A stretch of DNA of 64,000 nucleotides, taken from positions 1 through 64,000 of the IMG/VR virus record IMGVR_UViG_3300028394_000002. The stretch is one strand, 5' to 3'. A model generated the notes under the pieces. That model was given only the letters and a program-made list of their open reading frames with translations. It ran no database searches and had not been told where the DNA came from. Shown here in pieces: positions 1 through 64,000 of the stretch; position 1 is the stretch's first letter; the number at the start of each line of letters is the position of its first letter. The position numbers were made by a program, and so were the translations under genes. The stretch is from a virus.

Positions 1-701
1 TTGTTATTAATTAATCTAACTGTGTCATCAACTTTAACTGTTAAATCTTTACCAAACTTTTGTAGAAAAATAACTGGTAATACTATTGTTAATGTAACAT
101 CACTATAAAGCCAACAACCTGAGCTTCCATCTGGATATGATAAAACAATATGACGCGGAGTAGTGACAGACCCTTCTTTATGAGCTTCAATTTTTAAAGT
201 TTTACCTAAACAGAAACGTTTTTTCGCTGGGTACTTATATTGATTACTACTATCTTCAACACTATTAATTATAGCGTGAGTAGGAGCTTTTTTACAAGCT
301 TCTTCAAATGAAGATAATTTAAGAGTATTAGTATTTATAGTTACATATTCATCATTCTTAATAGAATAACCTTTACACTGACCTACAAAATTTGTATCAC
401 TAGCTATTACATAGTATAATCCATCATCAGATACTACTAGATCCATAAAATTAAACTTTAATTCTGGTTTTACTAGTTTTAAATTTTCTACGGCATTATC
501 TATTCTCCAAACATAAGCATAACCTAAATGATCACCATCATCAGATCCAGAAACTTCATTTTGACATATTCCGTAATTGTAACCATTATGAGCTGATATT
601 TTAGCATCAATAATGTGAACACCTTCTTCATCATCAGGGTAAATTGTGCAAGTAACACGTTGGCCTACCCAGCTTTCATCTATTATTTCATTATTATCCA
701 T
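1..701 (-). CDS. Hypothetical protein, C-terminus outside the window
   Basis: An open frame runs from an ATG at 701 to the window edge with no stop, giving at least 233 residues. It starts MDNNEIIDESWVGQ. I do not recognise the family. The visible part is mixed alpha/beta in character, with several Asp/Glu-rich turns (PDDEEG, SGSDDGDH), no signal peptide and no membrane segment. An ATG at 711 was rejected because its frame stops after five codons. The gene follows the DNA polymerase 3' exon by 16 bases on the same strand, so it is probably co-transcribed with replication genes. Confidence 0.75.
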   Translation of the reverse strand, partial: MDNNEIIDESWVGQRVTCTIYPDDEEGVHIIDAKISAHNGYNYGICQNEVSGSDDGDHLGYAYVWRIDNAVENLKLVKPELKFNFMDLVVSDDGLYYVIASDTNFVGQCKGYSIKNDEYVTINTNTLKLSSFEEACKKAPTHAIINSVEDSSNQYKYPAKKRFCLGKTLKIEAHKEGSVTTPRHIVLSYPDGSSGCWLYSDVTLTIVLPVIFLQKFGKDLTVKVDDTVRLINN

Positions 702-717
702 TTTTATTCATTTTTAG

Positions 718-972
718 TTATTTTATCCATTCTTTAGTTATTGTAGTATCTACTTTCATTTGAACTTTAGATACATATTTATTACCTGCGTTTATCATTA
801 TATCTTCCATTTCTTTAGCAAATTGATTAGCTAGATCTTCTCTAACTTCTACATCAATAGCATCATGAACTGTACATATAAGATAAGCTACATCTTCTTT
901 ATAGGTATTATTATAAGTAATAATTAACTCTCTAACACCTATTAAAGCTTCTTTAGTAATATCAGCTCCCGA
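718..972 (-). CDS. polA: Family A DNA polymerase, exon 2 (C-terminus, motif C)
   Basis: This 85-codon stretch, stop included, is the missing C-terminus of the polymerase whose first exon lies at 1810-3468. It opens SGADITKEA, which completes the conserved NSPIQG-SGAD box broken at the end of exon 1. It contains motif C as VHDAIDVEV, with the catalytic Asp at about residue 590 of the spliced protein. It has no start codon at its 5' end and cannot be expressed on its own. The joint is exactly in phase, so removal of 973-1809 restores a 637-residue polymerase. Confidence 0.93.
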   Translation of the reverse strand, partial: SGADITKEALIGVRELIITYNNTYKEDVAYLICTVHDAIDVEVREDLANQFAKEMEDIMINAGNKYVSKVQMKVDTTITKEWIK

Positions 973-1809
973 CTTTTTATTATCTCTAAGGCTCTTTATC
1001 CTTAGATTCTACAAGTTATTCTTCCTTGTAGGTTAGACTATATCATCTTTATCATTTATATAATTTAAAATGTTTTTACAAAAAGCTTTTAGCTCATCAA
1101 TAGATGCTGAGTTTTTCATAGTATTAGCCAACATTGAGATAATTTTAATATTATCTTTTGTATAACCCTTACTGTTATCTACTCTATCTATTGTAGGACT
1201 ATTATTATAGTTTGAACGATCTCCACAAAATATAGGGATTTCTAATATAGGGCATAATTCAGGTATAGTAATATCTGATTCTTCAAGGTTAAAATCATAA
1301 CCTTTTTTTAATGCTCTATCTTTAGTACGTTTCCATAATACATGTATTATATTCCGTTTAAATGAAGCTCTTTTTAACTCATTTTTATGAGCTCTTTTTA
1401 CTTCATCTGCTTGCAATCGCTTTCTACTTTCTTTTCCCCAGATAGCAACTTTTTCAGAATTTTTCTTTCTATATTCATTCTGATAGGCTAATCTAGTTTT
1501 GTTTAAACATTTTCTACAATTACTCAATAGATACTTTCCATTTTTATAGAAATTACTATCTTCTTGTTCTAAATTACATAATTTACATTTTTTCATATCT
1601 TCTCCGTTATTAGTGTAGGAGTCAATATAACATAAAATGTTAATAAAGCAATGCGCTCGTGGAAATTTTGTCTGTATTTATATAGCTAAATACTAAGACT
1701 ACTTTTTCTAGTCGTTGAACCTTCAATACATTTCTGTAAGGCTTGGCTGCTGATTACCATTTCAGGCTTCCAGCAATTCACATTGTTTAATCAGGGCTCG
1801 GTCTTTTTA
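973..1809 (-). ncRNA. Group I self-splicing intron in the DNA polymerase gene
   Basis: The 837-base insert sits between the codons for NSPIQG and SGAD. On the minus strand exon 1 ends TCAGGGT (1816-1810) and the intron guide GCCCTGA (1797-1791) pairs with it, with the last exon base making the expected U-G wobble (P1). The four guide bases next to it, CCGA (1801-1798), pair with the first exon 2 bases TCGG (P10). The intron ends in G at 973. The P7 strands are visible as AACGACTAGA (1716-1707) and TATAGTC (1042-1036). The HNH gene occupies the P8 side between the two P7 strands, and its stop codon abuts the 3' P7 strand. Subgroup was not assigned. Confidence 0.9.
1033..1596 (-). CDS. HNH homing endonuclease encoded in the group I intron
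   Basis: This 187-residue protein starts with a Cys4 zinc knuckle (CKLC near residue 4, CRKC near 27), followed by a basic middle region. The C-terminal half is HNH-like: LCPILEIPI, then SPTIDRVDNSKGYTKDNI, then AN.MK. This is the layout of phage intron and free-standing HNH endonucleases, which nick intronless alleles and spread their intron. The gene lies inside the polymerase intron on the same strand. Its final codons and stop overlap the 3' strand of the intron P7 helix, so protein and ribozyme share sequence. Target specificity is inferred from location only. Confidence 0.9.
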   Translation of the reverse strand: MKKCKLCNLEQEDSNFYKNGKYLLSNCRKCLNKTRLAYQNEYRKKNSEKVAIWGKESRKRLQADEVKRAHKNELKRASFKRNIIHVLWKRTKDRALKKGYDFNLEESDITIPELCPILEIPIFCGDRSNYNNSPTIDRVDNSKGYTKDNIKIISMLANTMKNSASIDELKAFCKNILNYINDKDDIV

Positions 1810-3468
1810 ACCCTGAATTGGGCTATTCATAGAATTTCTTTGAACTTGTCCTTCAGTTTGAAGTATTTGCTTCCACAAAACTTTACTTTCAGGAGAACCT
1901 TTAATAACATATTTAGTTTCTTCTCTTAATCTAGGTATAATTTCTAGTTCAGGATAAAATCTTTTCCTCTTACAAGGAGCAAATGTTTCACTATAACCTC
2001 TTGTTACACCTAGTTTAGCTTGAGTATCTAACCATTTATTTAGTTTAGGGAAAGCTATTCCATATTCTTTAAACAGTGTTTCAGCTTCTTCTATACTAAT
2101 TTGTAAAGTATCAGCTAGTTTGTTAGGCCCCATACCATATGGTTTACCAAAATTTATGGTTTTAGCTTTGTTTCTAAGGTCTTTATCAGCTTTAGTTATA
2201 GTTTTCTTAAACATTAGAGAACCTGCATAACAATGTAAATCTTCACCTCTGTTTAATACATCTATAAAACCTTCTTCACCAGAACCATCAGCCATTAAGT
2301 TTAACTCTTGACCACTATAGTCAATAGATACCCATAAATAACCTGGTCTAGCTTCAAAACAATTCCTAAATATATTTTTAGCTGGAATGTTTTGTAAGTT
2401 AGGCGCATTATCATCTTTAGAACCAGAGCTAACACGACCAGTATTAAGCACTTGCCAGAAACTAGTATGAACTCTATTGGTATGAGGATTAATATAATCT
2501 AAGAAACCTTCTCCATAAGTAGATATTATTTTAGCTTTCTCTCTGTAATCTTGTAGTACTTTAAAGAATTCATGCTTATCAGCTAATTTAGTTAATTCTC
2601 TGTCATTTGTACTATCAATATCATATCCTAAAGTATTACAAATATTTTTAATTTGCAATGGTGAAGCATAATTTATCTTTAGTATTCTTTCAGGTTCATC
2701 AAATAAATTACTCTGAATATATTTAGGTACAAACTTTTGTAATAGAGGTTCATCAGTTATTACTTTATCTAAGTGAATTTCTAAATCATCTAACTCTTGT
2801 TTAAAAGTATTAGTATTACCTAACCACTTTTCTCTATTTAAAGTCATACCATTATATTCTATATCTGCAAGAGATTTAAATACTTCATTTTCTAAATCAA
2901 CACAATATTCTAAGTTATATTTTCTAACTCTTTCGTATTGTAATCCAGCTATCTTATGAAGATATTTAACATCTCTAGCAGCATATAAAATTTGATCAGT
3001 GTTAAAAGGTTCTGCATTTAATCTAAAGAAATCACCTCTTGTACTTTTATCTAAAGTTACATCAAGATATCTTTGTGCAAGCTTATCTAAACCATAACCC
3101 CACTTATCGTAACCACAATATAGGACACATTCTGTAAGCATAGTATCATAACAATTATTTAATGTTATTCCTGCATGCTTTAAGAACTTATAATCAAATT
3201 TAAGATTATGTCCTATTATTATCTTACTCTCTATGAGGTCTTTAAAGTTTAAGATATTTATTTTACGTACATCAATAACCCATTGATTATCTGAATCACC
3301 TAATTGTAAAGATAATAAAGCTTTGCTATGAGCATCTTTACCTTTAGTCTCAGTATCTAGTTGAATACTCTTGTGGTTACTAAAATAGCTTAAACAATGT
3401 TCTACAGTACTTTCTTTATACTCATCATCTTCAAATAACCTATCCCAACAACCTATTGTGTATATCAT
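1810..3468 (-). CDS. polA: Family A DNA polymerase, exon 1 (exonuclease, motifs A and B)
   Basis: Exon 1 encodes 553 residues. The N-terminal 3'-5' exonuclease domain shows ExoI LDTETKG (residues 37-43), ExoII IIGHNLKFDYKFL and ExoIII YAARDVKYLHK. The polymerase domain shows motif A SIDYSGQELN (catalytic Asp about 383) and motif B RNKAKTINFGKPYG (about 430-443). The frame then reaches NSPIQG and a TAA that is the first three bases of the intron. Motif C lies in exon 2 at 718-972. With the splice the protein is 637 residues and replicates the phage genome. No 5'-nuclease domain is seen. Confidence 0.95.
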
Positions 3469-3473
3469 TTAAT

Positions 3474-3875
3474 TTATTTTTTAAATTCTTCATATAAGTA
3501 GTCTACCAAATGTACTTTATTTGTATTTTGAGTGTACATACTATTAATTGCCCAATTAAGATGGCAACCATACCAATTATCTTCTTCTCCTAATTTAAAA
3601 AAAGATTTGTAAATTTTTTCAGAAAGGTGCAGCAAACAAAATTCAAACCAATGAATATTATAATAACTAGTAGTTTGCATCCAAGGTTTTTCTTTTGTAC
3701 CTATGTTTATAGGCGGATTAAGTGTTTCTGCAACAGCTAATACATCATTAAAGTCTTGTTTTAATGCTCTACCATACATTTCATATTCCCACCAGTACCT
3801 AGATTCAGGAAACAATACTTTACACATCTCAAGTAACTTAACTTTATGTTCTTCTGTTAGTTCTATGCTAGTCAT
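3474..3875 (-). CDS. Small hypothetical protein, 133 aa
   Basis: Unrecognised soluble protein, rich in Trp, Tyr and Phe. It starts MTSIELTEEHKVKLLEMCKV and ends with a VHLVDYLYEEFKK segment. The neighbouring gene at 3893-4117 ends with a similar HPIDWLYNEYLNNK segment, so the two may be diverged paralogues or share a C-terminal docking motif. It lies 5 bases upstream of the DNA polymerase start, on the same strand. Confidence 0.75.
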   Translation of the reverse strand: MTSIELTEEHKVKLLEMCKVLFPESRYWWEYEMYGRALKQDFNDVLAVAETLNPPINIGTKEKPWMQTTSYYNIHWFEFCLLHLSEKIYKSFFKLGEEDNWYGCHLNWAINSMYTQNTNKVHLVDYLYEEFKK

Positions 3876-3892
3876 AATTTAGTTTTTTTATT

Positions 3893-4117
3893 TTATTTAT
3901 TATTTAAATACTCATTATATAACCAATCAATAGGGTGATGATTTATATCATTATTAAAGCAAATCATACCTAATTCTTTAACTTTATCAACTATAGTTAT
4001 AGGAGTCCAGTTTTTATGTTCAGCTAGTTTATTAAGAATTAACCAATATTCTAAACTATGTTGTATTTTTAGTTTTTTAGCTAAAAACATAACTCTATTT
4101 TGTTGATTACTTGTCAT
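3893..4117 (-). CDS. Small hypothetical protein, 74 aa
   Basis: I chose the ATG at 4117 (MTSNQQNRVMFLAKKLK). It gives an 11-base overlap with the upstream stop at 4107; the in-frame ATG at 4147 would overlap the upstream gene by about 40 bases. The C-terminus HPIDWLYNEY resembles the end of the 133-residue neighbour. Function unknown. Confidence 0.65.
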   Translation of the reverse strand: MTSNQQNRVMFLAKKLKIQHSLEYWLILNKLAEHKNWTPITIVDKVKELGMICFNNDINHHPIDWLYNEYLNNK

Positions 4118-4385
4118 CTTCTTTCTTATTAGCCATTTTAGTTGCAAACTCTTCTTGTGCTTTTTGCATCAATTGAGGTCTATAAGTATCATATAAGGCT
4201 TGTTTATCTGTTTTAGATAACTTTACCCTACCTTCATAAACATCTTTTGCTAGAGAGTCTAATTCTTCGTAAGGAAGCTTAGAATACTCATCTTTTAATT
4301 TAAAATATCTATTAACTATTTTAGTTTGAATAGAATTAGATTTAGCTTGCTTCAAACTTCTATTATAGTTTCTTGCTTGACTCAT
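4107..4385 (-). CDS. Small basic hypothetical protein, 92 aa
   Basis: A charged, probably helical protein starting MSQARNYNRSLKQAK, with a Lys/Arg-rich N-terminus and a C-terminal EEFATKMANKKEDDK tail. No membrane segment or known motif was found. Its start codon overlaps the stop of the upstream gene at 4385 by one base, which suggests translational coupling. Confidence 0.7.
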   Translation of the reverse strand: MSQARNYNRSLKQAKSNSIQTKIVNRYFKLKDEYSKLPYEELDSLAKDVYEGRVKLSKTDKQALYDTYRPQLMQKAQEEFATKMANKKEDDK

Positions 4386-4678
4386 TACTTTTCTTTAAGT
4401 TTTATATATTCAGCTAGTTCATTAATACTCATAGTTTTGCTTCTATGAATCTTATGTTTAGCTTCAGCCCCACTCCAATAAGCCATATAATCTTCACGAT
4501 GATAAGCATTTGCTGTTTTAGTATATGGGTCTATATGAAATAACCAATCATATAATACTTCTGATTCTTCTTTTATTTTAGGCATGTTATTATTTTTTTT
4601 AAATGTATTTTTAGTTACTCCTATTAATATAAGAATAATAATTAATTCTAACGCGGGTAATAATTTTTCTATGATCAC
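4385..4678 (-). CDS. Small membrane protein, 97 aa
   Basis: One N-terminal hydrophobic segment (LLPALELIIILILIGV, residues 6-21) is followed by a soluble tail of about 70 residues with several Tyr, Trp and His. The topology suggests a single-pass inner-membrane protein. Overlaps of 1-4 bases with both neighbours place it in a tightly packed early operon. Function unknown. Confidence 0.7.
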   Translation of the reverse strand: MIIEKLLPALELIIILILIGVTKNTFKKNNNMPKIKEESEVLYDWLFHIDPYTKTANAYHREDYMAYWSGAEAKHKIHRSKTMSINELAEYIKLKEK

Positions 4679-4923
4679 AAATGTTCATTAAAGTGTTCTA
4701 AACTTTCTACTATTTTACCATCATTTATATAGACATATAAATTAGATAAGATTTCTTGATTTTGTTTTATATTTTTATCAGCATAAGCATCAAAAACACG
4801 GCCTTCTGATACAAATTGTAACTCAGGTCTAAATTTAAATGTATTATAAAAATTCATAATACAAGCTAAACAACTATGTCTAGTATAACAATTAGTTTTG
4901 ATGTAATTTATTATGTGACTCAT
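4675..4923 (-). CDS. Small hypothetical protein, 82 aa
   Basis: An unrecognised soluble protein starting MSHIINYIKTNCYTRHSC with three Cys in the first 21 residues. It overlaps both neighbours by 4 bases (ATGA-type joints), typical of coupled translation. Function unknown. Confidence 0.7.
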   Translation of the reverse strand: MSHIINYIKTNCYTRHSCLACIMNFYNTFKFRPELQFVSEGRVFDAYADKNIKQNQEILSNLYVYINDGKIVESLEHFNEHL

Positions 4924-5177
4924 TTATGAATTTCTTTATAAATTTTTATGTTTTTATCTAATTCAATTTTAACTAATTCTTTAGCTTTAAGTACTTCTTC
5001 AGCTGTGTAATTATATCTGAATCTTTTACTCGCTAAAATTTCGCCATAATACCAACCATATACTACATTTCTTGACATATCAATTTCTATTCTTTTACCT
5101 ATAGTATCTCCAAAAAATTGATAAACTAAAAAACTTGTTATTATTATTAATATTATTATTGCTATAATTATTATCAT
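4920..5177 (-). CDS. Small membrane protein, 85 aa
   Basis: The N-terminus is almost purely hydrophobic (an Ile-rich run, residues 2-21), followed by a soluble tail ending KELVKIELDKNIKIYKEIHK. It is probably single-pass. It overlaps the downstream gene by 4 bases and lies one base from the upstream one. Function unknown. Confidence 0.7.
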   Translation of the reverse strand: MIIIIAIIILIIITSFLVYQFFGDTIGKRIEIDMSRNVVYGWYYGEILASKRFRYNYTAEEVLKAKELVKIELDKNIKIYKEIHK

Positions 5178-5178
5178 A

Positions 5179-5376
5179 TTATTTTAATCTATCTAGTGAT
5201 ATGTTTTTACAAAATCTAATTTCTTTATTGTTTAATGTCCAAATCTCTCCATTATCCATAGCACAAGTAAATAGTAGGTTATGCTCTTGGCTATAATCTA
5301 TAACTAAAAAAGCATAACCTTCCATATTATCTGATACTCTAAATATAGGTATCATTGGGTTAAGTTGGATAATCAT
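5179..5376 (-). CDS. Small hypothetical protein, 65 aa
   Basis: A compact, probably beta-rich protein (MIIQLNPMIPIFRVSDNMEG...), reminiscent of very small SH3-like barrels, but no motif supports a firm assignment. It lies 4 bases downstream of the 59-residue membrane gene at 5381-5560. Confidence 0.6.
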   Translation of the reverse strand: MIIQLNPMIPIFRVSDNMEGYAFLVIDYSQEHNLLFTCAMDNGEIWTLNNKEIRFCKNISLDRLK

Positions 5377-5380
5377 ATTT

Positions 5381-5560
5381 TTAATTTATTTTATTTATGT
5401 CTTGTTTAACTTCAATAAGTAACAAAGTGACACTGCAAATAAATATAAATAAAACTCTTGTTTCCATTACCCATTGTGAAGGATTGTAATGCCAAGTTAT
5501 AAATGCAAAGCAAAAATAAACTATTAAAGTTGCAATTATAAATGGTGTTATTTTTTTCAT
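5381..5560 (-). CDS. Small two-segment membrane protein, 59 aa
   Basis: This ORF starts at ATG 5560 (MKKITPFIIATLIVYFCFAF) and ends with TAA at 5381. Two hydrophobic segments, about residues 5-22 and 36-49, are separated by a short polar loop containing HYNPSQW. It fills the gap between two same-strand genes with close spacing on both sides, which supports it as real. Function unknown. Confidence 0.6.
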   Translation of the reverse strand: MKKITPFIIATLIVYFCFAFITWHYNPSQWVMETRVLFIFICSVTLLLIEVKQDINKIN

Positions 5561-5568
5561 ATTGTTTT

Positions 5569-5724
5569 TTAATTTATAAGATTATCTATTTGAATTTTAC
5601 TTATAGGTTCATTCATATTTTTTATTTTTCTATATATCTCGTTATATGCTTCTTCAGATATATGTGAGCTTCCTCTTTGTTGTATCAATGATAAAAAATA
5701 TTTTAATGCTTCAGATTTTTTCAT
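5569..5724 (-). CDS. Small hypothetical protein, 51 aa
   Basis: The ATG at 5724 overlaps the TGA of the upstream lectin-like gene (ATGA joint). The product (MKKSEALKYFLSLIQQRG...) is helical and charged with no membrane segment. Because the lectin-like gene ends in a candidate variable region, this gene may be translated by coupling from it. Function unknown. Confidence 0.6.
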   Translation of the reverse strand: MKKSEALKYFLSLIQQRGSSHISEEAYNEIYRKIKNMNEPISKIQIDNLIN

Positions 5725-6080
5725 CTAAATTCTATGTTTTCTAAAGCCCGAACCGCACGCACGGGGTAAGTAATTGTCTTATAAGAGAGGTTGGCGTAAC
5801 CAAAGTTGAAGTTGAAGAGGTACGCATCGGATGCGTCATACTCGGTACTGCTCCAATAGTCTTGGTTTTTTATCAATTTATCTTCATAAATTATAAAGCA
5901 TTCTTGAATAGTTGGTAATCTCCAACCATCTCCTAACTTTTTAACTGCTTTAATAGCTTCATCCCAAGTCATTTCTCCTAAATTATCTGGATGTAACTCA
6001 AAGTGATAATGCTTATTAACTATTTGAGATTGTTTAATTACAGGTGTATATTCTACACCGTCTATTATTATGTTTTTCAT
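5721..6080 (-). CDS. C-type-lectin-like (DUF1566/Lcl type) protein, candidate retroelement target
   Basis: I chose the ATG at 6080 (MKNIIIDGVEYTPVIKQ); an in-frame ATG at 6140 would start inside the tRNA-like element. The 119-residue protein carries the lectin-fold signature: MTWDEAIKA, GDGWRLPTIQE, YWSSTEYD and a final YPVRAVRAL. This fold is the usual scaffold of proteins diversified by retroelements, where a variable surface binds ligands. The last 40 codons before the tail are GC-rich and full of NNC codons, unlike the rest of the window. No reverse transcriptase or template repeat was found here. The role could be ligand or receptor binding, though the gene lies among early genes rather than with the fibres. 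Confidence 0.8.
   Translation of the reverse strand: MKNIIIDGVEYTPVIKQSQIVNKHYHFELHPDNLGEMTWDEAIKAVKKLGDGWRLPTIQECFIIYEDKLIKNQDYWSSTEYDASDAYLFNFNFGYANLSYKTITYPVRAVRALENIEFR
5745..5864 (-). repeat. Candidate variable repeat (VR) of a diversity-generating retroelement
   Basis: In these 40 codons of the lectin-like gene, 17 end in C (GAC, TCC, TAC, CTC, TTC, AAC, GCC and others), whereas neighbouring genes strongly prefer NNT and NNA. Runs of NNC codons are what adenine mutagenesis of AAC codons in a template produces. The stretch ends GTGCGTGCGGTTCGGGC, a GC-rich block just before the stop, where the initiation site of such variable repeats normally lies. The template copy is not visible in this window. 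Confidence 0.55.
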
Positions 6081-6099
6081 ATTATTTGTTTTTAGTTTG

Positions 6100-6204
6100 T
6101 GGTCAGAGCAGGATTTGAACCTGTAAGTGGGTTTATTCATTTCACTCTTATGTCACCCTTTCATATGATCTTTTAGATAGCGTCTACCATTCCGCCACCT
6201 GACC
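6100..6204 (-). tRNA. tRNA-Leu-like element lacking a normal anticodon arm
   Basis: Read on the minus strand, the acceptor GGTCAGG (6204-6198) pairs with TCTGACC (6107-6101). A Leu-type D arm GCG-GAATGGTAGA-CGC follows. The T arm CAGG-TTCAAAT-CCTG is intact. The stretch between D and T arms is 55 bases, and by eye no 5-bp stem with a 7-base loop can be formed in it; the expected U33-anticodon-purine pattern is missing. It could be a decayed tRNA, a tRNA with a small insertion, or a tRNA mimic. No encoded CCA is seen. Confidence 0.6.
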
Positions 6205-6209
6205 GTATT

Positions 6210-6398
6210 TTAATTTGTTATTATAATTACTTTATTATTGCTAATAAAATAAAAGAAACTTTTATAGCTAGGTATATCACCTACTATTTTAAGCATTTCC
6301 TTTGCTTCTAGGGTATTATCTTGTATTAACTGATGTATATTAGTACCTTGTAAAGTACTATTACTATACCACGTCATAGGCTCGTATTTATTAGTCAT
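6210..6398 (-). CDS. Small hypothetical protein, 62 aa
   Basis: An unrecognised protein (MTNKYEPMTWYSNSTLQG...) with a weakly hydrophobic C-terminus (FFYFISNNKVIIITN). It ends six bases before the tRNA-like element on the same strand. Confidence 0.5.
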   Translation of the reverse strand: MTNKYEPMTWYSNSTLQGTNIHQLIQDNTLEAKEMLKIVGDIPSYKSFFYFISNNKVIIITN

Positions 6399-6420
6399 AT
6401 TAATTGCTATTAAATTTAAA

Positions 6421-6463
6421 AATAGTATAGGAGAGAAATTCCCAGAACTCTCCTAATACTATT
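6421..6463 (-). terminator. Rho-independent terminator after the 210-residue gene
   Basis: AATAGTATAGGAGAG (6421-6435) pairs with CTCTCCTAATACTATT (6448-6463) with one bulged A, giving a stem of about 15 bp and a 12-base loop. Read on the minus strand it is followed by ATTTTTAAATTT. It lies 46 bases after the stop of the gene at 6510-7142. Confidence 0.8.
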
Positions 6464-6509
6464 GATACTACTACTTGTTAATAGGTGTAATAGACCCTTT
6501 AATCTTTAG

Positions 6510-7142
6510 TTATGCTAAAGCATCAACTTCAGCTTGTAACTTGCTAATTACTTGAGCACTTTTAGCAGCTGCTTCAGCTTGAGTAGCAACAGTTACAGTT
6601 TTAGCTACTCTAATATCAATATCACCAAAGATATTAATACCAGTTTCACTACTACCTTTGTGGTTACTAAAGTCATTAACATAAAATCCTTGTGAGTATT
6701 GTACTGGTTGTACAATTTCTCCAGCTGAATTTCTAATAACTAAAGACTCTGCAAATTGAGCTGCAGTTCTTTGACCTGCTGATATTGAATACTTTTGCTC
6801 GTCTGTTAAGACATCAAGTAGTTTATTAGAATACTTTTTGCAAATACGTGCATTTGGTTTAGTACCTAATAGTTGTGCTACTTGTTCAGCTGTTGTACCT
6901 TCTGGTACATTAATCCAGCCTACTCGTGTTGATTCATATGATTCACCAAGTTCTAATTTGAAATCTTCGATTGCAAATAAACTATCTTGCATACTATTAT
7001 CTACTCTCTTACTAGGGTAAGTTGTTGTAACAGTTTGTCTGATTTGTGCTTGGTAAATACCTTCTTTGTACTCTGATGCTGTAACTTTATCTACTGATAA
7101 TACTGCAAATTCTTTTGTGATTCCGTTTAATGATTGTTTCAT
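6510..7142 (-). CDS. Conserved-looking hypothetical protein, 210 aa, probably abundant
   Basis: A soluble protein starting MKQSLNGITKEFAVLSVDKV, with a beta-rich first half (QAQIRQTVTTTYPSKR) and an Ala-rich helical tail (QAEAAAKSAQVISKLQAEVD). It has its own terminator and a less A/T-extreme codon choice than the neighbouring small genes, which suggests high expression. By position among replication genes a single-stranded DNA binding or host-control role is possible, but no motif proves it. Confidence 0.7.
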   Translation of the reverse strand: MKQSLNGITKEFAVLSVDKVTASEYKEGIYQAQIRQTVTTTYPSKRVDNSMQDSLFAIEDFKLELGESYESTRVGWINVPEGTTAEQVAQLLGTKPNARICKKYSNKLLDVLTDEQKYSISAGQRTAAQFAESLVIRNSAGEIVQPVQYSQGFYVNDFSNHKGSSETGINIFGDIDIRVAKTVTVATQAEAAAKSAQVISKLQAEVDALA

Positions 7143-7224
7143 GTTTGTTTTGTTTTAAATTGTAATTAATTATTTAGTTGTTTATTTTAAGCTAATATTT
7201 TAAATGTTCTCTCAACTTATATGT

Positions 7225-7599
7225 CTAGCCATTATTTTTATGTTGGAGAATTTCTTGTACAGCTTGGGTATGTAATTGTCTAAACTTTGGAAATATATTA
7301 GCTAATAAACTATCAGCCATTTCATTTCTTTGGTTTATTTCAGTTTTAAGAGCTTGTATCCATTCATTAGCTGAATGACCATTAAATCTTAATTCTGAAG
7401 GTTTTAGGCTACTTAAAATAGATCTTAAATGATTAAATTCAAGGTTCTTTAGTTTAACAGAGCCGTATTTATTTATCCATAACCAATCAGATGATTGATT
7501 ATACTTTCTACCAATACCTTTAACTATAGTATTAGAGTTTAACTTCTCAATCCTCTCTCTCGGAGTTTGAGTCTTCTGCAATAAAATTGTTGAGTTCAT
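7225..7599 (-). CDS. Hypothetical protein, 124 aa
   Basis: The start (MNSTILLQKTQTPRERIEKL) overlaps the end of the upstream gene by about 50 bases; a later start is possible but no better Met is near. The rest is helical and contains SSDWLWINKYGSVKLKNL and ELRFNGHSANEWIQALKTEI. The 76-residue protein at 9484-9714 carries a related pattern (INHLRNTLK, EFKLNGDMANEF), so the two may be paralogues. Function unknown. Confidence 0.65.
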   Translation of the reverse strand: MNSTILLQKTQTPRERIEKLNSNTIVKGIGRKYNQSSDWLWINKYGSVKLKNLEFNHLRSILSSLKPSELRFNGHSANEWIQALKTEINQRNEMADSLLANIFPKFRQLHTQAVQEILQHKNNG

Positions 7600-7819
7600 T
7601 TTGTTTTAAATTTTCTATATTAATAAATTCTCTTTCTTTAATTCCTCTATTAATCTTGTCTATTTCATAAGACTTTGTTTTTTGTATTTTTATGTTACCT
7701 GTTGTAACACCTATAGGTAAGTATAGAACTTTATCTACACTCACACCTTGCTGTTTTAACTCCTCCCACGTATTACATTTCTTTGTGAGAGGAGTATCAA
7801 TATCTTTAGGCGATTTCAT
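7547..7819 (-). CDS. Hypothetical protein, 90 aa
   Basis: Starts MKSPKDIDTPLTKKCNTWEEL and ends with an acidic SNSERED tail. Soluble and unrecognised. Its start overlaps the upstream stop by one base, so translation is probably coupled. Confidence 0.65.
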   Translation of the reverse strand: MKSPKDIDTPLTKKCNTWEELKQQGVSVDKVLYLPIGVTTGNIKIQKTKSYEIDKINRGIKEREFINIENLKQNELNNFIAEDSNSERED

Positions 7820-8073
7820 TAAGCAGCTTGTTTATATAACTGCTTAATTTTTTTTAGTTCTGCTCTTTCAGCAACTGTTAGTTTTTCTCTAACAATTACT
7901 CTTCTAACAGGAGGCCTTAAATCTTTGGCTACCATTTCAAAGTCATTAGAGCAATCTACAGCATCTGATTGTAGATATTTATCACGCTCTTCTCTGATAA
8001 GTTTTTTAGGCATATCACTGTTTCTAGAAGCTAAATCATTAACTTTAGAAAGATTTTTGTTTTTTAAGTTCAT
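7819..8073 (-). CDS. Small basic hypothetical protein, 84 aa
   Basis: A charged protein with a basic start (MNLKNKNLSKVNDL), a PPVRRVIVREKLTVAERAEL segment and a helical basic C-terminus. The charge pattern would fit nucleic-acid binding, but no motif supports this. Confidence 0.65.
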   Translation of the reverse strand: MNLKNKNLSKVNDLASRNSDMPKKLIREERDKYLQSDAVDCSNDFEMVAKDLRPPVRRVIVREKLTVAERAELKKIKQLYKQAA

Positions 8074-8100
8074 TTTATTTGTTTTTTATTTGATACATTT

Positions 8101-8418
8101 TTAATTAATTTTATAATCGTAGTAAACTACTTCAATTATTTTATGTGGATGTTTAACTTTTAATTCTTCTATTAAATAATAAATTGAAGAACAAGTTCTT
8201 TCATCAGAACTATCTATAAATTCTTTTTTATAAAAAGTAATAGAATTATCTACTTCATTTAAAAATAAGTCATATTCGAAAGTATATAATAATGGATTAT
8301 CTTTATCAATAACTTTAAATTTGACCTTTTTATATGTTTTTTTTGTACTGCCATTATATACTACTATAATAGCTACAATAATACTAATTAATATACCTAC
8401 TATTATACCTGGTAACAT
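8101..8418 (-). CDS. Small membrane protein, 105 aa
   Basis: One N-terminal hydrophobic segment (GIIVGILISIIVAIIVVY, residues 4-21) is followed by a soluble domain of about 80 residues containing YTFEYDLFLNEVDNSITFYK. It is probably anchored in the inner membrane with the domain on one face. It begins a run of five adjacent membrane genes on this strand. Confidence 0.7.
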   Translation of the reverse strand: MLPGIIVGILISIIVAIIVVYNGSTKKTYKKVKFKVIDKDNPLLYTFEYDLFLNEVDNSITFYKKEFIDSSDERTCSSIYYLIEELKVKHPHKIIEVVYYDYKIN

Positions 8419-8471
8419 TTTATTCGTTTTTTAGGAGTTAATAACCATTCTAAATATTCTTCTTCACTCAT
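8403..8471 (-). CDS. Possible 22-residue leader-type ORF
   Basis: The ATG at 8471 gives MSEEEYLEWLLTPKKRIKC and stops at 8403, overlapping the start of the membrane gene at 8418. It fills the gap between two coupled genes and may only serve re-initiation. Its small size makes it uncertain. Confidence 0.25.
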   Translation of the reverse strand: MSEEEYLEWLLTPKKRIKCYQV

Positions 8472-8472
8472 T

Positions 8473-8697
8473 TTATCTACCATCATCTATAATATTAAAA
8501 GTTTTATATGCTATTCTCTTATTTTTATAAGTAATCTTATAGGTATAAGATTTAACTTTGTAAGTTTTAACTGACTCACAATAAGATACTTCATATTCTT
8601 TTTCTGATATTAGTTGATTACTATCAATAATAAAATAATCTTTAGTATATTGTAATATGCAAACAATAACTAGTAAACTGATTAGTGCTATATCCAT
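8473..8697 (-). CDS. Small membrane protein, 74 aa
   Basis: The N-terminal hydrophobic segment is MDIALISLLVIVCILQY. The soluble remainder is basic and Tyr/Lys-rich. It overlaps the upstream gene by 10 bases. Function unknown. Confidence 0.6.
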   Translation of the reverse strand: MDIALISLLVIVCILQYTKDYFIIDSNQLISEKEYEVSYCESVKTYKVKSYTYKITYKNKRIAYKTFNIIDDGR

Positions 8698-8891
8698 TGT
8701 ATAAATTGATTTAGTGATTGAATAATTGATCTTGTGCTTAATAATATTAATATGATACCTATAAAAATAGTAATCTTGTTAATTACAATTATATTATAAT
8801 CATAGTAAGGATCACATTTTTTAATATTATTAATAAGTTTAGGTAATTCATAACATACCCAAACTAAAATAAGTATATCTATAAGTACCAT
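8688..8891 (-). CDS. Small membrane protein, 67 aa
   Basis: Two hydrophobic segments, about residues 2-15 (VLIDILILVWVCYE) and 35-53 (IVINKITIFIGIILILLS), suggest a two-pass membrane peptide. It shares one base with the upstream gene (8891). Function unknown. Confidence 0.6.
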   Translation of the reverse strand: MVLIDILILVWVCYELPKLINNIKKCDPYYDYNIIVINKITIFIGIILILLSTRSIIQSLNQFIQWI

Positions 8892-9142
8892 TACAATAGT
8901 TTTAAGCTAGGTAATACACCATTAGGTTTGTTAATATACAATGTTACACAAGGTATTAGATTTAAACACCATCTTTTACAAGATTTAGAATAATGAATAC
9001 CTATCCAGAATGAAGCTAATCTAAATAATATACCTGTTCTATAATTAAATAGGTTGGATATTATAATAAGAAAGCAATAAATTAGTAATGCGCTTACTAT
9101 CCATAAGGCGCTTAAAGATAAAAGTAATTTGATGTCAGTCAT
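8891..9142 (-). CDS. Small membrane protein, 83 aa
   Basis: Hydrophobic segments lie at about residues 7-31 (LSLSALWIVSALLIYCFLII) and 37-52. The C-terminus has three Cys. Probably two-pass; no known family. Confidence 0.6.
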   Translation of the reverse strand: MTDIKLLLSLSALWIVSALLIYCFLIIISNLFNYRTGILFRLASFWIGIHYSKSCKRWCLNLIPCVTLYINKPNGVLPSLKLL

Positions 9143-9186
9143 TTGTTTGTTTGTTTTTTAATTAATAATTAATTTTAGGTTAAAAT

Positions 9187-9246
9187 AAACATCACCCCAC
9201 CTCCCAGCGAGATGTTAAAGGACTCAATACCTAAAAGGTGATGTTT
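9187..9246 (-). terminator. Stem-loop with 10-bp closing helix, terminator-like
   Basis: AAACATCACC (9187-9196) pairs perfectly with GGTGATGTTT (9237-9246) around a 40-base loop that contains a smaller GC-rich hairpin. It starts four bases after the stop of the gene at 9251-9448 and is followed on the minus strand by a T-rich stretch. The large structured loop is unusual for a simple terminator. Confidence 0.55.
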
Positions 9247-9250
9247 TGTT

Positions 9251-9448
9251 TTATAAATGTTTTTGATAATATTCATCTAAAGATAATGGAGCTAACCACC
9301 AATGAAATAGCATTATGTAAGTTCCAAACCAAACTGGATCACTTATAATACTTTTATAGTCAGTAAAGAATAAGCCAAATGCTGATAATGCTAGATAATA
9401 AGTAGCAGTCAGTATAAGATAGAGAAAAATGTAAATTATTACTTTCAT
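9251..9448 (-). CDS. Small membrane protein, 65 aa
   Basis: Two hydrophobic segments (VIIYIFLYLILTATYYLAL near residue 3, and IMLFHWWLAPLSL near 45) surround a short polar loop. This is the first gene of the membrane cluster in transcription order and it is followed by a stem-loop. Function unknown. Confidence 0.6.
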   Translation of the reverse strand: MKVIIYIFLYLILTATYYLALSAFGLFFTDYKSIISDPVWFGTYIMLFHWWLAPLSLDEYYQKHL

Positions 9449-9483
9449 AGGAATTTGTTTTTAATTGTTTTTGTTTATAATTT

Positions 9484-9714
9484 TTAGTAAGTATCTATTT
9501 CAGTAGCATCGCATTCATCATATTCATCAGAATGGTAATTATTATTAAATTCATTGGCCATATCACCATTGAGTTTAAATTCAGTTCTCTTTTTATGCTT
9601 GTTACTATTGTTCACAATCATTTTAAGAGTATTACGTAGGTGATTAATATCCATATTATCTATAGATATTAATACACCATTACGTTGTTTCCAGTAAACT
9701 ATTTTATTGCTCAT
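9484..9714 (-). CDS. Small hypothetical protein, 76 aa
   Basis: An acidic C-terminus (NNYHSDEYDECDATEIDTY) follows a segment INHLRNTLKMIV...EFKLNGDMANEF. This resembles a patch in the 124-residue protein at 7225-7599. Soluble, function unknown. Confidence 0.6.
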   Translation of the reverse strand: MSNKIVYWKQRNGVLISIDNMDINHLRNTLKMIVNNSNKHKKRTEFKLNGDMANEFNNNYHSDEYDECDATEIDTY

Positions 9715-9922
9715 TTGATTGATCTTCTAAACCATTAAGCTCACATTCGTTTTGTAGTATACCTTGGTAATCCCACAATGTCATTATTTCTCCAATAACC
9801 CAACCACGCATAGAAAATTCTATTTGAGCTGAAATAAGAGATTTAGCATAACAAGAATCTAACTGACAATAACTGTTATTATCATCATCTATTAATACAT
9901 AATTTTCCATTTTGTTTTGCAT
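9704..9922 (-). CDS. Small acidic hypothetical protein, 72 aa
   Basis: Starts MQNKMENYVLIDDDNNSYCQL; an alternative start is Met5. The C-terminus is acidic (LNGLEDQSNEQ). It overlaps the downstream gene by 11 bases. It borders the long structured non-coding stretch, so its promoter may lie there. Confidence 0.6.
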   Translation of the reverse strand: MQNKMENYVLIDDDNNSYCQLDSCYAKSLISAQIEFSMRGWVIGEIMTLWDYQGILQNECELNGLEDQSNEQ

Positions 9923-10760
9923 ATTATTACAACTTGCCAGTTGCTTTTTAAATTGTTAGTAAATAAATGTTTTTATCATTCTCGTTAGGTTTCTTACAGC
10001 CTCTACACCCTTTCGAAGGTAGCTAAGTGGATTTAATGTATTATTCCAAGGTTCACTCTAATGATTTGTCTGGTTTAATGTAAGTCTTACATTCAATTGT
10101 TGCCTATAACCAGATAAAATAGGGCTTTTTGTAATTTTGTGTTTTACATCTAAAACTATCCCGAACACCCTTGTCTTCATAGTGAGTAAGGTTATAGTCC
10201 AATTGGATAGAAGCTGGTGCTCTCAACAACTTGAGAAGTTATTAAGTTTTTTAATTTGCAGGTTGTTATCACTATGCAACTGAACACAATAGTTTAATGT
10301 GTTGTAATGGCTTTACACTACTTTATGCATAACTATCCGTTTACAAGGCTATCGGAATACCCAATCCTTTGCACTCAGTTGTAATAGCTTACATTAGTTC
10401 AATGACTAATAATAAGTAATTAATACTCTTGAGTCAAGCTCCGCTGATAAACTTCACAGTGTTATCAAGTATCAATATTTTTACTATTACAACCGCTAAC
10501 CCTAAGGTTAGTGCATTGGAAAAGAGCCTTTTTAGTAATGTTACAGGCTCTTATCTAAACAAGGTTATGTCCTACCAAGACACCTTGTTATAAGTTTACG
10601 AGCTACTAAATAGTTGATAATTCTATTTATGGTATGCTACTTTTTGAATTTGTTTGCATTATACACACATTATCATCTGTGTCTTTTTCTGTAAGATTTG
10701 AAACTTAAGGATTATCCCTAAGCTGTAAAATTGGAAGCTTTAAGGTTTACCAACCTGTAA
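9923..10760. other. 838-base non-coding stretch packed with perfect hairpins
   Basis: No ORF of useful size was seen on either strand. Perfect inverted repeats include: TCTGGTT (10069) with AACCAGA (10108) around an inner AATGTAA/TTACATT hairpin; TCTCAA/TTGAGA (10221-10236); CTAACC/GGTTAG (10496-10511); AAGAGCCT (10522) with AGGCTCTT (10545); AACAAGGT (10558) with ACCTTGTT (10582); ACACA/TGTGT (10665-10682). Short words recur in the same orientation at 11019-11280. This fits one large structured RNA or several in tandem. An origin region is an alternative. The transcribed strand is not known. Confidence 0.6.
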
Positions 10761-11018
10761 TTATTCTACGCAAATAGTTCTTACCCACAATTTACCATCA
10801 AATCTTTCTACATAAGTATCAAGACCTTGACTTAAAATTGCACAACCTACTTCAAAGTTATCTTTTGGTTTTCTACCATAAATAATGAAGAAAGTTTCAT
10901 TAAGATAATTCCAACCTTTTCTGCGTTTAGCAGTAATTGGAAAATATCTGCGTAATCCTCTTGAATGTTGTTTAACAACAGATTGAAGAAGCATTTTTTG
11001 TAAGTATTCTGGTATCAT
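10761..11018 (-). CDS. Small basic hypothetical protein, 85 aa
   Basis: Starts MIPEYLQKMLLQSVVKQHSR and has a strongly basic middle (RGLRRYFPITAKRRKGWNYL). This suggests nucleic-acid binding, but no family is recognised. It is isolated between two structured non-coding stretches. Confidence 0.6.
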   Translation of the reverse strand: MIPEYLQKMLLQSVVKQHSRGLRRYFPITAKRRKGWNYLNETFFIIYGRKPKDNFEVGCAILSQGLDTYVERFDGKLWVRTICVE

Positions 11019-11045
11019 TGTTTTAAGTATTGTGCTTTTACTAAA

Positions 11046-11197
11046 CTATCTTATGATAGAACCTAGAAGCAATTAGTTTTTTGTTAATTAAAATTGAGCA
11101 TTGCAACCTTCGGATTAGCTAATGGGTTTCAGTGCATTATACTACATATTGACCCTCTTATGGGTTGTTATCATTGTAGTCAAGTCTTGCTCAATTT
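11046..11197. ncRNA. Candidate structured RNA with 10-bp closing stem
   Basis: AAATTGAGCA (11091-11100) pairs perfectly with TGCTCAATTT (11188-11197). Inside are CTACA/TGTAG (11142-11146 with 11175-11179) and ACCC/GGGT around 11152-11165. A perfect CTATC-TTAT-GATAG hairpin (11046-11059) lies just upstream, followed by the word GAACCTAGAAG. No ORF covers it. The element shares TGCATTATAC and GGTTGTTATCA with the hairpin region 9923-10760. Strand and function are not known. Confidence 0.5.
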
Positions 11198-11229
11198 AAG
11201 CTATATAATCAGATGAGGAGAAAATGAGT

Positions 11230-11260
11230 TAGATAGTTAGTTAGATAGATAGATAGATAA
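11230..11260. repeat. Short GATA/TATC microsatellite
   Basis: The plus strand reads as imperfect then perfect copies of TAGA units (TAGATAGATAGATAGATAAA at the end). It sits between the candidate RNA and the terminator of the 60-residue gene. It looks like simple replication slippage. Confidence 0.7.
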
Positions 11261-11274
11261 AGGGCTTTCGCCCT
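11261..11274 (-). terminator. GNRA-capped terminator hairpin
   Basis: Read on the minus strand the hairpin is AGGGC-GAAA-GCCCT followed by TTATCT. The GAAA tetraloop makes it stable. It lies six bases after the stop of the gene at 11281-11463. Confidence 0.75.
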
Positions 11275-11280
11275 CTACTA

Positions 11281-11463
11281 CTACGCTTTCCACTCAATTC
11301 CACTTGCTACTTCACTTGGTATATTTAATACCTCACCCTCTACCAAGGGCTCAACAGTGGTTACAAAAGCCTTCATAATAAAACCTTCAACAGTTTTAGT
11401 AATTAATGCCCAATTCTGACCCTTTGATGTTAATCCAACCTTTAAAATTGTTACTTGTTTCAT
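11281..11463 (-). CDS. Small hypothetical protein, 60 aa
   Basis: MKQVTILKVGLTSKGQNWAL starts a small, probably beta-rich domain that ends EVASGIEWKA. Codon choice is less A/T-extreme than in most early genes, and it has its own terminator and a position next to the divergent promoter zone. It is therefore probably an early, well-expressed product. No family recognised. Confidence 0.65.
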   Translation of the reverse strand: MKQVTILKVGLTSKGQNWALITKTVEGFIMKAFVTTVEPLVEGEVLNIPSEVASGIEWKA

Positions 11464-11627
11464 AATATTTATTATTATATTCTACACTTTCTATAGGTGG
11501 TAGCTTACCTGCAATGTTTCAGGTGGGTGGGCAAAGCTTTAGGAGGTACTCATTCACATACCCTCACTAAATTTTTCTAAAAAATTTTAAAAATTTTACT
11601 TTTATAAAAGATTTAACATTATTTGGC

Positions 11628-11656
11628 TTGACAAGTGTGATTTAATTGTTATATTG
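11628..11656 (+). promoter_or_regulatory. Candidate promoter for the structural block
   Basis: TTGACA at 11628-11633 is followed after 16 bases by TATATTG at 11650-11656. This resembles a sigma70 promoter and also loosely the TAnnTTTG -7 box of Bacteroides. It is the only such pair I see in the divergent region, and it is placed just before the structured leader that begins near 11663. Confidence 0.45.
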
Positions 11657-11662
11657 TATATC

Positions 11663-11829
11663 GTAACACAGCCAGTAAGATGACAGCTTACGAGTTAGTA
11701 TCGGGGAATACTCTTAAAGAGTAGGAACCTAGAAGTTGGATAGTAAGAGTAGACAATTGGTAATCAATTAGTTGAAATGAGGTTTCTCCAATAGTTACAC
11801 AATAGTTAATTTAAAGTAAGGTGTGTTAC
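11663..11829 (+). ncRNA. Structured leader RNA of the late transcript (candidate)
   Basis: GTAACAC (11663-11669) pairs with GTGTTAC (11823-11829), closing a domain of about 167 bases. Inside are perfect hairpins GTAAG/CTTAC (11675-11691), TACTCT-TAA-AGAGTA (11709-11723) and AATTG/CAATT (11755-11769). The second hairpin is followed by GAACCTAGAAG, the same word that follows a hairpin at 11046-11059. The position right after the promoter candidate suggests a 5' leader or a separate small RNA. Confidence 0.45.
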
Positions 11830-12025
11830 TCAAGGGTAAAAAATAACAAGATCTTGGATTTATTCAAGGCTCCCTAATGGTCATGATTGAGTAAGTAGGC
11901 TAAAAACGGACACCTGAAATAAAATTTTAACTAGAATATAGCGAAGTGATTTAGTTCACTAGGGGATTCTATTCTCTAATATGAACAAAAGCTATATTAA
12001 ATAGAAAGAATTAAACAATTTAGGA

Positions 12026-12409
12026 ATGATAGAGATAAAGATTGATAATTCTAAATCTAAGGTTATAGAGCAATACTATACTTTAGTTAACCCTTTACTA
12101 GGGAAAAATAAACTAGGCCCAGTACAATTGAAGGTACTCGCAAAGATGGCTCTAGTATACAATAATTACATACATCTTGGAGAAGACGTAGCTAATATGC
12201 TACTGTTTAGGAAGGAAGCAAGTGCCCAAATTAGAGAGGCTGTATCTAAGGATCTAGGTACAAGCTTTAATTCTGGCGCTTACTCTCATATCTTATTTGG
12301 TTTAAGGGGAAGAGGTTTTATTACTAAGACTAAGATTCTTTACCTTCCTCCTATTAAGGATAAGAAGATTGAGATTAATATTAGGCTAACTATTGTAGAA
12401 GATGAATAA
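12026..12409 (+). CDS. Hypothetical protein, 127 aa, first gene of the plus-strand block
   Basis: MIEIKIDNSKSKVIEQYYTL starts a soluble protein with a helical middle (LGPVQLKVLAKMALVYNNYI) and a probable wing-like end (SHILFGLRGRGFITKTKILY). This is suggestive of a winged-helix DNA-binding fold but is not diagnostic. Being first after the promoter and close to the terminase genes, it could be a regulator or packaging factor. It overlaps the next gene by eight bases. Confidence 0.75.
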   Translation: MIEIKIDNSKSKVIEQYYTLVNPLLGKNKLGPVQLKVLAKMALVYNNYIHLGEDVANMLLFRKEASAQIREAVSKDLGTSFNSGAYSHILFGLRGRGFITKTKILYLPPIKDKKIEINIRLTIVEDE

Positions 12410-12659
12410 TAGTAAGTTTATAGATCCAATACTTAGAGAGGTAGCTAAGGAACAAGGTTTACCTCTTTATGTAATACAAGAGATATATGAATCTCCTTTT
12501 AAGTTTATGAGGGAAGATACTAAGATAGTCGGTAATTGGAAGACTTATCTTATTCAAGGGTTAGGTAAATTTAGACCTGTTGTACCCATACTAAGAAAGA
12601 TTAAGAACGGAGAAGAAATTAATAACTTTGTTAAAAAGAGTAAAGATGAATCAAAATAA
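12402..12659 (+). CDS. Small protein with weak HU/IHF-like pattern, 85 aa
   Basis: The sequence pattern ILREVAKEQGLPLYVIQEI, then YLIQGLGKF and a basic KKSK end, recalls the N-terminal helices and GFGTF turn of HU/IHF proteins, which crAss-like phages are known to encode. The match is by eye and partial; the canonical basic arm with the Arg-Asn-Pro tip is not seen. It overlaps both neighbours and so is in a coupled operon. Confidence 0.7.
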   Translation: MNNSKFIDPILREVAKEQGLPLYVIQEIYESPFKFMREDTKIVGNWKTYLIQGLGKFRPVVPILRKIKNGEEINNFVKKSKDESK

Positions 12660-13101
12660 ATCTAAGAGTATTGAGGTTATAGAGATCAACGGTATAACAG
12701 AAATATCTGTTTACCCTAGATTCTTAAAAGGAGAAAAGCCTACTAAGTATACTCCAAGTATAATTACCCTAGTAGGGGATAAGATGATTATTAAATTAGA
12801 TTTAGATCTAAATATAAAGATAGATGAGGAAGATGATACTTTAGGTATTAACCTTTCAAGTGAAAAGAATTTCTCTTTAAATGGTATTTGGTATACTAAG
12901 AAGCAGCACATTGGATCACTATCTAGTAAGGTAGATAAGTTTGTAGATGATGATGACGAAGATAAGTTTGAGTTTGAGTATATAGTTAATATAACTAGCG
13001 CTAGTGATAGTTGGGGTATAAGAACTAAAGATGAGAAAGCTCAAGAAGAGTTATTAGATATTTTAACTAAATGGTATTACAATGAGCAGCAGTTATACTG
13101 A
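12646..13101 (+). CDS. Hypothetical protein, 151 aa
   Basis: I chose ATG 12646 (MNQNKSKSIEVIEINGITEI); an upstream in-frame TTG at 12628 would overlap the previous gene further. The protein is beta-rich with an acidic DDDDEDKFEFEY segment near residues 103-115. No family recognised. It overlaps the next gene by 20 bases. Confidence 0.75.
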   Translation: MNQNKSKSIEVIEINGITEISVYPRFLKGEKPTKYTPSIITLVGDKMIIKLDLDLNIKIDEEDDTLGINLSSEKNFSLNGIWYTKKQHIGSLSSKVDKFVDDDDEDKFEFEYIVNITSASDSWGIRTKDEKAQEELLDILTKWYYNEQQLY

Positions 13102-13402
13102 GATTGTAGAGGGTTGGAAGAATGTTATATTCCCTAATAAGAAGGTAGAATATATTGCTAAAGCAAGAGCTTTAATATGTGCTGAGTGTCCTTTAAATGT
13201 ATTAGGGATATGTAGCCCTTTAAAGAAAGGTAAGGTTGTTAAAGACTTTATATATAAAGGTAAGACAAGAAACGAGGGAGATGAATATTCAGGATGTGGG
13301 TGTCCAATATCTAGCAAGACTAGAAGCTTAGAAAGTAAGTGTCCACTAGGTAAATTCTTAGAAGCTACTCCAGAAGAAATTGAAGAAAGTAAAAACAAAT
13401 AA
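13082..13402 (+). CDS. Cys-rich, probably zinc-binding protein, 106 aa
   Basis: Seven cysteines occur in two groups: ICAECPLNVLGIC (about residues 32-44) and GCGCPIS...SKCPLGKF (about 71-92). The spacing suggests one or two structural zinc or metal sites. Small Cys-rich proteins of this look are common near packaging genes of Bacteroidota phages, but no function is established from sequence. Confidence 0.8.
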   Translation: MSSSYTEIVEGWKNVIFPNKKVEYIAKARALICAECPLNVLGICSPLKKGKVVKDFIYKGKTRNEGDEYSGCGCPISSKTRSLESKCPLGKFLEATPEEIEESKNK

Positions 13403-13411
13403 ATAAATTAT

Positions 13412-13753
13412 ATGACTAACGAGCAAGGGTTAAACGGGATTAAATTATTCAACAGACAATTAATTGTAGAAGTACCTCAAACAACAGTAAGCGGTATTAT
13501 CTTAGCAGGGGGTACAGTAACAGTAGATAACAAACCTTTGAAGGTTGTAGCTATTGCAGATGACGTAACTAAGTTTAAAGTAGGTGACTATGTATTAGGA
13601 GCTGGAGCTATTATGCCTCTAACAGTAACTGATATGGAGGGTAAAATTAATGAGTATATCTTAATCTATGAGTCTAGTGTTTATGTAGTAGTAGATAAGG
13701 AAGTAGTTAAAGATGCTTACTTTGGTACAATTAATAAGGGTCATAACGATTAA
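13412..13753 (+). CDS. GroES-like cochaperonin, 113 aa
   Basis: The pattern matches the 10-kDa chaperonin fold in order: a strand with QLIVEV, a mobile-loop-like SGIIL (residues 27-31), LKVVAIADDVTKFKVGDYVL in place of the GroES GEVVAVG...VKVGDRVL segment, and a closing YILIYESSVYVVV. It lacks a long roof loop. Phage cochaperonins such as T4 gp31 replace GroES so that GroEL folds the capsid protein. Its position just before the terminase fits capsid assembly. The assignment rests on eye alignment. Confidence 0.65.
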   Translation: MTNEQGLNGIKLFNRQLIVEVPQTTVSGIILAGGTVTVDNKPLKVVAIADDVTKFKVGDYVLGAGAIMPLTVTDMEGKINEYILIYESSVYVVVDKEVVKDAYFGTINKGHND

Positions 13754-14274
13754 TGAAGGTATTCCAACAAAAGGATAATAATGTAATTGTTTCTCCAGAG
13801 ATACTAACTATACCAGAGTTTAGCGCTATTTGGAAAGCTGATAAAACTAAAGATAAAGTAGAGGCCTATAAAGCCTTTACTTTTATCTACCACTTTGTAG
13901 ATTATAATTCTCCTTACTCTAGTTACCCTAGGGATAAGAAAGAAGCTACTATTAAGCTAGATATGTTAGGTGATGCTAAGTTTAAAGTATCCCAACCTAT
14001 CGCAGATGCTTTAACTAAGTATAAAGAGTTACAAGAAACTCCTCTACAAAGGTTGTTACAAGCTGCTAGAAATAAGATAGATGATATTGCAAGCTACTTA
14101 GAAAATACTAGCGTAGACGATGAGTCTATCAAGTTAATTCTAGAAGTATATAAGAATATATCAACTGCTGTTGGTAACTTTGATAAGTTACAACAAGCTG
14201 TAGAAAAAGAAACTGAGAAACAAACTTCTAGGAATAGAGGTGATATTAATGTTAATAGTAAGTATAACGAGTAA
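13753..14274 (+). CDS. Protein upstream of terminase, possible small terminase subunit
   Basis: The 173-residue protein starts MKVFQQKDNNVIVSPEILTI. The second half is helical (LLQAARNKIDDIASYLENTS, then ISTAVGNFDKLQQAVEKETE) and probably coiled-coil. It shares one base with both neighbours. A small terminase subunit would be expected just before the large subunit, and the helical oligomerisation region would fit, but no helix-turn-helix is clear. Confidence 0.7.
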   Translation: MKVFQQKDNNVIVSPEILTIPEFSAIWKADKTKDKVEAYKAFTFIYHFVDYNSPYSSYPRDKKEATIKLDMLGDAKFKVSQPIADALTKYKELQETPLQRLLQAARNKIDDIASYLENTSVDDESIKLILEVYKNISTAVGNFDKLQQAVEKETEKQTSRNRGDINVNSKYNE

Positions 14275-16232
14275 TGATGCTAATAGGAACTAATCAATTT
14301 TTAGAAACTAGAGAGCACTTTGAAAAGACAGGTAGCTATACTAAAGCTTTAGTAGGGACTTACCAATATGATGAGTTTTGGGATGAACAAGTAAGACGTT
14401 GTATGGACGGGTATTCTGTAGGTAATCTATGGATACCTGGTACATACTATTTTTATTTAAACTTCTTTACTATCCTAGGTAAAGATAATATTACTGGTAG
14501 AAAGAAAAAAATATTCCCTAGATTTACTGATGTGGATTTAGAATATTTTTTAATACTAGACCAAGCTAGAAGAGAGAAGAAAGGAGTTATTATGACTAAG
14601 CCTCGTAGAACTGGATTCTCTTATAAGAATGCTGGTGTAGTAGTACATGAATATAACTTCTATAGAGATGCTAAGTGTGTTATTGGGGCTTATGAAAAGA
14701 AGCTATCTGAGAACACAATGAATATGTCTTTAGAAGGATTAAACTTTCTAAATAAGAATACTGTATGGGCTAAGCCGCGTAATCCTGATACAAGGGAGCA
14801 TGTTATGGCTAGACACCAGAAAGTAGTAGAAGGAGTTCCTCAATGGGTAGGATATAACTCAGAAATTAAAAGATTAACCTTCCAAGATAATGCCTTTGCT
14901 TCAATTGGTCTAACAGCCAATATATTCCTATTTGAAGAAGCGGGTCTATTTGCTAATATTAAAGAGTCTTACAATATCTCTGAACCTACATGGAAAGATG
15001 GGGATTCAATGGTAGGACTTCCAATTCTATTTGGTACTGCTGGAGATATGGACAAGGGTTCATTGCAGTTTGCTGAGATGTTCTATAATCCTGAGAAGTT
15101 TAACTTACTAGCGTTTGATAATATTTGGGATAAAGAAAAAGTAGGTTCTCAATGTGGATGGTTTTTACCAGCTTCAAGACAACGCTTTGGAGATTACCCA
15201 GATCCAGATAATAATAATAAATTAACTCCTCTAGTAGATGCTGATGGTAACTCTAATGAGAAGCTAGCTCTACTTTCTATTATGAAGTTTAGGGAAACCA
15301 AGAAGGGTGATATGAAAGCATTTAGAGATGCTATTACCCAGTACCCTTTAAACACAATGGAGGCTTTCTTAGTAAAAGGTAATAATATCTTTCCTACTGA
15401 GTTAGCACAAGATAGAAAAGCTGAGCTAGAAGGAAGTAAACTTATTACAGATAGTTACTGGAATGCAGACTTAAGGCAAACACAAACGGGTATAGAGTTT
15501 AAGTTATCTGATAGGTTACCTATAGTTAAGTTTCCACTACAAGCTGATGATGATAAAGAGGGTTGTGTACAAATCTTTGAGCAACCTTATGCAGATAACC
15601 CTACCCATGGTACTTATATAGCTGGTATTGACCCTTATGATGATGATCAATCAACAACAGACTCATTAGGTTGTATATTTATTATGCATGCATTAACAGG
15701 TAGGATAGTAGCTGAATATACAGGCAGACCTCAGACAGCTAAAGAGTTTTATGAGATATGTAGAAAATTAATATCTTACTATAATGCAATTTGTAATTAT
15801 GAGAATAATAAAAAGGGATTATTTGCTTACTTTGAGCAAAAAAATTGTTTACACTTATTATGTAACACTCCCAAGATTCTTAGAGATCAGCAGATTATAT
15901 CTGTAATACGAGAATCAGGTAATACCTCTAAAGGTACTAATGCTTCTAAAGAAGTTAATAAGTATGCTAGGATGTTAATTAGAGAGTATATGTTAGACCA
16001 GGCTTATAATCAAGAAGTAGGCTTAACAAATACCCATACTATACCAAGTGTTCCATTATTAAGTGAGATTATTTATTGGAATGAAGATGGTAACTTTGAT
16101 AGGGTAAGTGCTTTAGGTATGCTACTTATTCTTAGACAAGATAGAATAAAAATAGTAATAGAAGAAGACGAAGAAGAAAAAGATAGCTTTAACGAATTTT
16201 TTGATAGGTACTACCGAGGAAAAGCTATATAA
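14274..16232 (+). CDS. terL: Terminase large subunit
   Basis: The 652-residue packaging motor has a Walker-A-like KPRRTGFS (residues 109-116), preceded by the strand GVIM. A Walker B segment IFLFEEAGLF has the acidic pair at 221-222. The C-terminal RNase-H-like nuclease shows GIDPYDDD (first Asp about 453) and a later acidic strand AYFEQKN. Length and order match crAss-like large terminases. It overlaps the upstream gene by one base and is followed by the portal gene, as expected. Confidence 0.93.
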   Translation: MMLIGTNQFLETREHFEKTGSYTKALVGTYQYDEFWDEQVRRCMDGYSVGNLWIPGTYYFYLNFFTILGKDNITGRKKKIFPRFTDVDLEYFLILDQARREKKGVIMTKPRRTGFSYKNAGVVVHEYNFYRDAKCVIGAYEKKLSENTMNMSLEGLNFLNKNTVWAKPRNPDTREHVMARHQKVVEGVPQWVGYNSEIKRLTFQDNAFASIGLTANIFLFEEAGLFANIKESYNISEPTWKDGDSMVGLPILFGTAGDMDKGSLQFAEMFYNPEKFNLLAFDNIWDKEKVGSQCGWFLPASRQRFGDYPDPDNNNKLTPLVDADGNSNEKLALLSIMKFRETKKGDMKAFRDAITQYPLNTMEAFLVKGNNIFPTELAQDRKAELEGSKLITDSYWNADLRQTQTGIEFKLSDRLPIVKFPLQADDDKEGCVQIFEQPYADNPTHGTYIAGIDPYDDDQSTTDSLGCIFIMHALTGRIVAEYTGRPQTAKEFYEICRKLISYYNAICNYENNKKGLFAYFEQKNCLHLLCNTPKILRDQQIISVIRESGNTSKGTNASKEVNKYARMLIREYMLDQAYNQEVGLTNTHTIPSVPLLSEIIYWNEDGNFDRVSALGMLLILRQDRIKIVIEEDEEEKDSFNEFFDRYYRGKAI

Positions 16233-16255
16233 TCACAAAATTTATTTTTAGCTAA
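16222..16255 (+). promoter_or_regulatory. Late regulatory element upstream of portal
   Basis: AAGCTATATAAT (16222-16233) followed by AAAATTTATTTTTAGCTAAT matches the elements before the scaffold gene (19124) and before 23655. It ends about 40 bases before the portal ATG at 16298, and an AT-rich TATATAATAG box follows near 16281. It could be a late promoter or an RNA processing signal. Confidence 0.45.
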
Positions 16256-16297
16256 TTATAGATTTATACGTTACTTACTATATAATAGTACATACAC

Positions 16298-18829
16298 ATG
16301 CAAAAATTTAACCAAAACATAACATTTCCTAATCAAAAAGTATCTGATACTGCTAAGAATGACGCTTGGGGTAAAGATAATGTAGATGCTGCAGAGAGTC
16401 TTATATTGAATCAGAATCAATATACAAGAAACTCTAGGTATTCTAAGTTGGTTAACTATGATTTATATGCAGGTAAGCTACACCCTAGTGATATGGAGCT
16501 TATTATGAACCCATTAGGGCTAAAAGATATACATTTCCCATCAAAACCTCTAAATCACCCACTTATTAACCCTTATATTAAGGCTTTAATAGGTGAGGAG
16601 ATTAAACGTAGGTTTGATTATCACTTAAAAGTGAATAATGAGGACGCAATTAGTGAAAAAGAAGTAGCTAAACGCGATTTAATGCAACAAACTATAGAAC
16701 AAATTCTATTAGAGGGTGTTGAACAACCTCCTGAAGGAAATCAAGAGGCTCAAGCTAAGTTTGAACAAGAGGTAGAGAAAAGACTTAGACAAAAGAAAGA
16801 CTATTTAAACTATGAATGGCAAGATGTTAGAGAGTTATCTGGAAACAGGTTACTAAAACACTACATACAAAAGAATAAAATAGCTGAAATCTTTACTAAA
16901 GGCTTTGAAGACTCTTTAATATGCGCTGAAGAGGTATATAGAGTAGATATAATTAACAATGAGCCTATAGTACATAAATGTAACCCATTAAATACTTACT
17001 TTTTATTACCTCCTGACTCTAATAAGGTAGAGGATTGTGATATTATCATAGAAGAAGACTATATTCCTATTAGTAAGGTTATTGATGACTACTATGACTA
17101 CCTTAAACCATCAGAAATTGATTGGTTAGGGGAGAAAACTATGTATAAAGCTAAAGGTACTTATGGTGGACCAGTAGGTTACGAATTACAAGACCCTACG
17201 TTTGCTGTACCATTTGGATTAACTGGTAGTGTTAACATTAATCAGATTAATACAAGTGCTAATAGTTATTTATCTTTTGATTCACAAAATAATGTTAGAA
17301 GAGTTAAGGTAGTTTGGAGAAGTCTTAGAAAAGTTGGAGTATTAACTTACTTAGATGAACAAGGACAAGCTCAAGAAACTATGGTTAGTGAATTTTACAA
17401 AGCTAATAAGGATTTAGGAGAAACAGTTAAATGGCTTTGGATTGGAGAATGGTGGGAAGGTACTAAGATAGCTAATGAGATCTATATAAAGATTCAACCA
17501 AGACCTATTCAATTTAGAAGTTTAAACAACATTTCAACTTGTGCTAGCGGTTATATAGGAACTATCTATAAAACAAATAGTAGCCAACCTGTAAGCTTAG
17601 TAGACTTAATGAAGTCTAGTCAATACATGTATAATGTAATTTATCATAGAACTCAATTAGCTTTTGCTAAAAACATTGGTAAAGTAGCTAATTTAGATTT
17701 AGCTAAGATACCTGCTGGATGGGAGCCTGATAAGTGGTTATATTATATGCGAGAAATGAACCTTGCTGTAACTGATAGTTTTAGAGAGGCTAATAAAGGT
17801 GCTGCTACTGGTAAACTTGCTGGTAATATGAATAGCAATCAAGCTGTATTAGATATGGATATGGGTAACTATATTCAACAACATATACAGATGCTTGAGT
17901 ACATTAAAGGAGAGCTAGATTTAATCACAGGTATTACTGCAGAAAGAAGAGGCCAGAGAACTACAAGTGATCAAGGCTTAGGAGTAACACAAGAAAATAA
18001 ATTAGCTAGTTCTAATATTACAGAGTGGTACTTTAAAATACATGACAATACAAAAGTAAGAGTTTTAGCAGCATTATTAGAAACAGCTAAATACTGTTTA
18101 AGAAATGATAATAAAACTATTCAATATATAGAAGATGATTATACTACTCAAATCTTTAAACTAGATGGAGAGCTAATTAATGAGTGTGAGTATGACTTAT
18201 TCATTAGAGATGCTATGGAAGATCAAAGAGCTATTGATATGTTAAGACAAGCTACTGAGATTGGTTTACAAACTGGTCAAGTAAGTCTTATCCAATTAAT
18301 GGATATTTATTCTAATCAATCTTTAGCTTCTATTAGAAGAAAGATAGAAAAGTCTATAGCTCAAACTAAAGATGAAGCTAGTCAACAACAACAAGCTGAA
18401 TACGAAGCTAATCAAAAACAAGTACAAGCTACATTACAAGCTAAACAACAAGAGCTACAAGCTAAAATGGATTTAGAGTACGCTAAGCTAGACCAAGAAG
18501 CTTTAGATAATCAACTAGACCGTGAGGTTAAAATACAAGTTGAAACTATGAAGGCTTATAGTTTAGATGAGGGTCCTAACCCATTAGATATAGCAGCTGT
18601 TGGAGAACAAGCTTTAAAGCAACAAGAAATGTACTCTAAAGAATCTATTAAAAGACATGAGGTAGCAGCTAAAGAAAGAATTGAGCAATCTAAATTATCT
18701 TTAGAAAGAGAGAAGCTTAAAACTGAAAAAGAGATGAAGCAGAAAGAGATAGATAGAGATTATGATAATATGATTAATGATGAGAAGATTGCTCGTATAA
18801 ATTTAAAAGGTAGAACTAAAGCTAAATAA
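16298..18829 (+). CDS. Portal protein
   Basis: The 843-residue protein directly follows the terminase, the fixed place of the crAss portal, and has the right size. The central part contains LEYIKGELDLITGITAERRG (about residues 533-552), a stretch typical of portal cores. The last 150 residues are a long Gln/Lys-rich coiled coil (TLQAKQQELQAKMDLEYAKL) that may form the barrel facing the DNA. It would form the dodecameric vertex ring through which DNA is packaged and ejected. Confidence 0.88.
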   Translation: MQKFNQNITFPNQKVSDTAKNDAWGKDNVDAAESLILNQNQYTRNSRYSKLVNYDLYAGKLHPSDMELIMNPLGLKDIHFPSKPLNHPLINPYIKALIGEEIKRRFDYHLKVNNEDAISEKEVAKRDLMQQTIEQILLEGVEQPPEGNQEAQAKFEQEVEKRLRQKKDYLNYEWQDVRELSGNRLLKHYIQKNKIAEIFTKGFEDSLICAEEVYRVDIINNEPIVHKCNPLNTYFLLPPDSNKVEDCDIIIEEDYIPISKVIDDYYDYLKPSEIDWLGEKTMYKAKGTYGGPVGYELQDPTFAVPFGLTGSVNINQINTSANSYLSFDSQNNVRRVKVVWRSLRKVGVLTYLDEQGQAQETMVSEFYKANKDLGETVKWLWIGEWWEGTKIANEIYIKIQPRPIQFRSLNNISTCASGYIGTIYKTNSSQPVSLVDLMKSSQYMYNVIYHRTQLAFAKNIGKVANLDLAKIPAGWEPDKWLYYMREMNLAVTDSFREANKGAATGKLAGNMNSNQAVLDMDMGNYIQQHIQMLEYIKGELDLITGITAERRGQRTTSDQGLGVTQENKLASSNITEWYFKIHDNTKVRVLAALLETAKYCLRNDNKTIQYIEDDYTTQIFKLDGELINECEYDLFIRDAMEDQRAIDMLRQATEIGLQTGQVSLIQLMDIYSNQSLASIRRKIEKSIAQTKDEASQQQQAEYEANQKQVQATLQAKQQELQAKMDLEYAKLDQEALDNQLDREVKIQVETMKAYSLDEGPNPLDIAAVGEQALKQQEMYSKESIKRHEVAAKERIEQSKLSLEREKLKTEKEMKQKEIDRDYDNMINDEKIARINLKGRTKAK

Positions 18830-18831
18830 AA

Positions 18832-19119
18832 ATGATTACTCAATATACAATATTTGGACAAGTTATACAAATCCTACCTAAAAAGAAACTTTATAAAAAA
18901 GGATCTATAGGATTATGGAAACCTAATCAAAATGTTATATATTATCAGAAGGCTATACCAGAATATAAAATGAGTCCCGACAATATTGATCAAACTATAT
19001 GTCACGAAGTAATACATTCTTGGTTAGATAAAATAGGCTATGAAAACTTATCAGAAGATGAGAAACTTGTAGATTTACTGGGATCTTGTTTAAATGAATT
19101 TATAACAAGTAAAAAGTAA
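18832..19119 (+). CDS. Small HExxH metalloprotease-like protein, 95 aa
   Basis: The motif TICHEVIHSWLDKIGYENLS gives HEVIH at about residues 58-62, followed by EDEKLVDLLGSCL with possible third-ligand Glu or Asp. This is the minimal zinc-peptidase core seen in phage-borne small metalloproteases. It lies between portal and scaffold, where other phages keep the prohead protease, so removal of the scaffold is a plausible job. That is inference only; the protein is shorter than known maturation proteases. Confidence 0.7.
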   Translation: MITQYTIFGQVIQILPKKKLYKKGSIGLWKPNQNVIYYQKAIPEYKMSPDNIDQTICHEVIHSWLDKIGYENLSEDEKLVDLLGSCLNEFITSKK

Positions 19120-19123
19120 TACT

Positions 19124-19158
19124 TAAGCTATAGAATTACTAAATTTATTTTTAGTAAT
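19124..19158 (+). promoter_or_regulatory. Late regulatory element upstream of scaffold gene
   Basis: TAAGCTATAGAATTACTAAA (19124-19143) is shared almost exactly with 23573-23592. It contains a perfect 9-bp inverted repeat ATTACTAAA (19135-19143) and TTTAGTAAT (19150-19158). An ATAAACTAATATATTAA box follows before the ATG at 19196. The hairpin could also act as a weak terminator for the upstream genes. Confidence 0.5.
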
Positions 19159-19195
19159 AGCAAGAAATTAACAATAAACTAATATATTAACTACA

Positions 19196-20338
19196 ATGAG
19201 TGAAGAAAAAAACGATTTATTTGAAGGGTTAGGGTCCTTTCTTGTTAATCAAGATGCTGTTAGTGTAGATTCTTTAGAGAAAGAAACTAGCAAAAAACCT
19301 GAAGAAGAAGTAGAAGAAGACGAAGATAAACCTGCTGATAATGGTGCAATATCTTTAGATGAATTAGAAAAAGAATTATCAGAAACTACTATTGAAGATG
19401 AAGATGATTCTTCTAACTTAGAAGAGGATAATAGTAATCCTAAGAAACCTAAAGATGGATCTAATATCTACAGAACATTATCAGAGCTATTAAAAGAAGA
19501 AGGTATTGTTGAAGATACATTTGAAGATAAAGAAGCTTTGTTTAACTACTTTAAATCAGTAGCTGATAACAATGTTAAAGAATGGATAGATAGTCTTCCT
19601 AGAGAGATTTCTGATCTAATTACTAACTACGAAGAAGGTGTTCCTTTTGATGAGTTGCTACAAATTAAGTCAGATCAAATTAGATTAGACTCTATTACTG
19701 ATGAATCATTACAAGATAATATTGACCTTCAAAAAAACTTAGTAAGAAACTTTTATCAAGGAAAAGGATTTACCGAATCTAAGATTGAAAAGATGATTAG
19801 TAAATCTGAAGATCTTGATGAGCTAGAAGAAGAAGCTAAAGAAGCTTTAGTTGAACTTAAAGAAGCTGAAAGTAAAAGATTAGAAAGTGTTCAACTAGAA
19901 ACAAAAAGAAGAGCGTTAGAAAATCAAAAAGCTTATGTTGAAAGTGTTAATAAATTAAATAGCACTATTAATGAAGTTAAAGAGATCATACCTGGTGTAA
20001 AGATTGATGATAAAACTAAGAAAGAGTTATTCAACATGATTACTAAACCAGCAGAAACTAGAGATGGAGTATCTTACTCAGAGATAATGTTATTAAGAGA
20101 AAAGAACCCACTAGATTTTGAATTAAAATTAAATTACTACGCAAAGATGGGGCTATTTGATGAGAATCCTAAGTTTGATGTGATAATGAAGAAGAGTGAA
20201 ACTAAAGTCTTAAATAAACTAGAAAGGCAATTAGAAGAAGATTTGAAAAGTAGAATCAATAAATCTAACTCTAGTTCTAGATCATCTGAAGAAAACACAG
20301 ATATCTTTGATGCATTAAAGACTGTATATAAAAAATAA
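19196..20338 (+). CDS. Capsid scaffolding protein
   Basis: A 380-residue, highly acidic and helical protein sits directly before the major capsid gene. The first 100 residues are Glu/Asp-rich and disordered-looking (EEEVEEDEDK). The middle is coiled-coil (EDLDELEEEAKEALVELKEA). The C-terminus is charged and Ser-rich (SRINKSNSSSRSSEE) and would contact the capsid protein. Composition and place are those of phage scaffolds; no catalytic protease motif is fused to it. Confidence 0.82.
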   Translation: MSEEKNDLFEGLGSFLVNQDAVSVDSLEKETSKKPEEEVEEDEDKPADNGAISLDELEKELSETTIEDEDDSSNLEEDNSNPKKPKDGSNIYRTLSELLKEEGIVEDTFEDKEALFNYFKSVADNNVKEWIDSLPREISDLITNYEEGVPFDELLQIKSDQIRLDSITDESLQDNIDLQKNLVRNFYQGKGFTESKIEKMISKSEDLDELEEEAKEALVELKEAESKRLESVQLETKRRALENQKAYVESVNKLNSTINEVKEIIPGVKIDDKTKKELFNMITKPAETRDGVSYSEIMLLREKNPLDFELKLNYYAKMGLFDENPKFDVIMKKSETKVLNKLERQLEEDLKSRINKSNSSSRSSEENTDIFDALKTVYKK

Positions 20339-20368
20339 ATTAACCTTAACAATATAAAATAAAATTTA

Positions 20369-21856
20369 ATGAGTCAAATTATTAGTCCTTTACAAAAATT
20401 TTCTCCTAAAGATTGGAGTGGTCTTACCACTAAGAATCACATTGGAGCTATGTATGGTGAACAACCCCTTATGGTGTCTGAATTAATCTCTAATATCTAT
20501 GATGTAAACCTTGGTTTAGATTTTGATAGATTTATGGAACAATTTGATACTATGGAAATTGAGCGTGATGCTCCTTTTGAGTGGATGTTAAATTCACAAT
20601 CACCATTTAAGAACATCCCATTGTTGCAATACTACACGGATGTTGCTTTAACTGCACAAGGTGCTACACCAGGTGTAGGTAACACAAGTTTCTACTTGGA
20701 ATTTCCTGATAGAATTTTCGAATTCTCTGATGTGATTGCTCCAGCTAGCTATGCTAAAGAAACTTATCAAATGCGTGTAATGTCTGATCCTAGACCTAAT
20801 GGTGCTAACTGGTGCTATGAAGTATCTTTGGTATCAGGTGATTCTAACTTGTATGTACCAGTTGCTGAATTAGCTAATGGTGTACGTTTTGTTAAAATGT
20901 ATGCTCTTGCTGGTCAAACCTTATCACAAAGAGGTTCTAGTTCATTAACATTTAGCTCTCCATTCAGGATGCAAAACAGATGTTCATTCATGCGTTCAGA
21001 GTACATGGTACCTGGAGATATGATTGATCAAAAAGAAAATGCTCCACTTGGATTCTTCTTTGTTGATGCACAAGGTAAGCGTCATACTACTTGGTTAGGT
21101 AAATTAGATTACGACTTCATGGTATCATGGAAACGTATGAAATCAATGGCTCAATTGTATGGTAAATCTTTGAAGAACTCTCAAGGAGCTTACAATATGA
21201 AAGATGAGTCTGGTTATGAAATTAAAGCAGGTTATGGTTTGCTAGATCAAATCTCTCCATCTAATATCCACTACTACACTACATTTGATGTAGATGTATT
21301 GAGTGAAATCTTAATGAGCTTATCTGTTGGTAAATTACCAGAAGATCAAAGACGTTTTGTATTAGGTACAGGTGAGTATGGTATGCGTCAATTCCATAAA
21401 GCTGTTGAAACTAAAGCAGTAACATTTGCTCCATCTAGAGAAGAAATTCGTATTGGTGGAACTTTAAATAACATGAGTTATGGAGGTCAATTCAAGAAAT
21501 ATTCATTTATCAATGGTATTGAAATTGAATTAATGCACATTCCATTCTTAGATGATCCAAGTTTGTGTTCTATTCAACATCCTGATGGTGGTATCTTAAG
21601 TTCATATGAATATATGATTTTAGATTTTGGTACTTCTCAAGGTAAACCTAATATCCAAAAAGTAACTGTAAAAGGTTCTCAAGACATTTACAAGTACATC
21701 CCAGGATTACGTGACCCGTTCTCTCCGAACAATGGTGGTACTAAACCAGGTATGACTGTAAGTAAAGTTGATGGATACGAAGTGGTACGTGCTTGTACCC
21801 TAGGTATGAAAGTACATAATCCAATGAGATTAGCTCGTTTCATTCCTAATTTATAA
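20369..21856 (+). CDS. Major capsid protein
   Basis: This 495-residue protein follows the scaffold gene and has the size of crAss major capsid proteins (HK97 fold). Recognisable stretches include FEWMLNSQSPFKNIPLLQYY near the start, MVSWKRMKSMAQLYGKSLKN in the middle and the C-terminal VRACTLGMKVHNPMRLARFI. Codon use is more C-ending than in neighbours (TACTTGGAATTTCC, CGTGACCCG), as expected for the most expressed virion gene. A strong terminator follows it. Confidence 0.9.
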   Translation: MSQIISPLQKFSPKDWSGLTTKNHIGAMYGEQPLMVSELISNIYDVNLGLDFDRFMEQFDTMEIERDAPFEWMLNSQSPFKNIPLLQYYTDVALTAQGATPGVGNTSFYLEFPDRIFEFSDVIAPASYAKETYQMRVMSDPRPNGANWCYEVSLVSGDSNLYVPVAELANGVRFVKMYALAGQTLSQRGSSSLTFSSPFRMQNRCSFMRSEYMVPGDMIDQKENAPLGFFFVDAQGKRHTTWLGKLDYDFMVSWKRMKSMAQLYGKSLKNSQGAYNMKDESGYEIKAGYGLLDQISPSNIHYYTTFDVDVLSEILMSLSVGKLPEDQRRFVLGTGEYGMRQFHKAVETKAVTFAPSREEIRIGGTLNNMSYGGQFKKYSFINGIEIELMHIPFLDDPSLCSIQHPDGGILSSYEYMILDFGTSQGKPNIQKVTVKGSQDIYKYIPGLRDPFSPNNGGTKPGMTVSKVDGYEVVRACTLGMKVHNPMRLARFIPNL

Positions 21857-21864
21857 TCAAATTA

Positions 21865-21903
21865 AAACCTAGGGAGTCCTAAAAAACTCTCTAGGTTTAT
21901 TTT
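21865..21903 (+). terminator. Terminator after the major capsid gene
   Basis: AAACCTAGGGAGT (21865-21877) pairs with ACTCTCTAGGTTT (21886-21898), 13 bp with one G-U pair and an 8-base loop, followed by ATTTTAAAT. It separates the capsid gene from the next gene. Confidence 0.85.
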
Positions 21904-21935
21904 AAATATTAAACAAATAAATATATATACAAACT

Positions 21936-22787
21936 ATGGGGATAGTAGAAAAAGAACCTCTCACAATTGAGAGTATTTTAAAGAATAAAAAAATTATAGT
22001 AAAACCAATTTTTAGAAACAATGGTAATTTTCCCAAAGGTCACGATGGGGAGTTTATGTTTACAGATACTGTTTGGTCAACTGATTTAAGACCAGAACCA
22101 GGCACTAACAGATACAAAGCAATCCTTACTGAAGAAGAAAGACTTGTATTTGAGAAGACTCTAAACCTAGAGCCTAATAGTATGAGTTTCTACAAAAAAA
22201 CAGGGTTTTGGCCCAAGTTTAGAGTTAAACTAACGAAAGAAGGTAAAACTTTAAATCTTAGCGAGCCGTTAGACTACTTAGAATATTTAGTTCTCTTAGC
22301 TGACCGTAGAGTAGCTCCTAATTGGAATGCTAAATATGATAGTGGTGAGTATAAATTTGCTTTAGTAGATGATGATGAGATTATTAAAGACAATAATAAC
22401 AAAAGTGATTTAAATAAAAAAGCTTACAAGTACTTAGGTAAGATTGAAGACTCTATTGAAGATATGACAATGGTAATTAGATTAGTTTCTAATCAAACTG
22501 TTAAATCAAAAGATCTAGGCTTCTTACAATCTGAGATACAAAAAATTCTTGATACTAACATTAAAGGGTTTGTTGAAGTAATGGAAGATAAGTCTTTTGG
22601 AACTAAAGCATTTATTAACAAAGCTCTAGATGCTAAAGCATTAGATAGAACAGTTAAAGGCGGATATGCTTTAAAAGGTGGGGATGAGATTGGTAGAACA
22701 CTAAGTGAAACTGTAGAGTTCTTAGAATCTAATAAAAACCAAGATATCTTCTTAAAGCTGAAAGCTCAGATAGATAATAAAAAGTAA
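21936..22787 (+). CDS. Head-associated structural protein, 283 aa (inferred)
   Basis: MGIVEKEPLTIESILKNKKI begins a soluble protein with an N-terminal beta-rich half (FRNNGNFPKGHDGEFMFTDT) and a C-terminal helical half. It lies directly after the capsid gene, where crAss-like phages keep head and connector proteins. No motif was recognised; the virion role is inferred from place. Confidence 0.75.
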   Translation: MGIVEKEPLTIESILKNKKIIVKPIFRNNGNFPKGHDGEFMFTDTVWSTDLRPEPGTNRYKAILTEEERLVFEKTLNLEPNSMSFYKKTGFWPKFRVKLTKEGKTLNLSEPLDYLEYLVLLADRRVAPNWNAKYDSGEYKFALVDDDEIIKDNNNKSDLNKKAYKYLGKIEDSIEDMTMVIRLVSNQTVKSKDLGFLQSEIQKILDTNIKGFVEVMEDKSFGTKAFINKALDAKALDRTVKGGYALKGGDEIGRTLSETVEFLESNKNQDIFLKLKAQIDNKK

Positions 22788-22855
22788 ATTAGTATTAATA
22801 CACTTAGGAGTGAAACATAAAATGACCCTAAGTTAATATATAATTATAAAGTAAC

Positions 22856-23575
22856 ATGACAAAACAAGAGTTCTTGAACAACTTTTACTTGCAGATGGAT
22901 AAAGTAGCCTCTTTGGCTCTACCTGGTTATGAACCAGCTGAAATCGCTGCAATGGCTACAGAGGCTCAAGAGCTCTTGGTTGTTACTTATTATACAGGTA
23001 ATAACTCAAGTAGAACCTCATTTGAAGAAACTGAGAAGAGGATTGAAGATTTAGGAGAACTTGTAGCAACAAGTATACTAACTCCAGCAACTTACAACCC
23101 TTTACTAAATATGCCTAATGGTGTATTTGTAACCTTACCTAACACATTAATAACAAGTGGCCCAACTGATTACTCAGACGTAGCTTGGTTTACAATTTAT
23201 GAAGAAGTTTTAACTACAGATAAATGTAAACCTAGAAAGTACGTAGTTGAAATAAACCATAGTGAATATAGCATAGCTAACTCAGATCCTTACAATAAAC
23301 CTAATAAGAATAAAGTTTGGAGAATGCGTACTGAAGGTAGAAAGCATGAATTAATAACTAATGGTACTTATACAATAACTAGTTATATATTTAGGTACAT
23401 TAAAAAACCAACTCCTATTGAGCTATCAACTAACTTAACTGCAAGTGTAAGTCAATTATCTGACCATGTTCACAGAGAGCTTGTTAGAAAAACAGTAGAA
23501 GTAGCTAGTAAGGATATAGAAGCTTATAATAGAATGCAAGCTGAACAAGCTACAAATAATACTTATAGAGAATAA
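22856..23575 (+). CDS. Probable connector or ring protein, 239 aa
   Basis: The N-terminal half is helical (LALPGYEPAEIAAMATEAQE). The second half is beta-rich and carries the stretch YIFRYIKKPTPIELSTN, then DHVHRELVRKTVEVASKDIE. The 'RYIKKPxPI ... HxELVxKxVE' layout recurs in connector-type proteins of Bacteroidota podophages as I know them. A head-to-tail ring role is likely but not proven here. Confidence 0.72.
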   Translation: MTKQEFLNNFYLQMDKVASLALPGYEPAEIAAMATEAQELLVVTYYTGNNSSRTSFEETEKRIEDLGELVATSILTPATYNPLLNMPNGVFVTLPNTLITSGPTDYSDVAWFTIYEEVLTTDKCKPRKYVVEINHSEYSIANSDPYNKPNKNKVWRMRTEGRKHELITNGTYTITSYIFRYIKKPTPIELSTNLTASVSQLSDHVHRELVRKTVEVASKDIEAYNRMQAEQATNNTYRE

Positions 23576-23600
23576 GCTATAGAATTGCTATATTTATTTT
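23573..23600 (+). promoter_or_regulatory. Late regulatory element upstream of 23655
   Basis: TAAGCTATAGAATTGCTATA (23573-23592) plus TTTATTTT repeats the element at 19124. It overlaps the stop codon of the preceding gene. TATAG/CTATA forms a small hairpin, and ATAAACTATTTATTAATATA follows before the ATG at 23655, again like the scaffold site. Confidence 0.5.
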
Positions 23601-23654
23601 AAAAAAAACTTGGAAATAAACTATTTATTAATATATTAAAACAAAACAAAAGAA

Positions 23655-24092
23655 ATGGCTTTAAACAAAATAACAGGAGCTAACAGAAATTCAGTTAGAA
23701 CATCCTTAGATAATGCACAACCAGCTGTAGGAGGCGATGTAAATCCTATTATAGACTTTGCTAATAATATTTCAAACGAAGTTACTGCTGCTAATACAGT
23801 TACTACAACTGGGACTACTGCTCAAACTGGTACTTTAAGTGCAGTTAGCGGTACTATTACATCAGCTACTTTAACTGTAACAGTTGATTTAAAAACTACT
23901 GTAACTATTACAAATCCTTATTGTACTGCTAATAGCACAGTTTTAGCTGTAATTAGTGGGGCAACTGTAGGTACAGGAGCAGTTTATATTGCAAGTGTAG
24001 TACCTGCTGCAGGCTCTTTTGTAATTACATTAGTAAATGGTGTAGTTTTAACAGGAACCCCAAGTGTAAAAATCAAATTTATCATACTATAA
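23655..24092 (+). CDS. Beta-rich virion surface protein, 145 aa (inferred)
   Basis: Thr, Val and Ser dominate (TVTTTGTTAQTGTLSAVSGT), and the chain has almost no charged residues after residue 40, typical of decoration or fibre domains. The N-terminus MALNKITGANRNSVRTSL is like attachment segments of head fibres. It is preceded by a late regulatory element. Head fibre or capsid decoration is the likely role. Confidence 0.7.
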   Translation: MALNKITGANRNSVRTSLDNAQPAVGGDVNPIIDFANNISNEVTAANTVTTTGTTAQTGTLSAVSGTITSATLTVTVDLKTTVTITNPYCTANSTVLAVISGATVGTGAVYIASVVPAAGSFVITLVNGVVLTGTPSVKIKFIIL

Positions 24093-24126
24093 TCAATTTA
24101 TTTATAAACATTAAACAAATTAAACA

Positions 24127-25356
24127 ATGTCATTACAAAATGTAAGTAATCATAAACAATTACTAATAGGAAAAAAAGATATTTCATCACCAGTTGCAGC
24201 TGGAACATTAGTTACTCCAAGCACTATTGCAGATGGAGAAATTGTGTTAACAACTGTAGACGGACTTAGTTTAAGTTCATCTTCTTCTGCTGTAAACGAA
24301 AACACTTCTTTATTAATTGTTCAAGGGCAAGGTGCTACTAAACCCTTAATTAAATCAGCTCCTTTTACACCTAAAAGTATATTTGTAGCAAAAAAGAAGG
24401 CTTATACAGCTGTTGCTCAACAAGTATCAACTGTAGGTTACAATGGGACTTCTGGAAATATTGTAAATCCTGGTGTAGGTACTAGTATTATCTTGCGTAA
24501 TACTTTTAAAACTAACTTCTATCAATTTAGTGATAAATTAATGGAGTCTATTGTTGGTTACAAAGTAACTGCTGCTGATACTATTTTTACATTAGCAGAT
24601 GCTTTAACTAAACGCGCTATCCAAGATGTTCAAAAATATGTGAACATACCTTTTAAAGTAGAACGTGAAAGTAATGGTACTTATGGTACTACTACAGCTT
24701 CAGTAACAGCTACAAACAGTTCATCTGTTTTAACTGGTACAGGTGTTGGTACAGCTAATCCAGTAGGTACAAGAGTTCGTATTGGAGCATCTAATGCTAC
24801 TACTACTCCTGTTTATGTGGTAACAGCAGCATCAGCTAACAGTATTACAATTGATACAGCTTATCAAGGTGCTACTGCAACAGTTAATGTGTATACTAAT
24901 ACTGTAGCTCCTACAGCAATTGGTATTCAATTTACAGGTCTTCCACAAGCTAAATTTGCTCCAAACATCTTCCGTTATGAAACTTCTAAGTTTGTAACTA
25001 CAGCTACTAACTTTAGTACTACTGAAGTAGTTAATGCGGCTACAGTTCCAACTGAAGGTTCTGGTGTTTACGAACAAATTGCTGAAGAAGAATTCTTCTT
25101 CCAATTAGGTGAAGGTATGCATGATAATGCTCTTATCCAGATTCCTCCAGTAACTATGCGTTCTAATGTTTCTACATCAGGTACATATAGTATTATTGAT
25201 TTGGAAGTATCTACACAATCTGGTACAATGAGTTTTATTAACAACCCTATGGCTAGAAAGCAAATCAGAGTTGCTTTTGATGTATCTGGCGGTACTACAG
25301 AGTACGCAGAACTTGAAAATGCTTTAGAGGCAGTTTGTGGAATTACAATTGCATAA
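24127..25356 (+). CDS. Structural protein, probable auxiliary capsid or tail protein, 409 aa
   Basis: MSLQNVSNHKQLLIGKKDIS begins a Ser/Thr-rich protein. The segment at about residues 190-260 (TTASVTATNSSSVLTGTGVG) looks like an inserted Ig-like or fibre domain between two parts of a conserved core, which resumes at GIQFTGLPQAKFAPNIFRYE. A strong terminator follows. The role is inferred from place and composition. Confidence 0.7.
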   Translation: MSLQNVSNHKQLLIGKKDISSPVAAGTLVTPSTIADGEIVLTTVDGLSLSSSSSAVNENTSLLIVQGQGATKPLIKSAPFTPKSIFVAKKKAYTAVAQQVSTVGYNGTSGNIVNPGVGTSIILRNTFKTNFYQFSDKLMESIVGYKVTAADTIFTLADALTKRAIQDVQKYVNIPFKVERESNGTYGTTTASVTATNSSSVLTGTGVGTANPVGTRVRIGASNATTTPVYVVTAASANSITIDTAYQGATATVNVYTNTVAPTAIGIQFTGLPQAKFAPNIFRYETSKFVTTATNFSTTEVVNAATVPTEGSGVYEQIAEEEFFFQLGEGMHDNALIQIPPVTMRSNVSTSGTYSIIDLEVSTQSGTMSFINNPMARKQIRVAFDVSGGTTEYAELENALEAVCGITIA

Positions 25357-25382
25357 TAATTAATAACTTTACTTAATAACTT

Positions 25383-25418
25383 AAAAGGCTATAGCTAGAA
25401 ATAGCTGTAGCCTTTTTT
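25383..25418 (+). terminator. Strong GAAA-capped terminator
   Basis: AAAAGGCTATAGCTA (25383-25397) pairs with TAGCTGTAGCCTTTT (25402-25416), 15 bp with one G-U pair and a GAAA loop, ending in six T. It closes the head-gene group. Confidence 0.92.
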
Positions 25419-25429
25419 AATTCTACAAA

Positions 25430-25999
25430 ATGGCTTTACAACTTAATGCACAAATACAAGAGTATACTAACCAAGAATGGCTAACTTTTAAAGAGCTTAC
25501 TGGATTATATTCTTTAGCTAATTTAACAGGTTGGGAAACACCCAATCCTGCTGTAGGTTCAGCTACAACAGCTACTTTAGAAATGCAAGATATTAATGGT
25601 ACTACTTTAGGTACTGTTGATTTATTTACTTACTTTCCAACTAGCTCTACTACATTTGAATTAAATGTATTAGCTACTGAATTTAGCTCTACAACAACAA
25701 AGTTTGCTGATGGAGTTTATCAATTTATATATAGAGTACAAACACCAAGTGGTAACTATGAAAAGCGTATTTGGGTACTATTTAAATGTGCTGCTGAATG
25801 TGCTATGGATAAGTTCTTATTAAGACTTATACAAGACTTTTGTGATACTTGTGAGGAAACTGGTGCTGAGAAACAATATATGCAAGCTAGAATGCTATTA
25901 GACGCTGCTGAAGCTGCTGCTCAATGTGGAGATATTATTAGAGCTACTGCTTTAATAGATATGTTCAATAGATTGAAAATTGAAACTTGTTGTAATTAA
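25430..25999 (+). CDS. Structural protein before the fibre genes, 189 aa
   Basis: MALQLNAQIQEYTNQEWLTF starts a protein with a beta-rich first part and a Cys-rich helical end (CAAECAMDKFLLRLIQDFCD, then ETCCN). The first part (GVYQFIYRVQTPSGNYEKRI) reads like an Ig-like beta-sandwich. The neighbouring fibre proteins suggest a fibre base or adaptor. Family not recognised. Confidence 0.7.
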   Translation: MALQLNAQIQEYTNQEWLTFKELTGLYSLANLTGWETPNPAVGSATTATLEMQDINGTTLGTVDLFTYFPTSSTTFELNVLATEFSSTTTKFADGVYQFIYRVQTPSGNYEKRIWVLFKCAAECAMDKFLLRLIQDFCDTCEETGAEKQYMQARMLLDAAEAAAQCGDIIRATALIDMFNRLKIETCCN

Positions 26000-26027
26000 T
26001 TATTAACTTAATAAAATATTTAAACAA

Positions 26028-27032
26028 ATGTGTATAAATTGTGATGAAATAATTCAAGTAGGTAATTCAGGCACTGATGGCTGGAGTCCAATCCTGGCTT
26101 TATATGAAGGTGAGTGTGATGGAGATCCTGTTACAGTACATCAACTAATTAGCTGGTATGGTGGATCAGGTACTCGTCCTGATTATGATGGAGATATAAT
26201 GACTGACCAATGGCTTATTGATCATCCTATTTATTTAGGAAGTGCTGGGTTTGTAACTGATATATGTAATGCTACTAATTTAATAGGCGGTAATGGAAAT
26301 AATGGCAGTAACGGAACTAATGGAACTAACGGAACTAATGGGTGTACTCCAGAAATAGGTATTACAGCTGCTGTTGTTGGTGATACGGTTACACCGTTAA
26401 CTGTAACTGAAAATTTTGATGTACCTTGTGCTCCAACATACGATATAGAATTTCCTATAAGCATTTTTACATCAGATACAGTAGTTGATGGTATTACAGA
26501 TAGTGAAGCTTTTTCAACAGCTGTGACTACTGCTGTTAACTCTGTTATTTCTGGGCTTTTAGCCCCTGCTGAAACAACGATTGCAAATGTTTCTACTCCA
26601 ACTATTTTAACTATAAGTGATACTGGTTCTCCATATGTTTTATATACTGAATTTGTAAGTAATACATCTCTATCATTTAATACTGGATCTACTAGTTACA
26701 TTTCTTATAAAGTAATTGGTAATCTAATGTATTTAAACTTTAGATTTGTTATAGATGTTCCTGCTGGCCCTACTCCGCATATAACAAACTTTCAAGTTAA
26801 AATTCCTGGTGGATATTTATCTGCAAACACAACAGATGTTTCTGCAATTTCTAGATATACTTATAATAAGCCAACTGTTACATATACACCAGTTATATCA
26901 ACAAATAACACTGATGACGGGTATTTAATGATATCAGCATATAATGATAATACTAATGATACAAGTTTTGACTTACTGCAAGGTTTTACAGAATATTTTC
27001 AAGGTCAAATAACATTTACAATAACTGATTAA
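26028..27032 (+). CDS. Fibre protein with short collagen-like repeat, 334 aa
   Basis: Residues about 88-104 are Gly-X-X repeats (GGNGNNGSNGTNGTNGTNG), a short collagen-like triple-helix segment typical of trimeric phage fibres. Downstream is a beta-rich C-terminal domain with many Thr, Ser and Asn. The first 80 residues are the likely virion-attachment part. It stands one base before the next fibre gene, so the two probably act together in one fibre. Confidence 0.75.
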   Translation: MCINCDEIIQVGNSGTDGWSPILALYEGECDGDPVTVHQLISWYGGSGTRPDYDGDIMTDQWLIDHPIYLGSAGFVTDICNATNLIGGNGNNGSNGTNGTNGTNGCTPEIGITAAVVGDTVTPLTVTENFDVPCAPTYDIEFPISIFTSDTVVDGITDSEAFSTAVTTAVNSVISGLLAPAETTIANVSTPTILTISDTGSPYVLYTEFVSNTSLSFNTGSTSYISYKVIGNLMYLNFRFVIDVPAGPTPHITNFQVKIPGGYLSANTTDVSAISRYTYNKPTVTYTPVISTNNTDDGYLMISAYNDNTNDTSFDLLQGFTEYFQGQITFTITD

Positions 27033-27033
27033 T

Positions 27034-27960
27034 ATGGAAACAATAAATATAAATTTTTCTGGAGGAACAGAAACAATAGAACTTTTAGTTGGTAACTACT
27101 TAATTCAAGGATCTGGAACATTGTCATCAAATTTTACAATTACTGCAGGTTCTCCATTATTCATAGGTAGAAAACATATACTTTTCTTTAAAGGTAATGT
27201 AACAAGAGCTTCTTATAACTTTAATGTATTAGGTACTAATTTAACTGATTTACAATTAAGTAGAAAATCTACAATAGAAGCTGTTTATAATGGTACTACT
27301 TGGGATTTAAATGTATATATTAATACAGTTAGTGATGACTGGGTAGCTTCATCAATTGCTGGTACTTGGCAAAATATACCTTACGATAATGGAGATATTA
27401 TTAATGCTCCTTCAGCTTCAGGTACTTACACAAATACTGCTGGTACTGAAGGTACTAATTATTTAGGTCAATGGAGAGCTTACAAAGGTACTGCTACTGA
27501 TTATTCAGATGCAACACCTTCTGCTAGGAGGTTAAAATACAGAAAGAACTTAGATGGTACTGTACAAATTATGGGCCATTTAAGAAAACAATTTGCTGTA
27601 CCTTCAGCTACTACTAGTGTTAAACTAGATGATACTGATTACACTAATACAATTGTATCTCCTACACAAGCTGTAATTATGAGTACTGAAGTATTATGGT
27701 ACTATCAATTTGCTTCTTTAATAAGTGAACTAGGAACTAATTTAGTACAAATTATACCTTGTGACTTATATGTAGAAGATACTACTGCTGATAACAACGA
27801 TGTATTTTTTAGTAATGTTAAACCATGGGTAGGTAAAGGATCACTAATGGTTTTTGGTACATTTATGAGTTTATACTCAGCTGATACTATTACAGGATTA
27901 ACAGCTAGTAGAAACTATACATTATCAGTATTTATCAATGCTTCTTACATAGATTTATAA
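27034..27960 (+). CDS. Fibre or adhesin protein, 308 aa
   Basis: A beta-rich protein starting METININFSGGTETIELLVG. It contains YLGQWRAYKGTATDYSDATP and a C-terminal sandwich-like half, without cysteines apart from one. It is one base from the gene before and one from the giant fibre gene, so it belongs to the same adsorption apparatus. Receptor specificity cannot be read from sequence. Confidence 0.72.
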   Translation: METININFSGGTETIELLVGNYLIQGSGTLSSNFTITAGSPLFIGRKHILFFKGNVTRASYNFNVLGTNLTDLQLSRKSTIEAVYNGTTWDLNVYINTVSDDWVASSIAGTWQNIPYDNGDIINAPSASGTYTNTAGTEGTNYLGQWRAYKGTATDYSDATPSARRLKYRKNLDGTVQIMGHLRKQFAVPSATTSVKLDDTDYTNTIVSPTQAVIMSTEVLWYYQFASLISELGTNLVQIIPCDLYVEDTTADNNDVFFSNVKPWVGKGSLMVFGTFMSLYSADTITGLTASRNYTLSVFINASYIDL

Positions 27961-27961
27961 C

Positions 27962-30900
27962 ATGCAAAGAATTAACTTCACAGAAACAACTTTAACTACA
28001 TTAACAAGGAATGCAAGATGCTCCTTTGCTAATGCTGTATACAAACTTACTATGAAGGCTCAACAAGGCCTTAAATGTGATGATTTGTTTAAGAAGTCTG
28101 TGCTTATGAATGAAGTTAATAAACTTCTTTGTAAGTATAAATTAGATACTTGTATATCTTTTCATCCCGCTTTAGAAGGTGGTGCTAGTTCTTGGTATTT
28201 TGGTATAGGAAGTTTTACTGGACTTATTACATACAATTTAATTATTGATGGAGTAGAAACTTTTATAGGTTCTGGGAGTTCTGTAGAAAATATTGTTATT
28301 GATATAAACAATAATACAGAAGGAACTGGAGTTACAGCAGTACTTGGAGAAGGTGGATATTTTACAATTTATAGTCCCGTAGGATGTTTTATTAAAGCTG
28401 ATTTAACAGGAAGTAAAGATCCAGAAGGATCAATTCCTGCAACAATTACAACCTTTACTAAAGGTAAATGCCCTCAAGAAGAAACTTGTGTAGATTATAC
28501 AGAAGAAGAATTAAACTGTATTACCCCGCAAGATTTACAATTAATATTTGAGTTTACTCATAGATATAAAGAAACTTTAGCTAAGTCTACTAGAAGAGTT
28601 ACAAGCCCTTTTACTAGTTCATCAAGTTCTAGTGCAAGTGATTGTTGTAATTGGGGAAGTATCGGAGGAAGTATAGGTAATCAATCTGATTTAGTAGCTT
28701 ACTTAAATACTATAAAAAAGAATTTTATATCTGCTTCTAACGAAAGTATTTTACTTAGTAATGATATAAAAAGTTTAAACTTCTTAGGAGCTGGTGTTAC
28801 TGCAACAAACTCTGGAGGTGATATTAGTATTACTATACCAGGTGGAGGTGGAGGCGGATTTGAATGTGCTGATTTAGAAGGTTGTAATATTAGTTTATTA
28901 ACTAATGATGCTGGTTATTTAACAGATATATCCGCAACTAATGGTTTAACTGAAGATCCTGCTAATAACTTTAAATTAGGAGGGACTTTAGTTGAAGATA
29001 CAACTATATATAATGACACATTTGATTTTACAGTATCTAGAAGTGACTCTGGAGATTCTATACTAGGATTAAATACTTCATCTGGAAGAGGAGTAGTAGG
29101 CTCTTCTGTAAACTCTCATGGAGTTGTAGGTTTATCTACTAACGGTAAAGGTGTTTCAGGTGTTTCAACAAATGGAGTAGGTGTTGATGCAAGTTCAGGG
29201 ACTTCAAGAGCAGGCCAATTTGGCATAAGCCCTGCTAGTAATAACTCAGTAGGTGAAAATATTATACTTTATAGAAATGTAGCTAGCAATGCCGCTGGAG
29301 CTAATGGAATAGGACAAAGTTTAATATTTGCATCAGCAGCTTCAGATGCTAATATGTACTATACTAATGCTTTAGTTTCAAAATGGACTGATGCTACATT
29401 AGCTACTAGAACATCAGAATTTAGTATAATAGGTTCAGATAATGGAGTATTAGGAGATAAATTAGTAATTTCAGGTTCAGGCCAATTAAAATTAAATGAA
29501 TACGGAACAGTAACTCCATTCACGGGCACGCCTGCGTATCTTTTAGGTGTTGATGCCTCAGGTAATGTTATTGAAACAACTGTTTCAGGTGGCTCACAAA
29601 CACTTGCAGATACACTAGCATTAGGTAATACATCTGGAGCATATGATATTCAATTTGATGCTACACAAGGCTTGCTATTTGCCAACACTTCAAGATTAAG
29701 AGAGGGAACAATTGATGCAGGGTTAGGAGGGCAAAAAGGTGTTGCTCAAATATGTGCGGTTGGTTATGAGTTGAAATGGGAAGCAGGGAGGTTGTATGTG
29801 ATGGATGGCAATGGTCTTTTTATTAGACAATCTTTGTATAACTTTAATATAGCACCAACGGTAACAGATGATGTTACTAAAGGTTATATGACTGGCTCAT
29901 TATGGACATTAGATGATAGCACTACTTACGTTTGTACTGATGCTGCAAATGGCATTTGGGTTGAGGTAGGACTTACAGCAGGTGTATTAGAGATAACAGT
30001 TGGATCGTTGCAAACATTAGAGAGCAATGGCGAATTATCGTTAACAACAATTTACATCATTACAGATTCTACACCTTACAAGTTAATGTGCAAGGCAGAG
30101 GCTGTAAATCAACTGAGCAAAACTGCAACGATTGTTGATAATGTTTATAGTGGTCAAGTGTATTATGATTTGCAGATTGATACCATTTCAAATGGTACAA
30201 TATACGATGTAAATAGAAATAATTATAACGGAGTGTTGCCTAGTGACCTAACAATAGGTTTTAGTTGTTCATATAATACGTTTTACCAAAAAGCAGATTC
30301 AAATACTATTGGTGCAAATTGCGAAAGAAATACATTTGAGCAAGGCGCAGCCGGAAATACACTTGGCTCAAGCAATTCAAATAATACATTTAAACAAAGA
30401 ACGAGCGGTTTTATTTTCGGTGACCACCTTGCAAACGTAACTATTGAAGCAAATGTTAGTGGTACTGATTACACAGCAACACCAGATTACGATTTTTTAT
30501 ACAATAATGCCTATGCATCAACAATATTTACCGATAGTATATACAACTATCATCGTTGGTATGACCCAGCAAACGATAGAATAGTTGTAACTAATTTATC
30601 TACATTAGATGAAACTTACATTGGAGGTAGTGGTGGAGTCTACGTTAAAGATGCAAATGATAATGTTTTTTTTAGTGATGCAGAGCAATCCACTACAACA
30701 TTTGTAGGTGTTTCTGCTTGTACTAATAATATATTTCATCAAGGTGCGATAAATAATAGTTTAGGTGAGTTGTCCAGAGGAAATACATTTGGTCAAGATT
30801 CCTATGGTTTTACTTTTGGAAATAAATTAAGAAACGTAACAATCGAAGCAAATATTATAGGGGCTGATTATAGCGACCAAATCACCTACGCATTTTTATA

Positions 30901-32200
30901 CAACAAAGACTATTCATCAACGATATTTCAAAGCGGAGGCATAAACTACCATCGTTATTTTGATATTGCAAATGATAGAATAGAAATTACTGATTTGGCT
31001 ACACCTATTAATATTACTTACATTGGTGGTGGTGCAGGTAGTGGTGATGTGGTTGGTCCAGCATCAGCAGTTGATAATAACATTGCAACATTCGATGGTA
31101 CAACTGGTAAGTTGATTCAAGATGGAGGCACTACTATTGCAGACATCAACACGAATGCTGTTGATAGGATAACAGTTAAGTTAGCTGAATCAATAACTAA
31201 AGGGCAAGCGGTGTATATTTCAAGTGCAAATGGCACGAATATTATTGTTTCTAAAGCATCGAATTTAACAGAAGCAACAAGCAGTAAAACATTAGGTTTG
31301 TTAGAAACAACTGGTTCAACAAATGCCATTGTAAATGTTGTTACAAGTGGTTTATTAGATGGGTTAAATACATCAGCAGCAACAATTGGTGATGCTGTTT
31401 GGTTAGGTACTGCTGGCAACTTAATATTTGGTTTAGCTTCTAAACCTTACGCACCTGCACATTTAGTTTACATTGGTGTTGTTTCAAGAGTAAGTGCAAC
31501 AGTTGGAGAAATTATAGTTAAGGTTCAAAACGGATTTGAATTAAAAGAAATTCACGATGTTTTTGCTCAATCACCAGCAGCTAAAGATGGTTTGTTTTAT
31601 GATTCAACAACATCATTATGGAAAGCAAGACCAGTAGCAGCAAGTGATATTGATGCTAATGTAAGCAATACAGAATTTGGCTATTTGGATGGCGTAACAA
31701 GCAGCATTCAAACGCAAATTAACGCAATTAAAAAGCCGATTTCATCAGTAGGCAATGGCACAGCGGTAACTGGTGTTATTGTAAATACTTACTCAAAAGG
31801 CTTGTTGATAGCTGCAAATTCAAGGGTGGCAAACGATGTTGTGCAAATAGATTTTCAAGTTGCTAAAACAGGTGCAGCAGGTAATATTCAATTGAGATTT
31901 TATTGGAATACAACAAACGATTTATCAGGTAGTCCAATATTATTAGGCACTTCGCCAAATGGAGCTGCTCTTTGGTTAGCATTTTCAAGATTATTATCTA
32001 TTGAAGTAGCCAATAGCACAGGCAATGCCACGAAAGTAGCACCAACATCAGTTACTACTTTAGCAACTGGTTATGGAACTTCTACTACGGCAACAAGTAC
32101 AGTTGCTATTGATTGGACAACAAATGGTTATTTGATTTGCTCAATATTAAATTCAAGTGCTGCCGATAGTTCAGTATGTAATATGTTAAAACTTTTATAA
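27962..32200 (+). CDS. Giant tail fibre / receptor-binding protein, 1412 aa
   Basis: The N-terminal 180 residues have conserved Cys and a compact look; a Ser-rich hinge (SPFTSSSSSSASDCC) and a Gly run (PGGGGGG) follow. Then come long beta-rich fibre repeats. Two homologous blocks occur at about residues 768-890 and 918-1020, each with NTF.Q, F.FG..L.NVTIEAN, Y.FLYN..Y.STIF and NYHR(W/Y). The end (GFELKEIHDVFAQSPAAKDG, then GYLDGVTSSIQTQINAI) is a typical fibre C-terminus. From about 29500 codon choice shifts toward G/C, suggesting a swapped receptor-binding module. Confidence 0.82.
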   Translation: MQRINFTETTLTTLTRNARCSFANAVYKLTMKAQQGLKCDDLFKKSVLMNEVNKLLCKYKLDTCISFHPALEGGASSWYFGIGSFTGLITYNLIIDGVETFIGSGSSVENIVIDINNNTEGTGVTAVLGEGGYFTIYSPVGCFIKADLTGSKDPEGSIPATITTFTKGKCPQEETCVDYTEEELNCITPQDLQLIFEFTHRYKETLAKSTRRVTSPFTSSSSSSASDCCNWGSIGGSIGNQSDLVAYLNTIKKNFISASNESILLSNDIKSLNFLGAGVTATNSGGDISITIPGGGGGGFECADLEGCNISLLTNDAGYLTDISATNGLTEDPANNFKLGGTLVEDTTIYNDTFDFTVSRSDSGDSILGLNTSSGRGVVGSSVNSHGVVGLSTNGKGVSGVSTNGVGVDASSGTSRAGQFGISPASNNSVGENIILYRNVASNAAGANGIGQSLIFASAASDANMYYTNALVSKWTDATLATRTSEFSIIGSDNGVLGDKLVISGSGQLKLNEYGTVTPFTGTPAYLLGVDASGNVIETTVSGGSQTLADTLALGNTSGAYDIQFDATQGLLFANTSRLREGTIDAGLGGQKGVAQICAVGYELKWEAGRLYVMDGNGLFIRQSLYNFNIAPTVTDDVTKGYMTGSLWTLDDSTTYVCTDAANGIWVEVGLTAGVLEITVGSLQTLESNGELSLTTIYIITDSTPYKLMCKAEAVNQLSKTATIVDNVYSGQVYYDLQIDTISNGTIYDVNRNNYNGVLPSDLTIGFSCSYNTFYQKADSNTIGANCERNTFEQGAAGNTLGSSNSNNTFKQRTSGFIFGDHLANVTIEANVSGTDYTATPDYDFLYNNAYASTIFTDSIYNYHRWYDPANDRIVVTNLSTLDETYIGGSGGVYVKDANDNVFFSDAEQSTTTFVGVSACTNNIFHQGAINNSLGELSRGNTFGQDSYGFTFGNKLRNVTIEANIIGADYSDQITYAFLYNKDYSSTIFQSGGINYHRYFDIANDRIEITDLATPINITYIGGGAGSGDVVGPASAVDNNIATFDGTTGKLIQDGGTTIADINTNAVDRITVKLAESITKGQAVYISSANGTNIIVSKASNLTEATSSKTLGLLETTGSTNAIVNVVTSGLLDGLNTSAATIGDAVWLGTAGNLIFGLASKPYAPAHLVYIGVVSRVSATVGEIIVKVQNGFELKEIHDVFAQSPAAKDGLFYDSTTSLWKARPVAASDIDANVSNTEFGYLDGVTSSIQTQINAIKKPISSVGNGTAVTGVIVNTYSKGLLIAANSRVANDVVQIDFQVAKTGAAGNIQLRFYWNTTNDLSGSPILLGTSPNGAALWLAFSRLLSIEVANSTGNATKVAPTSVTTLATGYGTSTTATSTVAIDWTTNGYLICSILNSSAADSSVCNMLKLL

Positions 32201-32201
32201 A

Positions 32202-32372
32202 ATGATAATTAACGGATACGAAGTTACAAGCAACTTCTTTGATTATGTTGACCCAACCATGTGTCATTTGGAGCTGGATTACTGCATAAGATTAGTGCAT
32301 TTGTCGCAGACACCTTACCGCACAATAGAAGAGTTACAAACCGCCGTAGAGGCACTAATATTTCCTAAATAA
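32202..32372 (+). CDS. Small hypothetical protein after the fibre, 56 aa
   Basis: ATG 32202 to TAA 32370-32372 encodes MIINGYEVTSNFFDYVDPTM and continues with two Cys. Codon choice (GCCGTAGAGGCACT, CCGCAC) is like the G/C-richer end of the fibre and unlike the genes that follow, so it probably travelled with that module. It could be a fibre chaperone or a leftover; no family recognised. Confidence 0.6.
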   Translation: MIINGYEVTSNFFDYVDPTMCHLELDYCIRLVHLSQTPYRTIEELQTAVEALIFPK

Positions 32373-32375
32373 ATT

Positions 32376-32561
32376 ATGACAACAAAAAGTAAAACATCAG
32401 AATTTGCAGTAGCAGTATTATTTTTCTCTGGATTTGTTACAGGGTCTTTAGCAGAATACAGTAAAACAAATGGATTTGAATTACCATTTTTATTAGGCTA
32501 TGCTATTACATTAGGAACAGCTGTAGCTTGCTATATGTTTCTTAGAAAAGGTTACAAATAA
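32376..32561 (+). CDS. Small membrane protein, 61 aa
   Basis: Two hydrophobic segments (FAVAVLFFSGFVTGSLA about residues 10-26 and LPFLLGYAITLGTAVACYMF about 36-55) and a basic end KGYK. It is first in the membrane and lysis gene group, so a holin-like role is possible. It overlaps the next gene by one base. Confidence 0.65.
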   Translation: MTTKSKTSEFAVAVLFFSGFVTGSLAEYSKTNGFELPFLLGYAITLGTAVACYMFLRKGYK

Positions 32562-32770
32562 TGACCTCTAGTTTATTATTTCTTATTGCTGGATTAATTA
32601 TAGCAGTAATATTAGGTGCGTGGTTAGCTAGTAAACATTTAGAAAAATCAGTATATGAAACTTTTAAAAAATTGGGATATAAGGCATTGTATATTATTGC
32701 TTTGTTTAATATATTTGATACTGATTCTGACGAGTTGCATAAAGACGACAAATCAAATATCAAGAAGTAG
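32561..32770 (+). CDS. Small membrane protein, 69 aa
   Basis: A hydrophobic N-terminus (SSLLFLIAGLIIAVILGAWL) is followed by a soluble tail with a second weakly hydrophobic stretch and an acidic/basic end (DSDELHKDDKSNIKK). A holin or lysis-related role is possible by context. A 67-residue ORF overlapping it in another frame is treated as a shadow. Confidence 0.6.
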   Translation: MTSSLLFLIAGLIIAVILGAWLASKHLEKSVYETFKKLGYKALYIIALFNIFDTDSDELHKDDKSNIKK

Positions 32771-32796
32771 GTTTAAAAATATGACTAAATGTAAAT

Positions 32797-33297
32797 ATGG
32801 AAACACTTATTCTAATAATATTAAGCTGGATAGCTTACATAATACTGTCAGCAAGTAAAGGAATACTAGATGCTTATATATGGCATTATTGGTTAGAAAG
32901 CTGGTTTAAAAAAATCTTAAAAGAAAACAAAGCTATTGAACTAATGCAAAAAGATGGTAAGTATATACATATGGTAGGAGCTGTAGCTATAGCATCTCCA
33001 TTTATACTTATAGTTATTGCAGCTTTATTTGGTATAAATCCAATAGCTACATTGTTTTTAGGGATTAGCTTGTCTACAATAAACCCATTATTCCATTTAG
33101 GCTATATGTTTAAAACTAGAAATAAACTAAATCCTAAGACTTACATAGAAGGATTTAAATCAACTGACATTATTTCAGATGGTAATACAGATAAAAATAA
33201 AAAATTAACAAACAAATTATTTAGTACTTACAAAAAAAGAATTAACTTTGCAATCATAAGTGTTATATTTTTAATACTTGCCTTAATATTTAAATAA
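32797..33297 (+). CDS. Multi-pass membrane protein, 166 aa
   Basis: Four hydrophobic segments, at about residues 2-22, 60-80, 83-103 and 149-165, with a charged loop KILKENKAIELMQKDGKY between the first two. It lies within the lysis cassette; a holin or superinfection-exclusion role is possible but not shown by motif. Confidence 0.65.
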   Translation: METLILIILSWIAYIILSASKGILDAYIWHYWLESWFKKILKENKAIELMQKDGKYIHMVGAVAIASPFILIVIAALFGINPIATLFLGISLSTINPLFHLGYMFKTRNKLNPKTYIEGFKSTDIISDGNTDKNKKLTNKLFSTYKKRINFAIISVIFLILALIFK

Positions 33298-33300
33298 ATT

Positions 33301-33615
33301 ATGATACATTATTATCAAGAAGAATTAAACGCATTTGTAGAAAAAGCAGCAGAATTTTTTGGATTAACATCCGTTGGAATTTATGGGCAATTTATAGTAA
33401 TGCTTGGAACAATTAGTTTCCTAAATTTTGGAGAACATTCTAGTTTGTTTATAATAACACCAATAGAAAATTATCCATTTATGCAAACAGTATCATTTAT
33501 ATTTGGAATAGCGGCTAAATTCTTTACAACCTGTGTAGGTGCTATAGCTACAATAAAATTTGTATGTAGTATAATTAAAGGAGTTAAAAATAAATTTAAA
33601 AAGAAAGAAGACTAA
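33301..33615 (+). CDS. Holin-like membrane protein, 104 aa
   Basis: Two or three hydrophobic segments (VGIYGQFIVMLGTISFL, FMQTVSFIFGIAAKFF, TTCVGAIATIKFV) and a strongly basic C-terminus (KGVKNKFKKKED), the usual layout of phage holins. Its stop overlaps the start of the DUF5675-like gene by one base, consistent with a holin-endolysin pair. Confidence 0.65.
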   Translation: MIHYYQEELNAFVEKAAEFFGLTSVGIYGQFIVMLGTISFLNFGEHSSLFIITPIENYPFMQTVSFIFGIAAKFFTTCVGAIATIKFVCSIIKGVKNKFKKKED

Positions 33616-34001
33616 TGAACTTAAAGTTAAAAAGAGAAGATTTTACAGAAGATTCTACTATAGGTAAATTATACATCAATGATGTCTTCCATTGTTTTAC
33701 ATTAGAAGATAAAGTTAGGGACACAAAGATACAAAATATTACAGCTATACCAGCTGGTAAGTATGAGGTCATTATAAGTTATTCCAATAGGTTTAAACAA
33801 ATGATGCCACTATTACTTAATGTACCTAATTTCCAAGGAGTTAGAATTCATTGGGGTAATTACTCTAAGGATACAGAAGGTTGTATATTAGTAGGTAATA
33901 CTAAAAAGGTTGACTTTATTGGTAATTCTGTAGCTCAATATAAAAAATTATTTAGCCTCTTAAAAGGATGTAAAGAGAAAATATACTTAGAAATTATATG
34001 A
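33615..34001 (+). CDS. DUF5675-type protein, probable lysis enzyme, 128 aa
   Basis: The signature is GVRIHWGNYSKDTEGCILVG (residues about 75-94), with conserved His, Asp, Gly and Cys. It is preceded by LYINDVFHCFTLED and IPAGKYEVIISYSNRF. This layout matches the DUF5675 family, whose His...Gly-Cys core resembles that of L,D-transpeptidase-like folds. Its place between holin-like genes supports cell wall degradation, though the enzymatic activity is inferred. Confidence 0.75.
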   Translation: MNLKLKREDFTEDSTIGKLYINDVFHCFTLEDKVRDTKIQNITAIPAGKYEVIISYSNRFKQMMPLLLNVPNFQGVRIHWGNYSKDTEGCILVGNTKKVDFIGNSVAQYKKLFSLLKGCKEKIYLEII

Positions 34002-34228
34002 GATATAAAAACTTAACTACTTACGAAAAATTTAAACTTTTAGGTTTAGTAATTAAAGCTGTATTTGGAACAATAGGAGGAGCTGTAATACTAGAACAAA
34101 ATCATCCTTACTTAGCTTTGATCATACTAGCATTAGGAGCTGGAGCCAATGAATGGGTATCCTTTTTAAAAGACAGAGAAATGACTAACATAACTAATAA
34201 AATAGAACATGAAACTACCTTCATATAA
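33998..34228 (+). CDS. Holin-like membrane protein, 76 aa
   Basis: Two hydrophobic segments (FKLLGLVIKAVFGTIGGAVI about residues 12-31 and YLALIILALGAGANEWVSF about 38-56) and a polar, charged C-terminus. Its size and layout are typical of two-pass holins. It overlaps the upstream gene by four bases and the spanin gene by twenty. Confidence 0.65.
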   Translation: MRYKNLTTYEKFKLLGLVIKAVFGTIGGAVILEQNHPYLALIILALGAGANEWVSFLKDREMTNITNKIEHETTFI

Positions 34229-34766
34229 ACGACTTATAATTGTAATATATATATTACTAACACTTGTAGCTTTAGGTGCTTGTAATAGCTCTAAAAGGGC
34301 TACTAGACAGTTTTCTAAAGCTGTTAACAAGTTTGGACAGAAAGAATCTGCTAACTATGTAATAGCTAACTATCCTGAGTACTTTAAAACTGTAGCTAAA
34401 ATAGATACTATCTTTAGTGTAGACACTATTTATGTAGCTGAAAAAGATGGTGTTGTTACAGATCCAGTTATTATGCATGACACTATTTACATTAAAACTA
34501 AAGACTTTAGTGCTAATATAAATAAGACTACTGGTAAGGGTACATATAAGATACCTGCTGACACTGTTGTAAAACATGACACAATATCTTTTATGGTTAA
34601 AGTTCCTTGCCCTGATGCTGATTTAGTAGCTTTAAAATCTAGTAAGGAGTTTGTGTTAGAAGTAGCTAAAGCTAAACAAAACTCTAACTTCTATAAGTTA
34701 CTCAGTCTTGTATTAGGCTTATTAGCAGGTTTTTTAGGTTATGCGCATTATAGAAAGGATAAATAG
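34209..34766 (+). CDS. Unimolecular spanin (lipoprotein with C-terminal membrane anchor)
   Basis: The N-terminus is a lipoprotein signal: basic KLPSYKRL, hydrophobic IIVIYILLTLVA, lipobox LGAC (Cys at about 25). A periplasmic stretch of about 130 residues rich in VDTIY and HDTIY strands follows. A C-terminal hydrophobic segment LLSLVLGLLAGFLGYAHY before HYRKDK anchors it in the inner membrane. A lipid-anchored N-terminus plus a C-terminal membrane segment is the defining topology of u-spanins such as T1 gp11, which fuse inner and outer membranes in the last lysis step. Confidence 0.78.
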   Translation: MKLPSYKRLIIVIYILLTLVALGACNSSKRATRQFSKAVNKFGQKESANYVIANYPEYFKTVAKIDTIFSVDTIYVAEKDGVVTDPVIMHDTIYIKTKDFSANINKTTGKGTYKIPADTVVKHDTISFMVKVPCPDADLVALKSSKEFVLEVAKAKQNSNFYKLLSLVLGLLAGFLGYAHYRKDK

Positions 34767-34843
34767 TTATTTAATTAATAACAATTAGATGTATTCAAAT
34801 ACCTCTCTTATACTATATATTAGATACTTATAACCATATTAAA

Positions 34844-35002
34844 ATGAAAGAAGAAGTAAAACAATCATTAGAATTAATTATAAGAGGTTTAGAATCTCTT
34901 AGACTAACTAGGGAAGAAAGGGCTATTTTTGATAATGCCTTTAAAATCTTAACAACAGAATTAACCACTTCAGTAGAAGTTACAGAAGAACAATCAGCTT
35001 AA
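34844..35002 (+). CDS. Small hypothetical protein, 52 aa
   Basis: ATG 34844 to TAA 35000-35002 encodes a helical, charged protein (MKEEVKQSLELIIRGLESLR). It sits alone between the spanin gene and a terminator, with an AT-rich TATACTATATATTAGATA stretch upstream that could be its own promoter. Function unknown. Confidence 0.6.
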   Translation: MKEEVKQSLELIIRGLESLRLTREERAIFDNAFKILTTELTTSVEVTEEQSA

Positions 35003-35033
35003 TCGTATTAAGTTTGTTATTAATCAACCTACT

Positions 35034-35063
35034 AGGCTCTTACTAAGGTAGGAGCCTTTTTTT
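35034..35063 (+). terminator. Terminator between lysis and tail genes
   Basis: AGGCTCTTAC (35034-35043) pairs with GTAGGAGCCT (35048-35057), 10 bp with one G-U pair and a TAAG loop, followed by a run of T. The next gene starts at 35074. Confidence 0.9.
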
Positions 35064-35073
35064 ATTTTATAAA

Positions 35074-35778
35074 ATGGCTACAACAACATCATTAAATCAT
35101 ATAACATATCTGATTCTTAATCAGCTTAGAGGTAGGTCTGTAATAACAGATACTATTACTACAGACCAGATAGAGCAGATTATAGTTAATTTAAGATCTC
35201 AACTTATTAAACAGGATGCTAATAAAGGCTACTCGGCTGACCCTTACATCATACAAGACCTAGGTTGTGTAGAATTGGAGGAAGTAGATGCTGGAGAATC
35301 TTGTATTATTGAGGCAGGTTGTACATTGCTAAGAAGTGTTAAACCTATTCCTAGTACTATCGAGCTTCACAACTCTCAACTCTTTACTAGAGTAGGGCCT
35401 ATAAACAAGGGGTTAGCTGGATATGATTTAGTTCAATATGAAAGAATTCCTTTTGTACTTAATAACAAGTACACTAAAGATAGAATTAGATACTATATGC
35501 AGAATACTAATGGTTATCTGTATCTTATAGTTCCTACTAATATACTACAAGTACTTAGATTTATCAATGTTCAAGGAGTATTTGAAGACCCTAGAGAAGC
35601 TTATAACTTTGAAGACTGTAGTGGAACACCTTGTTATACAGATGATTCACCATTTCCAGTTAAAAATTGGATGGTTAATACAATAGTTAAAATGACTGTA
35701 GAGCTATTCTTAAATCAAGAATCACAAACACCTTCAGATAATACTAATAACAATAGGAATGATTACAGCCAAAACTAA
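35074..35778 (+). CDS. Probable tail or neck ring protein, 234 aa
   Basis: MATTTSLNHITYLILNQLRG begins a protein with a helical N-terminus, a beta-rich middle and the stretch DDSPFPVKNWMVNTIVKMTV near residues 191-210. 'SPFP(V)xxWM' followed by a helix is a feature I associate with ring proteins of Bacteroidota podophages. It is first in the tail cluster. An exact role cannot be given. Confidence 0.72.
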   Translation: MATTTSLNHITYLILNQLRGRSVITDTITTDQIEQIIVNLRSQLIKQDANKGYSADPYIIQDLGCVELEEVDAGESCIIEAGCTLLRSVKPIPSTIELHNSQLFTRVGPINKGLAGYDLVQYERIPFVLNNKYTKDRIRYYMQNTNGYLYLIVPTNILQVLRFINVQGVFEDPREAYNFEDCSGTPCYTDDSPFPVKNWMVNTIVKMTVELFLNQESQTPSDNTNNNRNDYSQN

Positions 35779-36358
35779 TTTAAGTAATACAGATCTAGGT
35801 ATTAAGGAGAGAGGTAAAAGTAAGTATCCTAATGATTATGCTATCGGTGACTACTATAAGTATTACAAAGATAACATAAGTACTAAGGAACTGCCTTTAG
35901 GTACTCCTGTTAGTAACTTATCTTATAATATCTCAGCTAAAAAGTATAGAGCTGTATTACTAGCTATCTTTAGAAAGGCTAGAGAGAAGATGATTTTAAA
36001 CAATTTAGAGTATATTTTACCTTGTAAGATGGGTAAAATAACTATATGTAAGTTTAAAAAGAAGATTAAATTAGATGAGGAAGGTAATCTAGTAGCAAGA
36101 TTAGCTGTTAATTACAGAGCTACAAGAGAATTATGGGCTACTGATGAGCAATCAAAACTAGCTAAAAAGATTATATTTCATTTAAACGATCACACAGAAG
36201 GTTACACTTTTAAGATTGCTTGGATTAAGAATAACTGTACAATGTACAAAAAGAAATTTTATAAACTAATACCTATTAGAGAGTTTAAGAGAGAGCTTCC
36301 TAAATTAATGGGTCAAAACCCTAATTTAGATTTTTATACTTTTAAAAATTCTGATTAA
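35759..36358 (+). CDS. Conserved-looking tail-cluster protein, 199 aa
   Basis: A basic, soluble protein (MITAKTNLSNTDLGIKERGK...) that includes LPCKMGKITICKFKKKIKLD and a C-terminal YTFKIAWIKNNCTMYKKKFY. It overlaps the upstream gene by 20 bases. The basic strands suggest contact with DNA or a virion partner, but no known motif was found. Confidence 0.7.
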   Translation: MITAKTNLSNTDLGIKERGKSKYPNDYAIGDYYKYYKDNISTKELPLGTPVSNLSYNISAKKYRAVLLAIFRKAREKMILNNLEYILPCKMGKITICKFKKKIKLDEEGNLVARLAVNYRATRELWATDEQSKLAKKIIFHLNDHTEGYTFKIAWIKNNCTMYKKKFYKLIPIREFKRELPKLMGQNPNLDFYTFKNSD

Positions 36359-36371
36359 TAATATATACTAA

Positions 36372-37223
36372 ATGGCTTTAAACGGTAAACTCATCTCTGT
36401 TAAAGAGGTTGTTAATAATGTACTTAGAGATAATCAATACAAAACTCAAGACTTTGAGGTTGGTAGTATGATTGAATGGTCTGCTGAAGCCTGTGATTTA
36501 ATAGGTGTTCCTTATAATCTTATTAATGATTATGCTATAATCCCTATAGAAGACCATAAAGGGTTTATACCTTGTAATTTACACACACAATTACAAACTA
36601 TGACACTAACAACTAGTGGTGTAGTCTTGCCTATGCGTGAGAGTACTTCAACTACTAACCCTTTTAGTGTTAATAATGTAAATGACTATCCTTTAGTTAA
36701 TCCAGTAGACCCAGTAGGATTTGATGTTAATGGCAATCCTATTATGACTTTTAATAATTATGATAGCGCTATCTCAGCTGGATTAATAAACAACTTACCT
36801 TACTCTTTAAGAGATATTACATATAGCACAAGAGGTAATTATATCTTCACATCTTTTAAAGATGGTGCTAGTGTAGTTATGTTTTATAAAGCCTTTCCTA
36901 TAGATGAAGAAGGTTATCCACTTATACCTGATGATACTAGTTACAAAATAGCTGTTCAATCTTACATTAGAATGAAGTTAGACTTCCTTTTATGGAGAAA
37001 GAATATTATAGCTAGAGATGTATTTGAATATGCAGAAAGAGAGTGGATGTGGTATGTAGGCCAAGCTAAAACTAAAGCCTTAACTCCTACTTATGATATG
37101 ATGGAGTCATGGAAGAATAACTGGTTAACTTTAATGCCTAAGATTAATGAACAAGCTAGAAACTTTGAAGGTGTTGGACAATCTCAATATATTAACTTTG
37201 GTATGAAAAACTATAGATTCTAA
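36372..37223 (+). CDS. Tail tubular / ring protein, 283 aa
   Basis: MALNGKLISVKEVVNNVLRD starts a protein with paired helices (FEVGSMIEWSAEACDLIG and KIAVQSYIRMKLDFLLWRKN, then FEYAEREWMWYVGQAKTKAL). This helical frame is typical of P22 gp4-like adaptor or tail tubular proteins. It ends one base into the next gene, the very large tail protein, as in other crAss-like genomes. Confidence 0.75.
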   Translation: MALNGKLISVKEVVNNVLRDNQYKTQDFEVGSMIEWSAEACDLIGVPYNLINDYAIIPIEDHKGFIPCNLHTQLQTMTLTTSGVVLPMRESTSTTNPFSVNNVNDYPLVNPVDPVGFDVNGNPIMTFNNYDSAISAGLINNLPYSLRDITYSTRGNYIFTSFKDGASVVMFYKAFPIDEEGYPLIPDDTSYKIAVQSYIRMKLDFLLWRKNIIARDVFEYAEREWMWYVGQAKTKALTPTYDMMESWKNNWLTLMPKINEQARNFEGVGQSQYINFGMKNYRF

Positions 37224-40200
37224 TGGCAGAAGAAAATCAACAAGGTCGTCAAAACATACAATCAACTGGTGCTAGTATTAACTCCTTTAGTAAAGGGATT
37301 AACCAAGATCTAGCTAAAACTGTTTATAAAGAAGGGAACTATTTAGATGCTCTAAATATTACCTTACTTACTGATAGCGGTTTAAGTACAGCTGTAATAC
37401 AAAATAAAAAAGGTAATAAACTACAAATTAAGTTTCCTGAAATTATACCAGGTGCTACTTATGAATTTGGTGGAGAATACCCTCAAGTTATACCTGCTCA
37501 AGAAAATCTTAAAGCTCTTGAAGGTATAGCAGTAACTGATGGTAATGGTGTACAAACCTTATTCTTCTTTACAAAGAGTAATGCTGTTGGAAATCTTAAT
37601 GACAATGGTTATGGCCAAATATGGAGATGTAATTTCCTAGGAACTACTGATAATATATCAGGTGCTATTAATGGTTATGAACTAACCGTTAATGGTCATA
37701 TGATGTACAATAGAGATTTAAACTTTAGTTCTGTAGAAAGAATTAAAGCTCTTGTAAAGTATGAGAATCAAAACTTTTCTAGGATTTATTGGACTGATAG
37801 TGGTGTAAATCCAGTAAGATCTATTAATACTATAGGTTCATTGTCATCAGTATTGCAAACACCTGTTAGAACTTTAAATATAGTAGCTTATGTTAATTTA
37901 GATACTCCTGTTATTAAAAGACTAATCAAAGGAGAATTGCCTGAAGGCAGATACCAATTAGCTTATAGATTATTAAACAAATATGGCTGTTTAACCAACT
38001 TTAGTACTTGTAGTAACTTAATAGATGTTATTGAAGGTGATGAATTCAATAGTGAGTTTGGCTATCCTATTGCTGATACTGTAGCATATAGCACAGATGT
38101 AATGGCTGAAACAGATACTAAAGATGTTATTGATTCTAATAAAGGTATTGAGTTTTACATACCTCATATTGATAAGGATTATCAAATGATTCAGTATGCT
38201 TTAATACACTATAGTCAACCTAACTTACCTGAAATATTTGTATATCCTTATAAGGAAATATCATTATATACTAATCAGAATGAAAGTTTTACTGATTTAT
38301 ATAGTGACACTACAACTCTTACAGCAGAAGAGTTTAATATAATGTATTCTCCATTTGAGAAAGCTTCAACTATTGAAATTAAAGACAACATTTTATTTGC
38401 AGCTAATACTACAAATGAAATGTTTAAAGTTAATGTAGATTACAGAGCTTATAGATTTAACAATGGAGGTGAAGCTGTTACATATGAATTAGATGGCACT
38501 ACTAATATTTTTAGTACTACTTACCCTAATAACAACTTACTAGATGTTATAAACCCTTATAATGATGAAAGCGGTAAGGTCTTTGGTTTAAATCCTAGTG
38601 GTACTACAATAGATTGGTTTAATACCCAACAATATAAATTTCATCAAGATGGAGTTACTGTAGGAGGTATAGGTCCAAATATTAGTTATACTTTTGGTAC
38701 AACTGAAATGATAGTTGATACTAATCAAATAAATATAAATAGAGCTCCTTTAATTCAAACTGACATAGATAATAACAATTTAGTAGCTTCTGCACCTAAT
38801 CACACAACTAATAACAATGGTAGCTTTAGCTCACTAAAATCTCCATACAAAGCTAGTTGTCAAGTATCTTGGCAGCGTGGAGAAGTATATAGATTTGGTA
38901 TTACCTTCTATAATAAGAAAGGACAAGCTTCTTATGTTAATTGGGTAGCAGATATTAAGATGCCTGATTTTAATGAGGTGTATAACAATCCTATGTCTTT
39001 ATTATCAAGACATGGAGATAATGGTAAACTACTAATGTATTCTACTCATATAAATTTTGATGTAACTATACCTCAAGATTTAGCTGAGGATATTACAGGT
39101 TTTAGAATGGTTTATGTTGAAAGACAAGAAAATGATAAAACTAGATTTGGAACTGCTATTACTGGTGGTTTACAATCTTTTGAAAGATTAGATATAAATC
39201 ATGGTTATAGTAGGTCTTTTATTATAACAATATTAGCAACTGTTATTTGCTATAAAGTAGGTAACTATATTGATGAGATAGATGGTGATATGGATTTATT
39301 TAAAATCAAAGAGAATATCAGGCAAAAAATAATGGCTACTGTAGCTGCAGCTATTGTTAAAAAACTTCTTTATATGCCTTATCCAGCTGCTCAACGTGTA
39401 ACTAGTTCTGAAGATTTAGCTGATTTTATAGATAGTGTTTTAGATGGGGCTACTAATAATAAAGGAGGTTTTTTAGACGGGATATTTTCTGGAGGTAATT
39501 TATTTAAATTAATACCGCCTAAACTTGTTGACAAAATTAGAGAGTCTATTAAAGAAGATTTAAGAAAAACATTAGCTCATAAAGTAGCTGGATTACATCC
39601 TAATGTATATAGTTTAGGTCAAAGAGGTTTAGCTTATTCACAAATAAACAGCCCTTCAGGTTCAGCTGCAATAGGTTACACTTTGTCACCTATTATTGAT
39701 TTTAATAAATATACTTTTAAACAAGGAGATTATTTAAAACCTATTAATATATTTGAGCAAGATAATAAAGTTGTATATCAAGTACATAGAGATTCTACAG
39801 TTGGATTATACAATGTATTAGATAGCTCAGCTTATTTAAGAAAATGGTACAAAGGGAGTACTATTCCTTGGAATCAAGTAGCTGATAATGATGATAGAAG
39901 AATGTACATCAGAAATCAAAAAGTACTTATTCCTGGTGAATTGTTAGGCGCTGGATTTGATAATGTATTAAGTAGTACTAATAGTAATGGAGGAAATCTA
40001 GATTACTTAATATCTAATAGTTATATATCAACTATACCTCAAACTAATAAAAGAGGAGATATAATCAGTAATGCTAGTTTAATTATAGATGATGTTACTG
40101 AGGCTGTAAAAAAGGGATTCGAAAATGCAGAATTTCCATATAATTACGTTCCAAATACAGATTTCTTAAAAAAAATATTAAGACCTCATACAGCATTAGG

Positions 40201-42139
40201 TATTGGAGATAAAAAACACATGATTGTTACTAACCCTATTTGGGGTGGTAATGGAGTACCTCGTGGAGTTGATTTTTCAAATGATGAGGAGGAGTCTTAT
40301 TTAGAACAATTAAATACCCCTTATTTCCAATCTGAAGATGCTATTAGGTACAAAGATCATGGAGGAGATTATACTGTTACTTATTGTAGACCTATAAGTG
40401 TTACACAATATGGAGGAGTAGGATACAGTAGTAGAGCTAATAATGAATATATACCTGCAAGTGGTTTTTATTCACTAATTACTAGATTAGGTAATAAATC
40501 ATTTAGTATTAAAGCTAATCTAGGTGATACTTATTTAGGAGTGTATGATGCAGTTAACTATTGTTATTATTACAACCAAGTAAGACCTCTTGGTTATCAA
40601 GATCCTATTAGAAGTAAGAAAGGGATGTATGAAATATTTCCTTGTGAGTCTAGTTTTAACTTTGCTTTAAGAGAAGGTAATCATCCAATTGTTAGTTTAT
40701 CTCCAGATGATTTAAAAGAAAATTCTGATTTTAAAACTGAAAGCATTAGCAATCCTGATCAAAGTAAGTTTTTTAATTTTATAAAGAAACCTAAAACAGC
40801 TAAAGTTGCGGGAGTTATAGCAGGAACAATGGTATATGGAGCTGTTCTTCCTTTAGCATTACTTAGAGGTGGAATTCATAATAGGTTTAGAAAGCGTGTA
40901 CAAAAAGATGGTCCTGATACTGCTAATCTAGTATTAAGAAATGAAAGGTTTTTATTATCTGAATTTAAATACAATGATGTATTCCATCAAAAATATAATA
41001 TTCAAAAGTATTTTCCACCTAGTATGTTTTTTGCTAATGAGGTGGATCAATATACTAATAGAATATGGCATTCTAAACCTAAGATAGATGGTGAAGTAAT
41101 TGATAGTTGGAGAGATTTTCAATTTGTAGATTATCTAGATGTTGAAGGTACACAAGGCCCTATTGTAGAATTAGTTGTTAATAAGAATAAAATATTCTTT
41201 TATCAAACTAATGGAATAGGTATTGCTAGTAGTAATGAAAGAGGTGCTGTCCAAGGAGCTGATGGTAGTATAGTTTTAAGTAATAATAAAGTATTATTAA
41301 GATATGACTACATTACTAAGGAAACTGGTACATCACATCAGTATAGTGTTATTAATACTAATATGGCAATATATCATTATGATGATAGTCTTAAAAAGAT
41401 ATTTCAAGTAGCTGATTCTAATCCTTACCAAAATAAATCTGGATTAGAATGTATATCTGATAACTCAGGTTTATTTAGTAAATTACAAAGTGTTAACAAT
41501 AACATTAATAAATTATTTAATGGTGTTCACGGTGTATATGATACAGAATATCAAACAATATATTATACATTCTTAGATAGAGTTAATCCTGAGAATAGTT
41601 TTACATTAGGTTACAATGAAAAGATGCAAGCATTTGAAAGCTTCTATAGTTTTAAACCTAAAATATACTTTAAATTAAATACTAGAGTGTTTAGTAGTTT
41701 AGGAGATGATAAATGTTACTGGCATAATAAAGGTAACTATGGAGAGTTTTATGATGATTACTTCCCAAGTAAATTAAAGTTCTTAACTAATGAAAATCCA
41801 TTACAAACTAAAGTTTGGGATAATCAACAATATCAAACTGAAGTATATGATACTAATGGGGTATTACAAAATCTAGTTACTATTGATTTAATACAACATA
41901 AAACTGAGAATCAATCTACTTTGTTACAACCTTTGTATCCGCAAAGTAATATTAATAAAGTAGAAAGAGATTGGAAATTACAAATACAAAGAGATATTAC
42001 TAATGCTACTTATTCTACTTTATCTAAACCTAGATTAAGAGATATGTATTTGCAAACAGAAATAAGCTTTACTAATAGAGAGAACCAAAGATTAGTTTTG
42101 CATCCAATTATAACATTTTATAGACAATCAATACATTAA
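37223..42139 (+). CDS. Large tail protein (stabilisation / muzzle type), 1638 aa
   Basis: The N-terminus AEENQQGRQNIQSTGASINS and NSFSKGINQDLAKTVYKEGN is typical of crAss tail stabilisation proteins. The body is beta-rich, Tyr and Asn-rich. Around residues 660-800 there is an insertion-like helical region with a possible membrane helix (FIITILATVICYKVGNYIDE) and a second near 1200 (AGVIAGTMVYGAVLPLALLR). The end contains FFYQTNGIGIASSNERGAVQ and a C-terminal fibre-like part. It would close the distal end of the short tail. Role inferred from size and place. Confidence 0.75.
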   Translation: MAEENQQGRQNIQSTGASINSFSKGINQDLAKTVYKEGNYLDALNITLLTDSGLSTAVIQNKKGNKLQIKFPEIIPGATYEFGGEYPQVIPAQENLKALEGIAVTDGNGVQTLFFFTKSNAVGNLNDNGYGQIWRCNFLGTTDNISGAINGYELTVNGHMMYNRDLNFSSVERIKALVKYENQNFSRIYWTDSGVNPVRSINTIGSLSSVLQTPVRTLNIVAYVNLDTPVIKRLIKGELPEGRYQLAYRLLNKYGCLTNFSTCSNLIDVIEGDEFNSEFGYPIADTVAYSTDVMAETDTKDVIDSNKGIEFYIPHIDKDYQMIQYALIHYSQPNLPEIFVYPYKEISLYTNQNESFTDLYSDTTTLTAEEFNIMYSPFEKASTIEIKDNILFAANTTNEMFKVNVDYRAYRFNNGGEAVTYELDGTTNIFSTTYPNNNLLDVINPYNDESGKVFGLNPSGTTIDWFNTQQYKFHQDGVTVGGIGPNISYTFGTTEMIVDTNQININRAPLIQTDIDNNNLVASAPNHTTNNNGSFSSLKSPYKASCQVSWQRGEVYRFGITFYNKKGQASYVNWVADIKMPDFNEVYNNPMSLLSRHGDNGKLLMYSTHINFDVTIPQDLAEDITGFRMVYVERQENDKTRFGTAITGGLQSFERLDINHGYSRSFIITILATVICYKVGNYIDEIDGDMDLFKIKENIRQKIMATVAAAIVKKLLYMPYPAAQRVTSSEDLADFIDSVLDGATNNKGGFLDGIFSGGNLFKLIPPKLVDKIRESIKEDLRKTLAHKVAGLHPNVYSLGQRGLAYSQINSPSGSAAIGYTLSPIIDFNKYTFKQGDYLKPINIFEQDNKVVYQVHRDSTVGLYNVLDSSAYLRKWYKGSTIPWNQVADNDDRRMYIRNQKVLIPGELLGAGFDNVLSSTNSNGGNLDYLISNSYISTIPQTNKRGDIISNASLIIDDVTEAVKKGFENAEFPYNYVPNTDFLKKILRPHTALGIGDKKHMIVTNPIWGGNGVPRGVDFSNDEEESYLEQLNTPYFQSEDAIRYKDHGGDYTVTYCRPISVTQYGGVGYSSRANNEYIPASGFYSLITRLGNKSFSIKANLGDTYLGVYDAVNYCYYYNQVRPLGYQDPIRSKKGMYEIFPCESSFNFALREGNHPIVSLSPDDLKENSDFKTESISNPDQSKFFNFIKKPKTAKVAGVIAGTMVYGAVLPLALLRGGIHNRFRKRVQKDGPDTANLVLRNERFLLSEFKYNDVFHQKYNIQKYFPPSMFFANEVDQYTNRIWHSKPKIDGEVIDSWRDFQFVDYLDVEGTQGPIVELVVNKNKIFFYQTNGIGIASSNERGAVQGADGSIVLSNNKVLLRYDYITKETGTSHQYSVINTNMAIYHYDDSLKKIFQVADSNPYQNKSGLECISDNSGLFSKLQSVNNNINKLFNGVHGVYDTEYQTIYYTFLDRVNPENSFTLGYNEKMQAFESFYSFKPKIYFKLNTRVFSSLGDDKCYWHNKGNYGEFYDDYFPSKLKFLTNENPLQTKVWDNQQYQTEVYDTNGVLQNLVTIDLIQHKTENQSTLLQPLYPQSNINKVERDWKLQIQRDITNATYSTLSKPRLRDMYLQTEISFTNRENQRLVLHPIITFYRQSIH

Positions 42140-42142
42140 GAT

Positions 42143-45100
42143 ATGCCTGATAAAAATAAAAAACAAAGAACTAAAGTATATAGAGATAAATTAGAATTTG
42201 ATAAAGCTAATCAAGCATATGAAGATAGTACTGCTTTAGCTAAACAAAATTTTAGTTTTTTTACTGATGAAGTAAATAAACTTAATATAGGTGATACACT
42301 TAAAGAATATAATGAATCTTATAATAATTATTTTACTTGGAAAAAAGATTTAAAAAAAAATGAAAAAATAAGTCCAGGAAGTCTTAATACAGAAATTAAA
42401 CCTGAAAAATATTTATATGATTGGGGTGAAAATTGGGGCGTAAATCCATTGTATCATATTAAAGATAAAACTAATCGTAAAGTTATACCGACTGTAGGTG
42501 AAACAGTGGATCCATCTATTAATAAAATTAATGAAGTAAAAAAAATATTTCCTAAAGCATCTCAAGCTTTTATTGATAAAAAAATTAGTGCGAGTAAACA
42601 AGATTCTATAGGTGTAGGATATATTATTAATAGTGGGGACTATGATGAAAACTTTAAAAAGAAAACAAATCCAGCTTCTTTAGATATAAGTATTAGTAAT
42701 AATGGGCCGTATATATATCCTTATTATACTGAACCAACAACTAAGCCTGTATATAAGGACCCAAAAACTTTATATACAGGAAGCAAAGCATTAAAAATAC
42801 AAGGTAAGCCAAGTGGGTATATTAATAAAGGTAATAATACTGGAAGACAAGAGTTTAGAAAAGGTGGATGGTTAGATGGATTAGATGAGGATAATCCAAT
42901 ACAAGATAATACAAAAGTAAAGGCTGCTGTAATTCCAAATCAAGCATTAATTCAAAGAGCTAAGTTTCTTGAAGGTGATAATTTAGAAAAAAAAATAAAT
43001 AAATCTTCTAGTTATTCAAAAGATAAAGATAAAACTGCTTTAAAAAATAAGGATAAAAGAGAAAATACTGTAACCAATGTTAAAAATTCTCAAGTAGAAA
43101 AATATACAAATAAAAATGTTGCTAATAAATTTCATACAGGTTTTAAATATAATGAAATTCAAATTTCAGATAATACAAGAGTAAGCAATCCTGTAATTCC
43201 AAATCAAACTTTAATACAAAAAAGTAATTTAAATAAAAATAAGGGAACTTTAAAAAGTATAGATAAAATGCCTGTACAACCTCTTACAAAAGAAGAAGTT
43301 AGAAAAGGGGTAAAATTTACAACTGATGTAGCAGGTATGTTTAATCCAATAATGGCTGTTGCAGGCTCTGCTATGGACATGCACCAAGGAGATAAAACTG
43401 GAGCAGCAATTGGATTAGTTCCTGGACTTAAAAGTTTTATAGCTAGTAAAAATATGGCTACTAAATTAGCTACAAAAATGTTTAATGCAGGAATACCTAA
43501 TAAAATAGTAACTCCTATTAAAAAAGGAATTAGAGAAGCTGGTAACTATATATCAGGAACTGCTGAAGTAATTGAGGCTAAAGATGATATAGGTAAACCT
43601 ATAGTAGAAACAGTAAAATCTAAATTAAGAAACGGAGGACAGTTAGATGGTTTAGATAATAATAAGACTGAACAAGCTCCAGATGTTACTAATGCTACAG
43701 AGTATGTAAAAGGTTGGTATAACTCACCTATGTATGACAACATATTAAGAAATCAAAATATAGATTTAGGTATAACAAATCCTAATAGATTAGAAAGACG
43801 TGTTAAACAACATAAGAAATATTACAATGAATCAAATTATAATGTTACTCCTAGTGTAGTAGAGAACTTAAAAAACTATGGAGAAGGTTACATTGATAAT
43901 AAAGGTAATAAACAAATAAACTTAAACAAGAATTTTGTACAAAACAATCCTAAATTAGTTAATAGTTTATTTGCCCATGAATTAACTCATGATAATTTAA
44001 TGACTGTTAAAGATAGAGAGTATATAAATAAAAATACTCCAGAATATAATCCCGCATTACATAAAGAAGACACATATAATAAGCTTACAGATCCTGAAGA
44101 AGTAAGATCTCAGATACATTCTATTAGACAGCTAAGTGGAGAAAATAAAATTTATGACCCACTTACCCAACCTTTTAAAAAGGAATACTTAGATAAAGTA
44201 AATGAGTCTTATAATCAAGGTACTAAAGAATCTGAAGATTACAATCAATTACAAAGATTAAGACAGTATTATTCAGATGATCAGATTACTGAGATGATGA
44301 ATACTATATCTAAATCTAATTCTAATGATGGAAAGGTTTATGCAAAGAATGGTGGACTGTTAAATAGTTTATCTAAGAAGAGGTTTGACATGGGAGGCCC
44401 TGTAAATGATGAAGAAAATAGTGATATATTACCAAGTTGGGATGCAGTAAAAGCTACTTTAAATCCTTACAATTGGGGAGTAGATGATTACACTAAAAGT
44501 GGAACAAGAGGACAAGCTTTTAATGCTGCAAGAAAAGCAGGAGAAGAAGAATTTATGTGGAATAATCAAAGATATAACACAAGAAAAGATACTGATTATA
44601 TACCATATATAGGTAGCAATCCTAATCAAAAAGAATACGATAATTTTTTAAGAAAAGAATATCCTGAATTTTTTAAAACTCTTAATAGAGGTAAAAATGT
44701 AGGTAGTATAACTTGGAAAGGAGCTTCTGACAAAGAGCCTAATAGAGCCTCTATAAAGCCAGAACAAACAAATTCTAATATTAATGTTGGAGAAAATCCT
44801 GAAAGTGGGCATGAGTTTATAGATAATATAATTGCAGAATCTAGTCATTTAAAAGATCCTAAATTATTTGAGAATATATTTAATCCTTATGAGTACAAAA
44901 CTGCATATGAATACATACGACATGGTGAAGAAAGATACAAAATACCAGGGACTGCTGAATATGATGCCCATAGATTAAGAGAGCCAGGTATGGCAATGAT
45001 AGCTTATGGAAATTTATCTCCTAATAATATAAAACAAATACAAAAAAATTTAGGAGTAAAAGATGATGGTTATTTTGGACCAGATACATATAAAGCAATG

Positions 45101-47074
45101 CAATCTAAATATGCAAGTAATCTTAATGTTAAAGCTGCTTTATTAGAACATAAACTAAGATATAGAGATAATGATAAAAATCCTAGCAATTTTGGAGATG
45201 ATATAAACTTAGTTAGAGCATATTTACGGGAAATAGAATCAGAAGTGCCATTTAAAAATAGTGGGCAACTTTCTAATAACTTAACAGCAAATAAAGATTA
45301 TACTGATAATGCGTTAAATAATATTATTCCTGGAAGTGGAGATTATAATGTAAAAAAATTACAAACCACTTTAGTAAATAAAGGTTATAAACTACCTAAA
45401 TCTACTACTAAATATAGAACCTTAGATGGAACCTTTGATGGTATATATGGGCCTGAAACTAATAAAGCATTATTAGATTATCAATCTAAAAATGCAAAAT
45501 CTAAATTAAGAAACGGTGGTTGGTTAGATGGTTTAAGTAATCCTAATAATGTTATAGAAGATAATAGAGGTCAGTGGGCTCATCCTGGTAAAGTAACAAA
45601 AATTAACTCTAATCAAATAACAATGAAAGGAGTAAACTACCCTGTTCTTGGTGTATCAGATAGTGGCGACACTCAGATGATGAAGCCAGGTGGAGAGTAT
45701 AACTTTAAAGGTAAAACAGTAACTGAGTATCCTCAAAAATTTCAATTAGGAGGGTTTAAAGGATTATCTTCTAATATACCTAAAAATAGACTTGATGCTG
45801 AAGCTAAAGAAGAAGCAAAAAGAATGAATCCAGTTTGGACTCCAGTCAATAATCCTCAAACTCAAGAGGTATATCAACAAGGTCCTAAAAAAGGAACTGC
45901 TACTGGCAAAGGTGCTTTAGAACCATCTTATCCTGAGTTAATGTTAATGCCTGGTAGTTTACCTATTAAAGCTGCTAGTAAATTAGGTAAAGCTGCTGTA
46001 GTAGCTGCAGAGGCTTTAAATCCTATTGGAGGAATGAGAAATTTGAAAAATAATGTAATTAGTAAATCTGCAGCCGCAAGTTCTACTGTAGGTAATGTAC
46101 TTAATGAAACTGCAAGACCTATTAATGGCCATATGCCAGGCACTCCAGAATGGATTAGACTTAATGATATTATAACAAGCAGTAGAGCCGCAGTAACAGC
46201 AGCTACACCTAAAAATTCAAAACTAATTCACAAAGCTAAAGAGTTAGAAAGAAATATAACAATACCTATTTTAAATTCTAAACCAGCATTAAAAGTAAGA
46301 GAAGCAATCTTAAATAAAATTAATGAAAATTCTGTTGTTTCTAATTCAGCATTTACACCTGAAAATTTAGAAGCTTTTAAAAAATCAGGGTTAATACATG
46401 GGGAAGAAGGTACTTTAGTATCAAAAGAAGTTGCCTCCTTATATAGTAATGCGCCAGCAGGTCAAGGTAAATTAAGAGCTTATTTAAGAGGGTATTTAAA
46501 TAATAAACAGGCTGATATTGCAGAAACAACATTTCATTCACCTAATAGATCATTTAGCAGTCATGTTAGCTTACCTTCTGATACTAATCCTGTAGGAGAA
46601 TTTAAAAATTTTGGTTTTTTTAGTAAAAATCCTATTAGTGCTGGTAAAACAGCAGTAAATCTAAATAAATTAATTTCTAATATACCTGGTAAATGGGACT
46701 TTAATCCTGGTAGTTTAAGCGGGGACTCTTATCCAATATGGGCAAAAATTGTTAATGATAAAGCTAACCCTCAATTTGAACTTATTAATAAAGGCCTTAC
46801 TGGAATGAATACTTTAGGTAAACATACAAAAATATCTAAATTGCTAGAAACAAATATGAAAAATGGATATAATGATCCAGTCAAGGTAGATGAATTTCTT
46901 AAAGAGTTAGAAAAAATAGCAGGAAAAACAGCTGATAAATGGAATGTACCAAAAGAGTCATTAATGCCTGATGACACTAAAGGATTTATACCTGATTTAA
47001 GTATAAAGAAAAAATATAAAAACGGTGGTAAATTAAATAATAATAAGAGCAATTGGTTAGACAATTTAAAATAA
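42143..47074 (+). CDS. Ejected cargo-type protein with HELTH and peptidoglycan-binding-like repeats, 1643 aa
   Basis: Visible parts: a repeated K-L-R-N-G-G-W-L-D-G-L-type motif at residues about 237, 494, 733, 1121 and 1624; a zinc-protease motif FAHELTHDN with HELTH at 612-616 and a possible third ligand at Glu652/653 (DPEEVRSQ); and two peptidoglycan-binding-like units, IQKNLGVKDDGYFGPDTYKA (about 964-983) and VKKLQTTLVNKGY with GTFDGIYGPETNKALLDYQS (about 1070-1115). The rest is Lys/Asn-rich and disordered-looking. It lies after the tail genes, where crAss phages encode proteins ejected with DNA. Cell wall passage is the likely job. Confidence 0.78.
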   Translation: MPDKNKKQRTKVYRDKLEFDKANQAYEDSTALAKQNFSFFTDEVNKLNIGDTLKEYNESYNNYFTWKKDLKKNEKISPGSLNTEIKPEKYLYDWGENWGVNPLYHIKDKTNRKVIPTVGETVDPSINKINEVKKIFPKASQAFIDKKISASKQDSIGVGYIINSGDYDENFKKKTNPASLDISISNNGPYIYPYYTEPTTKPVYKDPKTLYTGSKALKIQGKPSGYINKGNNTGRQEFRKGGWLDGLDEDNPIQDNTKVKAAVIPNQALIQRAKFLEGDNLEKKINKSSSYSKDKDKTALKNKDKRENTVTNVKNSQVEKYTNKNVANKFHTGFKYNEIQISDNTRVSNPVIPNQTLIQKSNLNKNKGTLKSIDKMPVQPLTKEEVRKGVKFTTDVAGMFNPIMAVAGSAMDMHQGDKTGAAIGLVPGLKSFIASKNMATKLATKMFNAGIPNKIVTPIKKGIREAGNYISGTAEVIEAKDDIGKPIVETVKSKLRNGGQLDGLDNNKTEQAPDVTNATEYVKGWYNSPMYDNILRNQNIDLGITNPNRLERRVKQHKKYYNESNYNVTPSVVENLKNYGEGYIDNKGNKQINLNKNFVQNNPKLVNSLFAHELTHDNLMTVKDREYINKNTPEYNPALHKEDTYNKLTDPEEVRSQIHSIRQLSGENKIYDPLTQPFKKEYLDKVNESYNQGTKESEDYNQLQRLRQYYSDDQITEMMNTISKSNSNDGKVYAKNGGLLNSLSKKRFDMGGPVNDEENSDILPSWDAVKATLNPYNWGVDDYTKSGTRGQAFNAARKAGEEEFMWNNQRYNTRKDTDYIPYIGSNPNQKEYDNFLRKEYPEFFKTLNRGKNVGSITWKGASDKEPNRASIKPEQTNSNINVGENPESGHEFIDNIIAESSHLKDPKLFENIFNPYEYKTAYEYIRHGEERYKIPGTAEYDAHRLREPGMAMIAYGNLSPNNIKQIQKNLGVKDDGYFGPDTYKAMQSKYASNLNVKAALLEHKLRYRDNDKNPSNFGDDINLVRAYLREIESEVPFKNSGQLSNNLTANKDYTDNALNNIIPGSGDYNVKKLQTTLVNKGYKLPKSTTKYRTLDGTFDGIYGPETNKALLDYQSKNAKSKLRNGGWLDGLSNPNNVIEDNRGQWAHPGKVTKINSNQITMKGVNYPVLGVSDSGDTQMMKPGGEYNFKGKTVTEYPQKFQLGGFKGLSSNIPKNRLDAEAKEEAKRMNPVWTPVNNPQTQEVYQQGPKKGTATGKGALEPSYPELMLMPGSLPIKAASKLGKAAVVAAEALNPIGGMRNLKNNVISKSAAASSTVGNVLNETARPINGHMPGTPEWIRLNDIITSSRAAVTAATPKNSKLIHKAKELERNITIPILNSKPALKVREAILNKINENSVVSNSAFTPENLEAFKKSGLIHGEEGTLVSKEVASLYSNAPAGQGKLRAYLRGYLNNKQADIAETTFHSPNRSFSSHVSLPSDTNPVGEFKNFGFFSKNPISAGKTAVNLNKLISNIPGKWDFNPGSLSGDSYPIWAKIVNDKANPQFELINKGLTGMNTLGKHTKISKLLETNMKNGYNDPVKVDEFLKELEKIAGKTADKWNVPKESLMPDDTKGFIPDLSIKKKYKNGGKLNNNKSNWLDNLK
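43615..43660 (+). repeat. Direct repeat copy 1 encoding the NGG.LDGL motif
   Basis: AAAATCTAAATTAAGAAACG begins a 46-base unit repeated at 45496-45541 with only a handful of changes. It encodes S-K-L-R-N-G-G-Q-L-D-G-L. A weaker third copy lies at 42851-42889. Confidence 0.8.
45496..45541 (+). repeat. Direct repeat copy 2 encoding the NGG.LDGL motif
   Basis: The same 46-base unit as at 43615, encoding S-K-L-R-N-G-G-W-L-D-G-L. The near identity at the DNA level, beyond what the peptide needs, suggests recent duplication or gene conversion between copies 1.9 kb apart. Confidence 0.8.
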
Positions 47075-47080
47075 TTAATT

Positions 47081-48913
47081 ATGACAAAGCAAGAAATACT
47101 TAAAACACACAAGATGACCGAGAAGGAGTTCTACGAGAAGTTTCCTACTCAAGAAGCATATAATCAATTTCAAATGGGAGGTTCTTTATCTCCTAATCAG
47201 AAGTATCAAGGTGGTGGAAGTTTACCTCCGCTTTTACCTGCTTCTGCTGTACCTACTAGTTTAACAGATCCTGTTAAACATTTTACACCGCCTACTACAG
47301 CACCAGCTGCTGCAGCTCCTGCTGCTGCTCCAGGAGGTTTTAAACTTCCTAATCTATCTGGACTTGGTGGAGGTCAACAAGCTCCTCAACAAGCTGGAGC
47401 GGATCCTAATGCCCCTGTTCAAAAGAATATAGGTAAAACTATAGGTAGTGTAGCAGGCGGTATTGCTGGTTCATTTATACCAATTCCTGGAGTAGGTACT
47501 ATGATAGGCGGGGCTGTAGGAGGTGCTATTGGTGGAGCTATAGATAAGAAAACTTATGAAAATAAAATGGAAGACTATAGTGCTGTTAAATCTAGCCAGC
47601 AGAATGCAATGACTTCTAACATAGCTGGTAACTTTAATCCTAGCGCACAAGGTAAGCAGTTTAAGATGGGTGGTAATTTTACAGAGTACCACGGTAATAC
47701 ACATGAGAATGGCGGTATACCTATTGGTAAATCAGAAGTAGAAGGAGGAGAAACTAATCATAATGGTTATATATTTAGTGATACATTACAATTAGGTAAA
47801 AGAACTTTTGCTGATGTAAGTAAAAAGATTAATAACAAGTATTCCAGAAGACCAGATGATAAGATATCTATGGAGTCTAAAGAAAGGGAGTTAGGTAATC
47901 TTATGAAAGTACAAGAAAGTACTGGTATGACTAATAACTCACAAAGTAAGTTTCAAATGGGCGGGCCTAATTGGATGAACAACATTAATAAGTTAACTAA
48001 TCAAGCTAATGATTTTTCTAATTATAAACCTAATGCAGCAACTGGCCCTCTTGAAATTCCAAGCCAGCAAAGTAGTGGATTCTATACTACTGATGATATA
48101 AATTCTAATAAAGAGGCTGTAGGTAATATAGCAAATACATTAGTAACTCAACCAACTGACAGAGGGGCTATTCAAGAAGCAATAGAAAATGAAAGATCTA
48201 GAGTAGGTTTACAAACTACATCTCCTACATTATCTAAATCTTCTGTATCACCAACACCTGCTACTATAACAAATACTAATAAGCCATTACAAACAAAAGT
48301 TAATCCATTAGGTTACCTAGCTAGTACTATAGGCCCTGCTTATGATGTTGCACGAGGTTTAAAAGGTGGTGATCCTGTTAATTTTGATAGGATGAATAGT
48401 AAGTATCAATATGCTGATCCTAGAGGAGCTATGGCTGCTGCTAATAAAGGATTGACATCTGCTTACAACTCAACTAAAAACGCTGCTAGAAATACTACTA
48501 CTAGTGCTGGTGAGTACCTTGCTAATATGGGTATTCTGACTAGTAAAGAAGGTATGGATAGAGCTGCTACTATGGCTGGTATTAAAAGTCAATATGATAT
48601 AGCTAATACACAAGGTTTAAATCAAACTAACTTAACTAAAGATCAGTATAATGCTCAAATTCAAATGAGAGAATCTGAAGCTAGACAGCAAGAACAAGAT
48701 GCAGCTAGAAGTGCTGTAAGTCAAGGTCTACATAACTTTGGGCAAAACTCTTTAGGATATGGTCAAGATAGAGCTATGAATAAAACACAAAACACAATGC
48801 TACCGCTACTTGCAGATGGTTATGAGTATGTTATGGATGCTGATGGTAAGGTGAGTAGTAGAAAGAAAATAAGCGCTAATGATTCTAAAACTCCAGTTAC
48901 ACCAATAGAATAA
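47081..48913 (+). CDS. Virion protein with glycine-zipper segment, 610 aa
   Basis: The N-terminus MTKQEILKTHKMTEKEFYEK is followed by QFQMGGSLSP and QGGGSLPP, a Pro/Ala-rich linker, and a glycine zipper (GSVAGGIAGSFIPIPGVGTM and GGAVGGAIGGAIDK, about residues 126-158) that could insert in a membrane. Next come QFKMGGNFTEYHGNTHENGG, EVEGGETNHNGYIFSDTLQL and KFQMGGPNW. The C-terminal half is helical and Ala/Gln-rich. The GG motifs match those in the preceding gene, so the two proteins probably act together during ejection. Confidence 0.75.
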   Translation: MTKQEILKTHKMTEKEFYEKFPTQEAYNQFQMGGSLSPNQKYQGGGSLPPLLPASAVPTSLTDPVKHFTPPTTAPAAAAPAAAPGGFKLPNLSGLGGGQQAPQQAGADPNAPVQKNIGKTIGSVAGGIAGSFIPIPGVGTMIGGAVGGAIGGAIDKKTYENKMEDYSAVKSSQQNAMTSNIAGNFNPSAQGKQFKMGGNFTEYHGNTHENGGIPIGKSEVEGGETNHNGYIFSDTLQLGKRTFADVSKKINNKYSRRPDDKISMESKERELGNLMKVQESTGMTNNSQSKFQMGGPNWMNNINKLTNQANDFSNYKPNAATGPLEIPSQQSSGFYTTDDINSNKEAVGNIANTLVTQPTDRGAIQEAIENERSRVGLQTTSPTLSKSSVSPTPATITNTNKPLQTKVNPLGYLASTIGPAYDVARGLKGGDPVNFDRMNSKYQYADPRGAMAAANKGLTSAYNSTKNAARNTTTSAGEYLANMGILTSKEGMDRAATMAGIKSQYDIANTQGLNQTNLTKDQYNAQIQMRESEARQQEQDAARSAVSQGLHNFGQNSLGYGQDRAMNKTQNTMLPLLADGYEYVMDADGKVSSRKKISANDSKTPVTPIE

Positions 48914-48950
48914 TCAAATTAATTGATTATATTAATATAAAAACAAAAAT

Positions 48951-50984
48951 ATGAGATTTTTTAAACCAAGTACTACAGAGTATCAATCCCAGTTTTCTCC
49001 TTTAAACCTAGATTTTATGCAAAAGAATCTAGTTCAAAAGGAAGCTAATGATGACGCTGTTGATGACTTATTAGATAAAACAAGCCAACTTCGAGTTAAA
49101 GGCGGAAATTACACAACAACTGAAGAAGAACAAAAGTATAATAACTGGCTAAAAAAAAATACTGATAATGTTAGAAATGGCTTATTAAATAATACTATGG
49201 ATTATAAAGAAGCTTCTAAAAATTTAACTAAAATTATTGAAGTTTATAATACTAATGATACTATTAAAAGAATAAATAATGATGCTGTTTATTCAAAATT
49301 TCAAAATAAAAACTTAGTAGAGGGTAAATTAAATAGAGCTGTTGGTACTAACTTTAATTATTTAGGACAAACTCCAACTTGGAATAAAGTTAATATGTCT
49401 GAAATTACAGATGATCAGCATGCTGCTTTATATAATACTATAGCACCTACTGGTATATATGATAAAGAAAACTATCAGCATCAAATGGATAAGTTTGTTG
49501 GCGATGCTGTTAGTAATCAATTTGATTTAGCTCCTAAAAAGTATGATACACTTACTGGTGTACCTATGGTTGAAATAGGAGATCATAAATACACTAGAGA
49601 AGAACTAAAAGAAGAAAAAGTGAGAGAGTGGGCTAGAAATGTTTGGGAACAAGAAAATAGAAATAGTAACACTCCTTTTATGCAATATCAAAAACAACTA
49701 TACGGATTAAGTGGAGGAGAGTACACTCAACAACAATTTATAGAAGATGCTGCTAATGGTTTTCCTGGTTATTATAAAAGAGAAATAACTCAAGATAATA
49801 AATCTTATCAGCAATTACCAAAAGAAGAAACTAAGAAAGTAGAAGCTACACCTTTAGCTAATAGAGCTTTAACAAAAGGGGCTCAAGTTAATGTTGCAGG
49901 TATTAAAAATATTGATAGCTTTAAAAAGCAAATGAATGAAACTTTAAAGGGTATTACTGTTAGAGAAGTACCTAATGCTTTAGGAAATACTTCACAAGGT
50001 TACACAGGCGGCCCTAGAGAAGAAGGTATATCGTTAGCAGATTGGGATGATAAAAAGTTAGATTTGTTAGAAAAATATTATAGAGCTATAAATCAAGATG
50101 CTGTTGTTGATAATATTATAGCCCCAGCAAGAAAAGGTGGTAAAGATTATTTAAAAGCAATAACTCCTAAATTAATGCAAAAAGCTTTAGACAAGATGGA
50201 AGGTGGTAAATCTATAACTTCACTAGAAAAAGCTTTTAAAGAAATGGTTGAAAGTGGTTATGTAGATGCAAATGCAGCTGTTACAGATTTTAATACTGAG
50301 GGTGTTACAAGTATCATAGATCCTTCAATATTAGGTATACAAGGAAAAGCGGATAAAAATATAACTTTAGAAGATATATCTGCCAGTTTCTTATCGCAAA
50401 ATATATCTATTATAGATGGTAGTACTATGAAAGAATTAACTAAAGGAAATTCTTCAGCTGAATTTTTCAAAAGTTTAGGGTATACATTAGGTACCGATAA
50501 ATTAGCAGATGTTCCTGCTTCAATATATTCGGTAGATCCAGATAATAGTCTAAGAGTAGCTTCAGCAGATAAGACTTCTTGGGGTAATGCAGTAAAAATT
50601 ACTGTCCTTGCTAAAGATGGTACGTTTAAAAATTTCTTTATAAAGGATTTAAAACAAACTTCTAAGAACCCTGATCCAAATATAAGAGAGCAAGAAAATA
50701 CTCAAATAGCTTTCAAAGAAAATGTTAATAATTTAATTAATGATATTCATAGTTTACAATTTGAACCAAATGGTGAAAAAGTTTATTTAGATCCAAACGA
50801 TCCATCTAAATATGTTTATGCTATAAGAGAGAAAGATAAGCAGGGTAGATTTAAAGCTTATTGGTACCATTCAGATAATCCTAATAGAAAATATACTAAC
50901 TCAGAAGCTGTTACTAGATATAGTTTAAAATTAGATGTAGATAAAGGCGATTATCTAGATAAACCTGCTGCTGGAAAAAAGTAG
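48951..50984 (+). CDS. Virion protein, 677 aa, upstream half of a -1 frameshift fusion
   Basis: A mostly helical, charged protein (MRFFKPSTTEYQSQFSPLNL...) with a Lys/Glu-rich body. It ends GKK at the codons GGA AAA AAG TAG. The slippery heptamer A AAA AAG (50975-50981) and an 11-bp stem just downstream would let part of the ribosomes shift back one base and continue into the 543-residue extension. The short form of 677 residues and a long form of about 1220 would then coexist. No catalytic motif was found in the short form itself. Confidence 0.8.
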   Translation: MRFFKPSTTEYQSQFSPLNLDFMQKNLVQKEANDDAVDDLLDKTSQLRVKGGNYTTTEEEQKYNNWLKKNTDNVRNGLLNNTMDYKEASKNLTKIIEVYNTNDTIKRINNDAVYSKFQNKNLVEGKLNRAVGTNFNYLGQTPTWNKVNMSEITDDQHAALYNTIAPTGIYDKENYQHQMDKFVGDAVSNQFDLAPKKYDTLTGVPMVEIGDHKYTREELKEEKVREWARNVWEQENRNSNTPFMQYQKQLYGLSGGEYTQQQFIEDAANGFPGYYKREITQDNKSYQQLPKEETKKVEATPLANRALTKGAQVNVAGIKNIDSFKKQMNETLKGITVREVPNALGNTSQGYTGGPREEGISLADWDDKKLDLLEKYYRAINQDAVVDNIIAPARKGGKDYLKAITPKLMQKALDKMEGGKSITSLEKAFKEMVESGYVDANAAVTDFNTEGVTSIIDPSILGIQGKADKNITLEDISASFLSQNISIIDGSTMKELTKGNSSAEFFKSLGYTLGTDKLADVPASIYSVDPDNSLRVASADKTSWGNAVKITVLAKDGTFKNFFIKDLKQTSKNPDPNIREQENTQIAFKENVNNLINDIHSLQFEPNGEKVYLDPNDPSKYVYAIREKDKQGRFKAYWYHSDNPNRKYTNSEAVTRYSLKLDVDKGDYLDKPAAGKK

Positions 50985-51022
50985 AAACTTCAGTAGAAAC
51001 TAAAGCTCGCCCTACTGGAGTT
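50975..51022 (+). promoter_or_regulatory. Programmed -1 ribosomal frameshift signal
   Basis: A AAA AAG (50975-50981) is in the correct zero-frame phase and is followed directly by the TAG stop (50982-50984). After a 4-base spacer, AACTTCAGTAG (50986-50996) pairs with CTACTGGAGTT (51012-51022): 11 bp with one G-U pair and a 15-base loop. Slip codon, stop, spacer and stem match the layout of bacterial dnaX-type sites. Confidence 0.8.
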
Positions 51023-52612
51023 ACGAGAGCAGAATTTAATAACAACCCTGGGAATTTAAAAGGGTGGGACCCTAAATTACCTAAAGATAAGGGAGGGTTT
51101 GATCAATTTACAACATTAGAAAATGGTTGGAGTGCTTTAAATAGGCAAGTTAAAAAAGATGCGCTACCTGAAAGAAAGCATACTGTTGATACATTTCTTG
51201 AAAAATATGCACCAGCTTCAGATAACAATAATCATGAAGGGTATGTAAATTACTTTACAGAGAGTGTAAATCAAGCTGCTAAACAATTAGGTAAAGTTAT
51301 AAATGTTAATTCAACTACACCTTTAAAAACTATAGTAGATACTATAGGAGAGAAAGAAGTAGCTAAAATTATATCTAAAAAAGAAGATGGTAAAACTTAT
51401 AAAAAGTTAGAGCAAGCTAATTTCTTTGAAACTAAACCTGTAGTTAAACCGACAGTGGCTGCTAAAAGAGATTTAAGTTTTATACCAACTAAAAAACCTA
51501 CTAAAGTACCAGTAGCTAAAACACCTGTTAAAGAAGAATCAACATTACAGGCATTTGAAAAAAGTGTGATAAGCACATCTACTGCTATAGGAAATGCTGC
51601 AGAAGATGTTACACAATGGGCTAAAAGAGCAATGGTTAAACAAGGATTAGCAAATCCTGATGTAGATATAATAAAAGCTAAAAAAGTAACTTTTACTAAA
51701 CCTACTACAAAAGCAACTGATGAAGTTGAAGCTCGTTTTGAATTATTAGGTGATGTTCCTGCTCAAAAAAATTCTAAAGAAGATAAATATTTTTCATATT
51801 ATAATAAGTTTGATAGGAACAAAGGATTTAATTATGTACCTGTAAAAAATGTAGGCGCTAGTGATGTTAATACATCATATAAAAATGTTGCAGGTATAGC
51901 TCATTTTATTTTAGATACAGATTTAGCAAGTAATACACAACATAAATATGGTAAAGGTTATGTAGATGAAAATTTAAAAGGAAATCCAATAGCAAAGGGT
52001 TCTACAGTTACAGATCCATTTGTTGTAGAAGTAACTAAAAATGAAGATAAAGTTAATATAAAGTACAAACGATTATCTGAAGTTACAGATAAATCTAAAG
52101 TTAAAACACCTTTAAGACAATTAAGATACACAGATTTAGATTGGGATGGGAAAACCGAAGTTGTATTTACTTATGATGATAAAGGAAAAAGACATAGTTC
52201 TTTTAAAAGTTCAATTAAAAGTATACCTGTAAAAGTTCCTTATGATGTTTATAATCCTATCACAAAGAAAAATGAAAAATCTACTTCTACAGATTTTATA
52301 TTTCCTAATGTAGCTAATGGTAAAGATAGTTATAATAAATTTGGTGGAGGTTCTGTAGTATTTTTAGCTAACAATAAAAAATTTGCAATAGATTTTGCAG
52401 GATCTATTAATCAAATTAAACAAACTGCTGAACAAATTATAAAACAAGAAAATATTAAACCTGAAGATTTAATTATTGCTTATCATGATTTAGGAAGTTT
52501 TTCAGCTAAACCTAAAGCCAGAAAAAATAATACTCTAAGTTTTTATCAATGGTCTGATTTTAATAACCAAGGTTATACAGGAGGAGCATTAGCAATACCT
52601 ATTAATAAATAA
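50981..52612 (+). CDS. Lysozyme-like virion extension reached by -1 frameshift, 543 aa
   Basis: The frame is open from 50981 (VETSVETKARPTGVTRAEFN) to 52612. It begins with a lysozyme or transglycosylase-like domain of about 140 residues: FNNNPGNLKGW, FDQFTTLENGWSALNRQV, TVDTFLEKYAPASDNNN, YVNYFTESV. This NNPGNL...ALN...KYAP..DN layout is that of phage virion peptidoglycan hydrolases. No ATG, GTG or TTG precedes this domain in frame; the first such codon, GTG 51455, lies after it. So its expression requires the frameshift, or the A6 run carries an indel. The last 380 residues are beta-rich and unrecognised. Confidence 0.8.
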   Translation, partial: VETSVETKARPTGVTRAEFNNNPGNLKGWDPKLPKDKGGFDQFTTLENGWSALNRQVKKDALPERKHTVDTFLEKYAPASDNNNHEGYVNYFTESVNQAAKQLGKVINVNSTTPLKTIVDTIGEKEVAKIISKKEDGKTYKKLEQANFFETKPVVKPTVAAKRDLSFIPTKKPTKVPVAKTPVKEESTLQAFEKSVISTSTAIGNAAEDVTQWAKRAMVKQGLANPDVDIIKAKKVTFTKPTTKATDEVEARFELLGDVPAQKNSKEDKYFSYYNKFDRNKGFNYVPVKNVGASDVNTSYKNVAGIAHFILDTDLASNTQHKYGKGYVDENLKGNPIAKGSTVTDPFVVEVTKNEDKVNIKYKRLSEVTDKSKVKTPLRQLRYTDLDWDGKTEVVFTYDDKGKRHSSFKSSIKSIPVKVPYDVYNPITKKNEKSTSTDFIFPNVANGKDSYNKFGGGSVVFLANNKKFAIDFAGSINQIKQTAEQIIKQENIKPEDLIIAYHDLGSFSAKPKARKNNTLSFYQWSDFNNQGYTGGALAIPINK

Positions 52613-52617
52613 ACAAT

Positions 52618-55600
52618 ATGCCAGAAAATAATAACCCCTCATTTGATATAAATTTTTTACTAGCAAATGCGCAGAGTCAAGGAATAATAGGCTCTCCTTA
52701 TAAAAATAGACAGTCGTTAATATTACCTACTGAAGAAGTTAGTCAGTATGATCAAGGGTATATGGTACCATTTGAAGGTGATCCTATGGATTCTTTTTAT
52801 GAGCATAGAGCTATTAATCAGCCAGGTATTGATCAACTTGCTAATGGTGTAGTTAAAGGAGCTGGACTAGCTGTTACTACATTTGCAGATACTTTTGGAG
52901 GGACTGTATATGGAATAGGTAATATGATTGCTAAAGGTGCAGCTGGAGATATAGAATCAGGTGGAGATTTATTAAATGCTTTTGTTGACAATCCTTTTAG
53001 TAATGCTATGCAGGATTTTAATGAAGGGATGGAAAGTGCTTTTGCAAACTACAGAACTAAAGCTGAACAAGAAGGCGGATTATTAGATCAAATGTTTGAT
53101 GCTGATAAAGCAGCTAACTTTTGGGGTGATATGTTTATTAAGAATCTAGGGTTTGCTGGAGGAGCTATGGCTGCTGGTATGGTTAGCGGTAATTTATTTA
53201 GTAATTTAGGCAAAGCTTTTACTCAAAAGAAAGAAGTAGAGTTATTTAATAAAATGACTAAATCTATTGCTACTGGAGAGGCTAAAAATATAGATGAAGC
53301 TATTGCATTATTACAGCAAGCTCCTGAGTTAACTAATACAACAGCTGCTACTGTTAAAGGTATGCTTGAATCAGGCGCTAAGACTTACAGAAATTGGAAT
53401 AGGGCTAATCAAATAACTTCCTCTGCTATAGCTGCAACTGGTGAAGCTAGGATAGAAGCTTTAGGTAATGGCAGACAATTCTATGATACCAACAAAAAAG
53501 CTTTAGATGAAGAATACTTTGACCCTACAACTAATAGAATTAAAGCTGGTAAGGAGCAAGAGTACGAAGAGAAGTTAAAAAGTCTTGATGAGAATGTTAA
53601 AGGATTTCAGAATGCTGAATTTCTTTGGAACTCTGTATTATTAACAGCTAGTAACTTTGCTGGGTATAGAGATATGTTTGCAAAAAACTATGCTTTAAAT
53701 GCTAAGAGATTTGAAAACAGTATTAAGATGACTGCTTTAAATGAGTTAAAAGCTGGAGAGAACATAGCTACTGCTATTAAACCTAAATGGTATAGCACTT
53801 TAGGTAAAGCTGCTATATCTTCTAATAGAGAAGGTATGGAAGAGTTTTTCCAAGGTGTAGTACAAAAGTCTGCTGAAGATTACTATTCAGGTAAATTTAC
53901 AGGAGCTAAGCAAGGAGGTATTACAGATATTATTAGTAGTGTTGGCCAAGGTCTATCTAATTCTACTAATCAAGAAGGTCTTACTAATTATTTTTTAGGG
54001 GCCCTTACTGGATTAATAATGCCTGGTGCAGGACTTTACCAATCTTTTAAAGATGCTAACACTGAAAATGTAGAAGCACAAGAAAGAGCTGGTGAAATTA
54101 ATAAAGCTTTTAATGAGTACTCAGCAGAGTTAAAACAAGATCCTACTAGAACTATTATTAACTTCCAAGAGATGTTAAATAGAAGTGCTAATTTAGATCA
54201 AGCACAACAACAAGCCTTACTAAGTAGTGATAAATATAACTATGAATCTTTAAAACATGAGAAGTTTTATAATTTAGCTAATGCTTATATCAAAGCTGGT
54301 AAATATGAAGAGCTTTCTGATATGTTAAAAGATGAAACTAAATTGTCTGCTGATGATATTAGGAATAAGTATACTATACCAGTAGACCCTAAAGATGAAA
54401 CTAAAGGTAAAAAAAGTTTTTTTGATGCTAAATGGAGTGATGATGAGGTAATGACTTACATTAGAAAACAATCTAGCACTAATTTAAAAGCTGTTGAAGA
54501 TTTAAAAAATGTTACTGAAGATTTAGAAGCTATGTTTGGTGAACAAATAGCTTTAGTTTCTGATGGAGATAAAACTAAACAAGTAGCTATTAAAGATATT
54601 TTAAATAGAAGTTTATATTTAGGTGAAACTCAGGATAAACGAATTATAGATGTTTATAATGAAGTTACTGCTACTATTATGAAGGTAACTAATAATGCTT
54701 ATGTATTAGCAGATTTTAGTCAACTAAATCCAACTACTATTAAAAATTTAACCACTGAAGATTTAGATAAATTAGATGGGGCTATTGATTCTATTGCTAA
54801 ATTAAATATTTCAAAAATAGAACAATTAGACTTAATAGAAAAGCTAAATGATTTAACCCAATTAATAGGGGAAAGAAAAGCAATGAACTCTGCTTGGATT
54901 AGATTAACTAATAATAACTTTACTCAAACTTTAAATATTATAGCTAAGGCTGATAAAGAAGCTGTTGATACTAAAGCAGCTGAAGAGGCTAAACAACTAT
55001 CTGATAAAGAAAAGATTAACATAGTTAGAGAAAATTCTAAAAGAGCTGGTTGGGTAGATAAAGGAGGTAATGGAATTATTGGTAATCAATTTGTTATGAA
55101 GGTTGCTGGTAAAAATACTGCATTTGAATTAGTGCCTATTAATATAACAGAGCTAAGAAAAGAGTTTGAAGATGAAAAAAATAAAGCGTTAGAAGGTTTA
55201 GATCCTATTACTGATAAAGAAAAGATAGCTGATATTATACAAAAGTATAATGATAAGCTACAAAGTATTATAGAGGATAGAAAGACTAAAGGATTACTAT
55301 TAAAAAATATTAAAACTGGAGAATACGTTAAAAATAAAAAAGGTGTACTACAGTTATTTAATGAGGAGTTTATAGTTAAATACTTTGATAAAATAAATTT
55401 TGTTAATAAACAACAAACTTTAATTAATAAAGTAAAGTCTACAGCTATTAAAACTAATGCTGCTAAAATTAAAGCATTAGAAGCAGTTGCTAACACTTTA
55501 AATAAAGAGATTATAACTACTATAGAGGAAGCTAAAAAAGTATTACTTGAGCAAAATGCTTTAAAAGAAGAGTTAGCTTTTCAAAAAGAGTATTATAAAC

Positions 55601-58600
55601 TTGTTGGTAATATTAAAGAGAAAGGAGCTATTAACAAATCTATAAAAGCTCTAGAACAAAGAATAGCTGAATTAGAAAAAGTTAAAGAGGATATATCTAG
55701 AGTATTTAATCAACTAGCTTCTCAAAAGAATGATTTATTATTAGTCGTTGAAGAAATGAAAGACTCTTTTAAAAAGGGCCTAGATTTTTCTTTAAATGAG
55801 TTTTTAGAAAAGTTAGATCAAATGAACTTAGAGTCTATTGATAAGATATGGGCTAAAAAACTTTCTAAAGATTTAGAAGAGTTAGCTAATACTGATGATA
55901 TAGATTATGCTTTAAATCAACTTAGTATATTAAAAGATAATGTTACTGAACAAATTGCAGCATTAAGAAAACAAGTTGAACTATTACAAACTGCTATAAA
56001 TGAATCTGATGATTTTAAAAATTGGGTATTTGCTACTAAAATAGATGACTTACCTCAATGGTTTAAAGTTAAGTGGAAAGTTGCTGATAAATATAATTTA
56101 ACAACAGCTGAATTATTAGAAGATCCTAAAATTAGAGCTTTAGCAGATTATATATTTAAAAAGTTTGCTACTACTTATAATCTTACAATTGAAGAAGCTA
56201 GAGCTGAATTTAATAAAGATTTAGAAGAGATAAATTTAAATTTAAATTATGTAAATAGACAATCATTAGAAAATGAAGCTGTAGTTACTAAACAACAATT
56301 AGCTGAATTAGAACAAAATTTAATTGATATTAATAATCTAATTAGATTTAATAATAATAGAAAGTTATTTGAAAATTTAAATAACGCACTACAATCTATA
56401 AAAATAGAATATTCTACTATTCTTAATAGAGATAGAAAAGATGAAATTAGTAATTTACCTGATTCACAAAAAGCAGGTGATGAAGAATTTAATCCTAAAC
56501 CTATTCATACAGAAATTGCTAGTAGAGTTTTAAATAGTAATGCTCTATCTGACCATTTATTTTATACTACTAATATGACTGTAGAGTATGAAACTAATGC
56601 TGAAGGTAAGTTAGAAACAGTTTATGATGCAGATGGTTATCCAGTTATTAATAAAAATGAAGATTCTATAAGATGGAATAACTTCTTAGAACAAAATACT
56701 CCTGATATAACTAATTCTAAATATGTTTTAAGAACATATCTTTTATCTGGTGCTAAGATACCTGCTGATTTAAAAATAGATGCTTTAAAACGTATTTCTA
56801 ATGGTGGAGGAATTCATGATCCAGCAAATGATATAGTTACTGTATTAGTAAATACTGCTGATGGAGAGTTTGTTAAGTCAGATGATCAAGGTGAAGTATC
56901 TAAAACTGGTAAGTATGTGTATACATTTTTACCTAAAGCAGATACTTTAATAGATAATAAAGGTAAAAGTAAAGTTAACTTAAATGCATTAGTAAATTTC
57001 TTTATGCGTAATGCTAGTATGGAAGTTAAAGACCCTACTAACATTCATTTAACAGATCCTACTAAGTATATTACTGTTGGAGAAAAGAAATTAACTCCTT
57101 CACAATTTAAAGAGTTAGTAACAAATTTTGCTAAAGCTAACTATAACGAGTTTATAGCAGAGTTAAAAGCTAATATGGAAGCTAATGAAACTACTTATTT
57201 AAAAGCTCCTGGAGTTACTAATGGTATTCTTTTAACTAGAGAATCTAATAAAGATGTTGCTAAATCTCCTATGAGTTCAGTAGCTGAAGTATTAAAAAAC
57301 AAAAGAGGTCTTGATTCTCAAAAACCAGAAGACTTAGAGAATATAGGTGTTTATGTAATTGATAATAGTGAGGTTTGGGAAATACCAGGTTCTGGAATTA
57401 AAATTAAAAATGGAAAGAAAGGAGCTGTTATAGTTTATAATAAAAAAACTAAAGAGTATTTCTATGCTAACCAAAGAAAGATATCTACAGAAGATAAGAA
57501 ACTTATTATATACTACTTACAACAATCTAGGACACAAACAGAAAGTAGTCTTAGTGAGAAAAAGTTAAATATTGGTAATGATGGTAAGAGTTACTATATA
57601 GCTGATAATATGGGTAATAATGAGAAAGTTACAGATGTACCTATATTTGGTAAAACTGGTACTTTATCATTAATGAATAATATTATATTTTGGGGAGGTT
57701 CTAAAAATCCAGGTAGTAAGAACACTATTTACTTAAAGAGTAATAAAGTATATTTCTCAAACCCTAATCAAGGTTGGGCTATTACTGCTATTGATTTAGC
57801 TAATTTAGATAACCCTAAGTATAATTTAGATTTTATGGCTTTCTTAGATACTAAAAGACATAACATATCTAAGAATATGTTTGCTACAAATAAATTTTAC
57901 AAGCACCCTTATATAAATGGTAAAGGAGAATTAGCTTGGAAAACTTATCCAAATGGCTATAAAGAGTTCTTATTAAACTCTAAAGATCCAATTTTAATTA
58001 CAAATGCTGTTAGTTCTAATAGTAAATATAATGGTAATAAGATGCTATTTGCTTCTAAAAATGTTATATTAGATAGTTCTAATAATGGTAAACCTAAAAT
58101 ATTAAATAAACTACAAACTCAACCTGAACCTGAACCTGCTCCTAAACCAGCTTCAACTCCTGGCGCTAAACCTTCATCAGGCCCAGCTGCTGGAAAAGAT
58201 GCTCCTACTGAGGTGGAATTTGATGAAAACAAAATAGTATTTGGAGGAAATCTTCCAGCAGGTTTAAGAGGTGCTAGTGCTTCTGCAACTCCTGTGCCAA
58301 CAGCTAAAAATTTATTTGAAGAAGTAGTAGAAGCTCATTATGGTAGTTTTATATATCAAAGTAGTAAATTTACAGAACAAGCTGGATTAAGAGCACCTGA
58401 AATTTATGGTACTAATTTTGAAAAAGTTTTTAGAAGTATAATTAAAAACAAAGGTTTAGATTCAATTATTAGAGCTGCATTATTTAGTAGAATAGGATTT
58501 ATTTTTGAAAATAGACTTACAAATAAAACGACAGGTATTCAAGAACTAGTTGAATATATTAACAAAAGCTTTAATTTAAATATTAAAATTGATAGCAAAA

Positions 58601-59592
58601 ATTACGAATCGTTAAGTAATGAGCTTGATAAATTAGATTTTAATATGATAATTAATGTAATGAGTAATGAGTCATTATCTAATGATCAAAAATTACAAAA
58701 AAGTAAAGATCTCACTTTAGATAGAAATAAGTGGCTTCAAGAAACTGTTAATATTTTAAATTCTTTACTATCTAAAATAGATTCTACTATTCCTAAATTA
58801 GAGCCTATAAAAGCTACAAAAGAAAATACAGCAAGTATATCTAACTATAGTAATAAAGAAGTATTAGATAATTTAGTAGTTAATTTAAAAGCTAAAAATA
58901 AAAGTAGTCATGAAAGAGTTATGACTATTCTTAATAAGTATGGCATCTCATTTGATGCTTTTATACAAAATATAGAAGATTATTATAAAGGTACTGCTGT
59001 AGTTACTACTCCTTCTAATACTATGAATGGAGAGTCTTTATTTCCTACTACATCAGAACCCGTAGTAGTACCTAGTAAAAGAGTTGAAGCAGAAAAAAAA
59101 GCTTTGCGAATTTTAAATATGTTTGCAACACCTGGTAATAAAGAAGTTGAATATCAAGGTGACGAGGGGGTGCCTGGAACTTCAGAAGATGAGGATATTA
59201 CAGGTCAAAATAATAGTACAATAGGTAAAATTATTGCTACTATAAAAAAATTACCTCCTATACCATACAATATTACATCTAGTAGTGTAGAAGAGTTTAA
59301 AGATAAGCTAACAGATGAATTAGTAGATGCTGGATTATTAAATGATATTGTTGATGTAATTTCTAATATTGATAAGTTAGTTAATGAGCAACTATCTGGT
59401 TTAAGTGAGGAAGCTCCTGAATCAGTTAAAGAAGTATCTTCTAATCAAAAAGTTAATGAAGATAAAACAGTAGATCAAGTAGCAGAAGAAATAAAAAAAT
59501 GTACTGGAGTAGCATCTACTAAGAAACCAAGTGGTACTGAAACAGGTGACCTAAATAAGTTTAATGGTCAAAATAGAACTAAAAAAAAATAA
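52618..59592 (+). CDS. Giant virion/ejection protein, 2324 aa
   Basis: MPENNNPSFDINFLLANAQS begins a protein with hydrophobic, Gly/Ala-rich stretches in the first 500 residues (NGVVKGAGLAVTTFADTFGG, GFAGGAMAAGMVSG, FLGALTGLIMPGAGL) that may insert in membranes. Long coiled coils follow at about 940-1250 and a Pro-rich linker near 1840 (PEPEPAPKPASTPGAKPSSG). The final 450 residues are helical. crAss-like phages have two or three such giants next to each other, ejected with the virion RNA polymerase. No enzyme motif was recognised. The next gene starts three bases later. Confidence 0.75.
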   Translation: MPENNNPSFDINFLLANAQSQGIIGSPYKNRQSLILPTEEVSQYDQGYMVPFEGDPMDSFYEHRAINQPGIDQLANGVVKGAGLAVTTFADTFGGTVYGIGNMIAKGAAGDIESGGDLLNAFVDNPFSNAMQDFNEGMESAFANYRTKAEQEGGLLDQMFDADKAANFWGDMFIKNLGFAGGAMAAGMVSGNLFSNLGKAFTQKKEVELFNKMTKSIATGEAKNIDEAIALLQQAPELTNTTAATVKGMLESGAKTYRNWNRANQITSSAIAATGEARIEALGNGRQFYDTNKKALDEEYFDPTTNRIKAGKEQEYEEKLKSLDENVKGFQNAEFLWNSVLLTASNFAGYRDMFAKNYALNAKRFENSIKMTALNELKAGENIATAIKPKWYSTLGKAAISSNREGMEEFFQGVVQKSAEDYYSGKFTGAKQGGITDIISSVGQGLSNSTNQEGLTNYFLGALTGLIMPGAGLYQSFKDANTENVEAQERAGEINKAFNEYSAELKQDPTRTIINFQEMLNRSANLDQAQQQALLSSDKYNYESLKHEKFYNLANAYIKAGKYEELSDMLKDETKLSADDIRNKYTIPVDPKDETKGKKSFFDAKWSDDEVMTYIRKQSSTNLKAVEDLKNVTEDLEAMFGEQIALVSDGDKTKQVAIKDILNRSLYLGETQDKRIIDVYNEVTATIMKVTNNAYVLADFSQLNPTTIKNLTTEDLDKLDGAIDSIAKLNISKIEQLDLIEKLNDLTQLIGERKAMNSAWIRLTNNNFTQTLNIIAKADKEAVDTKAAEEAKQLSDKEKINIVRENSKRAGWVDKGGNGIIGNQFVMKVAGKNTAFELVPINITELRKEFEDEKNKALEGLDPITDKEKIADIIQKYNDKLQSIIEDRKTKGLLLKNIKTGEYVKNKKGVLQLFNEEFIVKYFDKINFVNKQQTLINKVKSTAIKTNAAKIKALEAVANTLNKEIITTIEEAKKVLLEQNALKEELAFQKEYYKLVGNIKEKGAINKSIKALEQRIAELEKVKEDISRVFNQLASQKNDLLLVVEEMKDSFKKGLDFSLNEFLEKLDQMNLESIDKIWAKKLSKDLEELANTDDIDYALNQLSILKDNVTEQIAALRKQVELLQTAINESDDFKNWVFATKIDDLPQWFKVKWKVADKYNLTTAELLEDPKIRALADYIFKKFATTYNLTIEEARAEFNKDLEEINLNLNYVNRQSLENEAVVTKQQLAELEQNLIDINNLIRFNNNRKLFENLNNALQSIKIEYSTILNRDRKDEISNLPDSQKAGDEEFNPKPIHTEIASRVLNSNALSDHLFYTTNMTVEYETNAEGKLETVYDADGYPVINKNEDSIRWNNFLEQNTPDITNSKYVLRTYLLSGAKIPADLKIDALKRISNGGGIHDPANDIVTVLVNTADGEFVKSDDQGEVSKTGKYVYTFLPKADTLIDNKGKSKVNLNALVNFFMRNASMEVKDPTNIHLTDPTKYITVGEKKLTPSQFKELVTNFAKANYNEFIAELKANMEANETTYLKAPGVTNGILLTRESNKDVAKSPMSSVAEVLKNKRGLDSQKPEDLENIGVYVIDNSEVWEIPGSGIKIKNGKKGAVIVYNKKTKEYFYANQRKISTEDKKLIIYYLQQSRTQTESSLSEKKLNIGNDGKSYYIADNMGNNEKVTDVPIFGKTGTLSLMNNIIFWGGSKNPGSKNTIYLKSNKVYFSNPNQGWAITAIDLANLDNPKYNLDFMAFLDTKRHNISKNMFATNKFYKHPYINGKGELAWKTYPNGYKEFLLNSKDPILITNAVSSNSKYNGNKMLFASKNVILDSSNNGKPKILNKLQTQPEPEPAPKPASTPGAKPSSGPAAGKDAPTEVEFDENKIVFGGNLPAGLRGASASATPVPTAKNLFEEVVEAHYGSFIYQSSKFTEQAGLRAPEIYGTNFEKVFRSIIKNKGLDSIIRAALFSRIGFIFENRLTNKTTGIQELVEYINKSFNLNIKIDSKNYESLSNELDKLDFNMIINVMSNESLSNDQKLQKSKDLTLDRNKWLQETVNILNSLLSKIDSTIPKLEPIKATKENTASISNYSNKEVLDNLVVNLKAKNKSSHERVMTILNKYGISFDAFIQNIEDYYKGTAVVTTPSNTMNGESLFPTTSEPVVVPSKRVEAEKKALRILNMFATPGNKEVEYQGDEGVPGTSEDEDITGQNNSTIGKIIATIKKLPPIPYNITSSSVEEFKDKLTDELVDAGLLNDIVDVISNIDKLVNEQLSGLSEEAPESVKEVSSNQKVNEDKTVDQVAEEIKKCTGVASTKKPSGTETGDLNKFNGQNRTKKK

Positions 59593-59595
59593 CGA

Positions 59596-62500
59596 ATGGC
59601 TAAAAGTTGTCCTAATCCAAAACACCCAGATTTTAAAGCATTAGTAAGTCAATATGGCGAACTTAATGCTTATAAACTTTACTATAAGAATAATAGTAAA
59701 ATACCAACTACTCAAGAAGTTAAAGAGATAAAACGTCTAGACCCTAAGGTTATGACTAAGTTTATCTTTGAAGGTGTTGAGTTATCTACAAATGAACAGT
59801 CTGAATTATTTGAAGGTTTAAAGTATTACTTTATAAAGAATTTAGTAAATAATTTAAGTAGTCTAGATGATTTTAGTAATCTATTAGATGATACTTTATC
59901 TACTTCTAAATTCCAACAAGTTTATCAAGAAGCTTTATTAGATATGGTTAGTATGTTTGATGGTACTAATCCTAGACATATGGAAATAGCTTCTGCTATC
60001 TCTCGTGACTTTCCTACTAGTTTTCTAGCAGACTACTTTAAATTTACCTATCCTGAAGATAGTGATCATGCTAATCTTATTTTAAATACATTTAAAGTAA
60101 AGATAGCTAACCTATTTAAATTTAAAGAAGGTGATGAAGATACTTCATTTGAATTGCAAAGTTCTATTGAAGAAGTTAGAGATAATTGGAATACTGAATC
60201 TTTAGAGCAGAATAGAAAAGATAGTTTTTCTAGGGCCATTAAGTTACTTATATCAGGTATACCTAAGTTAAGTAAGCAAAATTTAGTAGACAATCCTACA
60301 GGATACTCTGTAGATGATTATAATAATGCTATTTTAAGTGATAACTTAAATTTAGAATCTCCTATTGCCCAAAGTGAAGCTAATGACTTACTAATGAATG
60401 TATTTGTTAATCAGCCTGCTGATATAAATGCTTTTATGAGAGTTATTAAAAATGAGAGAAAAACTAATCCTACTATTGAATGGTTACATCAAAAAGTATT
60501 TTATCCTGAACAATTTATATTTGATGATAAAGGTAATGTACTATCTTTAAAAGATAATAATGAATCTAATTTACCAAGAATATCTTTAATAAATAAATTT
60601 ATATCTTCTTTTTCTAACACTAAATACGAATTTATTAACCAAGTTATTAATGGCGATGAGATAAAATCTCAAAATGCTGATACTAATAACATGCAAAATA
60701 GAATGTTAAAAGAGTGGAGTGGGCAATTAGATATTGCTTTTACTGAAAATAAATCTAAAATAATTAACACTCTTAATGATAAGTATTCTAGCGAAGAAGA
60801 GATTTTAAAAGCTATAGGCTTTCCTTTAGCTTCTAAAGGTGTTATAACATCTAAAAAGAAAATAAAGGTCTTAGCAGGCTCTAAAACATTCTTTGAAGTT
60901 TATGCTGCTTTTCTAGGAGAATTTAAAACCTTTATAAAGAATGGTGGAAATCCTATAGATATATTCCAACAAGTAGGTAAAGAGCCTTCTACAATTAATG
61001 TTCTAGCTACGGCTATGATAGAATTTAATGCTCCTTATAGAAATGATTATGATAATCAGCTTGCTAATGTTAGTGGTAATAACGTATCTAGTATTAATTT
61101 AAATACTTATCAAACTTTAGTAATTAATAACTTAAATAGAGTTGTTGACTTAGTTAGAGATGAGTTAGGATATGATGGAGTAGATGCAGATACATTTAAA
61201 GATGTATATTTAAAACGATTAAATGAAATATACCCTGAGATACTTAATAGTTGGAGTTATGATAGTATTTGGTTAAATAAATATCTAGCTAAAGGTACTA
61301 AAATAACAATGAGTTTAATTGCTGGTACTACTGCAGATAATGATGGGTTACCTACAAGTAAACTAGTAGAAAGTGATTTATGGAGTAGTTTTTTAAATAA
61401 TACTTTAGAGAATAACTTTCCTGCTATTAAACACGCTGATAGAAGTATGTTTCCTTCTTATAGTTTTGGGTATGGGGTAACTGATATATTTAGTGATATT
61501 GCTAGTAATTATACACCTACAAGCAATTGGAGAAGTATATTTAAAGGTTACTTACATGATTACTTTGTAAGTGAGTTAAAACGTGTTAGAAAAACTAGAG
61601 GTGATTATAAAGCTTATATAGAAAACTACGATACATTAGGACAAGAGTTTTTAGTATTTAATGGTATACTTGACACCTTTAAAAAAGATGCTAGCCATCA
61701 AGCTAGATTAGAAGCTTTAATTAATTCAGATGAATTAGATTTTACTGGGAATAATTTTGTAAATAAACAAATGGATTCTTGGATAAATGATTACTTCGCT
61801 AAAACTAAAGCTGAATCTAGATTAGCTGGTATAAATGAATTAACTCCTGGAGCAGGCTTAAATAAAAATGTAATTAGTAATTTAACAGAATCTTTTAAAT
61901 CTAAACCTGATACCTTTGAATTTTATGATGAAGCTATTGAGTTAGCCGCTGCTAAATTCTTTGTAGGAGCTGTAGAACAATCTAAGTTATTTTTAGGTGA
62001 CCCTGCTTTTTATAAAATTAAAGGGTTTACTAATAACTTAAATAATGCTAGACAAGTAACTGCTGAAGAATCTATTTTAATATATGACTTTGTTAAGAGG
62101 GCTAATATGCAATCATCTACTAAGCAAGTTATGATAGTAGATAATGTAACTAATAGTTACTTAGAGAGCCTATTTAACAGTCCTAACTATAAGATAAAAT
62201 TAAAAGATGGTGAAGAGTTTTTTTACAGAAAAAAATTTGATGGTACTTTAACTGAATTAGTTATTGACGATCCTAGAGTTGTAGCTCACATTAGAGAAGA
62301 ACTAGCAAAGATATATCAAAATGATTTAGAATCTTTTGAAGCTTACTTTCCTAAAGGAGGGTTTGAAGAAACAGATGGTTATTCTTTAGGTAATATATTC
62401 TTTGCTGCTGAAAGTATTTTTAGAACTGAAGGTATTAGCAGTAGTAGACTAGAAGTAGTTAAAAAAGAGTTAAAAGCTTTATCTGCTAATTCTCAAGAAG

Positions 62501-64000
62501 AGTTATATGGATTATATGAAATACCAGAGTCTTTTGATACTCCTGAGAAAATAAATAATTATATGAAGAATGTAATTAGACCTTTTACTCAGCAGAAGTA
62601 TCAATATGTTGGGCCTAACTATATGATGAGTAAAGAAAACTATGCTCAACAAGATCCTGAAACTAGAACAGGTGTAATATCTAATCGTAAGAATTCTTAT
62701 GGTATGCTTATACCTTCTTTAATTAGAGGTACTATTCTTGAAGATTTAAATATCTTTATGTTAAAGAATGGTATTGATACAATACATTTTGCTTCTGCTT
62801 CTAAAGTAGGAGCTCCTATTAGAGCTTCTAACACTCGTAGATTATTTTATACGCCTACAATAGTAGATGGTCAAATAGTAGGATTTGAAGGTTTTAATAA
62901 TGAACCTTTGCAACCTGGAGATATGGGTACATTAGATTATAGATATCTAGGTAAACAAAATGAAATAGCTTTTGAAATTAAACCTAAGGTAACTGATTCT
63001 ACACAAGGTAGAAAGACTATCCTTAGTGGTATTATGGAAGATGGTGAAAGACCTATTGATTTTAATGGTTCTCCTGAGCAGTGGGCTTCTTTAAGTGACT
63101 TAGATAAATTAAACCAATCTAAACTTTGGAATAATGCTGTTGAATATGAAAATATTTATTCTGAATTAGTTGAGCAATTAACAGTAGAGTTATTAAATGA
63201 ATATAATACTACAGAAGGAACTAATTCATTAACTATTAATAATGGAGCTAAGTTTGCTAATTTAATTAGAAAAGCTGCTGTAGAAAGAGGAAGTCCTGAT
63301 AATATACTAGAAGCTATTACTGATTGGGTTAACGATGAAGGAGGATTAAAGTATATTGAAAGTTTATCTAACTACCCTAAGATACAATATATCTTAACTA
63401 GTTTAGTTACTAATAACTTACTTATCTTAAAAAGAAATGGTACTATGCTAGCTCAAGCTCCTAGTACTGGATGGGAATCTGGTAATAGAGAAGCGAGTAA
63501 TGGTAAAGCTGTAGGCGGAGCTTTTTTAAAATTTTATGAATTTAGTTATGATAAAGATGGTAATATAATTGAAGTACACCCAGCTGAATGTGCACTACCT
63601 TTTCCAATAGAAAAGCTACCTGGCCTATTTAAAAAGTACAGAACTAAAGATATTATTAAGGCTATTGATTTACTTAATGCTGATATAGAAGCTGGTTTTG
63701 TACCTCCAATTATAGTTAAAGGTTTAAGGATACCTAATCAACAGTTTAGCTCTAATGATGTACTACAAGTTAAGAAGTTTTTATATCCAATGTATACTCA
63801 AACTATTATAGTACCTAATGAGATTATTGTAAAGACTGGAGGTGATTTTGATATAGATAAGGAAAGTTTATTCTTACCTTTCTTAGATGATAACTTTAAT
63901 ACTATATCTTCAGATAAGTTAGAAGGTACTAAAAAATTACAAGCTAGATTACTAGAAGTTGAAATAGAGATGTTATTAAACCCTGCTAGGATAGCTAGAT
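59596..64000 (+). CDS. crAss-like virion RNA polymerase, N-terminal 1468 residues (truncated by window)
   Basis: The frame is open from ATG 59596 (MAKSCPNPKHPDFKALVSQY) to the window edge. At residues about 1415-1423 it reads GGDFDIDKE (63841 onward). DFDID is the metal-binding signature of the double-psi beta-barrel catalytic site of the crAss-like virion RNA polymerase and its YonO-type relatives. It is preceded by IIVPNEIIVKTGG, a strand-turn pattern expected there. The polymerase is packaged, ejected and transcribes early genes. The second barrel and the C-terminus lie outside. The gene follows the 2324-residue giant without a gap. Confidence 0.9.
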   Translation, partial: MAKSCPNPKHPDFKALVSQYGELNAYKLYYKNNSKIPTTQEVKEIKRLDPKVMTKFIFEGVELSTNEQSELFEGLKYYFIKNLVNNLSSLDDFSNLLDDTLSTSKFQQVYQEALLDMVSMFDGTNPRHMEIASAISRDFPTSFLADYFKFTYPEDSDHANLILNTFKVKIANLFKFKEGDEDTSFELQSSIEEVRDNWNTESLEQNRKDSFSRAIKLLISGIPKLSKQNLVDNPTGYSVDDYNNAILSDNLNLESPIAQSEANDLLMNVFVNQPADINAFMRVIKNERKTNPTIEWLHQKVFYPEQFIFDDKGNVLSLKDNNESNLPRISLINKFISSFSNTKYEFINQVINGDEIKSQNADTNNMQNRMLKEWSGQLDIAFTENKSKIINTLNDKYSSEEEILKAIGFPLASKGVITSKKKIKVLAGSKTFFEVYAAFLGEFKTFIKNGGNPIDIFQQVGKEPSTINVLATAMIEFNAPYRNDYDNQLANVSGNNVSSINLNTYQTLVINNLNRVVDLVRDELGYDGVDADTFKDVYLKRLNEIYPEILNSWSYDSIWLNKYLAKGTKITMSLIAGTTADNDGLPTSKLVESDLWSSFLNNTLENNFPAIKHADRSMFPSYSFGYGVTDIFSDIASNYTPTSNWRSIFKGYLHDYFVSELKRVRKTRGDYKAYIENYDTLGQEFLVFNGILDTFKKDASHQARLEALINSDELDFTGNNFVNKQMDSWINDYFAKTKAESRLAGINELTPGAGLNKNVISNLTESFKSKPDTFEFYDEAIELAAAKFFVGAVEQSKLFLGDPAFYKIKGFTNNLNNARQVTAEESILIYDFVKRANMQSSTKQVMIVDNVTNSYLESLFNSPNYKIKLKDGEEFFYRKKFDGTLTELVIDDPRVVAHIREELAKIYQNDLESFEAYFPKGGFEETDGYSLGNIFFAAESIFRTEGISSSRLEVVKKELKALSANSQEELYGLYEIPESFDTPEKINNYMKNVIRPFTQQKYQYVGPNYMMSKENYAQQDPETRTGVISNRKNSYGMLIPSLIRGTILEDLNIFMLKNGIDTIHFASASKVGAPIRASNTRRLFYTPTIVDGQIVGFEGFNNEPLQPGDMGTLDYRYLGKQNEIAFEIKPKVTDSTQGRKTILSGIMEDGERPIDFNGSPEQWASLSDLDKLNQSKLWNNAVEYENIYSELVEQLTVELLNEYNTTEGTNSLTINNGAKFANLIRKAAVERGSPDNILEAITDWVNDEGGLKYIESLSNYPKIQYILTSLVTNNLLILKRNGTMLAQAPSTGWESGNREASNGKAVGGAFLKFYEFSYDKDGNIIEVHPAECALPFPIEKLPGLFKKYRTKDIIKAIDLLNADIEAGFVPPIIVKGLRIPNQQFSSNDVLQVKKFLYPMYTQTIIVPNEIIVKTGGDFDIDKESLFLPFLDDNFNTISSDKLEGTKKLQARLLEVEIEMLLNPARIAR

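Follow-up and report, generated by a model that had tools for sequence, protein, structure and literature searches.

The variable 3' end of a small, early lectin gene in the phage IMGVR_UViG_3300028394_000002 (the query phage) very probably originated in a cellular diversity-generating retroelement (DGR), as judged from base-level comparison with the chromosomes of Bacteroidota. We propose that its variable repeat (VR) was written in trans, by delivery of template cDNA from a host DGR into the phage, and put the probability of this whole mechanism at about one half.

The query phage genome

The stretch of DNA analyzed, hereafter the window, was the first 64 kb of the 96,997-base record of the query phage. 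The record is listed as being without end repeats, but has identical 127-base direct terminal repeats (positions 1-127 and 96871-96997), and the genome is probably complete and either circular or terminally redundant. Matches to the crAss-like TerL, portal and major capsid/head protein families (phrog_6681, phrog_6547 and phrog_11589), together with a length of ~97 kb and the terminal redundancy, mark the phage as crAss-like; its TerL was ~35% identical to crAss-like TerL. The GC content of the genome overall was 30%. A RecT-like annealing protein is encoded at 82675-83286 of the record. Outside the window, genes for an amidoligase_2, a class II glutamine amidotransferase, a phiEco32-like COOH.NH2 ligase and a peptidase C26 were clustered on the minus strand (record 86566-93361; L002:2566-9361), which suggests that this crAss-like phage encodes a pathway for amide ligation of peptides or proteins.

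The lectin gene is a chimera

The lectin gene (5721-6080, minus strand) encodes a product of 119 residues that matched Pfam Lcl_C (PF07603, also known as DUF1566; C-type-lectin-like) with 41.4 bits against a cut-off of 34.9. A sequence match in the PDB was to HbP1 (8q4e; E 6e-8). The AlphaFold model of the protein was poor (pLDDT 38) and was left unused, PADLOC gave no match for the lectin, and megablast, tblastn and blastn searches against named phages returned nothing for the gene or its region. ORF calling also offered an ATG at 6140; however, this codon is inside a tRNA-like match and the near homologues begin with MKN or MEN, so that the start is likely at 6080. The tRNA match itself (6100-6204, minus strand, 105 bases) is directly upstream of the gene and scored 29.1 bits in Rfam against a gathering threshold of 29; ARAGORN called no tRNA there.

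The gene is part of a run of small early genes close to that of a family A DNA polymerase. Homologues were found in other phages, in L004 (66% identical), in L009 and in L007/L008 (53%), all of them likewise located among replication and other early genes, and in L013. Based on this location in the query phage and its relatives, and on the lack of an evident secretion signal by eye, a cytoplasmic, early function of the lectin is likelier than one in a tail fiber.

The two parts of the gene differed strongly in composition. GC content was 28% in the first 70 codons and 43% in the last 50, and it reached 49% at 5745-5864, within the top 0.05% of 120-base windows genome-wide. This segment, read as codons 73-112 (5864-5745), has exactly 17 NNC codons. 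Such codons made up 16 of the 39 in the VR segment, whereas their share across nine large phage genes was 6.8% (binomial p = 1.7e-9). The VR (TATTGGAGC...CGGGCTTT) was assigned to 5743-5858, minus strand, on the basis of the cell-constant columns and adenine-site differences described below. In the position of an IMH element it has a 3' end that is free of A (GTGCGTGCGGTTCGGGC; 5746-5762, minus strand), which was unique in the window even with three mismatches allowed (0 expected by chance). This GC-rich end is full in the query phage, where it matches the 3' end of the cellular template repeat of L042 exactly, and truncated in L009. The gene is thus a chimera of an AT-rich phage scaffold (codons 1-74) and a DGR-type variable 3' end of ~115 bases. 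Three observations of an earlier note, made from the letters of the window alone, were borne out by these analyses: a C-type-lectin/DUF1566 fold, a segment at 5745-5864 with 17 NNC codons and high G/C, and a site among early and replication genes. Elsewhere in the window, 100-base windows at 47221-47441 (up to 53% GC) and 58121-58181 (up to 51%) formed other GC peaks, within large structural-side genes.

Change confined to template adenines

The C-terminus of the L007 homologue is AT-rich (25% GC) and normally diverged, indicating that phages possess the lectin gene as one of their own. The VR of L009, in contrast, has GC-rich codons as in the query VR. Over the 33 codons compared between these two VRs, 21 were identical, none differed synonymously and 12 differed in amino acid; by codon position there were 9, 8 and 1 differences. 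Over the N-terminal 72 codons of the same pair, there were 8 synonymous and 14 nonsynonymous changes, with 12, 1 and 14 differences by position. The contrast between the two regions was significant by codon position (p = 0.001), while that in synonymous changes alone was weak (p = 0.04-0.10).

The differences also fell on particular sites. The query and L009 VRs differed at 18 of 99 sites, and 17 of the 18 were at adenine columns of intact cellular template repeats (TRs; p = 2e-7), an excess that held with the third codon position left out (p = 2e-5). A third phage contig, L013, has a VR that differed from the TR of the cellular cassette L032 at 9 of 63 bases, all nine at template adenines (p = 5.5e-5). 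Further 3', the L013 VR has two extra codons, and 2 of the 10 differences in a 45-base right segment were off adenines; L032 is therefore not the exact template of L013.

No retroelement detected in the phage sequences

Homologue searches of the whole 96,997-base record for RVT_1 and DGR reverse transcriptases (RTs) found none. No copy of the TR in the query phage was detected by blastn, or by a scan that allowed for A at any template position. The earlier note had reported that neither component was in the window, and the same holds for the complete record; as the genome is probably complete, this absence is meaningful. The L004, L007, L009 and L013 contigs, which may be fragments, also had no DGR RT and no template copy. 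A weak RVT_1 match in the contig of L007 did not look like an RT.

Matching DGR families in Bacteroidota chromosomes

In total, the cellular search extended to 1,226 genomes or records. When bacterial genomes were scanned by pattern, the same VR was identified in Lcl_C proteins of two Bacteroidota MAGs, labeled 'Chitinophaga' (L023) and 'Lishizhenia' (L024). Further cellular VRs with the query backbone were L050, L053 and, more loosely, L054. Over 66 aligned bases, the query VR was identical at 49 of 49 columns that were constant among four VRs from secreted lectins of as many Bacteroidota genomes (48 of 49 for L009), and 9 of 10 phage differences in these bases were on cell-variable columns (p = 6e-6).

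Sister-template cassettes, in which a target with a VR is accompanied by avd, an AAC-rich TR and an RT, were found in cellular L032, L033, L035, L036, L049 and L051, and the complete set together was confirmed in L032, L033, L049 and L051. The avd product and RT of the cellular cassette scored above cut-offs against Pfam bAvd and RVT_1; against NCBIfam DivGenRetAVD, the avd product scored 67 bits, below the cut-off of 80. The VR of the L032 cassette differed from its own TR at 11 sites, all 11 adenines. In addition, genome G643 has a truncated template of 29-30 bases (TATTGGAGCAGTACCGAGTATAACGCAAC), to which the start of the L009 VR was identical over 29 bases and from which the query VR differed only at two adenines.

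Together, the identity at the constant columns and the adenine-site differences (17 of 18 and 9 of 9) placed the phage VRs within chromosomal DGR families of Bacteroidota. They uphold the proposal of the earlier note that the lectin gene has a DGR-type VR, and its expectation that the retroelement would act from elsewhere in the phage or from the host agrees, for the second of these places, with the cellular templates next to DGR RT and avd, from whose families the query VR departed only at template adenines. A near copy of the VR next to an RT, which the note had advised seeking in phage and host genomes, was found in part: sister AAC-rich TRs are beside RTs, but a full-length TR with an RT and exactly the query backbone was not among the 1,226 genomes or records.

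Several of the nearest loci are incomplete. L024, L050/L052 and L053 have a target and an intact or truncated avd, with a truncated TR and/or a lost RT, and could be DGRs in decay or have targets that are served in trans. In the rhodopsin-bearing MAG of L023 there are three tandem secreted Lcl_C-type genes (L023:2916-5909), the third of which has the GC-rich VR common to the phage, with no adjacent RT or avd. No DGR RT was detectable in the five MAGs with the nearest VRs. An RT in MAG G009 was rejected, as in our reading its motifs look retron-type. Two sets of scan matches were also discarded. The single match of a 17-mer scan of viral contigs (L006) was due to chance in a GC-rich contig, and of six pattern-scan matches, five were due to chance and the sixth was the contig of L009 itself. 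One IMG/VR pattern scan was blank for the reason that the stored piece of the L009 contig breaks inside the VR.

How the variable region may have reached the phage

Under the mechanism we propose, the chromosomal DGR of a Bacteroidota host would supply the TR, RT and Avd, and the C-terminal, ligand-face segment of the phage lectin (~115 bases) would be written from the host TR. Mutagenized TR cDNA would replace the phage VR in trans during infection, perhaps helped by the phage RecT-like protein, which might allow uptake of single-stranded cDNA or DNA via short homology. In this way the phage would obtain diversity in its early lectin with no DGR of its own. The exact partner TR of the query VR is predicted to start with TATTGGAGCAGTACCGAGTATAACGCAACCAATGCGTAC and end with GTGCGTGCGGTTCGGGCTT. 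Three parts of this mechanism are inferred: the delivery of cDNA in trans, that such delivery recurs, and that the lectin acts early, in the cytoplasm, in host-phage conflict.

On their own, the adenine-site differences are no proof of retrohoming into phage DNA, as the same pattern results from recombination with already diversified host VRs. Under such capture, a diversified VR, originating in a target gene of the host DGR or in TR DNA, would have been swapped in by short-homology recombination, once or repeatedly, and no retrohoming would be involved. We consider this a possible explanation, to be held tentatively. The RecT-like recombinase of the query phage is in keeping with it, as is the apparent loss of the RT from the host MAGs with the nearest VRs. 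The boundaries of the tract also favor capture. L009 keeps its native phage 3' end after GTGC and the query phage does not, which indicates at least two tract boundaries, and the right boundary of the imported tract thus differs between the two phages. The ends of the repeats, however, point the other way. The query VR and the TR in L042 have the same end, GTGCGTGCGGTTCGGGCTT, whereas sampled host VRs of the same backbone end GTGCGTGGAGTAAGGGCTT. In addition, the tract stops close to the limits of the repeat unit, with no host gene sequence imported from beyond it. These sequence features argue modestly for a template or cDNA source, and only modestly because other cellular VRs end GTGCGTGCCGTTCGGGC, one base away from the query VR end.

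A further point concerns the hairpin of the ACCGCGAAGCGGT type, which was downstream of 8 of 9 cellular targets, with an interruption in one case, and absent downstream of the VR in the query phage, L009, L013 and L004. In BPP-1, the hairpin is required for efficient homing, and hairpin-independent activity is much weaker (PMC3240598). The missing hairpin counts against canonical retrohoming and is in keeping with capture by recombination. Writing in trans also has against it that the exact TR and RT were not found in the 1,226 genomes or records, that the five MAGs with the nearest VRs had no detectable DGR RT, and that L009 lacks a full IMH-like end. A version of trans writing that accommodates the missing hairpin is that environmental crAss-like phages parasitize the host chromosomal DGR, with the RecT-like protein annealing mutagenized cDNA into replicating phage DNA independently of a hairpin, so that an early, non-structural lectin would be diversified in trans. 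We regard this specific version as unlikely.

The template and RT could instead be on another mobile element, such as a co-infecting phage, a prophage or a plasmid, as the exact pair was not found in the sampled genomes and DGR-bearing crAss-like phages are known (PMC7290462). This is improbable, since every matching cassette was in a bacterial genome, the IMG/VR scans showed no related VR or TR except L009, and none was found in phage or plasmid records, although a low-complexity filter may hide A-rich templates in them. Ordinary positive selection on the lectin face, with no DGR and a GC-rich segment of other origin, is very unlikely: the C-terminus of the L007 homologue does imply that the lectin works without such a VR, but change was restricted to template adenines and the bases agreed with those of cellular VRs in every constant column, so that selection alone was rejected.

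Relation to known systems

The chromosomal Bacteroidota DGRs, with the order target (Lcl_C)-avd-TR-RT, resemble the phage locus in VR backbone, AAC/AAT-type variable codons, lectin-domain target and A-site-restricted changes. Their targets are longer and secreted, with a downstream hairpin and an RT in cis or nearby, whereas the phage lectin is small, early and apparently unsecreted, and has no RT, TR, avd or hairpin.

Own DGRs have been reported for crAssphage LMMB (PMC7290462) and Zeta crAss-like phages (PMC12386605). Like the query phage, these have a C-type lectin domain with a DGR-type VR, but their RT and TR are in cis and their target is of the tail-fiber type. The second DGR target of Quimbyvirus is closer in that it is a phage lectin outside the structural module: it is non-structural and hypervariable, is in a defense-related region, and was suggested to have a role in host-phage conflict (PMC8008677). 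Quimbyvirus encodes its own RT and TR, unlike the query phage. A function as antigen sensors has been proposed for DGR lectins of bacteria, and diversification of DGR targets in trans for Thiohalocapsa PB-PSB1 (both PMC10907252); in that case both loci are within one bacterial genome, whereas in the present case the target is in the phage and the template in another genome. By analogy with such systems, a role of the query lectin in host-phage conflict is plausible.

We found no report in the open-access literature, the scope of our search, of RT-less phages with VRs matching bacterial chromosomal DGR templates. DGR surveys start from the reverse transcriptase and would therefore miss targets served by a template in a different organism; remote targets are invisible to the method of Roux et al. 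(2021), as the authors themselves state (PMC8144416).

An early gene in each of three RT-less phage contigs (query, L009 and L013) thus has a VR that belongs to chromosomal DGR families of bacteria. If these VRs were acquired by recombination, the phages have captured ready-made binding-site diversity. If they were written in trans, a virus uses a hypermutation system across genomes, and should the phage indeed parasitize the host DGR, its trans-diversified lectin may serve to bind or titrate variable lectins or defense sensors of the host itself.
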